A DNA stretch of 64,000 nucleotides. It comes from Polyangiaceae bacterium (lineage in GTDB: Bacteria; Myxococcota_A; Polyangia; Polyangiales; Polyangiaceae). The notes beneath the pieces are model-generated. The model was not told the DNA's origin and did not search any database. It saw only the letters and a list, made by a program, of their open reading frames with translations. Location of the stretch: assembly GCA_020849655.1 (NCBI GenBank), contig JADLFU010000088.1:1-64000 (forward strand), read 5' to 3'. Numbering within the stretch: position 1 is the first letter of the stretch; every line of letters starts with the position of its first letter. Below, piece after piece: positions 1 through 64,000 of this stretch. A program made the position numbers and the translations under genes.

Positions 1-365
1 GCCGCGCCCGCGCCTCCCGCCTGGCCCCCCGCCCCTGCGCCGCCCGAGGTGCCCGCGCTCCCCGCCTTGCCAGCGCCACCCGACACGCCCGCGCTCCCCG
101 CGCCGCCGGCCTTGCCGCCCGACGCCCCGCCACCCGCGCCGCCCGCCTTGCCCGCCGCGCCCGCCTTGCCGCCGGCGCCTGCGACCGCGCCTGCGCCCGC
201 CTTGCCCGACGCGCCCGCGCCCCCGGCGACCGCCGCGCCTGCGCCCGCGGCGTTGCTCGCGCCGTCGTCGACCGAAGAGCCTCCCCCGCACGCGGCGGCG
301 GTGGCGGCGGCGAGCGTCGCAGAAAAAAGCGCGAGGGAGGACGGGCGGAGGGAGCGGGGAAGCAT
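1..365 (-). CDS. Gly/Ala/Lys-rich lipoprotein, 3' end outside the window
   Basis: Minus-strand reading frame starting with ATG at 365 and open to the window edge (121 codons seen). The first residues form a signal peptide with a run of Ala ending in a lipobox-like AAAC-GGG at about residue 24, so it is probably lipid-anchored after export. What follows is almost entirely a low-complexity linker of Gly, Ala and Ser with regularly spaced Lys (GGKAGGAG-like units). A folded domain is expected further on, beyond the window. It begins 14 bp after the ABHD18-like gene on the same strand and is probably co-transcribed with it. The linker resembles the one in the RCC1-type lipoprotein at 9428-12676, but with Lys instead of Gln. 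The function cannot be told from this part. Confidence 0.7.
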   Translation of the reverse strand, partial: MLPRSLRPSSLALFSATLAAATAAACGGGSSVDDGASNAAGAGAAVAGGAGASGKAGAGAVAGAGGKAGAAGKAGGAGGGASGGKAGGAGSAGVSGGAGKAGSAGTSGGAGAGGQAGGAGA

Positions 366-379
366 CCGCCCAGTCTACC

Positions 380-1348
380 TCAGCTCGACGCCGCGCGGAG
401 CCGCTCGAGCGCGTCGAGCACGGCCGCGCGCGCGGGCGCCGCCGACCGCACGTAGCCGCTGACGTGTCCCTCGTCGATCCACCGGAGCTCCGAGCCCGGC
501 CAGTGACGGTGCAGCGCCTCGACCGACCGCGGCGCGACGTAGCCGTCTCGGCGCGCGCCGACGAGGATGGCCGCGCGCGGGCACACCGGCACGGGCAGGC
601 GCGGCAGCGAGAGCGCGTCGAGGCGCTCGACGAGCGCGGCGCGCGGATCGGCGACGCCCGACAGCGCGCGCCACGAGGTCGCGCGCGAGAGCAGCCCGTC
701 GACGAACACCGCGCTCGCCGACGCCGGCGCGGCGACGGGCACCACCGCGACCGGGATCGACAGCGTCGCCGCGGCCATCGCCGAGAGCTGCCCGCCCATC
801 GAGTAGCCCGAGAGCGCGACAGCGCCGTGCTGCTCCGACGCCCAGCCGACCAGCGCGCGCGCCTCGTCGACCGCCGCGCGCCCGAGCAGCAAGAGATCGG
901 CGACCGTGCGCACGTCGACACCGCGCTGCCGCGGAGGCTTGCGCGGGCCGTAGTACGGGTTCTCGAGGATGAGCGCGCCCACGCCGTCGCGGACGAGCGG
1001 GGCCGCGAACCTCGCGCGCCGCCGCGGCCCCACGTCGCCCGTCGCGCCGAGCAGCACGACCGCCGCGCGCGCCTGGCGGCGCGCCGGCGAGATCCACGTG
1101 ACGTGCGCCACCCGGCTCTCCGCCGGCAGCTCCGACGCGAGCGGGCTCTCGAACGTCCCGGCGCGCTCCACCCGATCGGCGACCCTGCGCGCGCGGCCCC
1201 AGCGGATGACCGGCGTCGCCACCTGCGCGGCGAACGCGGGCGCCGCGTGCTCGCGCGCGTCCCCCTCCCCTCCCCAGCCGTCCTCGAAGAACGAGCCGGG
1301 TCGGGTCAGGCGGACGTACGCGCGGTCGAGCCAGTGGGCGCGCGTCAT
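380..1348 (-). CDS. ABHD18-like alpha/beta hydrolase
   Basis: 322-aa protein resembling the ABHD18 (DUF2048) branch of the alpha/beta hydrolase fold. The nucleophile elbow GYSMGG sits at residues 181-186 with Ser183. The family-type stretch ENPYYGPRKPP is at about 129-139, and an Asp (RRDGYV) and a His (EGHVSG) near the C-terminus can complete the triad. No signal peptide is seen, so it is likely cytosolic. The substrate is unknown; lipid or ester hydrolysis is only inferred. Its ATG overlaps the stop of the upstream methyltransferase (ATGA), which fixes the start and implies coupled translation. The partial lipoprotein gene follows 14 bp downstream. Confidence 0.82.
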   Translation of the reverse strand: MTRAHWLDRAYVRLTRPGSFFEDGWGGEGDAREHAAPAFAAQVATPVIRWGRARRVADRVERAGTFESPLASELPAESRVAHVTWISPARRQARAAVVLLGATGDVGPRRRARFAAPLVRDGVGALILENPYYGPRKPPRQRGVDVRTVADLLLLGRAAVDEARALVGWASEQHGAVALSGYSMGGQLSAMAAATLSIPVAVVPVAAPASASAVFVDGLLSRATSWRALSGVADPRAALVERLDALSLPRLPVPVCPRAAILVGARRDGYVAPRSVEALHRHWPGSELRWIDEGHVSGYVRSAAPARAAVLDALERLRAASS

Positions 1349-1965
1349 CCGTCGACGACGGCCACGCCCTCGAACGTGTGCCCCGCCCAGCTCGGCCCGT
1401 CGCCCGCGTGCTCGTCGAGCTCGTCGAGCCGGAACCCCGCCTCGCGGAGCGACCGCGGCACGTCGCGATCGAGGTGACAGTTACCAGAGATCCGTCGCCA
1501 CCCCGGCGTCAGCGCCCGCTGCACGGCGCGCGTCACGGTGCGCGGCGAGCGGCCGTGCTCGACGAAGAGCAGCCTCCCTCCCGGCCCGAGCACCCGGCGC
1601 ATCTCCGCGAGCGCGCGCCCCGGATCGTCGACGCTGCAGAGCGTGTACGTCATCACCACCGACTCGAACGATCCGGCGTCGAACGGCAGCGCCGTGGCCG
1701 ACGCCGGGAGGAGCTGCAGCGGCGCGCGGCACTCACCCGCGCGGGCGCGCGCGCGCTCGAGCAGCGCCGGGGCCGGATCGATCGCGACGAGCTCCGTCAC
1801 GCGCGAGGGATCGTAGAACGCGAGGTTCAGCCCCGTGCCGACGCCGATCTCCAGCACGCGCCCGCTCGCCTGCGGGACGCGCCGCTCTCGCTCCCTGCGG
1901 ATGCTGCCGGTGCGGCACGCCTTCTCGACGAGGAACGGCAGCACCCGGCGATCCCACCAGCTCAT
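1345..1965 (-). CDS. METTL7-like class I SAM methyltransferase
   Basis: 206-aa Methyltransf_11-type enzyme. Motif I is EIGVGTG at residues 39-45. An acidic residue ends the next strand (VAIDPAP), and a late GPGGRLLFVEHG segment is typical of METTL7-like proteins. No membrane anchor is evident. The ATG at 1965 precedes MSWWDRR; the frame stays open further upstream, but that part overlaps the divergent gene at 2008 and looks non-coding. It is the first gene of a minus-strand operon whose next member, the ABHD18-like hydrolase, overlaps it by four bases. The methyl acceptor is unknown. Confidence 0.83.
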   Translation of the reverse strand: MSWWDRRVLPFLVEKACRTGSIRRERERRVPQASGRVLEIGVGTGLNLAFYDPSRVTELVAIDPAPALLERARARAGECRAPLQLLPASATALPFDAGSFESVVMTYTLCSVDDPGRALAEMRRVLGPGGRLLFVEHGRSPRTVTRAVQRALTPGWRRISGNCHLDRDVPRSLREAGFRLDELDEHAGDGPSWAGHTFEGVAVVDG

Positions 1966-2007
1966 CGCGCCTCGATGCCCCGGCCGCCGGAGGGTACAGT
2001 CGCGCGC

Positions 2008-2400
2008 ATGACCGAGACCGAGACGGTGCGCGCGTTCTTCGACGCGCTGGTGAGCATGGAGGCGGAGCGCGTGCTCGCGTTCGCGGCGGACGACATCGTG
2101 TACGAGAACGTGTCGCTGCCGAAGGCCGACGGCAAGCGCGCGTTCGAGCAGCAGATGCGCGGCTTCGCTCGGCTCTTCGACAGGTTCGAGGTCGAGTTCC
2201 TCCACGTCGCCCAGCGCGACGACGTCGTGCTCACCGAGCGCGTCGACGCGCTCGGGCGCGGCGGGTACCTGATGAAGTTCTGGGTGTGCGGCACGCTGCG
2301 CGTCCGCGACGAGAAGATCGTGCTGTGGCGCGACTACTTCGACTGGCTCAACCTCTCCGCCGGCGCGCTCCGCGGCGTGCGCGGCCTGTTCCGCCGCTGA
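2008..2400 (+). CDS. Limonene-1,2-epoxide hydrolase-like NTF2-fold protein
   Basis: 130-aa single-domain protein of the NTF2/SnoaL cone fold, closest by eye to the limonene epoxide hydrolase catalytic domain. The Arg and Asp of the family's Asp-Arg-Asp site appear as ERVD (Arg78, Asp80). A second acidic site lies in WRDYFDW (Asp109 or Asp112), so epoxide hydration is possible. Many NTF2-fold proteins are not enzymes, so the activity is uncertain. It is transcribed away from the methyltransferase operon across a 42-bp gap that must hold both promoters, and it stands alone, since the next gene converges on it. Confidence 0.75.
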   Translation: MTETETVRAFFDALVSMEAERVLAFAADDIVYENVSLPKADGKRAFEQQMRGFARLFDRFEVEFLHVAQRDDVVLTERVDALGRGGYLMKFWVCGTLRVRDEKIVLWRDYFDWLNLSAGALRGVRGLFRR

Positions 2401-2404
2401 TCGA

Positions 2405-4378
2405 CTACTCCTTCGCGGGCTGGTTGTAGCCGCGGGGGCGGTACTTCGGATCGACGCCGTCGTTCTTCTCGCCGTTCGCCGAGACGTCTCGCACATGGTA
2501 CGCGAGCCACGATCCAGGGTGGGTGTCGGCCAAGTCGAGCAGCGCGCGCTCGTACTTGTGAAACGCCCGCACGCGCGAGCCGTTCTCGTCCTCCGCGCGC
2601 TCCTCCCACAGGCACTGCAGGCCCAGCGTGAGCAGGTTGGGATCGTTGTCGGCCATCGGGAAGCCCGTCTTGTAGTGGGCCCACGCCTCGTCGACGCGGT
2701 GCTGCCGGCAGAGCGTGTCGCCGAGGTAGACGTGCGCCATCGGCCAGTCGGGCGCGAGCGCGAGCGCCGTCCGGTTCGACGCCTCGCGGAGATCCTGCCT
2801 GCCGCGCGCGCCCTGCATCACCGAGTAGTTGAGGTGCGCCTTCGCGCTGCGGGTCGAGACGTGGCGGGTGGCGTCCCAGAACGTGAGATCGTCGCGGTAG
2901 TCGCGGCTGTGGCGGTACGCCGCGCCGCACTGGAAGAGGAAGAAGAACGCGAACAGGCCGACCGCCGGCACCGAGTCCTGCTTCTTCGTGGCGTCGAACA
3001 GCCACGCGAACGCGACCGCGAGGACCAGCGTCGAGCCGATGACCGGGAAGTACCAGAACCGCTCCGCGCGCACCGTCGGCAAGAGCACCGGGATGTTCGA
3101 GTGCGGGAAGTAGCTGACGACGATCCACAGCGCGCCGAGCGCGACGAGCAGCGTCGAGGTGAGCGCGGGCGAAGGCGCCCACGCGACCCCCGCCTGCGCG
3201 TCGCGTCGCAGGCGTCGCTCGAGCCAGAGCCCGCGCGCCCACGCGCCGAGCCCGCCCACGACCGGGACGACCATCATCACCGCGCCGAGCACCGTCTCCC
3301 ACTCCGTCAGCGAAGCCGGCACCGGCTCCTCGGGCGCCGAGTAGTCGCCCGCGAGCTTGCGGGGCAAGACGACCTGCACCAGCCCCCGGAAATACACGCG
3401 CAGCGCGCCCGCGACGCGGTGCGGGGCGTCGGCCTTGATGAAGGGATTGTTGAGCGGGTCCTTCGGGAGCGGCGGCTGGTGGAACCACACCATGAACGCC
3501 CGGTGCGCGCGGGTCGCCCACGACGCGCCCTCGGGGAGCGGATCGTTCAGCGTCGGCTCCATCGGCGCGGGGAACCACCGCTTGCGCATTTCCACGTACA
3601 GCACGAACGCGCCGACCGTGGCCACGAGCGCGAGCGCCGCCCGCAGCAGCCTCCGCGGCCGCCCTGGGTGCGTCACCGGCGCGAGGACGAGCGCGGCCCA
3701 GGGCACGAGCGGCACGAGCACGAGCGCGCTCTCCTTCGAGAACAATCCGAACAGCACGCTGAGCGCGACGGCGAACGGCATCAGCGGCGCGCCGAGCGAC
3801 AGCGACGCGAGCGCGAGGAGCGCGCCCATCCCGCCCATCACGTCCGCGATGCCGACGACCCCGCTGACCGCCTCCGTCAGCACCGCCGACGCCGTGAACA
3901 CCGCGCCCGCCACCCACGCGAGTCCGCGGCGGCGCGTCACGCGGAAGGTGAACATCACGACGAGCGCGCCGTTCGCGGCGTGGAAGAGCACGTTCATCCA
4001 GTGCGCGAGCCACGGGCTCTGCCGGATCGCCCAGACCCCTCGCCACACGAGGTTCGGCAGCGGGCGGTACGAGCCGATGCTGCGCTCGTGCGGGAGGCCC
4101 CAGAAGTCGCGGTAGATGACGTGCCACGGCCGCAGCCCCTGCTGGCCGTTGACGTAGGGGTTCGCGAGCAGCGCCTCCTGCTCGTCGAAGATGTAGTTCG
4201 TCTGCAGGTGCCGCGTGAAGAGCACGGCGGCGATGGCGAGCATCGGCACCATGGCGACCCAGAACGTCGGATCCTCGCCGACGAAGTAGTCGCGCACGAC
4301 GCGCACCACGACCTCCCAGGGCCTCTCCTTGGGCGCGCGCGGCGCGGGCGGGGGCGGCGGCGTCTGCGGCTGCGACAC
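2405..4378 (-). CDS. TMTC-like GT-C fold membrane protein with C-terminal TPR
   Basis: About 657 aa with a Pro-rich cytosolic head, a multi-pass membrane region and a soluble C-terminal part with TPR-like helices (ALAPDWPMAHVYLGDTL and following). The N-terminal loop carries FDEQEALLANPYV (acidic pair near residues 65-66) and a later SYRPL. This is the layout of TMTC-type and other GT-C glycosyltransferases, which use lipid-linked sugar donors. Acceptor and sugar are unknown. The GTG at 4378 is preferred because it follows the SDR stop by one base; a GTG at 4429, inside the SDR gene, is the alternative. It is the last gene of a three-gene minus-strand operon. Confidence 0.72.
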   Translation of the reverse strand: MSQPQTPPPPPAPRAPKERPWEVVVRVVRDYFVGEDPTFWVAMVPMLAIAAVLFTRHLQTNYIFDEQEALLANPYVNGQQGLRPWHVIYRDFWGLPHERSIGSYRPLPNLVWRGVWAIRQSPWLAHWMNVLFHAANGALVVMFTFRVTRRRGLAWVAGAVFTASAVLTEAVSGVVGIADVMGGMGALLALASLSLGAPLMPFAVALSVLFGLFSKESALVLVPLVPWAALVLAPVTHPGRPRRLLRAALALVATVGAFVLYVEMRKRWFPAPMEPTLNDPLPEGASWATRAHRAFMVWFHQPPLPKDPLNNPFIKADAPHRVAGALRVYFRGLVQVVLPRKLAGDYSAPEEPVPASLTEWETVLGAVMMVVPVVGGLGAWARGLWLERRLRRDAQAGVAWAPSPALTSTLLVALGALWIVVSYFPHSNIPVLLPTVRAERFWYFPVIGSTLVLAVAFAWLFDATKKQDSVPAVGLFAFFFLFQCGAAYRHSRDYRDDLTFWDATRHVSTRSAKAHLNYSVMQGARGRQDLREASNRTALALAPDWPMAHVYLGDTLCRQHRVDEAWAHYKTGFPMADNDPNLLTLGLQCLWEERAEDENGSRVRAFHKYERALLDLADTHPGSWLAYHVRDVSANGEKNDGVDPKYRPRGYNQPAKE

Positions 4379-4379
4379 G

Positions 4380-5183
4380 TCAGGGACCGGGCCGCGGGCC
4401 CGCGTGATCGTCGATGCCCCAGATGTCACCCCAGAGCGAGGAGCCGCCGTCGATGTAGTAGGTCGAGCCCGTCACGTAGTCGGCGAGATCGGACGCGAGG
4501 AACACGATCACGCGGGCGACCTCCTCGGGCGTGCCGAGGCGCTTCGCGGGGGTCGCGCGGCGCGCGGCCTCGAGCAGCGCGTCCCCGTACTGCGCGGTGC
4601 CGCTCGACACGATCGTGCCCGGCGCGACGGCGTTGACTTGCACGTGGTGCGCCGCCCACTCGACCGCGAGCGTCTTCGTCAGGTTCTCGACGCCCGCGCG
4701 CGCGGCGCCGGTGTGCACCATGCCAGGGAACCCGCGGGCGATGTCCGCGATGACGTTCACGACGCGGCCCCGGCGGGCCGGGATCATCGCGCGGGTGGCC
4801 GCGGCGCGCGTCATGTGGAACGTGCCGGAGAGGTTGTTGCGGACGACGGCCTCGAAGCCGCGCGACGACAGGTGCTCGGCGGGCGACGGGAACTGCCCGC
4901 CCGCGTTGTTGACGAGCACGTCGACGCGACCGAACGCCTCCTTCGCCGCGTCGACCAGGGCGTCACACTGCTCGGCCTCGCGGATGTCGCAGGTGCGCCC
5001 CGCTGCGCGGTCGGCGGGCAGCCCGAGCGCCGCGAGCCCCGCGTCGACCTTCTCGCGCGAGCGGCTCGCGATGACGACGCGCGCGCCGAGCGCCGTGAGC
5101 TCTCGGGCGGTCGCGAGGCCGATGCCGGTGCCGCCGCCGGTGACGATCGCGACCTGGCCGTCGAAGAGGCCAGGCCGGAACAT
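4380..5183 (-). CDS. SDR oxidoreductase, PECR/DECR-like, without the canonical Tyr
   Basis: 267-aa short-chain dehydrogenase/reductase. The cofactor motif TGGGTGIG is at 15-22 and NNAGG at 92-96. The end pattern SLWGDIWGI is shared with bacterial relatives of peroxisomal trans-2-enoyl-CoA reductase and dienoyl-CoA reductase. The usual YxxxK reads ENLTK (166-170): the Lys is kept but the catalytic Tyr is Glu. Dienoyl-CoA reductases also lack that Tyr, so activity on enoyl- or dienoyl-CoA is plausible but not shown. The ATG at 5183 is chosen; a GTG at 5201, two bases after the upstream stop, is possible. It lies between a small membrane protein and the TMTC-like gene in one operon. Confidence 0.83.
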   Translation of the reverse strand: MFRPGLFDGQVAIVTGGGTGIGLATARELTALGARVVIASRSREKVDAGLAALGLPADRAAGRTCDIREAEQCDALVDAAKEAFGRVDVLVNNAGGQFPSPAEHLSSRGFEAVVRNNLSGTFHMTRAAATRAMIPARRGRVVNVIADIARGFPGMVHTGAARAGVENLTKTLAVEWAAHHVQVNAVAPGTIVSSGTAQYGDALLEAARRATPAKRLGTPEEVARVIVFLASDLADYVTGSTYYIDGGSSLWGDIWGIDDHAGPRPGP

Positions 5184-5203
5184 CGACGCCTCGGGCTGCA
5201 CGA

Positions 5204-5776
5204 TCAGCCCCCCGTCATGCGGCAGTCGGACACGCGGCCGACCCAGGCGGAGTCCTTGTCGCCCCAGCCGGCCGTGGGCTGCCAGCGCACCTTGAAGTTC
5301 TTCAGGCGGTCCACCGGCTTGAATTTGCAGGTCGCGACGAAGCGGCGCACCTCCATCTCCTCGCGGGTGAACTTCGTCGGCGGCTCGTCCTCGATGCGCT
5401 TCTTCAGCACCGGCTGCGTGAACAGGCCGGGCACCATCACGAGCACGTTGTCGCTCGTCATGTACGGGGCGATGACGTCCTCGGGCTTGATCGGATCCGT
5501 CTGGCGCTCGCCGTTGAGCTTGAACCCGCAGCGCGCGCCGTCGACGGCCTGGTCGCTGCCGCACGACAGGCCGATCGAGTCGGCGCTGATGAGCGTGATG
5601 GCGACGTCGACGGCCTGGCCGACCTTGAACTCCGCCGGCGTCACCTCGACGGGTTTGACCCGCGCGCGCGCGGCCTCGCCCATCGTCGACCACAGGTAGT
5701 AGGCCGACAGGAGCCCCGTGACGGCGACGAAGATCCACATTTCGCGGGAGAGCTGGAGCGTTCGGATGTTCTGCAC
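5204..5776 (-). CDS. Small membrane-anchored protein of unknown function
   Basis: 190 aa from a GTG at 5776; the ATG of MWIFVAV at 5739 is an alternative start. A single hydrophobic helix lies at about residues 13-30 (MWIFVAVTGLLSAYYLW). It is followed by a soluble, probably extracytoplasmic, domain with three Cys that could form a disulfide (LSCGSDQ, ARCGFKL, ATCKFKP, and a fourth in DCRMTGG). No family is recognised. It is the first gene of the operon with the SDR and the TMTC-like protein, so it may serve the same envelope process. The promoter must lie in the 138-bp gap shared with the divergent kinase gene. Confidence 0.65.
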   Translation of the reverse strand: MQNIRTLQLSREMWIFVAVTGLLSAYYLWSTMGEAARARVKPVEVTPAEFKVGQAVDVAITLISADSIGLSCGSDQAVDGARCGFKLNGERQTDPIKPEDVIAPYMTSDNVLVMVPGLFTQPVLKKRIEDEPPTKFTREEMEVRRFVATCKFKPVDRLKNFKVRWQPTAGWGDKDSAWVGRVSDCRMTGG

Positions 5777-5914
5777 GGCGTCGTGTCCCTCTGGGGTGGC
5801 GCCCTCTACCCCGACTCCGCGCGGACCCCAAGCGCCGAGCGGCGGCGACGCCCGCGCCGAGAGAGAGAGGTTTGGCGCTTCCGTAGGCGGCGGCGCCGAC
5901 CTAACCTCCCGCCC

Positions 5915-8900
5915 GTGGCGACGAAGGAGGCAGCGCTCACGCTGAAGGCGGGCGACGTCATCGCGCAGCGGTACGAGATCGCGCGGGAGCTCGGGCGGGG
6001 GGGCATGGGCGTCGTGTACCTGTGCACCGATCGGGTGACGGGCGATCGCGTCGCCGCGAAATGCGTGTTCCTCGACAAGTCGAAGGGCGTCGCGAGCGAG
6101 GCGATCTGGTTCGAGCAGGAGGCGCGCGCGCTCGCGGCGCTCGACCACCCGACGATCGTGCGGCCCCGCGACTACGGCGCGCTCCCGGACGGCTCGCCCT
6201 TCCTCGTGATGGACGCGCTGCACGGCCGCAGCATCCACGTGTGGAAGTACCTGACGAAGCTGCCGTGGCCGGTCATCTGGTCGGTCGTCGACCAGGTGCT
6301 GGCGGGCCTCGCGCACGCGCACGCGCGCGGGGTGATCCACGGCGATCTGAAGCCCTCGAACGTGCTCATCGATCCGCGCGGCGGCGTCGAGGACCCTCGC
6401 ACGTACGTGCTCGATCTCGGCCTCGCGTGGCTGATGAACGACCACGTCGATCCGCGCCTCGGCGAGAGCCAGCTCGCCGCGCCGACGATGCCGTTCGGCC
6501 TCGGCACGCCCGGCTGGATGGCGCCGGAGCAGATCCGCCGCGCCGCGCCGCACATCGGCCCCGCGACCGATCTCTACGCGCTCGGCAGCATCGTCTTCGA
6601 GCTGCTCTCGGGGCGAGAGGTCTTCTCGGGCACCGGCCAGGAGATCCTGCGCGCGCACCGCGACACGCCCGTGACCGAGGTGTCTCCGCTGCCGCCGGGC
6701 GCGCCCGCGGAGGCCGGCGCGTGGACGGTGCGCTGCCTCGCGAAGCGGCCGTGGGACAGGTTCCGCCTGGCCGCCGACGCCCGCGCGGCCTGGGCGCCGC
6801 TCCGGCCCGAGGGCGAGATCCGGTGGGACGCGCCGAACGTCCGCGTCGGCGACGAGGACGAGTCGCCGATCTCGCTGCGCCCCGTGCCGAGCGCGTCGAA
6901 CCCCTCCGCGGCCCTCGCCCCCGGGCTGCTCGCGCTCAGGCCCACTCCGCTCGTCGGTCGCAAGCGCGAGCGCGCCGAGCTCGACGCGCGCGTCGGGGCG
7001 ATCGTCCGCGGGGAGCAGCGCCAGCACCTCGTCCTGCTGCGCGGCGAGGCGGGGGTCGGCAAGAGCCGCCTCGCCGAGTGGCTCCAGGAGCACGTGCACG
7101 AGACGGGCGCGATGATCCCGCTGCGCGCCCGGTACCGCCGCACGCCCGGCCCCTTCGACGGGATGCGCGGCGCCATCACGACGCACTTCAACCTGCGCGG
7201 CGTCGCGCGCGACGTGATCGAGCAGGCCCTCCTGAACGAGTGGGAGGTCGAGCCGTCCGACGAGCAGGGCCGCACGTGGGTCGCCGCGGCGGCCGCGTGG
7301 CTGAAGCCGCTGTCCGCGGACGAAGAGGCGCGCGTCGGCCCGTCGGGCAAGCGTTTTTTCCTTGACAAGGCAGAGCTTCGATGGGTCGTGATCCGGCACG
7401 TCCTCGAGCGCGTCGCCGCGACGGGGCGGCCGCTCCTCTTGTGGGTCGACGATCTCCACCTCGCGTCCCCGAACACGTTCGCCGGGCTGACGGCGCTGCA
7501 CCGCGACGCGAAGGAGCTGCCCCTGCTCTTCCTCGCGACGGTGCGCGACGAGGCGCTGGCGGCCGATCCGGCGGCCTCGAGGCGGGTGAAGGAGCTGCTG
7601 GAGGCCATCCCCTCGACGACGCTCTCGGTCGCGCCGCTCGACGACGAGGAGACCCGCGCGCTGCTCGCCGCCTCGCTGCCGCTCGCGGAGGACGCCGAGG
7701 CCACGGCGGTGATGAGGAGCCACGGCAACCCGCTCTACGCGCTGCAGCTCGTGCACTCCTGGGCGTCGTCGGGCCAGCTGTCGCTCGACGGCGGCGCGTA
7801 CCGGGTGCCGGCGGCGGCGCTCGCGCGGGCCGCGAAGACCACCGCCGAGCTGTTCGACGAGCGGATGGCGGCGCTGCCCGCCCAGCTGCGCCCCGCGGCG
7901 TTCGCGGCCGCCGCGCTCGGTGAGGTGCTCCACGCCGAGGGGCTCGGCAGGATGCTCCAGTCGATGGGGCTCGAGGTCCGCCCGACGCTGCGGGCGCTGC
8001 AGGAGGCGCAGGTGCTGCTCGTCAGCCGCAGCGGTCGGCTGCGCTGGCCGCACGCGCTCCTGCAGGAGCACGTGCTCGCGCGCCTCGCGGAGCAGCCCGA
8101 CGCGAAGAAGATCCACCGCCTCGCCGCCGACGCGCTCGCGACCTACCCCGACGCGGGCTCACGGCGGATCGTGCGACAGCGCGCGGCGAACCTCCAGCGC
8201 GCCGGGGACGACGCACAGGCCGCGCGCCTCGTCCTCGACTTCGTCGCGCACGCGTGGCGCCGCGCCCGCGAGGTGGGCTGGATCAAGCGCGACCTCGAGG
8301 TGCTGGACGGCCGCGTGCACGGCGAATTGCTGGGCGAGCAGCTGCGCTGGCGCGCGGAGGTCGAGCGGCACATGGGCGAGCTGACGCAGGCGCGCCGCGA
8401 CGCGGAGGAGGCGCGCAGGCTGCTCTCGGCGCTCGGCCGCCAGCAGGACGAGGCGCACTGCCTCCGGCTGCTCGCGCACATCGCGTCCGATCAGGGCGTG
8501 CCCGCGCTCGGCCGCATCGAGGCCTTGCTCGCGCACGCGACCTTCGTCCAGATCGGCGACGACCACGGGCGCGCGCAGGTCGAGGTGCTGCTCGGCGAGA
8601 TCGAGTACCTGCTCGGCGACCACGCGAGCGCGAGGCTGCACCTCGGGAACGCCGCGCTCACGCTCCGCAAGGCGGGCGACACGCTCGTGCTCGCCCAGTG
8701 CTACATCCTCCTGTCGCTGGTGGAGCAGGCCGTCGGCCGCCTCGAGCCGGCGCGCGAGCTGCTCACGCTGGCCCGCGCGGAGTTCGACGCCATCGGCTAC
8801 CAGCTCGGGCTCGCGCAGACCGACGTCGTGCTCGGGCACGTCGAGCACCGCGCGTTCGAATTCGACGCCGCGTACGCCCGCGCGAGGGAGACGCGCCAGC

Positions 8901-9418
8901 GCTTCGTCGGGATGGCGACCCCCCGCGGCGAGGCGGCGTGCGAGCGGCTGCTCGCGATGGCCTCGCTCGATCGCGGCGACACCGCGGCCGCGCTCCGGCA
9001 CGCGCTCGCGGCCTACGCCGTGTTCGACGAGCGCCTCGCCGATCCGTGGGGGCGCGTGGAGGCGTCGCTCCTGCTCGCGCAGGTCGCGCTCGCGGAGGGC
9101 TCGATCGACCGCGCGCGCGAGCACCTCGACGCCGCCCGCGCGATCGAGCTCGACGAGTCCGAGCCGACGCAGCACCGCCACCTGACCAGCGCGTGGCTCG
9201 CCCTCGTCGAGGCAGACCACGCGCGCGCAGAGGAGGAGCTGGGCATGGCGCGGACGGCGTTCCCCGACAGGCGCCGCACGGGGGATCACACGCCTGCGCT
9301 GCTGGTTCGCCTCGCGACGCTCGCCGCGGGCACATCGGCCGCGGAGGTGATCGACGAGTGGCAGCGGTTCCTCGCCGCGGCGCCCGCGCTCTCCACGCCG
9401 GTGCCGCCGCCGCCCTGA
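5915..9418 (+). CDS. Ser/Thr protein kinase fused to AAA ATPase and TPR repeats
   Basis: 1167-aa regulator with three parts. Residues 20-280 are a Hanks-type kinase: Gly loop GRGGMGVVY, Lys in AAKCVF, HGDLKPSN in place of HRDLKPEN, DLG in place of DFG, and GTPGWMAPEQ. From about 345 comes an AAA_16 domain with Walker A GEAGVGKS (about 377) and Walker B LLLWVDDLH (about 507). From about 790 to the end there are helical TPR-like repeats. The catalytic Asp is kept, so it is probably an active non-RD kinase. No membrane segment is seen. The architecture resembles STAND-type sensors. The GTG at 5915 is preferred; an earlier in-frame start would add an Arg-rich, non-coding-looking head. It is divergent from the operon at 5776. 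Confidence 0.88.
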   Translation: MATKEAALTLKAGDVIAQRYEIARELGRGGMGVVYLCTDRVTGDRVAAKCVFLDKSKGVASEAIWFEQEARALAALDHPTIVRPRDYGALPDGSPFLVMDALHGRSIHVWKYLTKLPWPVIWSVVDQVLAGLAHAHARGVIHGDLKPSNVLIDPRGGVEDPRTYVLDLGLAWLMNDHVDPRLGESQLAAPTMPFGLGTPGWMAPEQIRRAAPHIGPATDLYALGSIVFELLSGREVFSGTGQEILRAHRDTPVTEVSPLPPGAPAEAGAWTVRCLAKRPWDRFRLAADARAAWAPLRPEGEIRWDAPNVRVGDEDESPISLRPVPSASNPSAALAPGLLALRPTPLVGRKRERAELDARVGAIVRGEQRQHLVLLRGEAGVGKSRLAEWLQEHVHETGAMIPLRARYRRTPGPFDGMRGAITTHFNLRGVARDVIEQALLNEWEVEPSDEQGRTWVAAAAAWLKPLSADEEARVGPSGKRFFLDKAELRWVVIRHVLERVAATGRPLLLWVDDLHLASPNTFAGLTALHRDAKELPLLFLATVRDEALAADPAASRRVKELLEAIPSTTLSVAPLDDEETRALLAASLPLAEDAEATAVMRSHGNPLYALQLVHSWASSGQLSLDGGAYRVPAAALARAAKTTAELFDERMAALPAQLRPAAFAAAALGEVLHAEGLGRMLQSMGLEVRPTLRALQEAQVLLVSRSGRLRWPHALLQEHVLARLAEQPDAKKIHRLAADALATYPDAGSRRIVRQRAANLQRAGDDAQAARLVLDFVAHAWRRAREVGWIKRDLEVLDGRVHGELLGEQLRWRAEVERHMGELTQARRDAEEARRLLSALGRQQDEAHCLRLLAHIASDQGVPALGRIEALLAHATFVQIGDDHGRAQVEVLLGEIEYLLGDHASARLHLGNAALTLRKAGDTLVLAQCYILLSLVEQAVGRLEPARELLTLARAEFDAIGYQLGLAQTDVVLGHVEHRAFEFDAAYARARETRQRFVGMATPRGEAACERLLAMASLDRGDTAAALRHALAAYAVFDERLADPWGRVEASLLLAQVALAEGSIDRAREHLDAARAIELDESEPTQHRHLTSAWLALVEADHARAEEELGMARTAFPDRRRTGDHTPALLVRLATLAAGTSAAEVIDEWQRFLAAAPALSTPVPPPP

Positions 9419-9427
9419 CGATCCTCA

Positions 9428-12400
9428 TCACCAGATCGTCTTCGTGGGGGGCAGCTCGAAGCCCCTCACGCCGAGGCCGAGCTGACCCCAGTACGACGAT
9501 CCCCAGCAGACGAGCGCGCGGGTCGCGCCGGCGATCGCGCACGCGTGGTCGGCGTTCACGATGAGGCGCTGCGCGTCGGAGACCTGCGCCACCGCGACCG
9601 CGACATCCTCGCGCGCCGTGCGCGTGCCCCTGCCGAGCTGGCCCTCGTCGTTCGCGCCCCAGCAATAGACGAGGCCGTCCGCACCGAGCGCGCACGCGTA
9701 GGCGTAGCCGCACGCGACGGCGACGGCGGAGAGGGGACCGGTCGCGGTCACGACGGGCGCGGGGTTCCAGTCGCGCCCGACCTCGGCGCCGCGCCCGAGC
9801 TGCCCGGCGCCGTCGTCGCCCCAGCAGCGCACGATCTGGTCCAGGCCCAGCGAGCAGGTGTGCGCCCACCCGGCGCACATCGCGCTGGTCGCGGGGAGGT
9901 TGCCGGCAGACGTGGGCGGCGGCGTGTCGAACTCGTCAGCGGACGTCGGGTCCACGCCGCACTGGCCGACGGAGTTTCCGCCCCAGCACGTCGCCGCGCC
10001 GGCAGAGTCCCAGGCGCACGCGTGCGTCGGGGTCGAGTAGGCGTCTCGGTACTTCGCGAAGCCGGCCACGTCCGCGAGGCCCGTCACCACCTGATGGGGG
10101 GCGCCGTCCGGCGGGGCACCCGTGCCGAGCACCGGGTCGAGCGCGGCGGCTGGCGCGAGCGACCACAGCCCGAGCGTGGGGCTGCGCCCGAACGTCCGCG
10201 CGCCGTCGATCCAGATCTCTGTCCAGTCGGAGCCGGCAGCGAGCAGCTCGCCGGAGGTCAGCTTCGTGCCCGCGGAGGTGAACCGCGCGAACGAGGACGC
10301 GAACGCCGCGTACGCGCGGCTGCCGTGGTCCCCGTCGCCCACCCAGGCGCGGGTCGCGCCCGCGAGCGCCGGGATCGGGACGAAGGTCGTCGACTCGTCG
10401 CTCGCCCCTGCCGCGAGCAGCGCGCGTGACTCGCCCGCGCGATGCCACGCGGCGCCCACCCGCGCGAGCGTCGCGCTCGTCGAGGTGGTCGCGTCGTCGA
10501 CGGCGGTCAGGCCGGTGGGCGTCGCGTCGGGGACGGCGTGGGGGAGGCCGAGGCCGAGCTGACCCGAGTAGTCGTCTCCCCAGCACCACACGTCCGCGTC
10601 CCCGGCCGCGCAGCTGTTCGGCCCCGCCTGCAGCGGCGTCCACCCGACCCCCACCGCGGTGACGGCGCCGAGCCCCGATCGCTCGACGAACCCACCCGCG
10701 GACAGCTGCCCGTAGCGATCGTCGACGCAGAAGAGCCGCGCCTGATCGTTGATGACGCACGCTTCCGTCTCGGCGGCGAGCGCGGTGATCGTGCCGGTCA
10801 GCGCGCCCTGGGGCACGTCGAGGAACGCGCCGCCGGCGACGCTGCCGATGGAGCGCTGCACCTTCGCGCCGTTCGCGACGAACACCTCGTCCATCTGCGT
10901 GACCGAGATCCTCGTCGCCCCCGGGAGGGACGGCTTCGGCAGCTGCACCGGCGCGGTGTCTCCCCAGCAGTAGACCTCGCCGCCCATGGTCAGGCTGCAC
11001 GTGAAAGCGTGCGACGACGCGGACGAGCTCGCGAGCGCGATCGAACCGATCCCGGCGGGCCCGGCGATCGGCGCGGGCGTCGCGCTCGGGGGCAGCCCCG
11101 CCACGTCACCGACGCAGACCACCTGGCCTCCCGCGTCGCGACCGCACGACAGGTGGTAGCCCGCGACGATCTGCGCGAGCTTCGGGAGGCTGGATTGGAT
11201 GGGCGGGAACACGCCCCCTGCGCCCGCTGCGCCCAGCGCGAACCCGTCGTTGAGCCCCCAGCACCAGCTGTCGCCGGCCGCGTCGAGCCCGCACGAGTGC
11301 GTCGCGGACAGCGAGAGCGACGTCAGCCCCGCCACGCCGGGGACCTTCGTCGGGGTCGCGACGACGCGAGGAAGGGGCGCGCCACCGAAGCGCGCCTGGC
11401 CGCTGGGGTTGAGGCCCCAGCAGTACGCTGTGCCGTCGACGAGCAGCGCGCACATGGCCTCTTGCGTCCCGGCGAGCGAGCGGACCGGCGAGGGAGGGCC
11501 CGTGGTCGCGCCGCCTGCTCCCGCTTGACCCCCGCCCCCAGCGCCAGCGCCGCCTGCGCCCGCTTGCCCCGCGCCTCCTGCGCCCGCGCCGCCTGCGCCT
11601 GCTTGCCCCGCGCCGCCTGCGCCTGCTTGCCCCGCGCCGCCTGCCCCCGCTTGCCCCGCGCCGCCCGCGCCCGCTTGCCCCGCGCCTCCCACGCCCGCTT
11701 GCCCCGCGCCTCCCACGCCCGCTTGCCCCGCGCCTCCCACGCCCGCTTGCCCCGCGCCTCCCACGCCCGCTTGCCCCGCGCCTCCCACACCCGCTTGCCC
11801 CGCGCCTCCCGCGCCTGCTTGTCCTCCGCCGCTTGCTCCCGCTTGCCCCGCGCCGCCGCGCCCTCCCGAGCCGACCGCCGGAGGAGGCGCGGCGCACAGC
11901 TCGCGAGGCGGCGCGAGCGGCGGACACGCGCGGCTCGCGACGACGCGCGCGATCTCTCCGCGCGTCCACGCATCGCACAGCGAGGGCGCGAGCGACGACG
12001 ACGCGTCCAGGGCCGCGAGCGTCGGGCGACCTGGGCTCGCGCGCCACTCGACGAAGACGTTCTCGCCCGGCTGTGCCGCGACGGCGCAGGCCGCGCCCGT
12101 CACCTCGACCGCTCGCGCCCCCGCGGCGCACGTCGCTTCGTCGAAGCACCCCGGAGGGCGGAACGCGTCCGCGTCACTCGCGTACGGAGGCAGCGACGCG
12201 CCCTCCTGCGTCGCCACGGGCTGGCAGCGCCCCGCCTCGCAGGTGTCGGTCGCGCTGCACGACACGCCGAGGCAGGCGCGGTCGAGCCTCACGCGGAGCA
12301 ACCGCGTCGCCTGCGCGGGCATCGTGAAGCGCACCTGCTTCTCGATCGCCCTCCCCGTCGCGCCGTCCTCACCTCGCACGAGCAGCGTCACGGGGCCCTC

Positions 12401-12676
12401 CCCTCCCGTGTCGACGAACGTGAGCGTGCCGGGCAGGGTCGCGCCGGACGGGACGCGGTACGCCTGGTCGAACTTCGGCGCCCCGGCGCGCGTCGCCTTC
12501 ACGCTGAGCACCGCCAGCTCCTCGGGCATCGCGAGCTCCGTCGAGAACGCGACGACGATCGCGGAGGCCTTCTCCTCCGCGCACGCCGCGAGCAAGGAGA
12601 GGGCAGCGACGCCGAGCGCCGCCCGGGGAGATCGCCTCCTCGTGAGCGCGGACGCGGGGCGAGGAGGCGCGATCAC
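9428..12676 (-). CDS. Large RCC1-repeat lipoprotein with Gly-Ala-Gln linker
   Basis: 1082 aa. A GTG start at 12676 gives a signal peptide (RRR, then an Ala/Leu core) with lipobox LLAAC at Cys32. An N-terminal domain with Cys-rich segments (CLGVSCSATDTC) reaches about residue 270. A linker of roughly 115 residues made of GGAGQAGV-like units follows. The rest is a beta-propeller-type region with repeated CWG-x5-GQLG blades (CWGDDYSGQLG, CWGDDGAGQLG, CWGANDEGQLG, CWGSSYWGQLG), the signature of RCC1/BLIP-II-like repeats. It is likely displayed at the cell surface, where propellers of this kind bind proteins. It is transcribed alone, divergent from the esterase gene. Confidence 0.85.
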   Translation of the reverse strand: MIAPPRPASALTRRRSPRAALGVAALSLLAACAEEKASAIVVAFSTELAMPEELAVLSVKATRAGAPKFDQAYRVPSGATLPGTLTFVDTGGEGPVTLLVRGEDGATGRAIEKQVRFTMPAQATRLLRVRLDRACLGVSCSATDTCEAGRCQPVATQEGASLPPYASDADAFRPPGCFDEATCAAGARAVEVTGAACAVAAQPGENVFVEWRASPGRPTLAALDASSSLAPSLCDAWTRGEIARVVASRACPPLAPPRELCAAPPPAVGSGGRGGAGQAGASGGGQAGAGGAGQAGVGGAGQAGVGGAGQAGVGGAGQAGVGGAGQAGVGGAGQAGAGGAGQAGAGGAGQAGAGGAGQAGAGGAGAGGAGQAGAGGAGAGGGGQAGAGGATTGPPSPVRSLAGTQEAMCALLVDGTAYCWGLNPSGQARFGGAPLPRVVATPTKVPGVAGLTSLSLSATHSCGLDAAGDSWCWGLNDGFALGAAGAGGVFPPIQSSLPKLAQIVAGYHLSCGRDAGGQVVCVGDVAGLPPSATPAPIAGPAGIGSIALASSSASSHAFTCSLTMGGEVYCWGDTAPVQLPKPSLPGATRISVTQMDEVFVANGAKVQRSIGSVAGGAFLDVPQGALTGTITALAAETEACVINDQARLFCVDDRYGQLSAGGFVERSGLGAVTAVGVGWTPLQAGPNSCAAGDADVWCWGDDYSGQLGLGLPHAVPDATPTGLTAVDDATTSTSATLARVGAAWHRAGESRALLAAGASDESTTFVPIPALAGATRAWVGDGDHGSRAYAAFASSFARFTSAGTKLTSGELLAAGSDWTEIWIDGARTFGRSPTLGLWSLAPAAALDPVLGTGAPPDGAPHQVVTGLADVAGFAKYRDAYSTPTHACAWDSAGAATCWGGNSVGQCGVDPTSADEFDTPPPTSAGNLPATSAMCAGWAHTCSLGLDQIVRCWGDDGAGQLGRGAEVGRDWNPAPVVTATGPLSAVAVACGYAYACALGADGLVYCWGANDEGQLGRGTRTAREDVAVAVAQVSDAQRLIVNADHACAIAGATRALVCWGSSYWGQLGLGVRGFELPPTKTIW
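11511..11870 (-). repeat. 24-bp minisatellite encoding GGAGQAGV linker
   Basis: Tandem repeat inside the RCC1-type lipoprotein gene. The unit is 24 bp (8 codons). About five copies between roughly 11671 and 11790 are near-identical (plus strand unit begins cgcccgcttgccccgcgcct), and the flanking copies are more diverged and partly 18 bp. Because the unit is a multiple of three, copy-number change would lengthen or shorten the surface linker without breaking the frame. Confidence 0.85.
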
Positions 12677-12743
12677 CGAGCGTCACTCATACAGACGCTC
12701 GCCCGCGTCGTCGAGCGCGCACGGCGAGCTATCTTCGCGCGTG

Positions 12744-13745
12744 ATGAACCCCATCCGCGAGCTGATGAAGCGCGCCCGCCCGCTCGTGCGCGCGCGGCGA
12801 CGGGCCTTCGGGCCGCTCCGGCCGAGCTGGTCGGAGGAGTTCGAGACGATCGCCACCGTGCTGCGGCTCTCGGCGACCCTCTCGACGCGCCTCCCGCTGT
12901 CGGTCCAGCGCCGCGCCGTGGACGCGCCGCGCCCCGACACCGCGGTGGTCAAGCAGACGCGGATCACCGAGGTGAGCGCGGGGGGCGTGCGCGGCGCGTG
13001 GTTCGAGCGACCGGAGAGCCGGCGCGACCGCGCCGTCGTGTACCTGCACGGCGGCGGCTACTCCGTCGGCGGGCTGCGCTCCCACCGCGATCTGATCGCG
13101 CGGCTGTGCAGCGAGGTCGGCGCGCGGGTGCTCGGCCTCGAGTACCGGCTCGCGCCGGAGCACCCCTTCCCCGCGCAGCTGGAGGACTCGCTCGCCGCCC
13201 TCGACTGGCTCGCCGAGCAGGGCCTGCCAGCGTCGCGCGTCGCGCTCGCGGGCGAGTCGGCAGGCGGCGGGCTCACGCTCTCGACGCTGGTGGAGCTGCG
13301 AGATCGCGGGCGCGAGCTGCCGGCCTCCGCGGCGCTGCTCTCGCCGTGGGTCGATCTCGAGGGCGGCCGCGCGTCGTACCGCGAGAACCGCCGGTGGGAC
13401 TTCGTCACCCCGCGCGCGATCGAGGCCTACACGAGGAGGTTCGTGCCGCGCGACCGCCGGCGCCACCCGCTCGCCGCGCCGCTCCACGCCGAGCTCGGCG
13501 GGCTGCCGCCGATCCTCGTGCAGGTGGGCGAGGTCGAAAGCCTGCGCGACGAGGGCGTAGAGCTCGCCGCGCGCCTCGAGGCTGCGGGGTGCGACGCGAC
13601 GCTCGAGATCTGGCCCGACATGATCCACGCGTTCCAGGTGTTCGCGCCGATGCTCGACGAGGGGCGCCGCGCGCTCGCGCGGGCGGGCGCCCACCTGCGC
13701 CGCGGGCTGGACGATCGCGAGCGGCGGGCGGAGAGCCTGGGCTAG
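12744..13745 (+). CDS. HSL/acetyl-esterase family alpha/beta hydrolase
   Basis: 333-aa Abhydrolase_3 enzyme. The oxyanion-hole motif HGGGYSVGG is at about 100, the nucleophile elbow GESAGGG at about 172, and the C-terminal catalytic His lies in PDMIHAFQ, with a preceding acidic residue in the VGEVESLRDE block. Such enzymes hydrolyse short-chain esters or lipids. No signal peptide is seen. The ATG at 12744 follows an overlapping GTG; the open frame further upstream runs through the divergent lipoprotein gene and is not coding. Its stop codon overlaps that of the convergent helicase gene, both using the tetranucleotide ctag at 13742-13745. Confidence 0.87.
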   Translation: MNPIRELMKRARPLVRARRRAFGPLRPSWSEEFETIATVLRLSATLSTRLPLSVQRRAVDAPRPDTAVVKQTRITEVSAGGVRGAWFERPESRRDRAVVYLHGGGYSVGGLRSHRDLIARLCSEVGARVLGLEYRLAPEHPFPAQLEDSLAALDWLAEQGLPASRVALAGESAGGGLTLSTLVELRDRGRELPASAALLSPWVDLEGGRASYRENRRWDFVTPRAIEAYTRRFVPRDRRRHPLAAPLHAELGGLPPILVQVGEVESLRDEGVELAARLEAAGCDATLEIWPDMIHAFQVFAPMLDEGRRALARAGAHLRRGLDDRERRAESLG

Positions 13746-15958
13746 CCGTCGATGAGGCGGGCGGGCAACAGCGGAGAGGGCGCGCCCGTGACGACGATCC
13801 ACAGCTGGTGCGCCGCGCGCGTCGCCGCGATGTGCAGGAGGTGCCTCGACGTGTCGTCGGCCGGGTACGACTGCGCGTTCACGTCGACGAGCACCACGTA
13901 GTCGAACTCGAGGCCCTTGACCTGCCGCACGTCGGTGACGTCGATGCCCGACTTGAAGATGAAATCCTGATCGCGCACGCGGCGCAGGCCGGGCACCTCG
14001 GACCTCGAGAGGCCGTCGAAGTACGCGTCCGCCTGCTCGGGGAACCTCGCGAGGATGGCGACGCTCGCGCGCGGCTCGCGCTGGAACAGCGGGCGGAGCA
14101 CGTCGGCGAGGAAGGCGACGGCGGCCCCCTGCTGCGGGAACACGTGCGACTCGACCGGCGCGCCCGTGCGCGGCGCGTCGGGCGGGTTCGGATCGGCGAG
14201 CGGGCCGAGCACCTCGCGCGCGACCTCGACGACCTCGCGGGTCGAGCGGTACGCGATGCGCAGCGGCTCGATCTCGAGGTGCTTCATGCCGAGATCGGCG
14301 AGGGTCTGCTTCCAGTCGCGGAACCCGTTGTCGAGGTACAGCTTCTGCGCGGTGTCGCCGGCCAGCGTCACGCTGCGCGCGCTCGTCGTCGTCGAGAGCA
14401 GCACCGACAGCTCGACCGGCGACAGATCCTGCGCCTCGTCGACGAACAGGTGATCGTAGACGAGCGGGAGCTTGCCCTTCTTCAGCGCGCCGGCGACGAG
14501 CTGGTAGGCGCGCAACAGGAGCGCGTCGTCCTCGCGGTCGAGGCGCCACGCGTCGTCCTCGACGTGCACGCCGTCGACGCCGATGCTGCGATCGTCGGTC
14601 GAGTCGTCGTCGGGCTCGTCGTCCTCGCGCTCCTCCCACTTCGCGTTCACCGCGTCGCTCGGGTCCGCGTCGACGTCGCCCTCTCGCTCACGGTCCTGCT
14701 GCTCGACGAGCGCGAGGCAGCGCTCGCTGCACCACCGGTGCGCGGAGGTGAGCTCGGCCTCGGTGAGCAGATCGCCGTGCGCCGCGATCGCCGCGCGCAG
14801 GGCCGGCAGATCGGTGAGCGCCTCGGCCCAGACGCCGAGCGCCGCGCGCGCGTTCTTCTTCGCGCGGGGCGACGCGAGGTGCCGGTCCGCGCGCTCGCGC
14901 AGGAGCGAGAGGAGCGCCGGGTGCTTCTTCAGGCGCGTGACGGCGCTCGGGGTCCCCTCGTCGAACTTCGCCTTCAGGAACGGGAACGCGAGCTTGCGGC
15001 GCTTGGTCGCCCAGTCCTGGAACGTGACCACCTTGACGCCGGCCACGCCGAGCGCGGGGAGCACCTCGGAGATGTAGGCCGAGAGCGCCTTCCCGTACGT
15101 CACGACGAGCATCCGGTCCGCGCGAAACCGCTCGGGCGAGCGGTACGAGAGGAACGCGATCCGGTGCAGGCCGATCGTGGTCTTGCCGCTGCCCGCGCCG
15201 CCCTGGATGACGACGACGCCGGAGTCGGGCGCGCTGATCAGCTCGAACTGCCGCGGATCGAGCAGGGCCGCGATCTCGGGCAGGTGGCGGTCGCCCCGCT
15301 GATCGACCTCGAGCCCGACGCCGAGCACGCCCTTGGTCGTCTCGGGCCGCGCCGCGGAGCCCTGGCCGCCGGAGAGCTCGGTCGCGCGCGCGCTCGCCTG
15401 CTTCCACGTGTCGTCGGCCTTCTTCACGAACACACCCTGCGGGGCGTGGACGCGCAACAGCCGCCGCTCCGAGATCGTCACCGTCCGCCGCACCGTGACC
15501 TCGCCCTCGACCTCGCGCCCGCCGAAGCGCTCCTCGTACGACGCGCCCTCCGGGTACCGGTAGTAGAGCTGGCTGATGGGCGCGTGACGCCAGTCGACGA
15601 TGCGCACGCCGCTCTTCGAGTCGATGTGCGTACCGCGCCCGATGAGCACGTCCCGCGCCTTGCCTTGCTCCACGAGGCGCAGGTGCGCGAAGTACGGCGC
15701 CTGCGGATCGACCGGCACCTCGAGCGGCTCCGCGCGGCGGTTGGCGACGCCGGCGATGCGCTCCATCTGCGCGATGAGCGCGGGCACGTCCTCGAGGCGC
15801 GCCTCGGCGATCTCGTCGCGGATCTCGACGAGCTGGCGCGCGTAGTCCTGCTGCATCGCGGCGGCGGGCTCGCGCGCGGGGCGCGGCGCAGTGGCGAGGT
15901 TCGCCAGCACCTTGCCGAGCAGGGCCTCTTCTTCTTGGGGGATGAGCTCGTCGGACAT
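13742..15958 (-). CDS. HelD-like UvrD/Rep superfamily 1 helicase
   Basis: 738 aa starting with ATG at 15958 (MSDELIPQEEEA). An N-terminal helical arm is followed by PYFAHLRLVEQGKARDVLIGR and VDWRHAPISQLYYRY, which mark the HelD/HelR group. Walker A is GGAGSGKTTIGLHR, Walker B LFVDEAQDLSP, and then come GDTAQKLY and the C-terminal QVKGLEFDYVVLVDV and HIAATRA motifs. HelD proteins are ATP-driven factors that clear RNA polymerase from DNA, whereas UvrD relatives unwind DNA; the arm favours the first role. It converges on the esterase gene with overlapping stops. A 70-bp gap separates it from the upstream dioxygenase gene on the same strand. Confidence 0.88.
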   Translation of the reverse strand: MSDELIPQEEEALLGKVLANLATAPRPAREPAAAMQQDYARQLVEIRDEIAEARLEDVPALIAQMERIAGVANRRAEPLEVPVDPQAPYFAHLRLVEQGKARDVLIGRGTHIDSKSGVRIVDWRHAPISQLYYRYPEGASYEERFGGREVEGEVTVRRTVTISERRLLRVHAPQGVFVKKADDTWKQASARATELSGGQGSAARPETTKGVLGVGLEVDQRGDRHLPEIAALLDPRQFELISAPDSGVVVIQGGAGSGKTTIGLHRIAFLSYRSPERFRADRMLVVTYGKALSAYISEVLPALGVAGVKVVTFQDWATKRRKLAFPFLKAKFDEGTPSAVTRLKKHPALLSLLRERADRHLASPRAKKNARAALGVWAEALTDLPALRAAIAAHGDLLTEAELTSAHRWCSERCLALVEQQDREREGDVDADPSDAVNAKWEEREDDEPDDDSTDDRSIGVDGVHVEDDAWRLDREDDALLLRAYQLVAGALKKGKLPLVYDHLFVDEAQDLSPVELSVLLSTTTSARSVTLAGDTAQKLYLDNGFRDWKQTLADLGMKHLEIEPLRIAYRSTREVVEVAREVLGPLADPNPPDAPRTGAPVESHVFPQQGAAVAFLADVLRPLFQREPRASVAILARFPEQADAYFDGLSRSEVPGLRRVRDQDFIFKSGIDVTDVRQVKGLEFDYVVLVDVNAQSYPADDTSRHLLHIAATRAAHQLWIVVTGAPSPLLPARLIDG

Positions 15959-16028
15959 GGGATAAAATGGGCACCGCGCTTTACTCGAAGCGCCGTCGCG
16001 GACAAGCGACAAGTGCGGGCGCGCGAGC

Positions 16029-16907
16029 TCAGCGTGGGCTTGGGCGGAGCGCGGCGTCGAACGCCGCCGTGCGCAGCGCGTAGAGCTCGGGCTCCGGGAC
16101 GCCCGTCTGCGCGGCGACGATCCCTGGAGGCACCCCGCGCAGCAGCGCCGCGAGCGCGCGCTCTCTCGGATCGACCGCGCAGGGAGCGACCTCGCCCAGC
16201 CCGACGCGCGCGCGGAGCGGGTGCGCCGGCGACAGCGGCGCGTCGAGCCACGCGAGCACGCGCTCGAACGATCGCGCCCCCTGGAACGCGTCGCGGCCGT
16301 GGAGCATCCGGTGGTTGTCGACGAGGAGCACCTCCCCGCGCGCGACGCCGACACGCAGGGGTGGCGGCAACGCGCGCGCGAGCCGCACGCCGAGGTCGTC
16401 ACGCGCGACTGGCTGGTGCGTGACGTACAGCTCTGCGCCGCTGCGACACAGCGTCGGGCGCGTCTCCGCTCCGAAGTAGAAGGAGTGCCGCCGCGGCGTC
16501 GTCGAGAGCGCCGAGAGCAGCCCAGGATCGCGCGCCGCGAGCTGCTCACACAGGTCGAACGCGTCGACCAACAGCGACTCGCCCCCCTCCGCCGCGGGCG
16601 CGCGGCAGGCCATCACCTGCAGGTGGGCCGGCAGCCCGCGGAACGGCTGGCTGTCGGTGTGCAGCGGCGCGTCGCCGTCGCTCGCCGCGACCGATCGCGC
16701 GCCCGGCACCGGGCGGATCGGCTGCCGCTCGACCATCCTCGGAGCGCGCCCGACGAGCCGCTCCACGACGGCCCAGGGATCGCGCGCGCACGCGTCCGCC
16801 TCGAGCCACGTCGCCCCCGCGGCCACCACGACGAACCCCGCGCGCGCGAGCTCGGCGAGCGCCGCCGCGCGCCCCACCTCGGGATCGTCGAGGCAGAGGC
16901 GCGTCAC
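16029..16907 (-). CDS. TauD/TfdA-type Fe(II)/2-oxoglutarate dioxygenase
   Basis: 292 aa. The iron-binding HxD is at His83-x-Asp85 (PLHTDSQPF), the distal His is His203 (HRMLHGRDAF), and Arg212/Arg216 follow in the usual 2-oxoglutarate position. The closest feel is the clavaminate synthase/gamma-butyrobetaine hydroxylase side of the family. The substrate is not recognisable. The start is a GTG at 16907 that overlaps the stop of the upstream 421-aa gene (GTGA), so the two are translationally coupled and probably act together. The C-terminal 50 residues are helical and lie beyond the catalytic core. Confidence 0.82.
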   Translation of the reverse strand: MTRLCLDDPEVGRAAALAELARAGFVVVAAGATWLEADACARDPWAVVERLVGRAPRMVERQPIRPVPGARSVAASDGDAPLHTDSQPFRGLPAHLQVMACRAPAAEGGESLLVDAFDLCEQLAARDPGLLSALSTTPRRHSFYFGAETRPTLCRSGAELYVTHQPVARDDLGVRLARALPPPLRVGVARGEVLLVDNHRMLHGRDAFQGARSFERVLAWLDAPLSPAHPLRARVGLGEVAPCAVDPRERALAALLRGVPPGIVAAQTGVPEPELYALRTAAFDAALRPSPR

Positions 16908-18169
16908 GAGAACGGGTCCCAGGTCGAGACCTCGAGCGACGCGGCGAGGGCGGAGCGCGACGTCGGGTACGCCGTGTACAGGAGCTCCCCCTTCGCCACG
17001 CGCGCGACCGCGCCCACGCGGTGCACGCGCAGGACGGCGGGCAGCGCGTGGAACCAGTCGGTCTCGAGGACCGCCGACAGCGCCTCCCACCCGTCCCCGA
17101 GCGCGCCGACCAGCAGCGTGGAGGCGCCGGGCGACGTCTCGACGAGCTCGGGCGGCTTCACGAAGAAGAAGGGCTCGCCCGGCTGGTGCGGCGTCGCGTA
17201 CTTCGCGAGGTACAGGCGCGCGCCCTCGTGCGCCTCGTGGGGGAGGAGCCGACGGTAGCCGCGTGACACCCGCGCGGCGTAGGCCTCGTGGGCGCGCGGC
17301 TCGCAGCTCGCCGAGAGCGTGTGGCCGTCGTAGCGAGCCTCGACGTCGTGCGCGGCGCGGAGCTCCAGCGCGGTCGTGGTCGCGACGACGCCGCCGCTCG
17401 CGCCCACGACCTCGAGCTCACGGGCGGCGAGCTGCGGGAGCGAGAGCCGCGCGATCCGCGCGGGGGCGGGCGCGGCGCCGTCCCCGCTCGCCGCGCGACG
17501 CGCGCGCTTCGCGTACTTCTTCGTGGGAGCGCGTCGCTTGTCGGCGAAGTACGCGGCGTCGAAGAACTCCGCGTGCCGCGCCGCGAGCCCGGCCGACAGG
17601 GCGTCGTCCGCCTCCTCCACGCGCGCGGGTGAGAGCCGCGTGAGCGAGCCGAGCTCCCCGACGAGCGTGGCCGCGTCGACGCCGCGCGCGAGCGAGAGGG
17701 TGAGCACGACCGCGACGGGCCCCTCCCCGCCACCCAGCAGCCGCTCCTCGACGTCGACCGTCACGGGCCTGCGGTTGCCGGCGTGTCCGACGCGCACGAT
17801 CTCACCGTCCCGAGGCGCGACGAACACGCCGGTCAGCACGTCCACGCGCCCGCGCGAGACGACGCAGGGGCCGGCCGCGAACCGCCTCGCCAGCCACGGC
17901 TGGAGCAGGCCTGCCCGCGCCAGCATCGGCGCCGTGCCGCGGAAGCGCTCGACGATCTCGCGCGGCACCTCGGCGGTGATCCGTCCGAGGCGTCGCCGCA
18001 GCGTCAGCGGCGATCGGAGCGACAGCCGCGCGCCCGCGGCGTTGCCGACGAGGAACGGCGTGCACGCGCGCGCCGCGCGCACCGGGATCGATCCGCCGAG
18101 CAGGGCGTCGCTCGTCGTCACCCCGAACAGCTCGGGCAGCGCGACGAGGGCGCCGCCCGGCCTCAGCAT
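16904..18169 (-). CDS. Unrecognised 421-aa protein coupled to the dioxygenase
   Basis: Soluble-looking protein from ATG at 18169, with no signal peptide or membrane helix. The first 190 residues contain PFLVGNAAGARL, VDVLTGVFVAPRDGEIVRVG and HAGNRRPVTVDVEE. This hints at a beta-rich domain somewhat like DUF6065 proteins, but that is a weak impression. The middle (about 200-240) is rich in Lys/Arg, and the C-terminal part has FFFVKPPELVETSP. No catalytic signature is seen. Its stop overlaps the dioxygenase start, so the pair forms one unit. It lies 172 bp downstream of the TIGR04222-like gene on the same strand and could belong to that cluster or be separate. Confidence 0.7.
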   Translation of the reverse strand: MLRPGGALVALPELFGVTTSDALLGGSIPVRAARACTPFLVGNAAGARLSLRSPLTLRRRLGRITAEVPREIVERFRGTAPMLARAGLLQPWLARRFAAGPCVVSRGRVDVLTGVFVAPRDGEIVRVGHAGNRRPVTVDVEERLLGGGEGPVAVVLTLSLARGVDAATLVGELGSLTRLSPARVEEADDALSAGLAARHAEFFDAAYFADKRRAPTKKYAKRARRAASGDGAAPAPARIARLSLPQLAARELEVVGASGGVVATTTALELRAAHDVEARYDGHTLSASCEPRAHEAYAARVSRGYRRLLPHEAHEGARLYLAKYATPHQPGEPFFFVKPPELVETSPGASTLLVGALGDGWEALSAVLETDWFHALPAVLRVHRVGAVARVAKGELLYTAYPTSRSALAASLEVSTWDPFS

Positions 18170-18341
18170 GGGTTCCGGGAGAGCAAGGAGTGAGCGCCGG
18201 AGTCCGAAGCGGAATTCGAGCCGAATTGGGCTGAAACCCCGCGCACTCGCGCCCGTGTCACGTCGAGCACGGCTTCACCCGAGGCGGCCAAAGGACGCAC
18301 GAAATCCGGCGCTCGCGACGAAGCGACCCCGGCACCCACGC

Positions 18342-19349
18342 TCAGCTGCACCCGCCGCCGCCGCCGCAGCCGCCGCCGCCGCCGCACCCGCCACCCCCGC
18401 CGCAGCTGGACGACGCGCAGCTGGAGGACGAGCTGCTCTCTGCGACGTTCGCCTGGTACGCGGCGCTGAAGGCCGCGAACGCGGGCACCGCGGCGACCGT
18501 CGCGAGGCCCCCGAGCGCGACCGCGAGCGCGACGTCGTGCTCGGCGCCGCGCTTGCCTGACTGCACGTCGCGCACGAGCGAGGTCGTCGCCGCGCCGAGC
18601 CACGCGAGGTAGGCGCCGGCGCGCGCGCTCTTCCCGTCAACGCCGCGCGCCACGATCGCCGCCACCACCGTGCACAGGACCATCGCCGCGAGCAGGTTGG
18701 TGTAAGGCTTGTCGATTGTCGCGAGCAGTACGATGCGCAGCGCGGCGACGACCAGCAGCGCCAACGCCACGCCGGCGCCGGCGAGACGCACCACGCGGAC
18801 AGCTGTGGGCGAGCGCAGGAGCCCCCCTGCCACGAGCTGCTGCGTCAGCTCCGGCGCGATCGACGTCGCCACGGTGGACGCCGCCGACCGGAGCTGCAGC
18901 ATCGTCAGCGGCGTACCCGTCTGGGCGATCAACCAGAGCCGCGCCTGGAACGGCTCCGACGGGCGCGCCGGCGCGGGTGCATACGCGCCGTCGCGCTCGG
19001 TGAACACCTGCTGGGAGAGCGCGCTCGCCACGAGCAGCTCCGCGACCGCGGCCTCGCCGCCGCGCAGGAGCGCGACCGGATAGACCTCCGCGCCGCGCGG
19101 GACGGCCCCGATCGTGAAAGGCTGGTGCACGGGGACCGCCGCCGGCACCCGGTAGCCCCCCACGCCCCCGACGGCCCCCGCCCCCGCCGTGACCGCCACC
19201 GGCGCGCCGCGGCGGTCGAGCACGGCGAGCCACGCGCGGCGGAACAGCACCCACGAGAGCAGCACGAGCACCGAGAACACGAGGTAGAACTGCAGGAAGG
19301 GCCCGCCCGTGGGCAGGTCGAACGGAAAGAAGTCGAGCAGCTCCTTCAC
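18342..19349 (-). CDS. TIGR04222-like membrane protein with C-terminal Cys/Gly tail
   Basis: 335 aa. One membrane helix lies near the start (FYLVFSVLVLLSWVLF), a central soluble domain carries an SALSQQVF-like helix, and three or more helices fall between about 200 and 305. The end is a low-complexity Ser tail followed by Cys residues spaced C-x4-C-x5-C-x5-C-x5-C, where the x5 spacers are all Gly. This layout fits the TIGR04222 family, whose tails are typically Cys/Gly-rich. The GTG start at 19349 overlaps the stop of the nucleotidyltransferase gene. It is the last gene of the operon with the MNIO enzyme, so the tail cysteines are the obvious candidate for modification. Family assignment is by memory of the pattern. 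Confidence 0.8.
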   Translation of the reverse strand: MKELLDFFPFDLPTGGPFLQFYLVFSVLVLLSWVLFRRAWLAVLDRRGAPVAVTAGAGAVGGVGGYRVPAAVPVHQPFTIGAVPRGAEVYPVALLRGGEAAVAELLVASALSQQVFTERDGAYAPAPARPSEPFQARLWLIAQTGTPLTMLQLRSAASTVATSIAPELTQQLVAGGLLRSPTAVRVVRLAGAGVALALLVVAALRIVLLATIDKPYTNLLAAMVLCTVVAAIVARGVDGKSARAGAYLAWLGAATTSLVRDVQSGKRGAEHDVALAVALGGLATVAAVPAFAAFSAAYQANVAESSSSSSCASSSCGGGGGCGGGGGCGGGGGCS

Positions 19350-20056
19350 GGCGCGCCTCCGAGCTTGTCCACCTCGTCGACGGCGCGGTCGAGGAGCGCC
19401 GCCAGCGCCTCGTGCGCCGCGCCGGCGTCGGCGGCGGGATCGAGCAGCGGCGCGACCGACAGCCCCCACCGCTCGGCCGCCAGCGTGAGCAGCGCCCCGA
19501 GCTCGTCGGGCGCGTCCACATTGAACAATTCAAACATCGCTCGGAGCGGCGAGCGGAGCTGGCGCAGCTTGCGGATCACCGCGCCGCGGAGCGGGCGCTC
19601 CGCGAACAGACCGTCGACGGCGGCGCGCCTCAGGCGGATCTGCGCCTCGCGGAGCTCCTGCTCGACGCGCACCCGCTTGTGGGCGTCCGCGATCTCGAGC
19701 GTCGCGAACGGGTCGTCGCCGTGCAGCGTGACGTGCGCGCGCCGGATGTCGTCATAGAACAGCGGGAACGCGTCCGCGGCGCGGCCGATCTCGTCGTCTC
19801 GCAGGAGCACGGCCTCGATGCGCGCGGTGTTGCGGGCGAGCACGAGCGGGTTCGCCGCCTTGCGCAGCACCTCGGGGCTCGTCTTGCGGAGCACGACGCA
19901 GAGATCGACGTCGCTCGTTCCGGGCTCGTACGCGCCGCGCGCCGCGCTCCCGAACACGAGCACCGCCGCGAGATCGGCGCCGACCGCGCGCGTGAGCGAG
20001 TCGATGAGCGCGTCGAGCGCGTCCTTCACGCCGGGGGGCAGGTTCAGCTCTGGCAT
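19346..20056 (-). CDS. Nucleotidyltransferase-fold protein (MNT-like)
   Basis: 236 aa. The N-terminal half has the polymerase-beta-type signature GS at 36-37 followed by DVD at 49-51 (VFGSAARGAYEPGTSDVDL), which binds metal and NTP. A possible third acidic position is the Glu in ARIEAVLL. The C-terminal half is alpha-helical, resembling the helical domain that accompanies such enzymes. It could transfer a nucleotide to a protein, small molecule or RNA; the target is unknown. It sits 19 bp after the MNIO gene and overlaps the TIGR04222-like gene by four bases, so it belongs to that operon. It could also be the antitoxin-like half of an MNT/HEPN pair, but no HEPN partner is adjacent. Confidence 0.8.
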   Translation of the reverse strand: MPELNLPPGVKDALDALIDSLTRAVGADLAAVLVFGSAARGAYEPGTSDVDLCVVLRKTSPEVLRKAANPLVLARNTARIEAVLLRDDEIGRAADAFPLFYDDIRRAHVTLHGDDPFATLEIADAHKRVRVEQELREAQIRLRRAAVDGLFAERPLRGAVIRKLRQLRSPLRAMFELFNVDAPDELGALLTLAAERWGLSVAPLLDPAADAGAAHEALAALLDRAVDEVDKLGGAP

Positions 20057-20075
20057 CAGCGCGGAGGCTACGGGA

Positions 20076-21392
20076 TCAGCGCCTCACCGCGAAGAGGCGC
20101 AAGCGCGCGGCGGCGCCGGGGGGCTTGACGGCGTACAGCGTCTCTCGTCCAACGACGCGCCGCGCGACGTAGGGCCCGCGCCTCGGGCCGAACGACGCCG
20201 CGCCGGGCTCGCCCGCGAACCGCGCCTCGAGCGACAACAGATCACGCGAGGCGGCGAGCCGCAGCGCGGGGACCTCGAGCGCGCGCCGCGCGATGCGGAC
20301 CGCATCGACCACCCCCGCGAGCGCGGCGGGCCGGGGCGTCTGCTCGACGATCTGCAGCGCGAGCTGCCGCGCCTCCGGGTGAGCGGCGACAGCGGGGACG
20401 AGCGGCAGGGCCTCGTCCGCGCGCTTGCGGGTCAGGATGGCGCGCGTGCGTGAGACGTCGCCCGGCGCGAGGCCGAGCTCGTTCGATGCATCTCCGCCGA
20501 CGAAGGCGCGGGCGAGCGCCTCCTCGGTCACGCGGAGCGGTCGCGCGCCCACGGGCACCAGGCCCCGCGCCCTCGGGGTGACGTCGCCGCCCACGGCTCG
20601 CGCCGCGCGGACCCGATCGACCTCCCCGAGCAGCTCGCCGAAGGGCGGAAACGCGGCGTCACGCTCGATCAGCACCGGCACGTCACCGGCCCGCGAGAGC
20701 GCGTCCGCCAGCATCTCGAGCACCGCCTCGGGCACCGCGTGCGCGTGGTCGTCGAGGTAGTAGCCGTCCTCGAACACCCCGCCAGCGACGTGGATCATCG
20801 CGATCCGCTCGTGAGGGAACGCGCGCGCCTCGAGGACGGGATCGAGCCCCGCGTTCAGCGCGTTGGCGTACAGGTTCGCGACGTCGAACAGCAGCGAGCA
20901 CCCCGTCTGCTCGGCGATCTCCGCGTAGAAGTCGCCCTCGCGGGCCTCGCGCTCGACGTGCCGGAACGTGGTCGCGACGTTCTCCAGCAAGAGCGGCACG
21001 TCACCGAGCGCGCGCCGCGCGACCGCCGTGTTGCGCGCGACGACGTCGACCGCCTCGCGCGTGCGCGGCAGCGGCGTGAGGTGCCCGAGCTCGAGCCCGC
21101 CGGCGCGCACGAAGCTCACATGCTCCGAGACGAGCGGCGCGCGGAGCCGGCGCGCGAGGGCCCCGAGGCGGCGGGCGCGCTCGACGTCGATCCCCTCCGC
21201 GGAGCCGAGCGAGAGCTTCACGCCGTGCGGCACGACCGGCAACAGCTCGCGGAGCGCCTCGGCCTCGCGCGTGGCCGCCTGGCTCACGTAGCAGGACTCC
21301 GCGACGACCTCGACGAAGTCGACCGACGTCGGATCGCGGACGAGATCGCCGGCGATCTCGGCGCGCAGCCCGACCCCCACGCCTCTCAGCAT
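20076..21392 (-). CDS. DUF692/MNIO multinuclear non-haem iron enzyme with C-terminal extension
   Basis: 438 aa. Residues 1-280 form a TIM-barrel DUF692 domain. All expected metal ligands can be placed: His56 (VPHGVK), His91 (SEHVSF), Glu137 (LLLENV), Asp170 (LLFDVANLY), His201 (IHVAGG), the DDHAH cluster at 214-218 and Glu243 (LIERD). MNIO enzymes such as MbnB and TglH use two or three irons to rework Cys residues in ribosomal peptides. The remaining 150 residues are mostly helical and end in GPYVARR and LYAVKPPG; they may replace the separate partner protein that other systems use. The ATG starts one base after the stop of the HExxH lipoprotein gene. Confidence 0.88.
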   Translation of the reverse strand: MLRGVGVGLRAEIAGDLVRDPTSVDFVEVVAESCYVSQAATREAEALRELLPVVPHGVKLSLGSAEGIDVERARRLGALARRLRAPLVSEHVSFVRAGGLELGHLTPLPRTREAVDVVARNTAVARRALGDVPLLLENVATTFRHVEREAREGDFYAEIAEQTGCSLLFDVANLYANALNAGLDPVLEARAFPHERIAMIHVAGGVFEDGYYLDDHAHAVPEAVLEMLADALSRAGDVPVLIERDAAFPPFGELLGEVDRVRAARAVGGDVTPRARGLVPVGARPLRVTEEALARAFVGGDASNELGLAPGDVSRTRAILTRKRADEALPLVPAVAAHPEARQLALQIVEQTPRPAALAGVVDAVRIARRALEVPALRLAASRDLLSLEARFAGEPGAASFGPRRGPYVARRVVGRETLYAVKPPGAAARLRLFAVRR

Positions 21393-21393
21393 G

Positions 21394-22494
21394 TCAGTAC
21401 GCCTTGCACGCGCGCCCCCCGCAGCTGTCCCACCTCGAGCGCCGGTAACCGCCGTCGCCGTCGCCGTCGAGCGCGCGTTCGCCGCCGAGCTCTCGCAGGA
21501 GCGGCAGGCAGCCTGCCCTCGCGGCCTCGAGCGCCGCCCGCGCGCCCGGCCCCTGGAAGAACAGCCGGTATTGCTCCGCCCAGTTCTCCGTGCCGACCGC
21601 GACCTTGAACGGCATGCAGTAGGGTGACACGCACCCGCGCTCCCGCTCCTCGGGCGAGAGGCGCGCGCAGTCCCCGCGGTCGCCGCACGTCCTCGCGCAG
21701 GCGGGCGTCACCTCGCCGACGGCGTCGGGCTTCGCGAGCGAGTACGCGACGAGGTGCCCGATCTCGTGCATCAGCACGGGGCTGTAGAGCGCGTGGTCGC
21801 GCGGGGAGCCGTCGACCGTGACGCCGTCTCGCTGCACGTGGTAGCTCCAGTAGCTCCCGAAGTTGCCGTGGGCCCAGTGGTTCTTCTCGGTGAACAGCCG
21901 GTGGTGGAGCCAGAGCGTGCGGCCGTCGCGGGCGTCGGACGGATCGCCGCGATCGAAGGGCGCGATCCCGTGCTCGGTGGGTCTGTCGTCGATCACGACA
22001 CGGAGCACACGCGCCGCGTGCGCCTCGGGGAGCCGCGCGAGGGTGTTCTCGATCAAGCGCAGCCACGCGTCATCGATGAGGCCCGCGATCTCCGGGGCGC
22101 GGGGCGTGGTCGCGCTCGCGCCAGGCCACAGCACCGGGACGCACGCGCCGCCCGCGCGCGAGAGAAAGCGAGCGTCGTAGCCGTCCCACGAGAAGGTTCG
22201 CCGCGGCCCGCCAGGCTCTCGCGACGCCACCGGCGCCGCGCCGGACCTGTAGTCGACGCATCGACGCGCAGGCTCCGGGGCGGGCTCGGCCGCCGAGGCG
22301 ACCGGTGGTGGTACAGCGCCGGGACCCGTGCCCGGCGGGGGGGGTGCCGAGCCGGACGCGGCCCCGGGCGCCACGCCCGCCGAGGACGCCGGGGGGCTCC
22401 CGGCCGTCACGCCATGTTGCGGAACACGACACGCCGACGATGCAACAATCGACATCACGAGCCCAACCCAGCGTCGACCCTCGGGCGTCACCAT
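21394..22494 (-). CDS. HExxH putative zinc metalloprotease lipoprotein
   Basis: 366 aa from ATG at 22494; an ATG at 22539 would give a longer, less signal-like head. The signal peptide ends in SIVASSAC with lipidated Cys22. A Pro/Ala/Ser-rich linker runs to about 78. The folded domain contains HEIGH at 243-247 in LMHEIGHLVAYSLA, and an Asn-Trp-Ala-Glu stretch (Glu307) could supply the third zinc ligand. Several Cys pairs (CARTC, CVSPYC, C near the end) suggest disulfides outside the cytoplasm. No close family is recognised. It is the first gene of the operon with the MNIO, nucleotidyltransferase and TIGR04222-like genes, which suggests a role in maturation or cleavage of the exported product. 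Confidence 0.78.
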   Translation of the reverse strand: MVTPEGRRWVGLVMSIVASSACRVPQHGVTAGSPPASSAGVAPGAASGSAPPPPGTGPGAVPPPVASAAEPAPEPARRCVDYRSGAAPVASREPGGPRRTFSWDGYDARFLSRAGGACVPVLWPGASATTPRAPEIAGLIDDAWLRLIENTLARLPEAHAARVLRVVIDDRPTEHGIAPFDRGDPSDARDGRTLWLHHRLFTEKNHWAHGNFGSYWSYHVQRDGVTVDGSPRDHALYSPVLMHEIGHLVAYSLAKPDAVGEVTPACARTCGDRGDCARLSPEERERGCVSPYCMPFKVAVGTENWAEQYRLFFQGPGARAALEAARAGCLPLLRELGGERALDGDGDGGYRRSRWDSCGGRACKAY

Positions 22495-22503
22495 CCTAAA
22501 ATT

Positions 22504-22552
22504 CGCGAAATCGCGCTGGTTGGGTTCATGAGGTTTCATCCTGGCACGCCAG
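22504..22552. promoter_or_regulatory. Inverted repeats between the MNIO operon and its divergent regulator
   Basis: The 75-bp gap between the two divergent starts holds two short inverted repeats: CGCG-AAAT-CGCG at 22504-22515 and CTGGC-AC-GCCAG at 22541-22552. Either could be an operator for the HTH protein encoded at 22570. The second also begins a -24/-12-like arrangement (GG at 22543-22544, GC at 22555-22556, ten bases between). That would place transcription start about two bases before the ATG, so a sigma-54 reading is doubtful. Confidence 0.4.
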
Positions 22553-22569
22553 GTGCTAGCGGGCGCCGC

Positions 22570-23154
22570 ATGGCAACAAACTCGATCCCCCTCGCCAGCA
22601 CCCGATTCTTCACCCCCGGACAGGTCGCCGCCTGGGCCGGCGTGACGTCGATGACGATCATCCGCTGGTGCGACGCCGGCGTGCTCCACGCGACGATGAC
22701 CCCGGGCGGTCACCGGCGCATCACGGAAGACTCGGTGCGAGATTACCTGACGAAGCGCGGCCTGGCCATCCCGGCCGAGCTGACCCCGCCCGAGCTCCAG
22801 GGCACGCCCCGCGTGGTGGTGCTCGCGACCGCGAAGACCCGGCGCGCGCTCGGCCCGAAGCTGAAGGGGCTCACGGTGAAGACCTACGCCGAGCCGCTGG
22901 AGGCGCTCGTGGAGGCCTGCTGCACGCCGCCCGCCCTCGTGCTCCTCGAGGCCAACGGCGAGAACGATCCGGCCGCGATCGTGCGCGCGCTCCGCTCGAA
23001 CGGGCGCACCTCCGGGATCAACGTCACCGTGTGGGGAGACGCCACAGCGGCTGACGCCGCGAGGCAGGCGGGCGCGACGCACGCCTTCCGCACGGACGGG
23101 CTCGCCGACGTGGAGCGCGTGCTGACGTCGCTCCGCGCGCGCGCCGGCTCCTGA
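22570..23154 (+). CDS. MerR/excisionase-type HTH regulator with degenerate receiver-like domain
   Basis: 194 aa. Residues 12-60 form a winged HTH of the MerR/BldC/excisionase type: FTPGQVAAWAGVTSMTIIRW as the helix-turn-helix and the wing GGHRRI at about 46-51. From about 79 to 190 the protein alternates strands and helices like a response-regulator receiver (RVVVLAT, ALVLLEAN, NVTVWGD, ATHAFRT). The position expected for the phosphorylated Asp is Glu in LLEAN, so phosphorylation is unlikely. It is divergent from the MNIO operon across 75 bp, which makes it the best candidate for its controller. The tRNA gene lies 12 bp downstream, convergent. Confidence 0.78.
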   Translation: MATNSIPLASTRFFTPGQVAAWAGVTSMTIIRWCDAGVLHATMTPGGHRRITEDSVRDYLTKRGLAIPAELTPPELQGTPRVVVLATAKTRRALGPKLKGLTVKTYAEPLEALVEACCTPPALVLLEANGENDPAAIVRALRSNGRTSGINVTVWGDATAADAARQAGATHAFRTDGLADVERVLTSLRARAGS

Positions 23155-23166
23155 CGCGCGGCGCGG

Positions 23167-23243
23167 TGGTGGCGGGGAAGGGACTCGAACCCCCGACCCG
23201 GCGCGTATGAAACGCCTGCTCTAACCAGCTGAGCTACCCCGCC
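23167..23243 (-). tRNA. tRNA with CAU anticodon (Met elongator, or Ile2)
   Basis: The minus strand folds into a complete cloverleaf of 77 nt including encoded CCA. The acceptor stem is GGCGGGG with CCCCGCC and discriminator A, the D arm is GCUC-AGCUGGUUA-GAGC, and the anticodon stem GGCGU/GCGCC holds the loop UUCAUAC. The T arm contains GGUUCGAGUCC. The CAU anticodon fits elongator tRNA-Met; tRNA-Ile2, which reads AUA after lysidine modification, cannot be excluded. Initiator tRNA is unlikely because the first pair of the acceptor stem is matched and the three G-C pairs of initiator anticodon stems are absent. Confidence 0.93.
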
Positions 23244-23308
23244 GAGGGGACGCCCAAATGACAGAGCAGTCGCGGATCGTCAAGAGCTTCGCGCTGCGAC
23301 GAGGCCGA

Positions 23309-26300
23309 TCAGCGGCGGCGCCTCCTCAGCAGGGCGAGGCCCGCGAGCGCGAGCGCCGAGAGGGACGCCGCGCCTCGGGCGCCCGTCGCGGGGACGACGC
23401 ACCCGCAGCCGCCCTCCGTCTCCGTGGAGCCCGGGGCTGCGCCGGGGGTCGGCGTCGCTGCCCCCGCCCCAGCCGCGCCACCAGCGCCGGCCGCGCCGCC
23501 CGCGCCACCTGCGCCGGTCGAGCAGACGAGCGGGCCGACGTCCTTCTTCAGCACGCCCTGGGTGAGCTTCGTCGCGTAGTTGCCGGTGTTCTGGTTGTCG
23601 TGGTGCCAGCTCTCCCACTGCACGACGCCGTTCGCGTCGCCGTCGGTCTTCCACGCGTACAGCCAGCCGTCGCGCGTGCCGACGACCACGTCGAGCTTCC
23701 CGTCGCCGTCGACGTCGCCGACCGCGGTCGTCGCGAGCACCCACTGCCCGGTGTTCTTCGGGAACCCCTTGGCCTCGCGCCCGCACGCGTCGAACGCGCG
23801 CACGAGGTAGCCGCCGGAGCCCGTGAGGATCTCGGGGAAGCCGTCGCCCGTGAGGTCGGCGATGGCCTGGCTGTTGACGAACATGAAGTCCTCGATGTTC
23901 ATCGGCAGCCCGGGCAGCATGTCGCCGGTCTTGCCGCTCCACGCCGCCACGAGGAACTGCGGCGGGCGGGGCGTGAGGCCGCGCTTGTTGGAGAGGTAGC
24001 CGATGAGGCTGAGCGAGCCGCCGGCCGCCACCACGTCGGGCGTGCCGTCGAGATCGAGGTCGCCGATGCTCGGGTGCGCGAACAGCGGAAACATCGTGTC
24101 GTTCGTGGCCTGGCTCAGCTCCCCGAACACCGCGGTCGACAGCCCGCGCGTCGCGCCCTCGGGCTTCTTCGGCAGCAGGTTCGCGGGGTTCTTGTTGAGC
24201 TTGTCCTGCAGGCCCGGGTCGGCTGGCACGACGGTGGGCGGGCTCGAGTTGCCGTGGAACACCGCGTCCGAGACGCCGTCGCCGTCGATGTCGGCGAAGA
24301 CGCCGCTCGTGGTCACGCCCTCGCCGAGCAGCGGCAGGACGTTGACGCTGGTGAGCGTGATGGGCCAGTTCGGCAGGTACGCCGGGCGCGCGGGATCGAA
24401 CCCCGGCGTGTCCTTGCCGCGCCCGTCGAGCACGTAGAACGCGCCCGATCCCTCGTCGGAGCCGAGCTTCTCGCTCGATCCTGTGAGGATCTCGGGGATC
24501 CCGTCGCCGTTGAGATCCGCGACCGCGGGCGTCGTGAGGATGCGGTTGTGCTCCTCCGCGGGCGTCAGGCGTCCGTCGTAGTGGAGCTGGATCGGCCAGT
24601 TGGGGAGCGGCGCGCCCGTCGCGTCGTAGACGTGGATGAAGCCGTCGTAGCCCGCCTGCACGATGTCGAGCTTGCCGTCCTTGTTCATGTCGATGAGCAC
24701 GGGGGACGCCATCGATCCGCGGACGATGACGTTCTTCTTGTCCATGCAGACGTCGGGGCGCTTGACCGTGGGGTCGAGCGGGCACGACGGGACGTACGGC
24801 AGGCGCACGGGGAACCCAGGCTTCACCTTCCCGTCGGTCGAGAGCGCGTAGATGGTGCCGCCCAGCGTCGTCGTCACGATCTCGAGCTTGCCGTCACCCT
24901 CGAGGTCGGCGATCGCCGCGGAGGCCATGATCGCCTCGCGCGCGAGGTCGGGATCGACCGCGCCGGGCTGGTAGCCCTTGGCCGCGAGGTAGGTGCCCCC
25001 GGGGTTGTCGGGCTTCGGATCGAGGCCGTCGAGGCGCTTGACCACGAACGGGAAGCCCGGGAGCTCCTGCGGGCCGCTCGGGGTGATCTTGTAGACGTGC
25101 AGCTTGCCGGCGGCGTCGCCCTGGATGATCTCTCGCACGCCGTCGCCGTCGATGTCGGCGAGCTTCGGGCTCGACTCCAGGCTCGCGCGCAGCTTGACGG
25201 GGAACCCAGGGAGCAGCGCGGGATCGGACTGCTTGTAGTACGTCCTCCGGTACTCGCCGGGCACGTCGCCCACGCCGTTCTCGTAGTGCGCGACGACGCG
25301 GATGCGCACGGTGAAGGCGTGCTGGTTCTCGCCGCGCTTGGAGTCGGGATCGGCCTCGTGGGTGGGGTCGATCGTGGACAGATCGATGAGCGCCAGCGGC
25401 TCGCTCGCGCCCGACACCGTCGCGCCGGGCACGCCGGATTTCTCGGTGATCTTCTTGAACAGCTCGTCGAGGGGCTGCACGCCGGGCGCCCACTCGACGA
25501 CGTAGTCATAGCTCGTGGCGCGCTTGGCGCTGACGGTGGCCTCGAGCTTCACGGGGCCGGTCTGCCGCTCGGGGTAGAGGTTCTCGAACCACAACGGCTC
25601 GGTGATGTTCACCTCCGGGGGGATCTTGCCGTCCTTGATCCACTCGATCGCCGTGTTGACGTTGGTGCGCCCGTAGCCGAACCGCTGGTCGAAGCCCGGC
25701 TGCGACCAGTAGTACTTGGTCTTCTCCTCGCGCGACTCCGGGACGTTGATGTCGTCCGCCGTCATGATGAACAGCTCGAGGATCTCGCCCGCGGACAGCG
25801 GGTACTTTCCGTACTTGAGGGCGGCCGACTGCATCAGCCCGACGATGCCGGCGTTGACGCCCGCCGCGCCGCTGGAGGCCGCCTCCGAGGACGACGAGAT
25901 GTAGTTGTTGCCGCCGAAGTTGGTGCCGGGATCGAAGATGAGGAACGAGTCGGCGGCCGTCGAGTCGGGCCCGTTGTTGATGATGGCGTGCGCCGAGAAC
26001 ACGTAGTTCGCGGTGTTGGGCAGGTTGTGGTGCTTGGAGTTCTCGTCGGCCATCGACCCCGTGACGATGGCGCCCTTCTGCCAGGCGTACTCGACGGCGC
26101 GCTGCGCGTACGGGGAGAGGTTGATGGTGCCGAGCGCGCACTCGATCGCGGAGATCCCGTTGTCGGCGCTGTAGACGACGGCCTGGCCGAAGTCGTTGGA
26201 GTCGGCGATGAAGCTGTCACCCACGCGCAGCGGCACGAAGCGACAGTCGGGGCACATGCCGGGCTCCCCCATTCCATTGTTCGTCTCGGCGGCGGCCCAG

Positions 26301-27049
26301 CTCGCCTGGTTGGTGCCGTGGTAGAAGTCGGTGTCCTCGAATGGATCGTTGTCATCCATGAGGAAGTCCCAGCCGCAGATGTCGTCGGTGTACCCGTTGC
26401 CGTCGTCGTCGACGCCGTCCGAGAAGTTGAGGATGAGGTCGCCGGGGTCGAGCAGGCCGTTGTTGTTCTTGTCGCCCTTCGGGTGGCCCGTGGACGCCTC
26501 GGGGAGCAGGCTCGGATCGTCGGCCCAGTCCTTGAAGCTGACGACGCCGTCGCCGTTGCAGTCGAACTCGGGGAGATCTCCCTTGCCCGCGCAGGGGCTG
26601 CCGTCCTTCTGCTTCGGTTTGTGCTTGCCGAGCTCGCCGGTGTTGATGTGAGCCTTGTTGATGATGTCGAGGGCGTGCCAGCGCGGGCCGCTGTCGAGGA
26701 TGGAGATGAGCACGCGCGGGTTGCCGGTCGTGTAGCGCCACGCGAGGTCGACGCTCATGCCAACCGGCTTGCCGACCTCCGCCGCGCGCAGCGGCTGCGC
26801 GCCCTCGCTGCGATCGGGCTGGAACCCGTAGAAGTTCCACGCGCCGGACCGGCGTTCGCTCTTGTTGGGCGAGGTCTTGTAGCCGTACTCGGTGTCGCTC
26901 GGCCAGTTGGCGGGATCCTTCGCGTCGGCGCTCGTGGCCCCTTCGGGGAGCGGCCAGGCGGCGTCGCCCCGCTGCGAGGCGGTCAACGCGATCAAGCTGA
27001 TGAGCCCGGCGCCGAACAGCGTGCGGGCAATGTGCTTCGTGCGAGCCAT
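23309..27049 (-). CDS. S8 subtilisin-like protease with FG-GAP repeats and MYXO-CTERM tail
   Basis: 1246 aa. A Sec signal lies in the first 31 residues. The catalytic Asp is in ISILDSG (119) and the His in FYHGTN (about 244). The Ser region reads EAASSGAAGVNAGIVGL (about 395), where Ser replaces the Thr of GTS and Gly the Pro, so the site is divergent but complete. From about 600 there are at least eight Ca-binding FG-GAP/VCBS blades (ADIDGDGVREI, ADLNGDGIPEI, GDVDGDGKLDV). The C-terminus has a Gly/Ala linker, CGC, a hydrophobic helix and LLRRRRR, the MYXO-CTERM sorting signal for surface display. A strong AGGAGA ribosome site precedes the ATG. It is divergent from the Pro-rich membrane protein. 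Confidence 0.9.
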   Translation of the reverse strand: MARTKHIARTLFGAGLISLIALTASQRGDAAWPLPEGATSADAKDPANWPSDTEYGYKTSPNKSERRSGAWNFYGFQPDRSEGAQPLRAAEVGKPVGMSVDLAWRYTTGNPRVLISILDSGPRWHALDIINKAHINTGELGKHKPKQKDGSPCAGKGDLPEFDCNGDGVVSFKDWADDPSLLPEASTGHPKGDKNNNGLLDPGDLILNFSDGVDDDGNGYTDDICGWDFLMDDNDPFEDTDFYHGTNQASWAAAETNNGMGEPGMCPDCRFVPLRVGDSFIADSNDFGQAVVYSADNGISAIECALGTINLSPYAQRAVEYAWQKGAIVTGSMADENSKHHNLPNTANYVFSAHAIINNGPDSTAADSFLIFDPGTNFGGNNYISSSSEAASSGAAGVNAGIVGLMQSAALKYGKYPLSAGEILELFIMTADDINVPESREEKTKYYWSQPGFDQRFGYGRTNVNTAIEWIKDGKIPPEVNITEPLWFENLYPERQTGPVKLEATVSAKRATSYDYVVEWAPGVQPLDELFKKITEKSGVPGATVSGASEPLALIDLSTIDPTHEADPDSKRGENQHAFTVRIRVVAHYENGVGDVPGEYRRTYYKQSDPALLPGFPVKLRASLESSPKLADIDGDGVREIIQGDAAGKLHVYKITPSGPQELPGFPFVVKRLDGLDPKPDNPGGTYLAAKGYQPGAVDPDLAREAIMASAAIADLEGDGKLEIVTTTLGGTIYALSTDGKVKPGFPVRLPYVPSCPLDPTVKRPDVCMDKKNVIVRGSMASPVLIDMNKDGKLDIVQAGYDGFIHVYDATGAPLPNWPIQLHYDGRLTPAEEHNRILTTPAVADLNGDGIPEILTGSSEKLGSDEGSGAFYVLDGRGKDTPGFDPARPAYLPNWPITLTSVNVLPLLGEGVTTSGVFADIDGDGVSDAVFHGNSSPPTVVPADPGLQDKLNKNPANLLPKKPEGATRGLSTAVFGELSQATNDTMFPLFAHPSIGDLDLDGTPDVVAAGGSLSLIGYLSNKRGLTPRPPQFLVAAWSGKTGDMLPGLPMNIEDFMFVNSQAIADLTGDGFPEILTGSGGYLVRAFDACGREAKGFPKNTGQWVLATTAVGDVDGDGKLDVVVGTRDGWLYAWKTDGDANGVVQWESWHHDNQNTGNYATKLTQGVLKKDVGPLVCSTGAGGAGGAAGAGGAAGAGAATPTPGAAPGSTETEGGCGCVVPATGARGAASLSALALAGLALLRRRRR

Positions 27050-27146
27050 CGGTGTCTCCTTCGGGCCGCGCGAGGCTGCGCAGCGCGCGCGAAGCTACCA
27101 CGCGCCTCCCCGCTTCGCGTAGGATGCGCGACGAGGAGAGTGACAG

Positions 27147-27863
27147 ATGAGCCAGGCTGGAAATTTCGGGAGTGGCGGCACGGTGCCAGGGGGCGGCGGC
27201 GCGCCGATGCCTCCGGGCAGCACGGTGGCGGACACGCCGTACGGCGCGCCCGCGGGGCCGATCCCCGGCGGCGCCGCGGCGATGCAGCCTCCCTCTCCTT
27301 ACGGGGGCTACGGCGGCGCGCCGCCCCCACCGCCGCCCCCCGGTCCGTACGGCTACGGTCCGCCGCCTCCGCAGGGGGGCCGAGGCGGCGGCAACCAGAC
27401 CATCTTGATGGTGGTGCTCGCGGTGCTCGCCGTCGGCGGCATCGGCGCCGCGCTCTTCTTCGGGCTGCGGAAGGAGGAGCCCCCGCCCGCGCCGCCGCCC
27501 CAGGCAGCGCCCGGCGGGACGACGGTCATCAACATCCCCGGGCTGCCGAGCGGGCTGACGCTGCCGTCGAACCTCCCGGTCTTCGTGCCGCCCGGCCAGG
27601 CGGCCCCGGCCCCGCAGCCCGTGCAGCCGCGCGCGCAGCCCACCACCGCGACCGCGCAGCCCACCGCCCAACCGACGACGACGGCGCAGCCCACCGCGAC
27701 CACGACCACGCCGACGGGCGTCGCGACGATCCCGATCCAGGGCGGCACGTCGCAGCCCGTGGCGACCGTCGCGCCCACGACCACGACCCCTCCCTCCCCG
27801 CCCCCGGCGACGACGACGCCCACCGCGCCCCCGGGCGGGCGGCCGATCAAGATCGGTCACTGA
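27147..27863 (+). CDS. Pro/Gly/Thr-rich single-pass membrane protein
   Basis: 238 aa. The N-terminal 90 residues are Gly/Pro/Tyr-rich and disordered (PPPPPPPGPYGYGPPPP). One membrane helix follows at about 92-112 (ILMVVLAVLAVGGIGAALFF) and then a long extracytoplasmic tail of Pro, Thr, Ala and Gln repeats with AQPTAQPTT-like units. A GAGGAG ribosome site lies eight bases before the ATG. No domain is recognised; heads of this type occur on Polyangia envelope proteins. It is divergent from the S8 protease gene across 97 bp, and its 3' end overlaps the convergent NamZ-type gene by seven bases. Confidence 0.72.
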   Translation: MSQAGNFGSGGTVPGGGGAPMPPGSTVADTPYGAPAGPIPGGAAAMQPPSPYGGYGGAPPPPPPPGPYGYGPPPPQGGRGGGNQTILMVVLAVLAVGGIGAALFFGLRKEEPPPAPPPQAAPGGTTVINIPGLPSGLTLPSNLPVFVPPGQAAPAPQPVQPRAQPTTATAQPTAQPTTTAQPTATTTTPTGVATIPIQGGTSQPVATVAPTTTTPPSPPPATTTPTAPPGGRPIKIGH

Positions 27864-30160
27864 TACAGGAGGTACGGCGCGCGGGACGCCTCGAACGCGC
27901 GCTCGTCCGCCGCGAGCGCGCCTACGAGCTCGGACCACGGCGCGCGGCGCTGCAGCAGTGCCTGGACGCGCTGGCTCCCGAGCAGCACCGCGACGCCCTT
28001 CGGCTCGAACGTCGAGGGCGCGAGCTCCGACAGCGCGAGGGCGATCCCGAGCCCGACGCGGACGGGGCGCACCGCGGCGGGGTCGTCGACGCGCACGCGG
28101 ACGCCGCCGCAGGCGTGCCCCGCGAAGGTCGCCGCGCGCGGCGTGAAGAGCGCGGGCTCGAAGCCGACCCCGGGGTGGCCCTGCGCCGCGAGCGCGCGAG
28201 CGAGCCGCGCGCCGTCGACCCACGGCGCCCCGACCACCAGGAACGGCGCGTCGGTCCCCCTCCCCACGCTCACGTTGGTGTTCTCGAGCAGCGCGACGCC
28301 CGGGTACAGGAGCGCGGAGGCGGCCGAGGTGAGGTTCGGCGAGGGGCGATGCCAGGGCAGGCGGGTCTTCCAGTAGCCGTCGGCGCGTCGCCAGCCGCGC
28401 GCGCGGACCACCTCGGGGCGCGGCACCCCGCGCTCGTCGCCGAGCAGGCCGCCCAGCTCGCCGAGCGTCAGGCCGTGCCGCGAGGGGACGCGCGCGGGCG
28501 CGACGAACGAGCGCCTGTCGTCGTCGAGCAGCGGGCCTTCCACGGCGCCGCCGAGCGGGTTCGGGCGATCGAGCACGACGACCCGCTTGTGCGCGCGCCG
28601 CGCGGCGACCATCGCGTCGGCGAGCGTCGACGCGTACGTGAAGCTCCGCGCGCCGACGTCCACGAGGTCGACCAGCAGGGCGTCGACGTCCGCGAGGTCC
28701 GCGTCGGAGGGGGCGCGCTTGTCGCCGTACAGGCTGATCACCGGCAGGCCGGTCGCCCCGTCTCGCGCGTCCGCGCGCTTGCCCTCCGCGGCGCCCGACA
28801 GCCCGTGCTCGGGCGCAAACAGGCGCACGAGCGTGATCTCCCCCGAGCGAGCGAGCGCCTCGCGCGTCGTGACGCCCTCCTTCGTGCGCGCGGCGTCGTG
28901 CGTCAGCAACGCGACGCGCAGACCGCGCACAGGCGCGAGATCGGCGGCGAGCAGCGCGTCGACGCCGGCCTCCGCCGTCGGCGCGAGCACCGTCTCTGCG
29001 ACGGCGTCCGCGATCTCCGCGCGCAGGCGCCGCACGTCCCCCTTCCCGTCTGGATGCAAGCGGCTCGTGAGGACGACGATCACGGTCGCCGTCTCCGGGT
29101 CGACCCACACCGACGTGCCCGTGAAGCCCGTGTGGCCGAAGCCCCGCCCGAAGCGCTTGCCCCGCTGGTGCGTGTAGCCGGTGTCGACGTCCCAGCCGAG
29201 CGCGCGCAGCCCCCCCGGCGAAACCGGACGCGGGCGCAGGAGCTCGCGCACGCTCGCCTCCCGGAGCACGCGCGTGCCGCGGTACACACCGCCCGCGAGG
29301 AGCATCTCGGCGACTGCCGCGACGTCGCGCGCCGTGCCGAACAGCCCCGCGTGCCCCGCGACGCCTCCCTGCCGCGCCGCCCGCGGATCGTGCACCTCGC
29401 CCCTCCTCCACGCGCCGTCGACGAGCGTGGTCGGCGCCGCGCGCGCGCGCTGCGCCGCGTCCGGGACGAACCCGAGGTCGCGCAGCCCCATCGGTGAGGT
29501 CACCCGTCGCAGCACGTTCGGCAACGGTCGCTCGGCTCTGCGCTCGATCAGCTTCGCCAGCAGCACGAACCCGAGATCGCTGTAGACGAACCGCTCGCCC
29601 GGCCTCGCCACGAGGCGCGCGCGGAGCACGGCGGCGACGGGATCGAGCTCGTCACCGGGCTTCATCGCGTCGTCCGCGGGCAGGCCTGAGGTGTGCGTCA
29701 GCAGCTGCTCGACGGTCGCCGCGCCCACCTCGCGCCCACGCGCCTCGGGCAGGTGCGCGTCCACCCTGTCCGTCAGCGCGAGCTTGCCGTCCTCCACCAG
29801 CACCATCACCGAGAGCGCGGTCGCGAGCGGCTTCGTCAGCGACGCGAGATCGAAGATCGCGTCGACCGGCATCGGCGCCGGCCACGGGCGCTCGCTCACC
29901 CGACCGTACGCGCGCTCGTGCAGCGTCTCGCCGGCGCGCCGCACGAGCACGACAGCGCCCGGCGCGTCGCCCCGCGCGAGCGCGGCCTCGACCGCGTCGT
30001 CGACCCTCCGGAGCCGAGGGATGGCAGGCGCGGCGGGCTCGAACGGAGGCGCCGAGGGCGCGACCAGGGCGGGCGCGGACGCCGCGCGCGACGGCTCCGG
30101 CGGCGAGGCCCGGCGAGCGCAGCCGACACAGAGCGAGAGAGCGAGGACGAGGGCGCGCAT
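27857..30160 (-). CDS. Amidase-like beta-lactamase domain fused to NamZ (DUF1343)
   Basis: 767-aa lipoprotein (lipobox LCVGC, Cys14). Residues 50-390 are a class C beta-lactamase fold: SLTK with Ser107 and Lys110, YSDLG near 195, and HTG in FGHTGFTG near 352. Residues about 400-767 are DUF1343, the NamZ exo-beta-N-acetylmuramidase family (APEHGLSGAAEGK, DRPNPLGG, ENTNVSVGRGTDAPF). In Bacillus the separate proteins NamZ and AmiE (YbbC and YbbE) release MurNAc and cleave its peptide during cell-wall recycling. Here both appear joined in one envelope-anchored protein, by inference for recycling or degrading peptidoglycan. Confidence 0.88.
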   Translation of the reverse strand: MRALVLALSLCVGCARRASPPEPSRAASAPALVAPSAPPFEPAAPAIPRLRRVDDAVEAALARGDAPGAVVLVRRAGETLHERAYGRVSERPWPAPMPVDAIFDLASLTKPLATALSVMVLVEDGKLALTDRVDAHLPEARGREVGAATVEQLLTHTSGLPADDAMKPGDELDPVAAVLRARLVARPGERFVYSDLGFVLLAKLIERRAERPLPNVLRRVTSPMGLRDLGFVPDAAQRARAAPTTLVDGAWRRGEVHDPRAARQGGVAGHAGLFGTARDVAAVAEMLLAGGVYRGTRVLREASVRELLRPRPVSPGGLRALGWDVDTGYTHQRGKRFGRGFGHTGFTGTSVWVDPETATVIVVLTSRLHPDGKGDVRRLRAEIADAVAETVLAPTAEAGVDALLAADLAPVRGLRVALLTHDAARTKEGVTTREALARSGEITLVRLFAPEHGLSGAAEGKRADARDGATGLPVISLYGDKRAPSDADLADVDALLVDLVDVGARSFTYASTLADAMVAARRAHKRVVVLDRPNPLGGAVEGPLLDDDRRSFVAPARVPSRHGLTLGELGGLLGDERGVPRPEVVRARGWRRADGYWKTRLPWHRPSPNLTSAASALLYPGVALLENTNVSVGRGTDAPFLVVGAPWVDGARLARALAAQGHPGVGFEPALFTPRAATFAGHACGGVRVRVDDPAAVRPVRVGLGIALALSELAPSTFEPKGVAVLLGSQRVQALLQRRAPWSELVGALAADERAFEASRAPYLLYQ

Positions 30161-30251
30161 CCCGACGGAGACGATGCCAGCGCTCGTACCTCACCGCGCG
30201 CCATCGCCACGACCTTTCTTCGCCCGGAGGCCCGCCGTAGTCTCCGCGCCC

Positions 30252-31370
30252 ATGTCGCTCGTCGCCTCCAGGGTCGCGCTCTCGCCGCCGCTCGAGCCGA
30301 GGTACCGGGACGTCATCGCGGCGCTCGGCCACGAGCGCGGCTACCCGACGCACGAGGCCCCGGCGGCGCTGGGGGCCCGCCTCGCGGAGCTGTCGCGCGC
30401 GTACAACACCGCAGGCACCGCGCCACGAGACGCGCTCGCCGCGCGCCTCGGGTTCTCCTTCGCCCGGGACACACCGAAGGGTGGCGCCGCGGTCGCGGAG
30501 CTGCTGCTGCGAGGCGCGCTCACGCTCGACGGCGCGCTCACGGTGCTCGACTACGGCGCCGGGCTCGGCGCGACCACGTGGGGGGTCGTGCGCGCGCTGG
30601 CCGCGGCGGGCGCGACCGGGCGCGTGGACGCCACGATGTTCGAGCCCGACGAGGCGGCGCTCGCCCTCGGCCTCGTGCTCGCGCGCAGGCTCGGAGGCGA
30701 GGGAGGCGTGGAGCTCCGCGCGCGGGGCGTGGCGGCGCCGCCGCCGCGAGGCGCGACGTTCGATCTCGTCTTGCTCGGTCAGGTGCTCTCCGAGATCGCG
30801 GTCGGCGACGACGCCCGAGAGCAGGCGCTGCTCGCCCGCGTGGACTCGCTGCTCCGCGAGCGCGTGCGACCAGGTGGCGCGCTCGTCGTCATCGAGCCCG
30901 CGCTCTCCGTGCGCACGCGGGCGCTGATGCGCCTGCGTGACGGCCTCGCCGCGCGGGGCCACGCGCCCTTCGCGCCGTGCCCGCACGCGCTCGCGTGCCC
31001 GATGCTCCCGCGCGAGCGCGACTGGTGCCACGAAGATCTCCCGATCGATCTGCCGGCCTGGCTGGTGCCGACCGCGCGAGCCGCGGGGCTGCGCTGGGAG
31101 CGGCTGACGTTCTCGTACCTCGTCCTCACACGCGAGCGCCGATCCGCGGCCGCGGGCGCGCGCGTCGTCGGCCAGCCGAAGATCACGAAAGGCAAGCGCG
31201 AGCTCCCGGTGTGCACCGAGCAGGGCGCGCTCGTCACGCTCACCCGCCTCGATCGCCACGCGAGCCTGGAGAACGCGGCGTTCGAGGGGGCGGCGCGAGG
31301 GGATCACGTCGTCACCGACGCGTCCTCGCGCGTCGTCGCGACCACGAGGGTGGAGCTCGAAGCGCCGTGA
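30252..31370 (+). CDS. Rsm22-family ribosomal methyltransferase-like protein
   Basis: 372 aa. The SAM motif I is VLDYGAGLGATTWG at 98-111. The family's iron-sulfur cysteines are Cys243, Cys249 and Cys259 (CPHALACPM and DWCHED) with Cys321 (ELPVCTEQG) as the fourth. Rsm22/METTL17 proteins act on the small ribosomal subunit; whether the bacterial members methylate or serve as assembly factors is unclear. It starts at ATG 30252, divergent from the NamZ-type gene. It heads a tightly coupled operon in which its stop overlaps the GTG of thiE. Confidence 0.82.
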   Translation: MSLVASRVALSPPLEPRYRDVIAALGHERGYPTHEAPAALGARLAELSRAYNTAGTAPRDALAARLGFSFARDTPKGGAAVAELLLRGALTLDGALTVLDYGAGLGATTWGVVRALAAAGATGRVDATMFEPDEAALALGLVLARRLGGEGGVELRARGVAAPPPRGATFDLVLLGQVLSEIAVGDDAREQALLARVDSLLRERVRPGGALVVIEPALSVRTRALMRLRDGLAARGHAPFAPCPHALACPMLPRERDWCHEDLPIDLPAWLVPTARAAGLRWERLTFSYLVLTRERRSAAAGARVVGQPKITKGKRELPVCTEQGALVTLTRLDRHASLENAAFEGAARGDHVVTDASSRVVATTRVELEAP

Positions 31371-32008
31371 GCAGGCTGCCCGCGCGAGGCCTCTACGCCA
31401 TCGTCGACGTCGGCTCGCTCGCGCCTCGCGGGATCGATCCGCTGGCCTTCGCGGACGCCGTGCTCGCGGGCGGTCCCGTGGCGATGCAGCTCCGCGCGAA
31501 GGGGCTCGGGGCGGCCGAGACGCTCGGGCTGCTCTGCGCGCTCGCGCCTCGATGCCGCGAGCGAGGCGTGCCGCTGTTCGCGAACGATCGCGTCGATCTC
31601 GCGGTGCTCGCGGGCGCCACGGGGGTCCACCTCGGGCAGACCGATCTGCCCGTCGCGCTCGCGCGGCGCGTGGCCCCCGCCTGCCTGATCGGCGTCTCCA
31701 CACACACCGAGGCGCAGCTCGAGGCGGCGCTCGACGCGCGCCCGGACTACGTCGCCGTGGGGCCCGTGTTCGCCACCGCCACGAAGCGCGACGCCGAGCC
31801 GACCGTGGGGCTCACGCTCGTGCGGCGCGCGGTCGCGGCGAGCTCGGTCCCCGTGGTCGCGATCGGCGGGCTCGACGAGGGGCGGGCGGCCGAGGTCGCG
31901 CGCGCCGGCGCGCTCGTGGCGGTCATCGGCGCGCTGCTCCCGACGTCGACCGCGCTCACGGAGGTGACCGAGCGCGCGCGTCACCTGCAGCGGGTGGCCT
32001 CGCCGTGA
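31367..32008 (+). CDS. thiE: Thiamine-phosphate synthase
   Basis: 213 aa, a TIM barrel that joins HMP-diphosphate and thiazole phosphate to make thiamine phosphate. Family motifs are present: QLRAKG (41-46, phosphate binding), FANDRVDLAVLAGATGVHLGQ, IGVSTHT, YVAVGPVFATATK and VAIGGLDEG. The length is normal. The start is the GTG at 31367 overlapping the Rsm22-type stop. No TPP riboswitch is recognisable upstream of the operon at 30161-30251, so thiamine control is not evident. No other thi genes are in the window. Confidence 0.92.
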   Translation: MSRLPARGLYAIVDVGSLAPRGIDPLAFADAVLAGGPVAMQLRAKGLGAAETLGLLCALAPRCRERGVPLFANDRVDLAVLAGATGVHLGQTDLPVALARRVAPACLIGVSTHTEAQLEAALDARPDYVAVGPVFATATKRDAEPTVGLTLVRRAVAASSVPVVAIGGLDEGRAAEVARAGALVAVIGALLPTSTALTEVTERARHLQRVASP

Positions 32009-32529
32009 GCTGGACGTGGTTCCTCGCGCTCGCCGGCGGGTCGGCGCTCGGGGGCTTCCTCGCGGGCCGCGCGGCGCGATCGCGCGGCGACGCGGCAGAC
32101 GCGCCGACGCCGGCGCCGTGGGGCGACGGCGACGTGCTGTGCTTCCCCGACGGAGCGGACGTCGTGCTCGCCGGGGAGCGGCGCCTGCTCCGCGACGACG
32201 TGGAGATCGCCCGGATGTACGAGGCCGAGACGGGGGGCGTGGTCGTGCTGTGGCCGCCGCCCGACGCGCGTGTGTGCCTCCTGCGAGCGCTGTCGCTCGA
32301 GATCGCGTCGCCGCCGCCGACCAGGCTCGAGCTCGACGGCGCGGTGCTCGATCGCTGCGGCCTCTGGACGCTCGATGGCGGCGCGCACCTCGCCGAGTAC
32401 CGCGGCGCCAGGCGCTCCGCGGTCGCGCTGGGGCAGAGAGGAGACACGCGCGTCTGGGAGGGGACCCGGCACGCCGCGAGCGATGTCGATCGACTTCCCG
32501 GCGCGGCGCGGCGATCTTCCCGGGGATGA
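32005..32529 (+). CDS. Unknown membrane-anchored protein in the thiE operon
   Basis: 174 aa from a GTG that overlaps the thiE stop. A hydrophobic N-terminal segment (WTWFLALAGGSALGGFLAGRAA) is a probable membrane anchor. The rest is a compact, beta-rich domain (VLCFPDGADVVLAGERRLL, VVVLWPPPDARVCLLRAL, LDRCGLWTLDGG). No family is recognised. Its stop overlaps the ATG of the MBL hydrolase gene, so it is translated together with neighbours on both sides. Confidence 0.68.
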   Translation: MSWTWFLALAGGSALGGFLAGRAARSRGDAADAPTPAPWGDGDVLCFPDGADVVLAGERRLLRDDVEIARMYEAETGGVVVLWPPPDARVCLLRALSLEIASPPPTRLELDGAVLDRCGLWTLDGGAHLAEYRGARRSAVALGQRGDTRVWEGTRHAASDVDRLPGAARRSSRG

Positions 32530-33353
32530 AGGTCCACCACGTCAACTGCGGCACGATGTGCCCGCTCGCGAGGCGCTGGGTCAACGGCGACGGAGGGCTG
32601 TTCGAGCGGGGCGCGATGGTGGCGCACGTGCTGATCGTCGAGGCGCCGCACGGCCTGGTGCTCGTCGACACCGGGCTCGGCACCGGTGACGTCGCCGATC
32701 CCGGGCGCCTCGGCCCCTTCAACCTCTTCGCGAGCCCGACGCTCTCGCGCGAGGAGACGGCCCTCGCGCGCGTCCAGGCGCTCGGCCACGACGCCGGCGA
32801 CGTGCGGGACATCGTCCTCACCCACCTCGACCTCGACCACGCGGGCGGGCTCGGAGACTTCCCGCGGGCGAGGGTGCACGTGTTCCGCCCCGAGCACGCG
32901 GCGGCGATGGCGCGCGCGTCGCGCAACGAGCGCGCGCGCTACCTGCCGGCGCAGTGGGCGCACGGCCCCTCCTGGTCGCTGCACGAGCCCGACGGCGAGC
33001 GGTTCTTCGGCCTCGAGAGCGTCCGCGCCGTCCCGGAGACGAACGACGACGTGCTGATCGTCCCGCTCGTCGGCCACACTCGCGGCCACTCGGGCGTCGC
33101 GGTGCGCGGTGAGCGCGGCTGGCTGCTGCACGCGGGCGACTCGTACTTTCATCGCGACGAGATCCACCGCACGCCGGCGGGCTGCCCAGTCGGCCTGCGG
33201 CTGTTCCAGGCGGCCGCGGCGGTCGACGACGGCAACCGCCGCCACAACCAGGCGCGCCTGCGCGAACTCCGCGCGAGCGCCCCCGAGGTGCGCGTGTTCT
33301 CGGCGCACGATCCGGTCGAGCTCGACGAGCTCACGTCCCCCGAACAGAAATAA
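32526..33353 (+). CDS. MBL-fold hydrolase, lactonase-like
   Basis: 275 aa. The zinc motif HLDLDHAGG is at 100-108 (His100, Asp102, Asp104, His105). Further ligands lie in GHTRGHSG, LLHAGDSY (Asp) and SAHDPVE (His). The layout is that of N-acyl-homoserine lactonase-type and related lactonases, but quorum quenching is only one option. No signal peptide is seen. The ATG overlaps the upstream stop (ATGA). It is the last gene of the rsm22-thiE operon and ends in TAA, followed by an AT-rich patch. Confidence 0.85.
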   Translation: MKVHHVNCGTMCPLARRWVNGDGGLFERGAMVAHVLIVEAPHGLVLVDTGLGTGDVADPGRLGPFNLFASPTLSREETALARVQALGHDAGDVRDIVLTHLDLDHAGGLGDFPRARVHVFRPEHAAAMARASRNERARYLPAQWAHGPSWSLHEPDGERFFGLESVRAVPETNDDVLIVPLVGHTRGHSGVAVRGERGWLLHAGDSYFHRDEIHRTPAGCPVGLRLFQAAAAVDDGNRRHNQARLRELRASAPEVRVFSAHDPVELDELTSPEQK

Positions 33354-33755
33354 CGAACCCAACACGATACGGACGGGCTCGCCACGCTCGGCGCGCGCGT
33401 GGCCGCGGACGCTGCGGCGACCGGGCCTCGCGACCCGCCCGTCGTGCTCGAGGTCGGCCTCGCCCGGCTCGACCCACGCGACGAGGCGCCGGCTCTCCGT
33501 CGCGGTCGCGAGCTCGACCACGTCGACCTTCACCCCGCGCTCGAGCTCCTCGGCCGTGACAGCGCGCTGCAGCGACGAGACGGGCCTGCGCGACCGAGCC
33601 CCCTCGTCGTCATCGAAGGCCTGGATGACCAGCCGCAGCGGACCGCGCGCCCGGAGCCCCTCGGCGCGCACCTCGGCGGTGACCGCGACGGCGGCGACGC
33701 CCAGCGCCGCGGAGGCGACCAGGGCGAGCCAGGAGGGGGCGTGGGGGGAAGGCAT
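33354..33755 (-). CDS. Possible exported protein, 3' end unresolved
   Basis: From an ATG at 33755 the minus strand encodes a clear signal peptide (WLALVASAALGVAAVAVTAEVRA) and about 100 further residues with good coding character (SSLQRAVTAEELERG, VDVVELATATE, LVAWVEPGEADLEHDGR). The frame meets no stop where the protein appears to end, near 33360. Instead it runs antisense through the whole MBL gene to 31956, which cannot be genuine coding. A one-base shift near 33365 would bring a TGA at 33331-33333 into frame. A frameshift, natural or from assembly, or a decayed gene, is therefore likely. The coordinates cover the convincing part only. Confidence 0.45.
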
Positions 33756-33881
33756 GTCGTGCGCTCGAAGCTGACAACGCCCGAGGGGCGAAGTTTCTTT
33801 CAGCGATCGACATAAGCATCGAACGTGCCAGCGCAACCCCCCGGTGATCGTCGCCCTCCCCGCGCACGTCGGCCGCGCGGG

Positions 33882-33903
33882 ACCGTGGCGCGTGCGTCAC
33901 GGT
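33882..33903. promoter_or_regulatory. Inverted repeat ACCGTG/CACGGT in the divergent gap
   Basis: The 278 bp between the exported ORF (33755) and the IPT lipoprotein gene (34034) hold no gene. The sequence shows a perfect 6-bp inverted repeat with a 10-base loop at 33882-33903, partly overlapped by a second one (GTCAC-7-GTGAC, 33896-33912). These could be operator or hairpin structures for the downstream lipoprotein pair; no sigma-70 or ribosome-site consensus is obvious. Confidence 0.3.
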
Positions 33904-34033
33904 ACGCGTGACCGCGTGGCACGGTTCGGTCGCGCCGCGGCCGAGCGCCCTGGCGGGGTCGCGAGGGATTTCCGCGTCGTCCACCGCCGCTTCGCCTCGA
34001 GTCCGCGAAATCCACGCTAAGCTCGGCCCCTCG

Positions 34034-36163
34034 ATGCGGATCCGCCGCGCCTCCCTGGTCGCCGCCGCCGTCGTGGGCGCGGGCTTCGCCGCGTGCCTGC
34101 CGTCTCGACCGGAGGGGGACGTCCGCAAGGTCTACGACCGCGACGACGCCGGCGGCGAGGCGGACGCCACGTTCGCGCAGGACGGCGGCACGGCGGGCCC
34201 AGCCGTCGACGCGGCGGGGACGATCGACGATCCCCGCGCGCTCGTCGCTGTCGATCCGCCGCACGGGCCGTTCACGGGCGGCCAGCGCGCGGTCGTGCAA
34301 GGCAGCGGATACGCGGGCAAGATGCGTGTGTTCTTCGGCGACGTCGAGGTCCCGCCCGCGGAGATCGTCGCGCTCTCCTCGAAGAAGCTCCAGGTCAACG
34401 TCCCGCCCGGCGCGCCCGGCGACGTCGACGTGCGCGTGCAGCAGGGAGACGACCCGACGACCGCACGCACGCTGAAGAGCGCGTACACCTACGACGCCTT
34501 CGCCCTGCACCCGAGCGACGGCCCGACCAGCGGCGGGACGGTCGTCGAGATCGTCGGCGCCGGGACGATCTGGGGCCCGGACACGACCGTGTCGATCGGC
34601 GGCAAGCCGTGCACGAACCTCACGATCCAGGGCCCGACGGCGCTCGGGTGTCAGGTGCCTGCGCACACGCCCGGCGCGAAGCCCGTGACGATCACGTCCG
34701 GGGGCGCGGCCGCGAGCGTGCTCGACGCGTTCACGTACTCGGACAGCGACAACGGGTTCCGCGGCGGGCTCTCGGGCAAGCCGCTGTCGGGCACGATCCG
34801 CGTGCTCGCGTTCGACAGCATGGAGGGCAAGCCCCTCGAGGGCGCGACGGTGTTCCTCGGCGAGACGACCGACGGCCTGAAGGCCACGGTCGACGCGGCG
34901 GGCGTCACGATCGTCACGGACCCTTCGCTCACGGGCCGCGTGAACGTGACCATCGCGCGCAAGTGCTCGCAGCCGCAGAGCTTCGTCGCGGTGCCGGTCG
35001 ACACGGTGACGGCGTACCTCGACCCCATCCTCTCGCCGGAGTGCATGCCCCCCGAGGGCGATCCTCCGCCGGTCGGGGGCAAGCCGGGCCTCGGCGCGAG
35101 CGTCGAGGGCGAGATCGTGTTCGAGGGGAAGAAGGAGTTCGACAAGGGCCAGTGGTCGGGCGTGCCCGCGCCGCTGTCGCCCGGCGAGCGCAAGGTCGCG
35201 TACCTGTTCTTCCCTTCGTCGGATCCGCGCGCGAGGTTCACGCTGCCGCCGGCGTCGTCGGCGATCCTCGAGTCGTCGCCTGGCGCGAACGGCTACGGGT
35301 TCACCACGAGCGCGCCGGTCGGCAACGTCGCGGCGTACGCGCTCGCGGGGCTCGAGGACCGCACGAAGACCCCGCCGACCTTCACCGCGTACCTGCTCGG
35401 CGTGACGCGCGGCATCTCGACGAAGCCCGGCGTGACGACCGGCGACGTCGCCATCTCGATCGACATCCCGCTCGATCAGAAGGTGACCGTCTCGCTCGAT
35501 CCTCCCTCACCTGGTCCGAAGGGGCCCGATCGCGTCGCCGTGGCGGTCGCGACGACGCTCGGCAACTATGGCTACGCGATCTTGCCGGGCGCGCAGCGCA
35601 CGACGCTGCTGCCGGTGAGCGGCGCGCTCTCGTTCGTCGGGCTGCCGCCGCTCGGCGGCCTGCTCGAGGGCCAGGCGTACGTGACGTCCGCGCAGGCGGG
35701 CACCGGCAGCTCGCTGTCGCTGCCGATCTCGAGCGTCGCGAAGGTGCTGACGACGAGCGCGTCCCAGGTCGTGACGATCGACGGGTTCGTCGCCGTCCCC
35801 AGGCTCGACACCCCATCGCTGACCGCGTCCTGGGACGCCGGCAGCTTCGCGATCAGCCTCGGCGGCGGCGCCGACCCCGACGTCATCGTGCTGGACGTCG
35901 AGAGCGGCGGCGGGCTCGTCGGGTGGATGATCGCCGCGCCGGGCGGCGTCACCAGCTTCCGCCTGCCCGATCTTCGCGCCGTGAAGGGCGCGGGCCTCGT
36001 GCCCGGCAACCTGACCGCGAAGGTGTCTGCCGCGCGCGTGCGGGCCGAGGACGCGGCGTCGGGCGGGAAGTTCGACTACGGCGAGCTGCGCTACCGTCAC
36101 CTCGATCCGCGCGGGTGGACGGCGTACGCGCAGGACTACTCGTATGCGGCGCTCTCTCAGTAG
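34034..36163 (+). CDS. IPT/TIG-domain surface lipoprotein
   Basis: 709 aa from ATG at 34034. The signal peptide ends in GAGFAAC (Cys21). An acidic linker leads to two IPT/TIG immunoglobulin-like domains at about 70-155 (VDPPHGPFTGGQRAVVQGSGY) and 155-240 (HPSDGPTSGGTVVEIVG). A carboxypeptidase-regulatory-like segment follows (GTIRVLAFDSMEGKPLEGA), then beta-rich modules. IPT domains are binding modules on large surface proteins, so this is probably displayed outside the cell. It overlaps the IgGFc-binding-type lipoprotein gene by 20 bp, and the two form a unit. Confidence 0.82.
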   Translation: MRIRRASLVAAAVVGAGFAACLPSRPEGDVRKVYDRDDAGGEADATFAQDGGTAGPAVDAAGTIDDPRALVAVDPPHGPFTGGQRAVVQGSGYAGKMRVFFGDVEVPPAEIVALSSKKLQVNVPPGAPGDVDVRVQQGDDPTTARTLKSAYTYDAFALHPSDGPTSGGTVVEIVGAGTIWGPDTTVSIGGKPCTNLTIQGPTALGCQVPAHTPGAKPVTITSGGAAASVLDAFTYSDSDNGFRGGLSGKPLSGTIRVLAFDSMEGKPLEGATVFLGETTDGLKATVDAAGVTIVTDPSLTGRVNVTIARKCSQPQSFVAVPVDTVTAYLDPILSPECMPPEGDPPPVGGKPGLGASVEGEIVFEGKKEFDKGQWSGVPAPLSPGERKVAYLFFPSSDPRARFTLPPASSAILESSPGANGYGFTTSAPVGNVAAYALAGLEDRTKTPPTFTAYLLGVTRGISTKPGVTTGDVAISIDIPLDQKVTVSLDPPSPGPKGPDRVAVAVATTLGNYGYAILPGAQRTTLLPVSGALSFVGLPPLGGLLEGQAYVTSAQAGTGSSLSLPISSVAKVLTTSASQVVTIDGFVAVPRLDTPSLTASWDAGSFAISLGGGADPDVIVLDVESGGGLVGWMIAAPGGVTSFRLPDLRAVKGAGLVPGNLTAKVSAARVRAEDAASGGKFDYGELRYRHLDPRGWTAYAQDYSYAALSQ

Positions 36164-38123
36164 CGCGTGGCTCGCGGCGCTCGCGCTGTCGGCGGCGTGC
36201 CGCTTCGATCGCAGCGACCGGTGGCTGTCACGCGGGGACGGCGCCGCGTGCGTGGTCGGCGAGCGGCGATGCTCCGGGGCGGAGGCGGAGGCGTGCGTGC
36301 CAGCGGGCGAGGACGGCGCCGCGTGGCAGCGGGCGCGCGACTGCGGCGCGGAGGGCCTGGTCTGCCTGACCGGCGGCGCCTGCGCCGCGTGCTCGCCCGG
36401 CCTGCGCACCTGCAAGGACACCGCGGTCGTCGTGTGCCGCGAGGACGGCTCCGGCTACGACATCGACCAGGCGTGCGACACGTCACGAGGCTCCACCTGC
36501 CGCGTGGCGACGTGCGTGGGCCTGTGCGGCGAGGCGGAGCAGACGCGCAGCAACGTCGGGTGCGAGTACTTCGCCGTGGATCTCGACAACGCGTTCATCG
36601 ATCCGACGTCGAACGCCGCGGGGCAGCAGTTCGCGGTCGTCGTGTCGAACCCGCAGCCCGACGTCCCCGCGCGCGTCACCATCTCGCAGGACGACGGCGC
36701 GCCCGGCGACGCGCCCGCGCCCGCCGTAGTCGCCGAGGGCAAGGTGCAGCCGCTGTCGCTGACGGTGTTCAAGCTCGGTCCGCGCGAGGTGGACGGCAGC
36801 CCCGAGGGCCAGTTCGACGCGGGCACCGGCACGGCGCTCACGCGGCGCGCGTACCGCCTGACGAGCGATTTTCCGGTCGTCGTCTACCAGTTCAACCCGC
36901 TCGACAACGCGTCGGTGTTCTCCAACGACGCGTCGCTCTTGAAGCCGGTCGGGGCGCTCGCGCCGTCGGGCAAGGCCGCCGAGCTCTCCCCGGCGTACGT
37001 CGTGTCGGGCTGGCCCCAGACGATCGCGAGCACCGACGATCCGAACACGAACTTCAACCCGCAGAGCCCGATCGATCTGCGCGCGTTCGTCACGATCGTC
37101 GGCGCGCGGCCCGACACGCGCGTGCGGGTGACCACGACCACGCGCGTGATCCCGGGCGGCCCCGTGCCCGAGACGAAGGCGGGCGGCGTCATCGAGGCGA
37201 CGCTGTCCGCGTACGACGTCCTGAACCTCGAGTCCGGCGGGTTCAACGCGGATTTCACCGGCACGCTGATCGAGGCCGACGGCCCGGTCGTCGTGTTCAG
37301 CGGCAGCGAGGCGTCGGACGCGCCGCACTTCCAGACGCTCGCGTCGCGCGCGTGCTGCGCCGACCACCTCGAGGAGCAGCTCGACCCCATCCGCACGGCC
37401 GGCACGAGGTTCGTCGCCGCGCACGGGCCGAGCCGCACGCGCGCCGTGCGCGACGCGGGCGCGGACGTCGCGGTCGTGCCGGAGCCCGAGTACTTTCGCG
37501 TCGTCGCGGCGCACGAGGAGGAGACGCGCGTCACCACCACGCTGCCTCCGCCGAACGACCACCTCGTCCTCCCCCGCCGCGGCGCGTTCGTCGAGCTCGC
37601 GGTGACGACGAGCTTCGTGCTCACGTCCGACCGCGCGGTGCTCCTCTCCTCGGTGAGCGCGAGCCAGGAGGCGAGCGGGATCCGCCGCGGCCTGCCGGGC
37701 GGGGATCCGAGCCTCCTGGTCGTGCCGCCGGTGGAGCAGTGGCGGCGCGACTACGTGTTCCTCACGCCGGACAAGTACGCGTTCGACTTCGTCACGATCG
37801 TGGCTCGCCCGGGCGACGAGGTGCGCCTCGACGGCGAGGTGCTCGACGCCCGGCGCTGCGCGCTCTCCCCGGCCGACGGCCTCGACGACGCCGCGCGCGG
37901 CGGCCCGACGCCTCCGTACGTCGTCTATGACTGTCAGCTCGGCTTCGCGACGATCGATCCCAAGAAGGACGCGCCGGACAACCTCTCTCCGGGCGCGCAG
38001 AGCGACGGGGTCCACAGGGTGAGCGCGCCGAACCCCGTCGGCGTGCTGGTCTCCGGGTTCGACGCGTTCGTCAGCTACGCGTACGCGGCCGGGACGGATC
38101 TTCGCGAGATCAACGTCGAGTGA
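36144..38123 (+). CDS. IgGFc-binding-type surface lipoprotein
   Basis: 659 aa. The signal peptide ends in ALSAAC (Cys19). A Cys-rich module at about 36-130 has EGF-like spacing (CVVGERRCSG, CLTGGACAACSPGLRTC). The main domain (from about 140) has the IgGFc-binding N-terminal pattern: CEYFAVDLDNAF, FAVVVSNPQ, SDFPVVVYQFNPLD, GTLIEADGPVVVFSGS, and near the end DLREINVE. Homologous regions in animals bind mucins or immunoglobulin; in myxobacteria the role is unknown, with adhesion or prey contact being a guess. The ATG lies inside the last codons of the IPT lipoprotein gene. Confidence 0.8.
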   Translation: MRRSLSSAWLAALALSAACRFDRSDRWLSRGDGAACVVGERRCSGAEAEACVPAGEDGAAWQRARDCGAEGLVCLTGGACAACSPGLRTCKDTAVVVCREDGSGYDIDQACDTSRGSTCRVATCVGLCGEAEQTRSNVGCEYFAVDLDNAFIDPTSNAAGQQFAVVVSNPQPDVPARVTISQDDGAPGDAPAPAVVAEGKVQPLSLTVFKLGPREVDGSPEGQFDAGTGTALTRRAYRLTSDFPVVVYQFNPLDNASVFSNDASLLKPVGALAPSGKAAELSPAYVVSGWPQTIASTDDPNTNFNPQSPIDLRAFVTIVGARPDTRVRVTTTTRVIPGGPVPETKAGGVIEATLSAYDVLNLESGGFNADFTGTLIEADGPVVVFSGSEASDAPHFQTLASRACCADHLEEQLDPIRTAGTRFVAAHGPSRTRAVRDAGADVAVVPEPEYFRVVAAHEEETRVTTTLPPPNDHLVLPRRGAFVELAVTTSFVLTSDRAVLLSSVSASQEASGIRRGLPGGDPSLLVVPPVEQWRRDYVFLTPDKYAFDFVTIVARPGDEVRLDGEVLDARRCALSPADGLDDAARGGPTPPYVVYDCQLGFATIDPKKDAPDNLSPGAQSDGVHRVSAPNPVGVLVSGFDAFVSYAYAAGTDLREINVE

Positions 38124-38161
38124 CGTTGCGGATGGTGAGCCCCGTCCCGTAAGCTCGCACG

Positions 38162-39616
38162 GTGGGGATCGACAGACCGAACACGCGCGGCAGGGGGCAG
38201 GGTCGAGATCTCGATCCGCGGGCCGAGCCCGAGAGCGGGCGGCCGCAGGGGCGCAACGCCGAGACGACCCGCCAGCGAAGCCCGCGCGCGCCGGCCGACG
38301 CGACCCGTCCACCGCTGACGCAGCGCCCGCCGGGACAGGACGACGAGGCCCCCGCGCTGCGCCGCAAGCTCGCCGCGCTCTACGCGCGCCTCGCGGAGGC
38401 CGACGAGACGATCGCGAAGCAGCGCGCGGAGATCGACGCGGCGGACCGGCGCGTCGGGGAGATCCTGGGCCAGCTCGTGGGCCAGGAGGCGCGCGCGAAG
38501 GCCGCGGAGGTCGCCCGCGACGAGGCCGAGGCGCGCGCGAAGGAGGACCAGAAGAGAGAGCGCGCGCCAGCCCCACGGACGGCGCCCGACGTCGACGCCC
38601 TGCGCGCGGCGGCCGACGCGGCGCTGCGCGAGCGCGACGAGCTGCGCAAGGAGTCGGACCGCCTGGTCCGTGAGCTGCAGGAGATCTCGGAGGACTTCGG
38701 TCGCGTGCGGCGCGAGTCGGAGGAGACCCTCGCGGCGGCCGTCGCGCGCTCGGACGACGAGCTCGCGAGGCGCGCCGAAGAGCTTGAGCGCGTCACCGCG
38801 GGGCGCGATCACGCCCTCACGCGGGCCGCCGAGCTCGAGGCGGTGCTCGTCGCGCGACAGGCCGAGCTGGATCTCGCGGGGCACAGGCTCGCGAACGAGG
38901 AGGCGAAGACGCTCGATCTCACGCGCCGCGCCGCGGCGCTCGAGGGGCACGCGCGCGAGGCCGACGCGCTCCGGTTGAGCCTCTCGGAGCAGACCGCGGA
39001 CGCCGCCGCCGCGACGGCCGATCTCGCGGCGGTGCGCGCGACGCTCGAGGCGGAGATCTCGCAGCGCCTCGCCCGCGAGGCCGAGCGCGCGGAGGCCATC
39101 GCGCGCGCGGCGGCGGTGGAGGCTGAGCTCGCGAGCGCGAAGGCGACGGCGGCAGAGCACGCGGCCGCGCTCGACGAGGCGCAGCGCGCCCTCGCGAAGG
39201 CGAGCTCCCAGCGCGACGACGCGGAGGCGAAGCTGAAGACCCTCACGGCGGAGCAGCAGCGCCTCGAGGCCGCGGAGAAGGCGGCGCGCGCCGAGGCCAC
39301 GCGGTTCGCGGGAGATCTCGCGAAGCTGCGCGCCGAGCTCGAGGCCGCCACGCGTGCGCAGAAGGACGCGGAGGCCGCGCGCGCGCAGCACGAGCGAGCC
39401 GCGGCAGAGGCCCGGAGCGCAGCCGACGCAGCCGACGCGCGCGCAAAGGCAGAGGGTGCGCGGGCCGAGGAGCAGACCCGCGTCGCCAGCGAGGCCACGG
39501 TGCGGGAGAAGGCCGCGGAGCAGGCCCGCCTCGCGGCGGAGCAGGGAGCCGAGACCCTCCGCGCGCGGCTGGCCGACGCCGCGAAGCGGCTCGTCGAGAT
39601 CCTCGAGGCGCGGTAG
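38162..39616 (+). CDS. Long coiled-coil protein
   Basis: 484 aa from a GTG at 38162. The first 65 residues are Arg/Pro-rich and disordered. From about 66 to the end the sequence is an almost unbroken Ala/Glu/Arg coiled coil with heptad-like spacing (LRRKLAALYARLAEADETI to AKRLVEILEAR). No signal peptide, membrane segment or catalytic motif is seen. It may be structural or a scaffold. It follows the lipoprotein pair by 38 bp on the same strand and may be co-transcribed with it. Confidence 0.7.
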   Translation: MGIDRPNTRGRGQGRDLDPRAEPESGRPQGRNAETTRQRSPRAPADATRPPLTQRPPGQDDEAPALRRKLAALYARLAEADETIAKQRAEIDAADRRVGEILGQLVGQEARAKAAEVARDEAEARAKEDQKRERAPAPRTAPDVDALRAAADAALRERDELRKESDRLVRELQEISEDFGRVRRESEETLAAAVARSDDELARRAEELERVTAGRDHALTRAAELEAVLVARQAELDLAGHRLANEEAKTLDLTRRAAALEGHAREADALRLSLSEQTADAAAATADLAAVRATLEAEISQRLAREAERAEAIARAAAVEAELASAKATAAEHAAALDEAQRALAKASSQRDDAEAKLKTLTAEQQRLEAAEKAARAEATRFAGDLAKLRAELEAATRAQKDAEAARAQHERAAAEARSAADAADARAKAEGARAEEQTRVASEATVREKAAEQARLAAEQGAETLRARLADAAKRLVEILEAR

Positions 39617-39698
39617 TCGTCCACGGCCCGGCACCCAAACCACTGGGCGGGCCACGTTGTCATTGAGCGTGGGCCCGCGGGGCCGGTAGTCTCCGCGG

Positions 39699-39905
39699 AT
39701 GCTCCTCGTCCGCAAGCTGCTCGCGGTGTCGTTGCTCGCGTTCACCCTCGTCGGCGCCTCTGCGTGCTGCTGCTCGGGCCAGCAGAACTCCGCGGCGACT
39801 GTGAAGTGCAAGCAGGTCGGCTCCGTCACCTGCAACAGCTGCTGCGTCTCGAACCGCGCGAAGCGCGGCACGTACTCGTCGAGCAGCTACTGCACCTGTT
39901 ACTGA
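39699..39905 (+). CDS. Cys-rich mini-lipoprotein
   Basis: 68 aa. A signal peptide (LLVRKLLAVSLLAFTLVGASAC) ends in a run of three Cys, one of which would be lipidated. The mature part is only about 45 residues with eight or nine Cys arranged as CCC, C, CxxCC and CTC, plus many Ser and Asn. This could be a disulfide-locked or metal-binding peptide at the envelope. No family is recognised. It stands alone between the coiled-coil gene and a convergent 576-aa gene. Being short, it could be spurious, but the signal peptide and Cys pattern argue for a real gene. Confidence 0.68.
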   Translation: MLLVRKLLAVSLLAFTLVGASACCCSGQQNSAATVKCKQVGSVTCNSCCVSNRAKRGTYSSSSYCTCY

Positions 39906-39930
39906 CCGCCGGGGCCGGGCGCGCGACGCT

Positions 39931-41661
39931 TCAGAGCTTGTCGATGAGCTTCGAGAAGAAGCCTCCGACGCCCGGCACCTGGAGCCCGTTGGGCTCGTAG
40001 ACGTCGGCGATGACCTCCTTCACGTACTTCTTCTCGCTGCTGCCCTCGAACTTGCGGTCCTCGTCCTTCATGCACAGCCAGTGCGCGCGCGCCAGCTTCT
40101 CGGCCACCTGATCGACGCTCGCGAACCGCGGGTTGGCGCCCTCTCCCGGGCTCTTCAGGATCGAGATCGCCTTGTAGAACCCGTAGGCCGGCGTGCCGTC
40201 GGCGGCGACCGTCCGCGGGAAGAGCCGCTTCGCCTCCTCGACGAGCTGCGGCGGCTGCATCGCGCGGGCGGCCTCGATGAGCTGCTTCGCCCCCTCGAAG
40301 AGCTCGTCCGCGCTGGCCTTGTTGTTCGACGCGGCCTGCGCGAGCTGCTGCTGGGTGAGGTCGGCCTGCGCGCGGATCTGCGCGAGCATCTCGGGCGTCG
40401 GCTCGATGCCCTGCATGCGGTAGCCCGCGATCGATTTCTGCGCGACGAACTCCGCCGAGAGCTTCGCGTCGCCCTGGATCGCGAGGTCCCAGTCGACGAC
40501 GCGCGCGGCGTACCCGAGCACCGCGCCCGGGCCGCTCGGGACGGGCTGGTTCCACCGCTGACACAGGGCGACGAGCGCGCCCTCCGCGTTCGCGCCCGCT
40601 GTCATCAACGCGCGTTCGCGCTCGGCCGTCAGCTGCGCGTACTGCTCGAGCGTGAGGCCGCCGAGGGTGCGACCGCCGGCGTTGCCCGGGACGTACGGCT
40701 GGAACGACGCTGCGTCCTTGCGCGAGAGACAGAGGAACGAGTAGCCCTCGCCCTCGCGCGCATCGAGCTCGTAGTAGAGCGCCTGCCACTCGCCCGGCTC
40801 GACGCGGACGACCCACGCGCCCGGCGCGGCCATGCGCGCGTCGAGGCCGGGGACGTTCGTCGAGAGGGGCGCGGCCGCGCGCGCGCCCAGGTACTGGTGG
40901 AACGCCGCCGCAGGATCGCCGCCGCCCGCGGGCGCCAGGAGCTCGCGCCCCGACGCGCGCGCCCAGCCAGCGACGAGGAAGCCGCTGTCCATGCGGAAGA
41001 AGCTCGAGTGCTTCCGACGCTCCGCGCGCGGCATCCCCTGCGAGATCACGGGCTCGGGCTCGTGGCGAGGGGAGTAGACGATGACCACGTGCTCGGCCGC
41101 GCCCGACGCGCCGGGCGCCATCGCGAGGTAACAAACATCACTCGCCGTGTAGTACGTGACGAGGAACGGCCCGTCCTCGCGCGCCGGATCGGCGTTGAAC
41201 CTGCGGATGCCTTCGGTGGTGCGGACCGCGATCTGCAGATCGGTCATCCGGTCGAAGAAGAGGCGCATCACCTCGGTGTCGCCGTTCTGGAAGAAGCGCT
41301 CGGCGCGGCCGTCGGGCACGTTGAGCGGCGTGACGTCACGGCCGTCGTACGCCTGCACGCCGGGGAACCGCGCGAGCAGGTGCGCCCTCAGCGTCTCGTA
41401 CATCTGCGCGGCCGCGTCGCGCGACGCGTGGTAGCGCCAGGTCTCGGCGTTGGGCGTCGGCCAGTCGCGCAGCAGCTCCACCGCGGGCCCCTGCGCCCGA
41501 CACAGCCAGCGCGCCCCGAGATCGTGGCCGCTCCACAGCGACACGTCGCGTGCGTCGCCGGCGACGAACACGCCCTCGGACTCGCTCAGCCGCTCGAGCT
41601 CCGTGGGCGCGGGGACTCTGGAGGTGTTCGCGATGGGGCCGAGGAGGGTGAGACCGGGCAT
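39931..41661 (-). CDS. Unrecognised 576-aa protein
   Basis: Protein starting with ATG at 41661, without signal peptide. The first 350 residues are mixed alpha/beta with LFFDRMTDLQIAVRTTEG, PFLVTYYTASDVCYLAMAPG and WVVRVEPGEWQALYYELD. The following part is helical (TPEMLAQIRAQADLTQQQLAQAA), and it ends in GVGGFFSKLIDKL. Domain matches are not obvious, and no catalytic signature is visible. It is transcribed alone, convergent with the Cys-rich mini-lipoprotein and divergent from the epimerase. It may be a regulator or a secretion-related protein, but nothing in the sequence decides this. Confidence 0.68.
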   Translation of the reverse strand: MPGLTLLGPIANTSRVPAPTELERLSESEGVFVAGDARDVSLWSGHDLGARWLCRAQGPAVELLRDWPTPNAETWRYHASRDAAAQMYETLRAHLLARFPGVQAYDGRDVTPLNVPDGRAERFFQNGDTEVMRLFFDRMTDLQIAVRTTEGIRRFNADPAREDGPFLVTYYTASDVCYLAMAPGASGAAEHVVIVYSPRHEPEPVISQGMPRAERRKHSSFFRMDSGFLVAGWARASGRELLAPAGGGDPAAAFHQYLGARAAAPLSTNVPGLDARMAAPGAWVVRVEPGEWQALYYELDAREGEGYSFLCLSRKDAASFQPYVPGNAGGRTLGGLTLEQYAQLTAERERALMTAGANAEGALVALCQRWNQPVPSGPGAVLGYAARVVDWDLAIQGDAKLSAEFVAQKSIAGYRMQGIEPTPEMLAQIRAQADLTQQQLAQAASNNKASADELFEGAKQLIEAARAMQPPQLVEEAKRLFPRTVAADGTPAYGFYKAISILKSPGEGANPRFASVDQVAEKLARAHWLCMKDEDRKFEGSSEKKYVKEVIADVYEPNGLQVPGVGGFFSKLIDKL

Positions 41662-41732
41662 GGCTGGACGCGGAGTCTACCGGCACTCACCGCCTTGGTG
41701 CGCGCCGGCGGAATGGGCTAACAGGCGCCCGC

Positions 41733-42761
41733 ATGCACGTCCTCGTCACCGGCGGCGCCGGCTACATCGGCTCCACGCTCGTCCCGATGCTGCTCGCGCG
41801 CGGGCACCGCGTCACCGTGGTCGACAGGTTCTACTTCGGGGACACGCTCGCCGGCGTCGGCTCCGACGGCATGCTCTCGCGCGTGCGCGCGGACGTGCGG
41901 CGCGTCGATCCGCGCGTGTTCGAGGGCGTGGAGGCGGTCGTCGATCTCGCAGGGATCTCGAACGATCCGGCGTGCGAGCTCGACGCGTCGCTGACGCGCT
42001 CGGTGAACCTCGAGGGCTCGCGGCGCGTGCACCGGCTCGCGCAGGCCGCGGGCGTGCGGCGCGTGGTCGTCGCGTCGTCGTGCAGCGTGTACGGCCACGG
42101 CGAGGGCACGCAGCTCGTCGAGACGTCGCCGCGCCACCCGGTGTCCCTCTACGCAGAGTGCAAGGCGGGCGTCGAGGACTCGCTGCTGGAGCTCGGGCGC
42201 GCGAGCGGGATGACCGTGACAGCGCTCCGCTTCGCGACGGTGTTCGGCGTGTCGCGGCGGATGCGGTTCGATCTCGCGGTGAACGTGATGACGAAGAACG
42301 CGTACACGCAGCGGCGCATCGTCGTCGACGGCGGCGGCAAGCAGTGGCGGCCCTTCGTGCACGTGCGCGACGTCTCCGAGGCGCTCGCGCGGACGCTCGA
42401 GGCCGACGAGGCGCGCGTCGCCGGGCAGGTGATCAACGTCGGCTCGAGCGAGAACAACCTGCGCATCCTGACGCTCGGCTACCGCATCCGCGACGCCGTC
42501 CCCGGCACCGAGGTCGAGGTCAGCGGGAGCGATCCGGATCTGCGGGACTACAACGTCAACTTCGACAAGCTGCGCGCGGTGCTCGACTGGTCACCTCGCG
42601 TGACCGTCGACGACGGGATCGCCGAGGTGCTGGCGGCGCTCCGCGCGGGCGAGGTCGATCCGGACGATCGCCGCGGGTACACGCTGAAGACGTACGTGTT
42701 CCTCGCCGAGGTCGAGCGCTCGTTCCGCGAGGTCGCGATCGACGGGATGATCCTCGAGTGA
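41733..42761 (+). CDS. NAD-dependent sugar epimerase/dehydratase
   Basis: 342-aa extended SDR. The NAD motif is GGAGYIG at about 7-13, and the catalytic Ser is in VVASSCSVYG with YxxxK as YAECK (about 145-149). The usual FATVFG and RPFVHVRDV segments follow. Enzymes of this type convert nucleotide-activated sugars, for example UDP-glucose or GDP-mannose derivatives; the sugar is not evident here. It starts at ATG 41733, divergent from the 576-aa gene, and its stop overlaps the GTG of the next lipoprotein gene. Confidence 0.87.
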   Translation: MHVLVTGGAGYIGSTLVPMLLARGHRVTVVDRFYFGDTLAGVGSDGMLSRVRADVRRVDPRVFEGVEAVVDLAGISNDPACELDASLTRSVNLEGSRRVHRLAQAAGVRRVVVASSCSVYGHGEGTQLVETSPRHPVSLYAECKAGVEDSLLELGRASGMTVTALRFATVFGVSRRMRFDLAVNVMTKNAYTQRRIVVDGGGKQWRPFVHVRDVSEALARTLEADEARVAGQVINVGSSENNLRILTLGYRIRDAVPGTEVEVSGSDPDLRDYNVNFDKLRAVLDWSPRVTVDDGIAEVLAALRAGEVDPDDRRGYTLKTYVFLAEVERSFREVAIDGMILE

Positions 42762-43666
42762 CCGCGCGCGGCGCGCCGTGGCTGGTCGCCGCAGCGGCGC
42801 TCGCGGGCTGCGCGTCGGACCACCACGTCTCGCCCTTCGTCCCCGTCGACGCCGCGGCGCTCCTGCGCCCGATGGACGATCTGCCGGCGCAGCTCGCCCG
42901 CGTCGACGCGGAGGCGCGCGCGCTCGGCCTGCAGACCGCAAGCCGCGTCGAGGGCGCGCTGCCAGGCGGGGAGCCGATCGTGGCGCTCGGCCTCGTCGGG
43001 CGGGATCTCTCGGGCCGCGTGGTGCACGCCGTGCGGGTCGTGACGCCCGCGGCGATCGTGCTCGCGCTCGGCCCGACGGAGCTCGGCGATCCGCGCCGGG
43101 CCGCCGCGCCCGTCGAGCTCGTCGAGAGCGTGCTCCCCGGAGGAGGGTTCCCGTCGTGCCGGGATCTCACGGGCGACGGCACGCCGGACGTCGTCGCGCG
43201 CGCGCCGGACGGGGCGCTCGCCGTCTACAGCGCGACCCGGCTCGGCGCGACGCGGATGCCCGTCGCGTGCGCGTTCTCCCCGACGACCGCCACCGACGCG
43301 AACGCCGACGGGCGGATGGATCTCGTGTGCCGCCCGCCGCGAGACGAGGGTGACCCGCTCGCGCCGGAGCTGCTCGACGTCGCCATCGGAGTGGGCGTCG
43401 CGTTCGACCACGATCACCCGGACGCCGTGGCGTTCCACCGCGATCGCGTGGAGCGCCGCGCCGCCGCGCCGGACGCCGCGCCGGACGCCCAGCTCCGCGC
43501 GCTGCTCGAGGTCGCGTTCGCGCGGGTGCGGGCGGGGGAGCAGCCGGAGGAGATCGGCGCCGACCTCGACCGGCGCGCGGCGCGCTGGCTCGTCCCCGGG
43601 TGGCGTGAGGCGTGGATGCGACACCGGCGCGCGATCGTGGAGCGCGCGCGGCCGCCGCGCCGATGA
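42758..43666 (+). CDS. Lipoprotein with FG-GAP-like motifs
   Basis: 302 aa from a GTG overlapping the epimerase stop (GTGA). The signal peptide ends in AAALAGC (Cys18). The central region has two calcium-loop-like motifs of FG-GAP type (DLTGDGTPDVVAR and DANADGRMDLVC), and the remainder is helical. Only one or two blades are present, so it does not form a full propeller by itself. Co-translation with the epimerase suggests a link to envelope sugar metabolism, by inference only. It converges on the PilZ gene. Confidence 0.72.
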   Translation: MTARGAPWLVAAAALAGCASDHHVSPFVPVDAAALLRPMDDLPAQLARVDAEARALGLQTASRVEGALPGGEPIVALGLVGRDLSGRVVHAVRVVTPAAIVLALGPTELGDPRRAAAPVELVESVLPGGGFPSCRDLTGDGTPDVVARAPDGALAVYSATRLGATRMPVACAFSPTTATDANADGRMDLVCRPPRDEGDPLAPELLDVAIGVGVAFDHDHPDAVAFHRDRVERRAAAPDAAPDAQLRALLEVAFARVRAGEQPEEIGADLDRRAARWLVPGWREAWMRHRRAIVERARPPRR

Positions 43667-43671
43667 GCCGC

Positions 43672-44280
43672 TCACGCGCGGCGAGCGCGCAGGCGACCGA
43701 GCAGCGCGGCCGCGTCGACCGGCGCCGCCACCGGTCGGAGCGGGCGAGCGCGCAGGCGGGCGAGCGCGTCGGCGGCGTCGCCCGAGTCGACGACGGACGC
43801 GCCGCTCGCGGCACCCTCCTCGACGTGCGCGACCTCCCCGGAGGGCGGCGGCACCGGGCCGGACTCGACCGGCGGGGGAGGCTCGACGGGCGCCACGGCG
43901 CGCGCGTCGCTCGCGTCCGAGACGAGATCGGGGATCACGGGCGCGGGTGACGGCGAGGAGGCCGCGGCGCGCTCGCGCAGCACGCGCTCGACGATCACCT
44001 TGCCGTGCGGATCGAGGCGCGTGAACCTGACGTCGAGCCCGCCTGGGTGGGCGCCGTCACGCGCGCGGTGCTGCGTCACCCTGCCCTCGCCGCGGAACAG
44101 CGGGGCGCCGTCGCGGAGCGCGACCTCGAACCTCACGACGAGCCCGACCGGGCGCGCCCCCGCGCCGATCAAGGTCATGCCGCCCCTCTCGATGTGCGCG
44201 CCGTCGCCCGCCACGAACTCGTCCTCGGTCGCGTACGGGCGACGCAGACGAAACGCGACCGGCGGCTGGGCCTCGCTCAC
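43672..44280 (-). CDS. PilZ-domain protein (TIGR02266-like)
   Basis: 202 aa from a GTG at 44280. The first 100 residues are a PilZ-like fold of the kind abundant in myxobacteria (EDEFVAGDGAHIERGGM, VRFEVALRDG, FRGEGRVTQH, GGLDVRFTRLDPHGKVIVERVL). The c-di-GMP-binding RxxxR and DxSxxG motifs are not clear, so nucleotide binding is uncertain. The rest is a Pro/Ala/Ser linker with a short helical end (ALLGRLRARRA). The gene lies 39 bp downstream of the J-domain gene on the same strand. Confidence 0.72.
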   Translation of the reverse strand: MSEAQPPVAFRLRRPYATEDEFVAGDGAHIERGGMTLIGAGARPVGLVVRFEVALRDGAPLFRGEGRVTQHRARDGAHPGGLDVRFTRLDPHGKVIVERVLRERAAASSPSPAPVIPDLVSDASDARAVAPVEPPPPVESGPVPPPSGEVAHVEEGAASGASVVDSGDAADALARLRARPLRPVAAPVDAAALLGRLRARRA

Positions 44281-44319
44281 CCGACGGATCGTACCGGCTG
44301 CGCGCGACCGCGCACAAGC

Positions 44320-46050
44320 TCACTTCTTCTTCAGGCGATCGAGCAGCCCCGCGAACGGGATGTTCGACGCGGGTTTGTCGGGCTTCTCGCCGCCGTGCCG
44401 CATCTCGTAGACGCGAATCTCCCGCTCGGCGTCGAGGTTGCGCGGATCGAGCTCGAGGAGCTTGCGGAAGTCCCGGACGGCGCGCGCGTCGTTGCCGACC
44501 CGCTTCAGCAGCGCGCCGCGGTACTGGAGCGCGCGCTGGTGGTTCGGCTCGGACGCGAGCAAGAGATCGAGCTGCTCGATGCACCGGGCGAGGTCGTCCG
44601 GCTTCGGCTGCCCCGAGATCGCCGCCACCCAGACGTCGAGCACCTTGTAGTCGATCTGATCGGGATCCTTCGCGCGGGCGCGCTCGCCGTACTTTCGCGC
44701 GCCGGCGAGATCGCCGCGCTTCAGGCACACCTCGGCGCGCTGGAAATCCATCTGGGCCTCGATGACCGCGGCGACCTTCGCCTGCTCCTCGGGCGTCGCG
44801 CCGCCGCCCTTCATGAGGTTCATGTACTGGGCGCGCTTCTCGGGATCGCTCAGCGTCTGGAACGCCTCGCTCATGCGCGAGAACACCTTGGCGGCCTGCT
44901 CCCGGACCTCGCCGAGCTGCTCGGGGAGGCGGTCGGGGTGCCAGCGCTTCGCGAGGCCGAAGTACGCGGACTGCACGACCTCCGGCGGCGAGTCGAGCGC
45001 GACGCCGAGCATCGCGAAGTACGTCTCGCCGTCGATCTTCGCCGCGCGATCCCGGATCTCCTGCCGACGCTCCGCGAGGCCGGGCGGCAGCGACGCCGGG
45101 GGCGACGCGGCCCGCGCCTCCTCCGCGATGGCGGCGGTGATGCTGCGCAGATCCGTGACGCCGCTCGGAGGGCGCGCCGCGGGCGGGCGCGGGGAGCCCC
45201 TCGGCGCGAGCAGCGGCCCGTCCTCGTCCTCGACGCCGACCGGCGCCTTGCCCGTCCCGAGATCGAGGTGCCGCGTGAGCAGGAAGGCGTAGACGATGAG
45301 GCGCACGTCGAGCTCGTCTGCGACGCCCGCGGAGAGCAGCCCGGCGAGCGGCATCGGGCGCACCTTCAGGATCTCGACGATCCCTCGGCCGCGGTCGAGC
45401 AGCCGGAAGCGCCTGAGATCTCCGCGCACGTGGAGCCGCAGCTTCGCGTCGCCGAGCCCGCGCAGCGCCGCGTCGACGCGCGGATCGAACGGCCGGGCGC
45501 GCACGCCGCGCACGACGAGCGAGAGGCCGTCGATCGTCGTCGACTCGGGCGCCCCCCAGCGCTCCAGCAGGTTGACGCCCGCGTAGAACGCGTAGGCCGT
45601 CTCGTCGGGAAGATGAAACAGGTGCGCCACCTTCCGCGAGAGGCTCTCGCGCAGCCCCGCGAGCAGGCCGTCAGCGTCGACGAGCCCACGCTGGAGCAGC
45701 TCCTCTCCGACGAGCCGCCTCGCCAGCGCGGCGGCCTCGCACGCCTCCTCGACCGCCGCGGGATCGAGCGGCACGATCTCCGAGAGCACCGCGCCCAGCC
45801 GCGCGACCTCGCCCGCGACGCGCGCCTTCGCGGGGTGGCCCGCCTCGAAGAACACCGCGTGGCGGTGGCGGTCGGGCGACTCGAGCACGAGCGTGCCCGA
45901 GAGGCGACGGTCGAGCACGTACACGACGAGGTTGACGAGGGGCGTCTTGTCGAGGGTACCGCTAGCGGTGGCGACGGGCGCTTCGGCCAAGGTGGGGCCG
46001 GAGCATAGTCGCGCTCCGCTACTTGCAGTCCTTGATGAAGACTCCTCCAC
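44320..46050 (-). CDS. DUF4388-J-domain-TPR fusion protein
   Basis: About 576 aa. The N-terminal 150 residues are DUF4388-like (GTLDKTPLVNLVVYVLDRRL, GTLVLES, AVFFEAGHP). Residues about 365-440 are a DnaJ domain with the essential HPD (KRWHPDRLPEQL), able to stimulate Hsp70 ATPase. The C-terminus has TPR-like helices. It is a soluble protein that may link a signalling module with the DnaK chaperone. The start is uncertain: a GTG at 46050, used here, lies 32 bp inside the upstream kinase gene, while a TTG at about 45994 (LAEAPVATASG) is an alternative. It is co-transcribed with the pseudokinase and its lipoprotein. Confidence 0.8.
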   Translation of the reverse strand: MEESSSRTASSGARLCSGPTLAEAPVATASGTLDKTPLVNLVVYVLDRRLSGTLVLESPDRHRHAVFFEAGHPAKARVAGEVARLGAVLSEIVPLDPAAVEEACEAAALARRLVGEELLQRGLVDADGLLAGLRESLSRKVAHLFHLPDETAYAFYAGVNLLERWGAPESTTIDGLSLVVRGVRARPFDPRVDAALRGLGDAKLRLHVRGDLRRFRLLDRGRGIVEILKVRPMPLAGLLSAGVADELDVRLIVYAFLLTRHLDLGTGKAPVGVEDEDGPLLAPRGSPRPPAARPPSGVTDLRSITAAIAEEARAASPPASLPPGLAERRQEIRDRAAKIDGETYFAMLGVALDSPPEVVQSAYFGLAKRWHPDRLPEQLGEVREQAAKVFSRMSEAFQTLSDPEKRAQYMNLMKGGGATPEEQAKVAAVIEAQMDFQRAEVCLKRGDLAGARKYGERARAKDPDQIDYKVLDVWVAAISGQPKPDDLARCIEQLDLLLASEPNHQRALQYRGALLKRVGNDARAVRDFRKLLELDPRNLDAEREIRVYEMRHGGEKPDKPASNIPFAGLLDRLKKK

Positions 46051-47497
46051 ACTTCTTCTTCGGAGGAGCCGCGGTCGTCGGGCGGTCGGGGGTCTTCGAG
46101 AGCGACAGCGCGCGCGTGAGCTCGTCGCCGGCCTTGACGGTGAAGCTGTCGGTCGCGGGCAGGTGATCCTTCTTCTTGCCGACGCAGCTGTGCTTGCCCG
46201 GCGACAGCTCGACGGCGCCGCCCTCGACGGGCTTGCCGTCGCACGCGAGCTCGTCGCACTCGGGCGTGCAGGTGAAGGTCACGCGCGCCGTCGTCGGAGC
46301 GGGCGCGGGGGCGGAGGCGGCGGGCGCGGGGGCGCTCTCGGCCGGCGGGGCAGAGGCGGCGGGCGTGGGCTCAACGGACGCGGACGACGCGGGCTCCGTC
46401 GCCGGCGCGTCGGGAGACCGAAGCAACAGCACCCCCGCGGTGACGATCCCGCCGAGGACCACGAGCGCGCCGAGTCCTCCGAGCACGAGCGGCAGCGCGC
46501 TCTTCTTCTTCGGCGGAGGATCGTCCTCGACGATCGGCGCGGCGGCGACGCCGAGGGCTTGCGGCGGGGCCGCGGGCGGCGCGCTCCCCTGTGCGCTCAT
46601 GGCCTGCGCGACGATCGCGGGGCCGGCGGCGCCGAGCATCACGGTGCCCCCGAACTTGCGCGCGGTGAGCTGGCCGAGCGCCGCCGCCGCCTCCTCTGCG
46701 CTCGCGTAGCGCGCGCCCGGGGACACCGCGAGCGCCCGCGCGAAGAACGGATCGAGCTGGGGAGAGATCGCGGCGCCGAGCTCCCGGGCGCGCGCCGAGA
46801 GCGCGGGCAGCTCGGTGGTCATCTCCGCCCAGAGGCGCCCCGCGTCGAACGAGCCCGCCGCGAGCGACGAGAACGGTGACTTGCCGGTCAGCGCGAAGAA
46901 CAGCAAGACGCCCAGCGACCACACGTCCATCGACGGCGACGGCGGGGCCCCCTGCGCGAGCTCGGCCGGCGCCCACCCGTACGCGATGGGCCCTGACGGC
47001 GGCGGCGCGGCGGCGCGCAGACCGGCCACGCCGACGTCGGACACCGAGACGCTCGTGCCCGCGGTGAACACGTTCGACGGCACGAGCCCGCGGTGCACCA
47101 CGGAGGCGCCGTGCAGCGCCGACGCGATCGCGGCCGCGCCCTTCACGACGACGATCGCGCGGTCCTGCGTCAGCGGCCCCGACGTCGAGACCTCGGCGGC
47201 GAGCGACGGCCCCTCGGCGAGCGCCGTGAGGACGAACGGCGCGCCGGTCGTCGCGTCGACGCCCGCGTCCCAGACCCGCAGCACGCCCGGCACCTCGGCG
47301 ACCCGCTGCGCCTCGTGCAGAAAGGCGGCCCACGCGGGCGTGCCGGCGAGCTCTCTGCGGAACGATTTCAGCGCGTAGACGGCGCCGCTCGCCTGATCGC
47401 GCGCGCGGACCACCTCGCCCATCGGGCCCTCGCCGATCGGCGCGACGACCTCGTAGCGCCCCGAGACGACGTGCCCCACCGGGAGGCGCTCGCTCAC
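46019..47497 (-). CDS. Membrane Ser/Thr pseudokinase with PEGA-like C-terminal domain
   Basis: 492 aa. The kinase-fold region shows a Gly loop GEGPMG (22-27), Lys44 (YALKSF) and Glu62, but HRD reads HRG (135-137), so the catalytic Asp is missing, and DFG reads DVG (154-156). It is therefore probably an inactive pseudokinase. A membrane helix lies at about 310-335 (LPLVLGGLGALVVLGGIVTAG). An Ala/Pro linker follows, then a small Cys-containing PEGA-like domain (TCTPECDELACDGKPV). The GTG start overlaps the stop of the lipoprotein gene upstream. The J-domain gene follows and overlaps by 32 bp. Confidence 0.85.
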   Translation of the reverse strand: MSERLPVGHVVSGRYEVVAPIGEGPMGEVVRARDQASGAVYALKSFRRELAGTPAWAAFLHEAQRVAEVPGVLRVWDAGVDATTGAPFVLTALAEGPSLAAEVSTSGPLTQDRAIVVVKGAAAIASALHGASVVHRGLVPSNVFTAGTSVSVSDVGVAGLRAAAPPPSGPIAYGWAPAELAQGAPPSPSMDVWSLGVLLFFALTGKSPFSSLAAGSFDAGRLWAEMTTELPALSARARELGAAISPQLDPFFARALAVSPGARYASAEEAAAALGQLTARKFGGTVMLGAAGPAIVAQAMSAQGSAPPAAPPQALGVAAAPIVEDDPPPKKKSALPLVLGGLGALVVLGGIVTAGVLLLRSPDAPATEPASSASVEPTPAASAPPAESAPAPAASAPAPAPTTARVTFTCTPECDELACDGKPVEGGAVELSPGKHSCVGKKKDHLPATDSFTVKAGDELTRALSLSKTPDRPTTAAPPKKKCGGVFIKDCK

Positions 47498-48138
47498 GGC
47501 GCGACCCTCAACGTGCCGAGCGCGTCCATGATCGCCGGCGCGTCGCCCTCGGCGCCCTCCCCGACGAAGCACAGGCCCACGACGACCTTCCCCGCGAACG
47601 ATCCTGACACGACGAGCGCGGTGCCGGCCTTGTCCTTGCGCTTCGGCGCGGCGCCTTGCTTCTCCTTGCTGATCTCCCAGAGCTTCAGCTGCCCGTCGTC
47701 GACGACGCGGTCGGGCCGCTTCCAGCGCGCCTTCAGCGAGGCCGGCTTCACGCCCGTGACGTCGAGCGAGGCGCCGAGGGCCGAGAGCGCCACCTGCGCG
47801 GCGTCGTGCGTGTCCGCGTCGGCGTGCGCGAACGCCATCACCGCGTCGCCGCTCGCCGACACCGTGACCGTGCGCGCCGCCTCGCGCGCGTACGTCCAGC
47901 CCGGCGGCGGACGCAGCGTCAGCCCCTCCGATCCGATCGCGAGCTTCGTGTCGGCGGTCGCGCGGCACCCCTCGGACAGCGCCTCGCATTTCGGGGGCGG
48001 CGGTGGAGGCGGCGGCTCCGGCTTCGGAGCCTCCACGGCGGGAGGCGGCGCGGGAGGCGGCGGCTCGGGCGGCTTTGGCTTCGAGCACGCCGCGGCCGAG
48101 AGAGCGAACAAGCAGAGGAGCGCGCGGGCAGAGGACAC
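47494..48138 (-). CDS. Pro-rich lipoprotein of unknown function
   Basis: 214 aa from a GTG at 48138. The signal peptide ends in LSAAAC (Cys18). A linker of about 30 residues of Pro, Glu and Lys spans a gap in the envelope, and a globular domain of about 160 residues contains WTYAREAARTVTV, ALGASLDVTGVK and VVGLCFVGEG. No family is recognised. It is the first gene of the operon with the membrane pseudokinase, so it may be the outside partner of that protein. It is divergent from accC across 47 bp. Confidence 0.72.
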   Translation of the reverse strand: MSSARALLCLFALSAAACSKPKPPEPPPPAPPPAVEAPKPEPPPPPPPPKCEALSEGCRATADTKLAIGSEGLTLRPPPGWTYAREAARTVTVSASGDAVMAFAHADADTHDAAQVALSALGASLDVTGVKPASLKARWKRPDRVVDDGQLKLWEISKEKQGAAPKRKDKAGTALVVSGSFAGKVVVGLCFVGEGAEGDAPAIMDALGTLRVAP

Positions 48139-48185
48139 GGGTGGCGGCTGTGTACTACGTTTCGGCGCCCTCCCGCACCGCCCAC

Positions 48186-49529
48186 ATGTTCAAGAAGATC
48201 CTGATCGCCAACCGAGGCGAGATCGCCGTCCGCATCATCCGCGCGGGCCGCGAGCTCGGCGTGCGCAGCGTCGCCGTGCACTCCGAGGCCGACGCGGGCG
48301 CGCTCCACACCCGCCTCGCCGACGAGGCCGTCTGCATCGGCCCGGCCCCCGCCGCGAAGAGCTACCTGAACATCCCGGCGCTCATCAGCACGGCCGAGAT
48401 CACCGGCGCCGACGCCGTGCACCCCGGCTACGGGTTCCTGTCGGAGAACCCGCACTTCGTCGACGTCGTCGAGAAGTGCGGCCTGACCTTCATCGGGCCG
48501 AGCGCCGCCGCGATGCGCGCGTGGGGCGACAAGGTGACCGCCCGCGAGAACGCGCAGCGGTTCGGGCTGCCGCTCCTGCCGGGCTCGAAGGGGCTCGCGT
48601 CGCCCGAGGACGCCGAGCGCCGCGCGCGGGAGGTCGGGTTCCCCGTCATCATCAAGGCCTCGGGCGGCGGCGGCGGCCGGGGCATGCGGGTCGTGCACGA
48701 GGAGGGCAGCGTCGCGCACGCGTTCGCCGCGGCGACCGCCGAGGCCGCGGCGAGCTTCAAGAACCCGGAGGTGTACCTCGAGAAGTACCTCGGCGAGCCG
48801 CGGCACATCGAGTTCCAGGTGCTCGCCGACGAGCACGGCGGCGTCTGGACGCTCGGCGAGCGCGAGTGCTCGCTGCAGCGCCGCAACCAGAAGATCATCG
48901 AGGAGTCGCCGAGCCCCAACGTCGACGACGCGCTCCGCGCGAGGATGGGAGAGATCATCCGGCGGGCGATGCGAGAGACGGGCTACACCGGGCTCGGCAC
49001 GCTGGAGTTCCTGATGGACGAGCAGAAGAACCTGTTCTTCATGGAGATGAACACCCGCCTCCAGGTCGAGCATCCGGTCACCGAGGCGACGACGGGCGTC
49101 GATCTCGTCGAGCTGCAGATCCGCGCGGCCGCGGGCGAGCGGCTCACGCTCCCCGACACGCGCGGGTGGAGCTTCCGCGGGCACGCGATCGAGTGCCGCA
49201 TCAACGCCGAGGATCCGCGCTCGTTCGCGCCGTGGCCCGGCCTCATCACCGAGTATCACCCGCCCGGCGGCGCGGGCGTGCGCGTCGACAGCGGCGTGTT
49301 CGGAGGGTTCCGGGTGCCGGCCGCGTACGACTCGCTGATCGCCAAGATCATCACCCACGGGCGCACGCGGGACGAGGCCATCCGCCGCATGCAGCGCGCG
49401 CTCTCGGAGCTGATCGTCGGCGGCATCCGCACGAACATCTCGCTGCACCAGCTCTTGCTCTCCGACCCCGAGGTCGTGGCGGGCAAGATGACGACGCGGA
49501 CGATCGAGCGCGTGCTCGCGCGCACGTGA
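48186..49529 (+). CDS. accC: Acetyl-CoA/acyl-CoA carboxylase biotin carboxylase subunit
   Basis: 447 aa, the usual AccC length. It carboxylates biotin on the carrier protein using ATP and bicarbonate. Motifs include KILIANRGEIAVRI at the start, HPGYGFLSEN, the ATP-grasp loop KASGGGGGRGM, ERECSLQRRNQK, FMEMNTRLQVEHPVTE and AIECRINAEDP. The carrier accB is not adjacent, so the partner must be encoded elsewhere; membership in a propionyl-CoA or other acyl-CoA carboxylase is possible. It is the first gene of a long plus-strand run, and its stop overlaps the next GTG. Confidence 0.93.
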   Translation: MFKKILIANRGEIAVRIIRAGRELGVRSVAVHSEADAGALHTRLADEAVCIGPAPAAKSYLNIPALISTAEITGADAVHPGYGFLSENPHFVDVVEKCGLTFIGPSAAAMRAWGDKVTARENAQRFGLPLLPGSKGLASPEDAERRAREVGFPVIIKASGGGGGRGMRVVHEEGSVAHAFAAATAEAAASFKNPEVYLEKYLGEPRHIEFQVLADEHGGVWTLGERECSLQRRNQKIIEESPSPNVDDALRARMGEIIRRAMRETGYTGLGTLEFLMDEQKNLFFMEMNTRLQVEHPVTEATTGVDLVELQIRAAAGERLTLPDTRGWSFRGHAIECRINAEDPRSFAPWPGLITEYHPPGGAGVRVDSGVFGGFRVPAAYDSLIAKIITHGRTRDEAIRRMQRALSELIVGGIRTNISLHQLLLSDPEVVAGKMTTRTIERVLART

Positions 49530-50518
49530 CGCCCGCGGCCGCGCTCCTGTGCGCGATCGACGCGCGCCGCCCGCGGCTCTCTCCGACGGGCGCGGCGCGG
49601 CTGTTCACGGGCGAGGTCGAGGGAGGCCCGGGGCTCGTCGTCGAGTGGCTCGGCGGCACCGTCGTCGTGTTCGACCACGCGCGCGCCCCGCGCGGCGACG
49701 CGGGCGAGCTCGTCGACGCGATCGCGTCCGCGCTGCCCGAGGCGCGCGCGATCGTGTGGACGTCCCGGCACGCGGCGGCGCTCGAGGAGCGGCGCGGCGT
49801 CGTCGTGCGCGGCGAGGCGGGCGCGCTCGCGCGGCGCGTGATCGAGGACGGCGTCTCGTACGCGCTCGACGTGACGGCGTTCCGGGACGCGAGCTTCTAC
49901 GTCGACACGCGCGCCCTCCGCGCCTGGCTGCGCGCGCGCGCCCGGGGCCTGCGCGTGCTCAACCTCTTCGCGCACACGGGCAGCCTCGGGATCGCGGCGC
50001 AGGCCGCCGGCGCGGCGTCGGTCGTGCAGGTCGACAGAGATCGCGCGGCCCTCACGGTCGCGAAGACCTCGGCGTCGATGAACCGCCTCCCGATCGACAG
50101 GCGCGCGTACGTGGTGTCCGACGTGTTCCCGTACCTCGCGCGCGCGCGGCGGCTGGGCGCGCTGTTCGACGTCGCGCTGCTCGATCCGCCCTTCTTCTCC
50201 CAGACCTCCGGCGGGCGCGTCGACGTCGAGGCGAGCCTCGGCGCGCTCATCGACAAGGTGCGCCCGGTCGTCGCCGACGGCGGCGCGCTCGTCGTCGTCA
50301 CGAACGCGCTCTTCGTGTCGGGCAGCGAGCTCGAGGCCCAGCTCGCGCGCGTCGTCGAGGGCGGATACGCGGCGGAGGAGGCGCGCCTCGACGCGCCCGA
50401 CGACGTCGTCGGGCTCACCCGCGCGGACGGCGCGCGCTGGCCGACCGATCCGTCGCCGTGGGCGCACCCGACCAAGATCGCCGCGCTCCGGCTGCGACGA
50501 AGGGACGGTCGGCGGTGA
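49526..50518 (+). CDS. RlmI-like class I SAM methyltransferase
   Basis: 330 aa from a GTG overlapping the accC stop. The fold and motifs are those of the RlmI/RlmK family: GVSYALDVTAFRDASFYVDTR, motif I VLNLFAHTGSLG (about 150) and the catalytic-region LLDPPFF (about 217). RlmI methylates a cytosine of 23S rRNA. The N-terminal PUA domain of RlmI is not obvious here, so a different RNA substrate is possible. It overlaps the pseudouridine synthase gene, suggesting joint action on RNA. Confidence 0.83.
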   Translation: MTPAAALLCAIDARRPRLSPTGAARLFTGEVEGGPGLVVEWLGGTVVVFDHARAPRGDAGELVDAIASALPEARAIVWTSRHAAALEERRGVVVRGEAGALARRVIEDGVSYALDVTAFRDASFYVDTRALRAWLRARARGLRVLNLFAHTGSLGIAAQAAGAASVVQVDRDRAALTVAKTSASMNRLPIDRRAYVVSDVFPYLARARRLGALFDVALLDPPFFSQTSGGRVDVEASLGALIDKVRPVVADGGALVVVTNALFVSGSELEAQLARVVEGGYAAEEARLDAPDDVVGLTRADGARWPTDPSPWAHPTKIAALRLRRRDGRR

Positions 50519-51150
50519 GCGCCCGCCTGCTGTACGAGGACGACGCGGTGATCGCGGTCGACAAGCCCGCTGGCACGGCGAGCATCCGCGAGCGCGACGT
50601 CTCCGCGCCCTGCCTCCACGTCGAGCTCGAGCGGGCGCGCGGCGAGCGGCTGTTCGTCGTGCACCGGCTCGACAAGGAGGTCTCCGGCGTCATCCTCTTC
50701 GCGCGGACGGCGGCCGCGCACCGCGCCCTGTCGATGTCGTTCGAGGCGCGCGAGGTCGACAAGCGCTACCACGCGATCGTCGACGGCGCGCTCGAGGGTG
50801 AGCGCGCGGTCACGCTGTCGCTGCGCGAGTTCGGCTCCGGGAGGGTCGGGGCGGACGCCCTGCGAGGCAAGCCGTGCGAGACGCGCGTGTCGCTCGTCGC
50901 GCAGGGCGGCGGCGTCTCGCTCGTGGACGCGCAGCCCATCACGGGCCGTCGCCACCAGATCCGCGCGCACCTGTACGCGATCGGTCACCCCATCCTCGGC
51001 GACCGACGCTACGGTGACGGGGCGCGCGCGGCGACGGAGCCGCGGCTGTTCCTCCACGCGCGGGAGCTCAGCGTGCCCCACCCCACGACCCGAGAGCGGC
51101 TGAAGGTGTCCTGCGCGGCGCCCGAGGCTTTCAGCGAGCGGCTTCGATGA
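50515..51150 (+). CDS. RluA-family pseudouridine synthase
   Basis: 211 aa, shorter than RluC/RluD because the S4 domain is missing. The catalytic Asp lies in HRLDKEVSG (about 45), and the family segments VDKPAG, ITGRRHQIRAHL and HPILGDRRYG are present. It isomerises uridine in rRNA or tRNA; the target site is not predictable. The GTG start overlaps the methyltransferase stop, and its own stop overlaps the next ATG. Confidence 0.87.
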   Translation: MSARLLYEDDAVIAVDKPAGTASIRERDVSAPCLHVELERARGERLFVVHRLDKEVSGVILFARTAAAHRALSMSFEAREVDKRYHAIVDGALEGERAVTLSLREFGSGRVGADALRGKPCETRVSLVAQGGGVSLVDAQPITGRRHQIRAHLYAIGHPILGDRRYGDGARAATEPRLFLHARELSVPHPTTRERLKVSCAAPEAFSERLR

Positions 51151-53003
51151 ACCTCGACGCCACGGTCGACGCGCGCGTCCTCACCCTGTCGGCCGTGACG
51201 ACGCTGGTCAAGGCGCGCCACACGATCGTCCCGGGGGGAGCGGCGTCCTTCGCGGTCGACGACGCCCTCGCGGGCGTGGCGCGCTCGACGGGCCGCGTGC
51301 GCGTGGACGGCGTGATCGGCGAGGGGGGCATGGGGCGCGTCAACCTCGGCACGCAGCTGACGCTCGGCCGCGCCGTCGCGATCAAGACGCTGAAGAGCGA
51401 GGTCGCCGGCCCCGACGCGACCCGCGGCCTCTTGCGAGAGGCGTGGATCACCGGGGCGCTCGAGCACCCGAACGTGATCCCGATCTACGATCTGGACGTC
51501 GACGCGGCGGGCCTGCCGTACTTCGTGATGAAGCGCGTCGAGGGGGCGTCGTGGCTCGAGCTCCTCGGGCAGCCGGGCGAGGTCGCCGCGCGCTTCGGCG
51601 AGGCCGACCCGCTCCTGTGGAACCTCGGCGTGCTCTCCGACGTCGCGCGCGCGGTCCACTTCGCGCACACGCGCGGCATCCTGCACCGCGATCTGAAGCC
51701 CGAGAACGTGATGATCGGAGGCTTCGGCGAGGTGTACCTCGTCGACTGGGGCATCGCGGTCGCGGTCGCCGACGACGTCGATCCGCGGCTCCCGCGCGCG
51801 CGCGACGCCGTCGAGCTCGCGGGGACGCCGAGCTACATGGCGCCCGAGATGCTCTCCGGCGGACCGGCGCTCGGCCCGCACACCGACGTCTACCTGCTCG
51901 GGGCGACGCTCTACGAGGTGCTCGTCGGCGAGCCGCCGCACCGAGGCGATCACATGCGCGCGCTCGTCGCCAGCATCGTGCTGTCGGAGCCCGACGTCCC
52001 CGCCCACGTCCCGGACGAGCTCGCCGCGATCATCCGCCGCGCGATGGCGCGCGACCCCGCCGCGCGACACGAGAGCGCCGATGCGTTTCGGCGGGACGTC
52101 GAGAGCTTCCTGCGGCACCGCGGCTCGACCCGCCTGTCGACGGCCGCGTGGGACACTGTCGAGCGGCTCGCCGTGGTGGCGCGGGGCGCGACCTCGACCG
52201 ACCGCGCCCGCCTCTACGATCTGCTCGGCGAGTGCCGCTTCGGCTTCCGCGCCGCGAGGGAGGCGTGGGCCGAGAACCCGGCGGTGACCGACGGCCTCGA
52301 CCGCGCGCTCGCCGAGATGGTAGAGTTCGAATTGTTGCAATCGAACCCGCGCGCCGCGGCCTCGCTGCTCGACGAGATGAAGGCGCCGCCGGCCGCGCTG
52401 TCGGCGCGCGTGCGCGCCCTGCTCGCCGATCGAGCGCGAGAGGAGGCGGAGGCCGAGCGCCTGCAGGAGATCGGTCGCGAGATGGATCCCACGCGGGGCT
52501 GGCGCACGCGCTCGTTCGTCGCGGGCACGCTCGGCATGACGTGGACGCTGCTCTGCTACTTCGCGCCGAGGCTCGAGCACGATCCGACGCACCTCTCCTC
52601 CTTCGTGATGACGCTCGCGATGGCGGGCGTCGTCGTCGTCGTCGGCGTGTGGGCGCGCCAGACGCTGAGCCAGACGCTCGTGAACCGCCGGGGGTACGCG
52701 ACGCTGCTCGTGACCATCCTCGTGCAGCTGGTGTTCCTCGCGGGCGCGGGGCCGCTCGGGCTCTCGGTGCACACCGCGCGGACGATGTACCTGCTCCTGT
52801 GGGGCATCGCGCTCGCGTACTCGACGGTGCACGTCGACAACCGCCTGTGGCCGGCGATGCTCGTGCCGTTCGCGAGCTTCTTCGCCGCGATCAGGTTCCC
52901 CGGCGCGCTCTACAGCCTGATGGCGCTCGGGAACCTCGTGTTCACCGTCAACGTGCTCGCGGTCTGGATCCCGTGGCGGCAGCTCGTCGCGTCTCGTCGC
53001 TGA
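51147..53003 (+). CDS. Membrane Ser/Thr protein kinase
   Basis: 618 aa. The N-terminal kinase (about 50-330) has GEGGMGRV, Lys in VAIKTL, HRDLKPEN, DWG in place of DFG and APEM, so it should be active. A helical linker (about 340-450) precedes a C-terminal membrane region of about five helices (LCYFAPRL to LVFTVNVLAVWIPW) with no extracytoplasmic sensor domain, unlike PASTA-type kinases. The ATG overlaps the pseudouridine synthase stop (ATGA). The 3' end overlaps the amylase lipoprotein start by 31 bp. The substrates are unknown. Confidence 0.88.
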   Translation: MNLDATVDARVLTLSAVTTLVKARHTIVPGGAASFAVDDALAGVARSTGRVRVDGVIGEGGMGRVNLGTQLTLGRAVAIKTLKSEVAGPDATRGLLREAWITGALEHPNVIPIYDLDVDAAGLPYFVMKRVEGASWLELLGQPGEVAARFGEADPLLWNLGVLSDVARAVHFAHTRGILHRDLKPENVMIGGFGEVYLVDWGIAVAVADDVDPRLPRARDAVELAGTPSYMAPEMLSGGPALGPHTDVYLLGATLYEVLVGEPPHRGDHMRALVASIVLSEPDVPAHVPDELAAIIRRAMARDPAARHESADAFRRDVESFLRHRGSTRLSTAAWDTVERLAVVARGATSTDRARLYDLLGECRFGFRAAREAWAENPAVTDGLDRALAEMVEFELLQSNPRAAASLLDEMKAPPAALSARVRALLADRAREEAEAERLQEIGREMDPTRGWRTRSFVAGTLGMTWTLLCYFAPRLEHDPTHLSSFVMTLAMAGVVVVVGVWARQTLSQTLVNRRGYATLLVTILVQLVFLAGAGPLGLSVHTARTMYLLLWGIALAYSTVHVDNRLWPAMLVPFASFFAAIRFPGALYSLMALGNLVFTVNVLAVWIPWRQLVASRR

Positions 53004-55069
53004 CGCGCGCGCTCGGGTTCGCCGCCGCGCTCCTCGGGTGCGGGGGCGACGAGCCGCCCGCGCCCACGCCGCCCGCCGTGTCGTGCGAGACGCGCGTGTG
53101 GGCGAGGTGCGAGGCGGGCGCCACGCCGCGGATCGTCGGCGACTTCACGGGCGAGCGGCCGGTCGCGATGGACGCGGCCGTGGAGGAATGGTGCACGTGG
53201 GCAGGCGAGCTCGCGCCGGGCGAGCACGCGTACGCGATCGAGCTCGACGGGCGGCGCGCGCCGGACCCGCGGCGACCGCTCACCGTGTTCGTCCGCGACG
53301 AGGAGCGCACGCTCGTCGACACGCCTGACTGCGCCGCGCCCGCGCTCGTGATCGACGCCGCGACCGTCACCGCCGCCGGGATCGAGCTGCGCGCGAGGTT
53401 CCTGTCTGCAGGGCGCGCGCCGGCCGCGCTCGCCGCGGTCGAGGCGCCGCCTGGCTTCGAAGCGCGCTGGGACGCGCGGACGGGTGAGCTCGTCGCCGCC
53501 CTCGCCGCGCCGGAGCCGGGCAAGCGTCGCGTGGCGCTCACCGCGACGGACTCTCTTGGCCGACAGGCGCGCGCGGAGGCATCGGTGTTCGTCGGCGGAC
53601 GGCACGAGGGGTGGAGCGACGCGATCGTGTACCAGGCGCTGACCGATCGGCTGCGCGACGGCGACGGGCGCGCGCTCGCGCCCCCCCAGACGCCGGGGAG
53701 ACGCGCGGGCGGCACGCTCGACGGGGTCCGGCGCGCCCTCCCGGAGATCGAGGCGCTCGGCGCGACGGCGGTGTGGCTCTCGCCCGTGTACATGAACCCC
53801 ACCGGGCTGTTCGAGGGGCGCGACGGTCGATCGTACGAGGGCTACCACGGCTACTGGCCCAAGGCGTCGCGCGAGGTCGATCCCGCGATCGGCGGGGTGC
53901 GCGCGCTCCGTGAGCTCGTGGCGGACGCGCACGGTCGGGGGCTGCGCGTGCTCGCCGATCTCGTGCCGAACCACGTCCACGAGGAGCACCCGCGCTTCGC
54001 GGCGGGCGGCGGCGACGCGTCCTTTCACCTGACCGGCGCGTGCGTGTGCGGCGCGCCTGCGTGCGACTGGGGCGCGCGCATCCTCGACTGCTGGTTCGCG
54101 CCCTACCTGCCGGACGTGCGGCTCGAGGCGCCCGCGGAGATGCGGGCCGCGCGCGACGACGCGGTGTTCTGGATGCGCGAGTTCGATCTCGACGGCGCCC
54201 GGATCGACGCCGTGCCGATGATGCCGCGCGCCTCGACCCGTTACCTCGCGCGCGGGCTCCGCGACCACGCGGGGCTGCGCGACCAGACCCTCGTGATGGG
54301 CGAGGTGTTCACCGGGCCCGGCGACGGCGGCGTCGAGAGCATCCGGTATTTTCTGGGGCCCGACACCCTCGACTCCGCGTTCGATTTTCCGCTGATGTGG
54401 GCGGCGCGCGACGCGCTCGCCGGCGCCGTCGGGCTCGACGCCGTCGAGGCGGTGCTCGCCTACGAGGAGCGCGCGTGGGCGGGCTCGGGCACCCTGCCCG
54501 CGCGCATCCTCGGCAATCACGACACGCCCCGCGTGGCGTCCGTGGTGGCGGGCGACGCCGGCGGAGACCCGTGGCTCGCGCCCGCCGCGCAGCCCGAGGA
54601 CGCGGACGTGCTCGCGCGCGTGTGGCTCGGCCACGCGCTCATCCTCACGTTGCCGGGCGTCCCGGTGCTGTACCAGGGCGACGAGATCGCGCTCGCGGGC
54701 GCGGGAGATCCCGACAACCGGCGCGTGATGCCGGACCTCGCCGCAGTGTCGCCCGCGCGCCTCGCGCTGCGCTCGCGCGTCGCCGAGCTGGCGAAGCTCC
54801 GCGCGTGCTCGCCCGCCCTCCGCCGCGGCGATCGTTCCCCGCTCGTGTCCTCTCGACGCGCGCTCGCCTACGCGCGGCGCGAGGGGCAGGAGGAGGCGAT
54901 CATCCTGCTCTCGACCGAGTCATCACCGTCGGCGATCTCGCTGTCGCGCGAGGGCGCCTACGTCGACGCGCTGTCGGGTGAGTCGTTCACGCTGCCCGCC
55001 GCCGTCCCGATGGCGCGCCTCTCCGCGCGTGTGCTCTTGCGCCACGGCGATCCGTGCGCGCGCCGCTGA
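52973..55069 (+). CDS. GH13 alpha-amylase-family lipoprotein
   Basis: 698 aa from a GTG at 52973, which gives the signal peptide VAAARRVSSLTRALGF ending in ALLGC; a CTG at 53000 is a less likely start. Residues about 30-200 look like carbohydrate-binding beta-domains (RVWARCEAGATPRIVGDFTG). From about 215 comes the catalytic barrel: IVYQALTDRLRDG, ADLVPNHVHEEH, the nucleophile Asp in DGARIDAVP, the acid/base Glu in MGEVF and LGNHDTPR. It hydrolyses or rearranges alpha-glucans outside the cell. It overlaps the upstream kinase gene by 31 bp. Confidence 0.87.
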   Translation: MAAARRVSSLTRALGFAAALLGCGGDEPPAPTPPAVSCETRVWARCEAGATPRIVGDFTGERPVAMDAAVEEWCTWAGELAPGEHAYAIELDGRRAPDPRRPLTVFVRDEERTLVDTPDCAAPALVIDAATVTAAGIELRARFLSAGRAPAALAAVEAPPGFEARWDARTGELVAALAAPEPGKRRVALTATDSLGRQARAEASVFVGGRHEGWSDAIVYQALTDRLRDGDGRALAPPQTPGRRAGGTLDGVRRALPEIEALGATAVWLSPVYMNPTGLFEGRDGRSYEGYHGYWPKASREVDPAIGGVRALRELVADAHGRGLRVLADLVPNHVHEEHPRFAAGGGDASFHLTGACVCGAPACDWGARILDCWFAPYLPDVRLEAPAEMRAARDDAVFWMREFDLDGARIDAVPMMPRASTRYLARGLRDHAGLRDQTLVMGEVFTGPGDGGVESIRYFLGPDTLDSAFDFPLMWAARDALAGAVGLDAVEAVLAYEERAWAGSGTLPARILGNHDTPRVASVVAGDAGGDPWLAPAAQPEDADVLARVWLGHALILTLPGVPVLYQGDEIALAGAGDPDNRRVMPDLAAVSPARLALRSRVAELAKLRACSPALRRGDRSPLVSSRRALAYARREGQEEAIILLSTESSPSAISLSREGAYVDALSGESFTLPAAVPMARLSARVLLRHGDPCARR

Positions 55070-55101
55070 GCGCTCCCGGCCCAGCGTGGTACAGGCCCAC
55101 C

Positions 55102-55845
55102 ATGCTCAGCGGCAAGAGGGCTCTCGTGACCGGCGGCGCGGGCGGGATAGGCCGCGCGATCGCGCGCGCGCTCCGCGACGCTGGCGCCGAGGTGATCGTG
55201 ACGGGCCGCGATCCCGGGGCGCTCACGCGGCTCGCGGACGAGCTCGGCGTCGCGACGCGGGAGCTCGACCTCACGGACCGAGCAGCGATCGCGGCGCTCG
55301 GCGCGGCGCTCGGCGTCGTCGACGTGCTCGTGAACAACGCTGGCGTGGCCGAGAGCGCGCCGCTCGCGCGCACGTCTGACGCCACGTGGGACGCCGCGCT
55401 GGCGGTGAACGTGACCGCGCCGTTCGCGCTGTGCCGCGCGCTCATGCCGCCGATGATGGCGCGCGGCTGGGGGCGCGTGATCAACGTCGCCTCGAACGCG
55501 GGCCTCGTCGGCTACGCGTACACCTCGGCCTACGTCGCGTCGAAGCACGCGCTCGTCGGGCTGACGCGCGCGCTCGCGAAGGAGGCCGGCGCGTCGGGCG
55601 TCACCGTCAACGCCGTGTGTCCCGGGTTCGTCGACACGCCGATGACGGCGCGGAGCGCGGCGAACATCGCCGACAAGACGCGCGGCACCGAGGACGAGGC
55701 CCGCGCGAGGCTCGCCTCCCTCACACCTCAGCGCAGGCTGTTCTCGCCCGACGAGGTCGCCGCGCTCGTGCTCACGCTCGCGTCGCCGGCGTCCGCGGGG
55801 ATCTCCGGCGCGGCCATCCCGCTCGACGGCGGTCAGACGGCGTGA
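55102..55845 (+). CDS. Short-chain dehydrogenase/reductase
   Basis: 247 aa, of normal SDR length. The cofactor motif is TGGAGGIG (about 10-17), followed by NNAG (about 76), the catalytic Ser in NVASNAG, YVASK as YxxxK (about 149-153) and an NAVCPGFVDT segment. It resembles 3-oxoacyl-ACP reductase and 3-hydroxybutyrate dehydrogenase types; the substrate is uncertain. The ATG at 55102 lies 32 bp after the amylase stop. The small membrane protein gene follows with a four-base overlap. Confidence 0.87.
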   Translation: MLSGKRALVTGGAGGIGRAIARALRDAGAEVIVTGRDPGALTRLADELGVATRELDLTDRAAIAALGAALGVVDVLVNNAGVAESAPLARTSDATWDAALAVNVTAPFALCRALMPPMMARGWGRVINVASNAGLVGYAYTSAYVASKHALVGLTRALAKEAGASGVTVNAVCPGFVDTPMTARSAANIADKTRGTEDEARARLASLTPQRRLFSPDEVAALVLTLASPASAGISGAAIPLDGGQTA

Positions 55846-56183
55846 GCCGCGCCCCCGTCTCCCGCGTGCGGCGCGCGGTCGCGGTGCTGGCGTCGCTCGT
55901 CGCGCCAGGGGCGGGCCACGCGCTGCTCGGCGCGCCCGGGTGGGGCCTCGCGTTCGCGCTCGGCGCGCCGTTCGTCACGGGCCTCGCGCTGCGGCTCGGG
56001 TGGCGGGGCCTCGCGATCGCGGCGCTCCTGCGCGCCGTCGCCGCCGTCCACGCCGCGCGGCTGGTGGTCGCGCCAGGCGCCTCGCCGCCTCCGCGGCGCG
56101 CGCTCGTGCTCGTCGCGGCGACGATCGCCGTCGGCATGCTCGCGCAGCTCGTGGGCGAGCGCTCGGGCCGCCCGCTCGGTTGA
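55842..56183 (+). CDS. Small multi-pass membrane protein
   Basis: 113 aa from a GTG overlapping the SDR stop. Three or four hydrophobic segments are seen (VAVLASLVAPGAGHALLG, LAFALGAPFVTGLAL, LAIAALLRAVAAVHAARL, ALVLVAATIAVGMLAQL). The N-terminal APGAGHALLGAPGWG motif recurs in small membrane proteins of unknown function. It is the last gene of the plus-strand run and faces argJ. Confidence 0.65.
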   Translation: MSRAPVSRVRRAVAVLASLVAPGAGHALLGAPGWGLAFALGAPFVTGLALRLGWRGLAIAALLRAVAAVHAARLVVAPGASPPPRRALVLVAATIAVGMLAQLVGERSGRPLG

Positions 56184-56194
56184 GGCGCGCCGGC

Positions 56195-57415
56195 CTACGA
56201 GGTGTACTCGGCGTTGATCTCGACGTAGCGGTACCCGAGATCGCTCGTCATCAGCGAGAACTCGCCGTCGCCGTCGGCGAGCGACAGCGTGAGCTCGACG
56301 TCCTCCGCGGCCATCGCGCGCGACACGGCGGCGCGATCGTAGGCGACCGGCCCGCCGTCACGGAACACCGTGACGCCCTGGATCGAGCAGCCCAGCCGCG
56401 ACACGTCCCCGGCCTCCCGGGCGTTGGCGACCTGGCTCGTGAACCTGCCCCAGTTGGGATCGTTGCCGTAGAGAGCCGTGCGCACGAGCGCCGAGCACGC
56501 GACCTTGTTGGCGATGGCCCGCGCGGCCTCGCGCGACGCGGCGCCGGTCACGCGGATGGTGGTGACCTTCGTCGCGCCCTCGCCGTCGCGCGCGATGAGC
56601 CACGCGAGCCTGCGAGACACGGCCGAGAGCGCGGCGTCGAGGTCGGCGCCGGCGGCGCGGCGGCCCGTGGAGAAGACGAAGAACGTGTCGTTGGTCGACG
56701 GGTGGGAGTCGACGTGCACGGCGTTGAAGCTCTCGTCGGCGAGCGCGCGCACCCGCGCGGGCGACAGCTCGACGGCGGCGTCGGTCGCGACGAACGCGAG
56801 CAGCGTGGCCATGTCGGGCTGGATCATCCCCGCGCCCTTGCACGCGCCTGCGACCACCGCGCCGCAGGCGAGGCGGCGGCCCTCCTCCTTCGCGAACGCG
56901 TCGGTCGTCTGGATCGCGGCGACGAAGGCGTCGTGGTGCTCGGGCGTCGCGCCGAGGGCGGCGTGCGCGGCGTCGACGCCCGCGAGCACGCGCTCGATCG
57001 GGAGCCGCACCCCGATGACGCCCGTCGAGCACACCAGCACCTCCTCCGGGCGGCACCCCACGAGCGCGGCCACGCGCGCGCACATCGCGCGAGCGTCCGC
57101 GAGCCCGTCTGCGCCGGTGCACGCGTTCGCGTTGCCGCTGCTGACCACGACCGCCCGCGCGCGGCCGCCCGTCGCCGCGAGGTGCTCGCGCGACACGAGG
57201 ACGGGCGCCGCCGCGAGGCGGTTCTGCGTGAACACCGCGCCGACCGACATCACGTCGTCGCCGACGAGCAGGGCGACGTCAGGGCGACCGCTCGCCTTGA
57301 TCCCGGCTGCGACGCCGCTCGCGCGGAGACCGTCGACGTCCGTCAGGCCGACGGCGGGGCGGGCGAAGGTGGGCGGCGCGGGGGCGGGTCGCATCGCGCG
57401 GCACATAGCCCGCAT
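56195..57415 (-). CDS. argJ: Bifunctional ornithine acetyltransferase/N-acetylglutamate synthase
   Basis: 406 aa. The precursor is cleaved at KGAGMIQPDMA-TLLAF, where Thr204 becomes the N-terminal nucleophile of the beta chain; the oxyanion Thr131-Gly132 is present (VCSTGVIG). ArgJ moves the acetyl group from N-acetylornithine to glutamate in arginine synthesis, cyclically. The C-terminal YVEINAEYTS is typical. The ATG at 57415 is followed by other in-frame Met codons (57406, 57394); the latter gives a more usual start. It stands alone without other arg genes nearby. Confidence 0.92.
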   Translation of the reverse strand: MRAMCRAMRPAPAPPTFARPAVGLTDVDGLRASGVAAGIKASGRPDVALLVGDDVMSVGAVFTQNRLAAAPVLVSREHLAATGGRARAVVVSSGNANACTGADGLADARAMCARVAALVGCRPEEVLVCSTGVIGVRLPIERVLAGVDAAHAALGATPEHHDAFVAAIQTTDAFAKEEGRRLACGAVVAGACKGAGMIQPDMATLLAFVATDAAVELSPARVRALADESFNAVHVDSHPSTNDTFFVFSTGRRAAGADLDAALSAVSRRLAWLIARDGEGATKVTTIRVTGAASREAARAIANKVACSALVRTALYGNDPNWGRFTSQVANAREAGDVSRLGCSIQGVTVFRDGGPVAYDRAAVSRAMAAEDVELTLSLADGDGEFSLMTSDLGYRYVEINAEYTS

Positions 57416-57457
57416 CGCCGCGCGACGTCCATGCCTCGTCTACGAGCGCGCTCCGCC

Positions 57458-58008
57458 CTAGAGGACGACGAGGGCCTCCGCGAGCGCGTGGCCGAGGGCG
57501 CGCGCGCCGTCGTCGTCGAGCAGCGGCACGTGCACGAACAGCGAGCGCCCGCCGGGCGCGAGCGCGAGCGAGGCGTAATAGAGCGCGTTGCACACGTAGT
57601 CGCCGCAGTCGTCCGACACCTCGACGTCGAGCGGCGTCGAGAGCGCGCGCCGGAGCGCGTGGACGTCGAGGGTCGTCGCGCGCTCGGGAGGGCCCGAAGG
57701 ATCGAGGCGAGGCGGCGATCGACGGCCCGCGACGTCCGGCCGGTCACCGGCCGCGCGCCTCGCGGAGCGCTCGAGCGACACGTGCCGCCGCGACTCCGCC
57801 ACGCCCACGTGCACGAGGAGCGCCGGGCCCGCCGCGAGCAGCCGCAGCGGCGCCGCCTGCGCCTCCTCGAACGTGACGGCGAGGGTCTCGTGCCGCGCGT
57901 CCCAGCCGCGCGCGACGAGCCCCGCGGCGAGCGCCGCCGCGATCGGCGCGGACGGGTTCGAGGTCACGGCACCGAACGGCCCGAACCCGGTCACGCGGGC
58001 GCGCGGCG

Positions 58009-58012
<4 letters not shown>
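57458..58012 (-). CDS. Pyroglutamyl-peptidase I-like C15 peptidase
   Basis: 184 aa from a GTG overlapping the NtrC-type regulator stop. The family start VTGFGPFG is followed by SNPSAP. The triad can be placed: Glu in HVSLERSARR, Cys in SDDCGDYVCNALYY and His in LFVHVPLL. Such enzymes remove pyroglutamate from peptide N-termini in the cytosol. The spacing is slightly shorter than classical Pcp. The placement after the regulator gene suggests linked expression. Confidence 0.8.
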
Positions 58013-59484
<1,472 letters not shown>

Positions 59485-59537
59485 GCCGACCGAATACCAG
59501 AGCGGCGGCGGGGCCGGTGGTAGCGTGTGAGGATCGC

Positions 59538-60797
59538 ATGCGCCGCGTGCCCATAGGACCGCCCGCGGCGCTCGCCGCGCTCCTTCTCCTCGGGTGCGCG
59601 CCGGTCGCGAGGAGCAGCGGCGCGCTCGCGCCCTCGGTCAGCCCGAGCCGCTGCCGCACCGGCCCCGAGAGCGACAGCCCGCTCGTCACCGAGTGGTCCG
59701 CGTCCGAGAAGGCGCACCTCGAGGGGCTCGCCGCGGGGCAGGCCGTCGCGGTCGTGTTCTCCGGGTGCGAGCTGCGGGTGGTCGACGCGTGCAGGCCAGG
59801 CGGCGCCTACGTCTGGCGGCGCACGACCCTGGCGACCGACACGGTGGAGATCGGCAGCGACGACGAGCTGTGGACGAAGCTCCCGCTCGGCGCCCTCGGG
59901 CTGGAGGGCGAGCTCGCGAAGAGCGGTCGGCTGGCGGTCCGCACGACGGTCGCCGGCCAGCTCGCGCTCTCGAGCTTCGACCCCGACGCCCTCGCACGCG
60001 ACCCCGCCTGCCGCGAGGTGACGCACGTGATCGGATCGCTCAGCGTCGGCGCGTCGGAGCTGTCGTCGGGCGGCGCGATGACGGCGCGGGGCGCCGCCGG
60101 GATCGCGGGCCTCGGCGCCGCGGCGGGCGCGCGCCGGGAGGAGGCACAGGTACGGCGCGCGGGAGATCCCGCCACCTGCGCGCGCGCGACCGACGGCGCC
60201 CCCTTCGCCGGGTGCGCCGCGCCCATCCAGATCTTCCTCCGTCCCGTGGGGGCCGCGCGCGCGGCGGCGCCCTCCGCGTCCGAGGCCGCGGCGGTGCTGG
60301 TCACGTTCCCCGCGCCCGCCGATCCGGCGGAGCACTGGACGCTGCGCGGCGCCTCGGGCGAGCGCCTGTGCGAGCTGCCCTGCACCCGGCCCATCGGCGC
60401 CGGAAGCGGCGCGTACCTCGAGCGCAGCGAGGGCAACGGGTACTCGCTCGCGCGCGTCGACGTGCCGGCGCGCCTGCCGCACGCGCCGCGCAGCCACGCG
60501 GTCGCGACCTACCGCGCCGAGCGAGGCAGCCCCTACCTGTCGTCGCTGACGTTCTACGGGCTGGGTGTGCCCTCGGCGGTGGGCGGCACGATCCTGATCG
60601 GCCTCGCGGCCGGCGGCATGTTCAAGCCCGACGATCCCGACCGCAATGATCGCACGGGGTTCGTGCTGGGTGCCGGCGCGATGTACCTCGGCATCGCGGG
60701 CGCGACGCTCGGCTGGTGGCTGTGGAGCCACCCGGCCGGGATCGAGACCCGCGCGACCGTCCGCGTCGGGCCGACCGGGGTGTCAGGATCGTTCTGA
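59538..60797 (+). CDS. Lipoprotein with C-terminal membrane helices
   Basis: 419 aa. The signal peptide ends in LLLLGC (Cys20). The N-terminal domain has Cys pairs (SGCELRVVDAC) and AYVWRRTTLATDTVEI; the middle has CARATDGAPFAGC and CELPCTRPIGAG. Two hydrophobic segments lie near the end (GVPSAVGGTILIGLAAGGMF and FVLGAGAMYLGIAGATLGWWLW). Such proteins are common in Polyangia genomes, but the function is unknown. The gene is divergent from the NtrC-type regulator and its 3' end overlaps the convergent TIGR02757 gene by 15 bp. Confidence 0.7.
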   Translation: MRRVPIGPPAALAALLLLGCAPVARSSGALAPSVSPSRCRTGPESDSPLVTEWSASEKAHLEGLAAGQAVAVVFSGCELRVVDACRPGGAYVWRRTTLATDTVEIGSDDELWTKLPLGALGLEGELAKSGRLAVRTTVAGQLALSSFDPDALARDPACREVTHVIGSLSVGASELSSGGAMTARGAAGIAGLGAAAGARREEAQVRRAGDPATCARATDGAPFAGCAAPIQIFLRPVGAARAAAPSASEAAAVLVTFPAPADPAEHWTLRGASGERLCELPCTRPIGAGSGAYLERSEGNGYSLARVDVPARLPHAPRSHAVATYRAERGSPYLSSLTFYGLGVPSAVGGTILIGLAAGGMFKPDDPDRNDRTGFVLGAGAMYLGIAGATLGWWLWSHPAGIETRATVRVGPTGVSGSF

Positions 60798-61682
60798 TCC
60801 TGGGGGCGCCCGGGCGGCGCCGCGCCAGTGCACGCAGAGGGGCTTCACGCCGCACCCGTGGCAGCGAGCGGCGTCGCGCCGGGACGGGCACCCCTGCACC
60901 ATCCCGAGGTGGCACAGCGGAAAATCGAACCGCGTCGGATCCGCCGCGTCGAGCGCGGTGAGCGCGCGCGTGATCTCCTCCGCCGCGCGCCACGACGGCG
61001 CGCCCCGCGACGTCAGGCCGAGGTTCTTCGAGAGCTTGAAGAGGTGCGTGTCGAGCGGGATGAGGAGCCGGCTCGCCGGGATGAGGCCCGACCACAGCCC
61101 GACGTCGACGGGGCCCGGCGGGCGCGCCATCCAGCGCAGCAAGAGCAACAGGCGCTTCGAGCTGCCCCCGGCGCGGGGATCGGGGAGCAGGTGCCGCGCG
61201 CCCGCGTCGCCGAGGCCATCGAGGCCATGCGCGCGCAGCTCGTCGACCCAGCGGGCCAGCGCCTCCTGGAGGGGCGCCCGCTCCAGGTGCGACGCGAGGG
61301 CCGCGCCGAGCGAGCCGCGCTGGCGCTGCACGCGCGCCGCCCCGACGAGCAGCGCCGCGACGTGCTCGCCTCGGTAGAGCCGGTGCTTGAACCCTCGGAG
61401 CGAGCGCCCGAGCGCCCGTGGATCGCGGGTCGCGGAGACGAGCGGCCCGCCGGCGCGCGCCAGCACCTCCCGGATCTTCGCGAGGATGGTCGTCACGTTC
61501 CCGAACGCGAGCGACGACGCGAGCACCGCGACCAGCTCGGCCTCCCGCGGATCGCCGGCCGCGCGGACGAGCGACACGGGATCGCGCGCCACCCGCGCCA
61601 CAGCGTCGGTCGCCCGCTCGACCTCGGAGAGCACCCGCGAGAGCTCGTCGGGCGGAGCGGCGCGGAGGGAAGATCTGGGCAC
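60783..61682 (-). CDS. TIGR02757 (DUF2400) family protein
   Basis: 299 aa from a GTG. The family pattern is clear: VAVLASSLAFGNVTTI, FKHRLYRGEHVAALL, SSKRLLLLLRWMARP, DVGLWSGLIPASRLLIPLDTHLFKLSKNLGL and FDFPLCHLG. The C-terminus has a Cys cluster (CPSRRDAARCHGCGVKPLC) of the type that holds an iron-sulfur cluster in HhH-GPD glycosylases. The fold suggests a DNA-repair-like role, but this is not established for the family. It is divergent from a small ORF at 61709. Confidence 0.85.
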   Translation of the reverse strand: MPRSSLRAAPPDELSRVLSEVERATDAVARVARDPVSLVRAAGDPREAELVAVLASSLAFGNVTTILAKIREVLARAGGPLVSATRDPRALGRSLRGFKHRLYRGEHVAALLVGAARVQRQRGSLGAALASHLERAPLQEALARWVDELRAHGLDGLGDAGARHLLPDPRAGGSSKRLLLLLRWMARPPGPVDVGLWSGLIPASRLLIPLDTHLFKLSKNLGLTSRGAPSWRAAEEITRALTALDAADPTRFDFPLCHLGMVQGCPSRRDAARCHGCGVKPLCVHWRGAARAPPGSERS

Positions 61683-61708
61683 GGCGCGGGTATCAGGGTG
61701 GACGCCAG

Positions 61709-61879
61709 ATGGTGACGACCGATCCCGCGCCCAGCCTCGCCCCGCAGGCGGCGGCGAGCAAGCCCGCGAACGATCCCGAGACGCGCGCGATGCTGGAGGC
61801 TCGGGTCTCGCCGCGCGACCGCGCGCGCGTGCGCCGGATGGCGGCGGAGTTCCGCCTCGCCGCCGCGTCGTGGGGGTGA
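61709..61879 (+). CDS. Small 56-aa hypothetical protein
   Basis: Short frame from ATG at 61709. The second half is an amphipathic helix rich in Arg (RARVRRMAAEFRLAAASWG). No ribosome site is obvious and nothing is recognised. It is the only frame that fits between the divergent TIGR02757 gene and the convergent lipoprotein gene. It may be real or a chance frame. Confidence 0.4.
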   Translation: MVTTDPAPSLAPQAAASKPANDPETRAMLEARVSPRDRARVRRMAAEFRLAAASWG

Positions 61880-61920
61880 CGAGGCGCGGCCCCGCGCGCC
61901 GCGCCCGAGGCGCGCAGAGG

Positions 61921-63960
61921 TCAGTGCCAGCAGGCGTCGGCGGCGGTCGCCGGGACGTTCCCGCCCGGCGTGAACAGCCAGCGATCGCTCGCGGTGGAGT
62001 TGGCCTTGTTCATCTGGTTGGTGTCGACGCAGAGGCTGGTGGAGCCGTCCTGGTCGGGCTTCGGCGTCTTGCTCTTCACCGGCTCGATGGCGCACGGGTC
62101 CGCGCCGCCGGTCCATTTCACGGTCGCCACCTCCCAGAAATCTCCGTCCCAGTACTTCGCGACCTCGCCGAAGGACTTCTTCAGCCGGGGGAACGTCGCG
62201 GGCGGGTTGGCCGTCGGATCGTAGCCGACGCTGAGCTTGCGCTCGCCGTTGCAGTAGAGGTTGACGTGAGGGTGCACCTCGGTGTCGCCGCCGTAGTAGT
62301 GCACCCCGACGAGGAACCGATCCCCGACGTTGGGGTTGTCGAGGTTGATGTTCTCCGGCCCGCAGAACCCCTGGCCCGGCAGGCCGCCCGCGACCGGGTC
62401 GAACTTGTTGACGTTGCAGCCGAGGTTGTCCGCGTCGAGCCGGGGGTTGTCGCAGCTCTGCGCGGGCTCGCGCAGCGATCCCCAGCCGTGGCAGGACTCG
62501 GCCTTGCTCGGCGGGTAGCCCCAGCCCGGCGGCGGCGCGGGCTCGCCGAGGCAGAAGCTCTTGTTGCCGGTGCGGCAGCCCGACGCGCAGGTGTAATTGC
62601 AGTCGTCGCTCTTCGGCGCGTCGCCGCACGAGTCGAACCACCCGTGCTTGCCCGCGCACGTCGTGCCCTGCAGCCTCGCGAAGTGCAGGTCGACGTCGGT
62701 GGTCGTGAGGCCGAGCGCCGCGACGGAGGCGCCCATGTCCCAGCACATCTCGGCGCGGACGCCCGGCGCGCGCACGCGCACCTGCATCGTGCACGAGTGG
62801 TGCTTGCCGTCGATGTCGAACTCGCCCTGGATGACGTAGTCGCCGGAGAGCGAGAACGCGGGCCAGATCTGGTGCGCGTCGTTGATGGGGCCGAGGACGA
62901 TGCCCTTCTGCTTGCCGTTCGAGCCGAGGTTGTTGACCTCCGTGCCCTTGCGCTTGGCCGTCGTCGTCGTGTTCTTGCCGTTGTAGATGCCGAAGGTGGT
63001 GTGCGGCAGGATGTTGTCGCAGTCGCCGCCGGTGACCGTCCACTTCCAGTTGGTGGCCTTGACCCCCTGGTTGTTGCTGATCCACTGCCAGCCGTCGACG
63101 ATGAAAGGCTCGTTTGGTTTGGGGTCGAAGGGGTTGGGCTTCTTCTTCTCGAGGTCGTCCGCGTACGGGAACGGCGAGATGACCACCGGCTCGGTGGGGC
63201 ACGTGACCGTGATCTCCTGGCAGGAGCAGTCCTGGGACTTGGGGTTCTGGTCCTTGCCGTCGCAGTCGAAGTCGCCGAGGCCGCACGCGTCGTCGGCGAA
63301 GGGCTGCTGGGCGCCCTTGCAGTAGCCGTCCCACACGCGCGTGCCGAACTCGCCGCCGCCGGTCGAGAGGCACGCGACGGTGCCCTTCGCGTTCTCCTTG
63401 CACCACCCGACGGGCAGCGAGGTGGACGCGTCGACCTGGCTCGCCGGGACGAGGTAGCAGTCGCGGGTCGTGCCCGGCGGGTGGGCGTCGTCGCACTCGC
63501 AGCCCTCGTCGACCTGCCCGTCGCAGTCGTCGTCGAAGCCGTTGCCCGTCTTGCCGTTCGGGATGGACGGGTTGCTGTCGGCCGTGCCGTCGCACTCGTT
63601 CTTCGTGTCGGGCTTGCACGTGTGGGCGATGGGGCCAGGCCCGGGCGGGGTGCCCACCACGCAGCCGCTGTCGCCGCCGACGTCGGGGGTCGCGTCCTGC
63701 AGGCCGCCGCCGTCGACGAGCGTGCCGCCCGCGTCTCCGCCCTGGCCGCCGCCGCCGGTGGACTGGAACCCCCCGGTCTGCGCGCCGCCCGCCTGCGTGG
63801 AGCCGCCGGTCGAGGTCGAGCCGCCCGACTGACCGGCCTGCGCCGAGCCGGACGCGCCGGCCTGCGCCGCGGGATCGTCGAACTGGCTCTTGGAGGTGGC
63901 CGCGCTGCAGGCGGCGGCGAGACCGATGACGAGGAAGACAAGGGCGCGACCGCGGTTCAT
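61921..63960 (-). CDS. Cys-rich surface lipoprotein with MopE-like motifs
   Basis: 679 aa. The signal peptide ends in GLAAAC (Cys18). A linker of Gly, Ser, Thr and Gln (GGSTSTGGSTQAGGAQTGG) reaches about residue 95. The next part has two D-x-D-x-D-type segments (GFDDDCDGQVDEGC and GDFDCDGKDQ), as in the MopE-type metal-binding motif of myxobacterial surface proteins. A large Cys-rich beta domain follows (TFGIYNGKNTTTT, GEFDIDGKHHSCTMQVRV, GVHYYGGDTEVHPHV). It is likely on the cell surface; ligand and function are unknown. The ATG at 63960 is near the window edge, so upstream elements are mostly unseen. Confidence 0.78.
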   Translation of the reverse strand: MNRGRALVFLVIGLAAACSAATSKSQFDDPAAQAGASGSAQAGQSGGSTSTGGSTQAGGAQTGGFQSTGGGGQGGDAGGTLVDGGGLQDATPDVGGDSGCVVGTPPGPGPIAHTCKPDTKNECDGTADSNPSIPNGKTGNGFDDDCDGQVDEGCECDDAHPPGTTRDCYLVPASQVDASTSLPVGWCKENAKGTVACLSTGGGEFGTRVWDGYCKGAQQPFADDACGLGDFDCDGKDQNPKSQDCSCQEITVTCPTEPVVISPFPYADDLEKKKPNPFDPKPNEPFIVDGWQWISNNQGVKATNWKWTVTGGDCDNILPHTTFGIYNGKNTTTTAKRKGTEVNNLGSNGKQKGIVLGPINDAHQIWPAFSLSGDYVIQGEFDIDGKHHSCTMQVRVRAPGVRAEMCWDMGASVAALGLTTTDVDLHFARLQGTTCAGKHGWFDSCGDAPKSDDCNYTCASGCRTGNKSFCLGEPAPPPGWGYPPSKAESCHGWGSLREPAQSCDNPRLDADNLGCNVNKFDPVAGGLPGQGFCGPENINLDNPNVGDRFLVGVHYYGGDTEVHPHVNLYCNGERKLSVGYDPTANPPATFPRLKKSFGEVAKYWDGDFWEVATVKWTGGADPCAIEPVKSKTPKPDQDGSTSLCVDTNQMNKANSTASDRWLFTPGGNVPATAADACWH

Positions 63961-64000
63961 GGGGCCGTTGTACCGCGAAATGCCCGCGCCGGGCGAGATC

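Follow-up and report, generated by a model that had tools for sequence, protein, structure and literature searches.

In the receptor Ser/Thr kinase PknB, a single membrane span is followed by an external C-terminal domain. Several envelope proteins of the Mog1/PsbP fold are exported or lipid-anchored, and we know of no kinase-like partner as a feature of such proteins. Proteins that have lost at least one of the beta-3 Lys, the HRD Asp and the DFG Asp are termed pseudokinases, and the functions of most bacterial Ser/Thr pseudokinases are unknown (PMC12599244). The parts of O'Boyle et al. 2025 (PMC12599244) drawn on here describe the bacterial families ActPs1-3, GLW, CP1, DYD and DLHK and group them by divergence either in all three motifs or in the ATP-/metal-binding motifs, with a single degraded motif in some members of CP1, a family without a membrane span. 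The same parts cover EssB/YukC, a pseudokinase that crosses the membrane once and plays a structural rather than catalytic part, and SelO, with its motifs WHLK, Hgvmntdn and DYG (Table 1 of PMC12599244). The text of PMC12599244 contains none of the strings Myxo-, Deltaproteo- and lipoprotein, and literature searches on pseudokinases, myxobacterial eukaryotic-like kinases, PsbP/Mog1 lipoproteins and DUF4388/DnaJ returned no description of a lipoprotein-pseudokinase pair in the titles and abstract starts of the matches listed.

The window, a 64,000-nucleotide stretch of DNA from a Polyangiaceae bacterium, encodes a lipoprotein and, directly downstream, a kinase-like membrane protein. The latter shares an N-terminal kinase fold with PknA and PknB (Z 28-30) and is predicted likewise to have one membrane span and then an external C-terminal domain, but it lacks the HRD Asp and a PASTA match and has the lipoprotein gene immediately upstream. 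The families in the parts of O'Boyle et al. 2025 used here (PMC12599244) likewise have a Ser/Thr kinase fold in which catalytic residues are lost, and several are membrane-bound, whereas the Polyangiales family has lost mainly the HRD Asp and comes with an upstream lipoprotein gene. The window protein does not belong to CP1, which has no membrane span and a linked COG3899 ATPase domain: it has one predicted span and only kinase families in Pfam. EssB/YukC differs in belonging to Firmicutes type VII secretion and in having all three motifs degraded (PMC12599244, same parts), and the comparison with SelO-like AMPylases covered the residue pattern.

The window locus

The preliminary description of this DNA had reported an exported lipoprotein, an HRG kinase-like protein and a DUF4388-J-TPR protein with an intact HPD as products of one transcript. 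All three genes are in place, and a fourth gene on the same strand, which that description overlooked, follows them (Table 1). The GTG start of the pseudokinase gene overlaps the TGA of the lipoprotein gene by 4 bp, 28 bp separate the kinase stop from the likely J gene start (the TTG was our choice; the open reading frame described earlier starts at 46050), and 39 bp separate the J gene from the fourth gene. Judged by spacing, the four genes likely form one operon. The TIGR02266 match of the fourth gene (E = 5.8e-10, 39.2 bits) lies below the curated cut-off of 68.7. A promoter scan found none, and the four terminator-like matches (1.0 in shuffles, sd 1.0) were all inside genes.

Table 1. Features of the window locus, in the order of the minus strand
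Feature	Position	Strand	Remarks
Lipoprotein gene, 214 aa	47494-48138	-	Signal peptide, Cys, proline-rich linker, then predicted Mog1/PsbP-like domain
Predicted Mog1/PsbP-like domain of lipoprotein	47497-47994	-	Model pLDDT 94.2; fold matches
Transmembrane pseudokinase gene, 492 aa	46019-47497	-	GTG start
PknB-like kinase fold, aa 1-281	46655-47497	-	PF00069; PknA/PknB structural matches
HRG replacing HRD	47087-47095	-	Sequence reads HRGLVPSN
Single predicted membrane span, about aa 334-359	46421-46498	-	Hydropathy; modelled helix 342-358
Predicted periplasmic beta domain, aa 404-465	46103-46288	-	PEGA-like by eye only
CGGVFIKDC motif, C-terminus of pseudokinase	46025-46051	-	C-terminal alignment
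DUF4388-J-TPR gene	44320-45990	-	Likely TTG start at 45990; beside pair in window's genus only
HPD of J domain	44932-44940	-	Intact
TIGR02266-like gene	43672-44280	-	Fourth of likely operon; NCBIfam profile match

The kinase-like protein matched PF00069 over the curated cut-off (E = 5.4e-21, 75.6 bits against 31.7) and PknB by sequence (E = 6.3e-25), with structural matches to PknA (4ow8, Z 30.0) and PknB (5u94, Z 28.8). Its Pfam scan returned only kinase families, with no PASTA and no Pfam match for the beta domain, and the NCBIfam PknB_PASTA score of 99 bits fell below the cut-off of 450. The protein retains GEGPMG, ALK, the loop Asn and, within DVG, the Asp of DFG, as well as an HEA that lines up with the alpha-C Glu of PknB. 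The HRD Asp that marks an active Ser/Thr kinase is absent and the catalytic-loop Lys is Val; with beta-3 Lys and DFG Asp in place, the protein is a pseudokinase as defined above. Sequencing noise is an unlikely source of the HRG, because the nearest relative (69% identical) carries the same HRGLVPSN. The HRG state is unusual for the window's genome, where 66 of the 70 other kinases read (the 30 best and 40 weaker of 151 Pkinase matches) keep the Asp. The one strong hydrophobic segment has KKK just before it, placing positive charges on the kinase side, and the predicted periplasmic beta domain carries a C-x3-C pair. Both Cys of the C-terminal motif were invariant in 37 of 37 rows of the alignment, which holds 37 of 47 sequences and leaves out ten, including near-copies, truncated rows and two members that keep the Asp (L129 and L138).

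The signal peptide of the lipoprotein ends in AAAC and its lipobox Cys18 was invariant in 10 of 10 rows, features that together identify a lipoprotein. A simple automated lipobox pattern recognized 37 of 47 lipoproteins of the family, and several of the ten misses show a Cys after a hydrophobic run by eye. Neither Pfam nor NCBIfam gave a match. Structural matches to the predicted model were led by Tsi3 (Z 9.9), with PsbP at 9.3 and Mog1p at 7.7; Foldseek also put Tsi3 chains on top (E 1.8e-4), and BT_1490, PsbP and Apa scored within about 1 Z unit of Tsi3, a near tie. The predicted domain is consistent with the fold of the envelope proteins PsbP, LpqN, Apa, DcrB and Tsi3, at about 10-15% identity in structural alignments.

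The lipoprotein-pseudokinase pair in Polyangiales

Lipoprotein profile matches were found in 48 of 183 Polyangiales genomes, absences being weak evidence since each genome had only a restricted set of candidates scored. We read 49 of the 51 lipoprotein places, leaving out one at a contig edge (G117) and a weak second match in G082; the lipoprotein alignment covers 44 of the 49. A kinase-like gene lay directly downstream in 46 of 49 loci, the other three being two weak lipoprotein matches without a partner (L147, L148) and one locus without a kinase domain (L146). The gap was 8 bp or less in 44 of these loci. In 30 of the 46 the two genes overlapped by 4 bp, a count biased upward by our choice of the candidate start codon nearest to such an overlap. 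Strong matches to a C-terminal region profile numbered 47 (E <= 1.2e-15), 44 of them at lipoprotein loci and three at contig ends, where upstream genes would be cut off. The C-terminal domain alone is not diagnostic, because all 183 genomes have a match, including weaker relatives, at E 1e-4. Based on these sequence comparisons, lipoprotein and pseudokinase form a conserved module in Polyangiales.

The catalytic Asp was missing in 43 of the 46 family members (Ala in 29, Gly in 12, Ser in 2), so the window protein, described earlier from its own sequence as lacking this residue, belongs to a family in which the loss is general. Orthologues with an intact HRD, which the preliminary description had named as contrary evidence, do exist; they number three (L129, L138 and L131) in 2 of 23 genera, and activity is therefore possible in those genera. 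The rest of the site was kept to varying degrees: loop Asn in 45 of 46, DFG Asp in 43 and beta-3 Lys in 36 (Arg in seven), with a glycine loop degraded in many. Three members from genera g46 and g47 (L132, L141 and L142) had lost the beta-3 Lys as well (T, H and E), and in L142 the loop Asn is also replaced by Cys and DFG by EYG. In G109 a second copy, likewise coupled to a lipoprotein, lacks the kinase domain but retains the linker, the membrane span and the Cys domain. Among other kinases within the same loci, the Asp was kept in 16 of 17, a count that includes a weak fragment with HGA (L129_3), which we dropped from the tree.

In that tree the pair kinases formed one clade (support 99/97) against 16 other kinases, all from the same loci; the tree has long branches. 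Three changes of Asp state were needed, compatible with the residue having been either kept or regained in L129/L138 and L131. For the kinase domain, 12 comparisons, of which 11 paired Asp-lacking members, gave dN/dS values of 0.06-0.55, which indicates purifying selection on the domain. Residues conserved specifically in the family (W175 and E225, and also D218, R236 and G241) would, in our reading of the fold, lie near the P+1 loop and alpha-G/H, a usual docking area.

The J-domain gene and other neighbours

The window J protein has DUF4388, DnaJ and TPR matches, and a PF00226 match (E = 1.5e-12) together with the HPD identifies it as a J-domain co-chaperone. The preliminary description proposed that signals from the envelope reach the Hsp70 system by way of the pseudokinase and this protein. 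Same-strand orientation, close spacing and the intact HPD are in keeping with such a route, as is G001, which has the same gene order with J proteins 79% identical, and a kinase-like gene lay within the stretch read around two of six other J orthologues. However, only 2 of 49 loci had the J gene beside the pair, and both belong to the genus of the window (in six loci less than 0.7 kb was available downstream of the kinase-like gene, so a J gene could not be seen there). Around the six J orthologues in other genomes no lipoprotein occurred in the stretches read, one of the six lacks the HPD, and the two nearest (in G019 and G018) belong to genomes without any lipoprotein match. The J gene looks like a local, optional addition to the pair, and we consider the Hsp70 route unsupported and decidedly unlikely.

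No third gene recurred in more than 10 of the 49 loci, giving no pointer to an output. The flanking 617,680 bases held 15 other kinases against about 14 expected from 151 kinases in the 6.56 Mb of the window's genome (a crude estimate, as the two counts used different profiles), so enrichment of neighbouring kinases was rejected as a clue to a partner. Ten neighbour proteins were scanned; they included an N-formylglutamate amidohydrolase family member, ABC transporter parts, a phage-type integrase, hydrolases and an FGE-sulfatase domain, and four had no match. The ten pointed to no common output.

Proposed role and alternatives

We regard a lipoprotein-receptor module that signals without phosphorylation as the best explanation (probability roughly 0.6); its topology, binding, nucleotide binding, inactivity and output are what we infer. 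The exported lipoprotein, with a proline-rich tether carrying its Mog1/PsbP-like domain, would bind the periplasmic, Cys-containing domain of a one-pass partner with a cytoplasmic pseudokinase. Binding would alter the conformation or pairing of the pseudokinase. With nucleotide bound, the pseudokinase may then serve as a scaffold or allosterically influence a partner, which could be one of the many active kinases in the cell, with an output that needs no phosphorylation of substrates. An envelope route independent of phosphorylation, as suggested earlier, is thus reasonable for a conserved family that lacks the Asp in nearly all members and is tied to an envelope lipoprotein. Less easily accommodated by the module are the three Asp-keeping members, the absence of a widely recurring third gene and of kinase enrichment nearby, and the occurrence of C-terminal domain relatives in every genome.

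Retention of nucleotide-site residues in most members would also fit a domain that is not dead but performs other ATP chemistry, such as nucleotidyl transfer as in SelO, or weak phosphotransfer without the HRD Asp. The pattern of Lys, Asn and DFG Asp kept with the HRD Asp lost resembles SelO (PMC12599244, in the parts used here), and the Asn and DFG Asp are near-universal in the family. Yet the g46 and g47 members also lack the beta-3 Lys, L142 has lost the Asn and DFG Asp too, the glycine loop is often degraded and one second copy dispenses with the kinase domain altogether, and we judge this chemistry unlikely. The Tsi3 matches could suggest that the lipoprotein is a Tsi3-type immunity protein and the pair part of an interbacterial conflict system, but the near tie with other folds, the kinase-like receptor partner in almost every locus and the scan of neighbours, in which none of ten matched a toxin family over cut-off (one ABC ATPase has a sub-threshold match to AAA_21, a family with AbiEii in its title), make this very improbable. 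That the pair kinase is a decaying former kinase without a present role is scarcely credible: some members have indeed lost several catalytic residues, but frames are open in 46 genomes (with contig ends cutting three, L113, L115 and L128), the dN/dS values, all below 0.6, are strongly contrary, the spacing to the lipoprotein gene is tight, and the loop Asn and DFG Asp persist in nearly all.

This pseudokinase family comes with a candidate partner, identified by gene order. Natural variants include members with the catalytic Asp kept, with it lost, with more of the site lost and with the kinase domain absent, a gradient that makes the role of a bacterial pseudokinase directly testable. There is an outside chance that these one-pass receptors gave up phosphotransfer long ago, keeping the nucleotide site and relaying the lipoprotein signal by pure allostery or by different ATP chemistry such as nucleotidyl transfer, and that one lineage discarded the kinase domain and kept the lipoprotein with a receptor stub.

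The lipoprotein–pseudokinase pair

Four consecutive genes form a same-strand group in the window (see table), which has a G+C content of ~74% and belongs to contig C88 in a 6.56 Mb draft genome. The GTG start of the kinase-like gene overlaps the lipoprotein stop by 4 bp. The catalytic loop of its product reads HRGLVPSN, with neither the catalytic Asp nor the loop Lys, and the protein retains the glycine loop, beta-3 Lys, alpha-C Glu, loop Asn and DFG Asp (as DVG). The preliminary description is accurate for the genes and motifs that it named; the co-transcription it claimed is predicted from the spacing of the genes. A biotin carboxylase gene is divergent from the lipoprotein gene with a start-to-start gap of ~47 bp (window 48139-48185), if the ATG at 48186 is used, so that the operon would have a very short promoter region or one inside that gene.

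Genes of the minus-strand group in the window
Gene	Position	Strand	Order
Lipoprotein	47494-48138	minus	first of four
Kinase-like membrane protein	46019-47497	minus	second of four
DUF4388-J-TPR protein	44320 to likely TTG start at 45990	minus	third of four
TIGR02266-like protein	43672-44280	minus	fourth of four

A lipoprotein profile of 10 rows (A1), searched at E 1e-6 against 183 genomes of the order, probably Polyangiales, matched 51 places in 48 genomes. By hand count of the lists, these comprise 45 of the 108 from the window's family, 3 of 5 from one other family and none of the remaining 70; in a phylum-wide sample of 377 genomes, the 13 with a match all belonged to the same order. We read 49 of the 51 places, including the window, and observed a kinase-like gene immediately downstream on the same strand at 46 of them, one per genome, across 23 genera. 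The kinase start lay within 8 bp of the lipoprotein stop in 44 of the 46, and a 4-bp stop/start overlap was found in 30, a figure biased upward because the start codon nearest such an overlap was picked. From gene order and sequence, we conclude that the conserved unit is the lipoprotein–pseudokinase pair. When 16 further kinases from these loci were included in a tree computed with the Asp column removed, the 46 pair kinases grouped as one clade (support 99/97).

Loss of the catalytic Asp

Sequence comparison indicates that the Asp loss in the window pseudokinase is real and unusual. HRGLVPSN is also found in its closest relative (69% identical), and 29 of the pair kinases have Ala at the Asp position, 12 have Gly, two Ser and three Asp. 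The loop Asn persists in 45 of 46, the DFG Asp in 43 (the other three having Glu) and the beta-3 Lys in 36 (Arg in seven). The Asp was present in 16 of 17 non-pair kinases at these loci and, by motif reading, in 66 of 70 other kinases of the window's genome, a set made up of the 30 best-scoring and 40 weaker ones among 151 Pkinase matches. The Asp-bearing pair kinases are L131 and two from a single genus (L129 and L138), in which the lipoprotein–kinase spacing is wider (28 and 31 bp). Three changes of Asp state are required on the tree, which fits retention or regain alike. The kinase domain showed purifying selection in all 12 comparisons, one of them an Asp-keeping pair (dN/dS 0.06-0.55).

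The 70 own-genome kinases include four more kinase-like proteins without the HRD Asp (L248, L251, L254 and L256), three of which also deviate at the beta-3 Lys or DFG Asp.

Predicted structures and a possible role in binding

The pseudokinase model (mean pLDDT 81.6; >90 in most blocks of the kinase part) comprises a complete kinase fold, closest to PknA (Z 30.0) and PknB (Z 28.8), a helix at aa 342-358 compatible with a membrane span, and, at 404-465, a small beta domain. Two Cys of the C-terminal region are invariant across all 37 aligned rows; most rows have another Cys pair as well. A profile of this region gave 47 matches with E values of 1.2e-15 or below, of which 44 fall at lipoprotein loci and three at contig ends; weaker matches in all 183 genomes point to numerous distant relatives of the domain. 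The lipoprotein, which had no match in Pfam or NCBIfam scans, was modeled at pLDDT 94.2, with fold matches to Tsi3 (Z 9.9), BT_1490 (9.8), PsbP (9.3), Apa (9.0), LpqN (8.0) and Mog1p (7.7).

That the two genes recur together at tight spacing, and that both products have external parts, suggests joint action of lipoprotein and receptor at the envelope. A second copy in genome G109 (L146:5226-6416, G109:C353) shows that the envelope half can exist without a kinase domain: an ATG overlapping the lipoprotein stop opens a 397-aa protein of linker, membrane span and Cys domain, in which no kinase domain was found even when every filter was off. Most pair kinases probably still bind nucleotide, judging from the Lys, Asn and Asp, and members retaining these nucleotide-site residues could possibly perform an alternative chemistry, as in SelO; such chemistry, however, is a poor fit to the kinase-less copy and to the genera with further losses in the site. 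In 43 of 46 the Asp has been replaced, and only by Ala, Gly or Ser; this and the presence of family-specific residues suggest that the cytoplasmic part is maintained for binding rather than phosphotransfer. These residues, W175 (85% of pair kinases vs. 5% of 89 other kinase rows) and E225 (93% vs. 8%), appear, in our reading of the fold, to lie near the P+1 loop and alpha-G/H.

Bacterial pseudokinases are already known (PMC12599244). In the sections of that article that we consulted, no family is described that, like the pair kinases, combines loss of the HRD Asp with a single membrane span and a lipoprotein of its own, and the words Myxo-, Deltaproteo- and lipoprotein were not found. We found no paper on the pair in the open literature, a search whose coverage took in few subscription papers.

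The J-domain gene and other neighbors

Homologues of the J and TIGR02266 genes were present at only two of the 49 loci, the window and G001 of the same genus; at six loci, <0.7 kb is visible downstream of the kinase-like gene, too little for a J gene to be seen. J-protein matches occurred in 39 of 39 relatives, in several over parts only, e.g., the J domain. The stretches read around six J orthologues located elsewhere contained no lipoprotein and, in two cases, a kinase-like gene; one of the six (L150:1949-3766) has a DnaJ domain match yet no HPD tripeptide. Outside the genus, the J proteins of G019 and G018 are the nearest relatives, and neither genome has a lipoprotein match. The suggested phosphorylation-independent route from the envelope to Hsp70 gained no further evidence and, on these results, would be at most a feature of the window's genus.

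A large kinase-AAA-TPR protein (HGDLKPSN; window 5144-9415) is encoded ~37 kb from the pair; in G024 and G017, relatives ~45% identical to it over 1,100 aa (L072:12158-15619 and L073:1519-6333) are located no more than ~2 kb from the pair. The kinase at window 51147-53003, with HRD intact and its C-terminal half hydrophobic, has a 77% identical relative near the operon in G001. A 576-aa protein without a Pfam match (window 39931-41661) is also conserved, with 86% identity in G001 over 433 aa.
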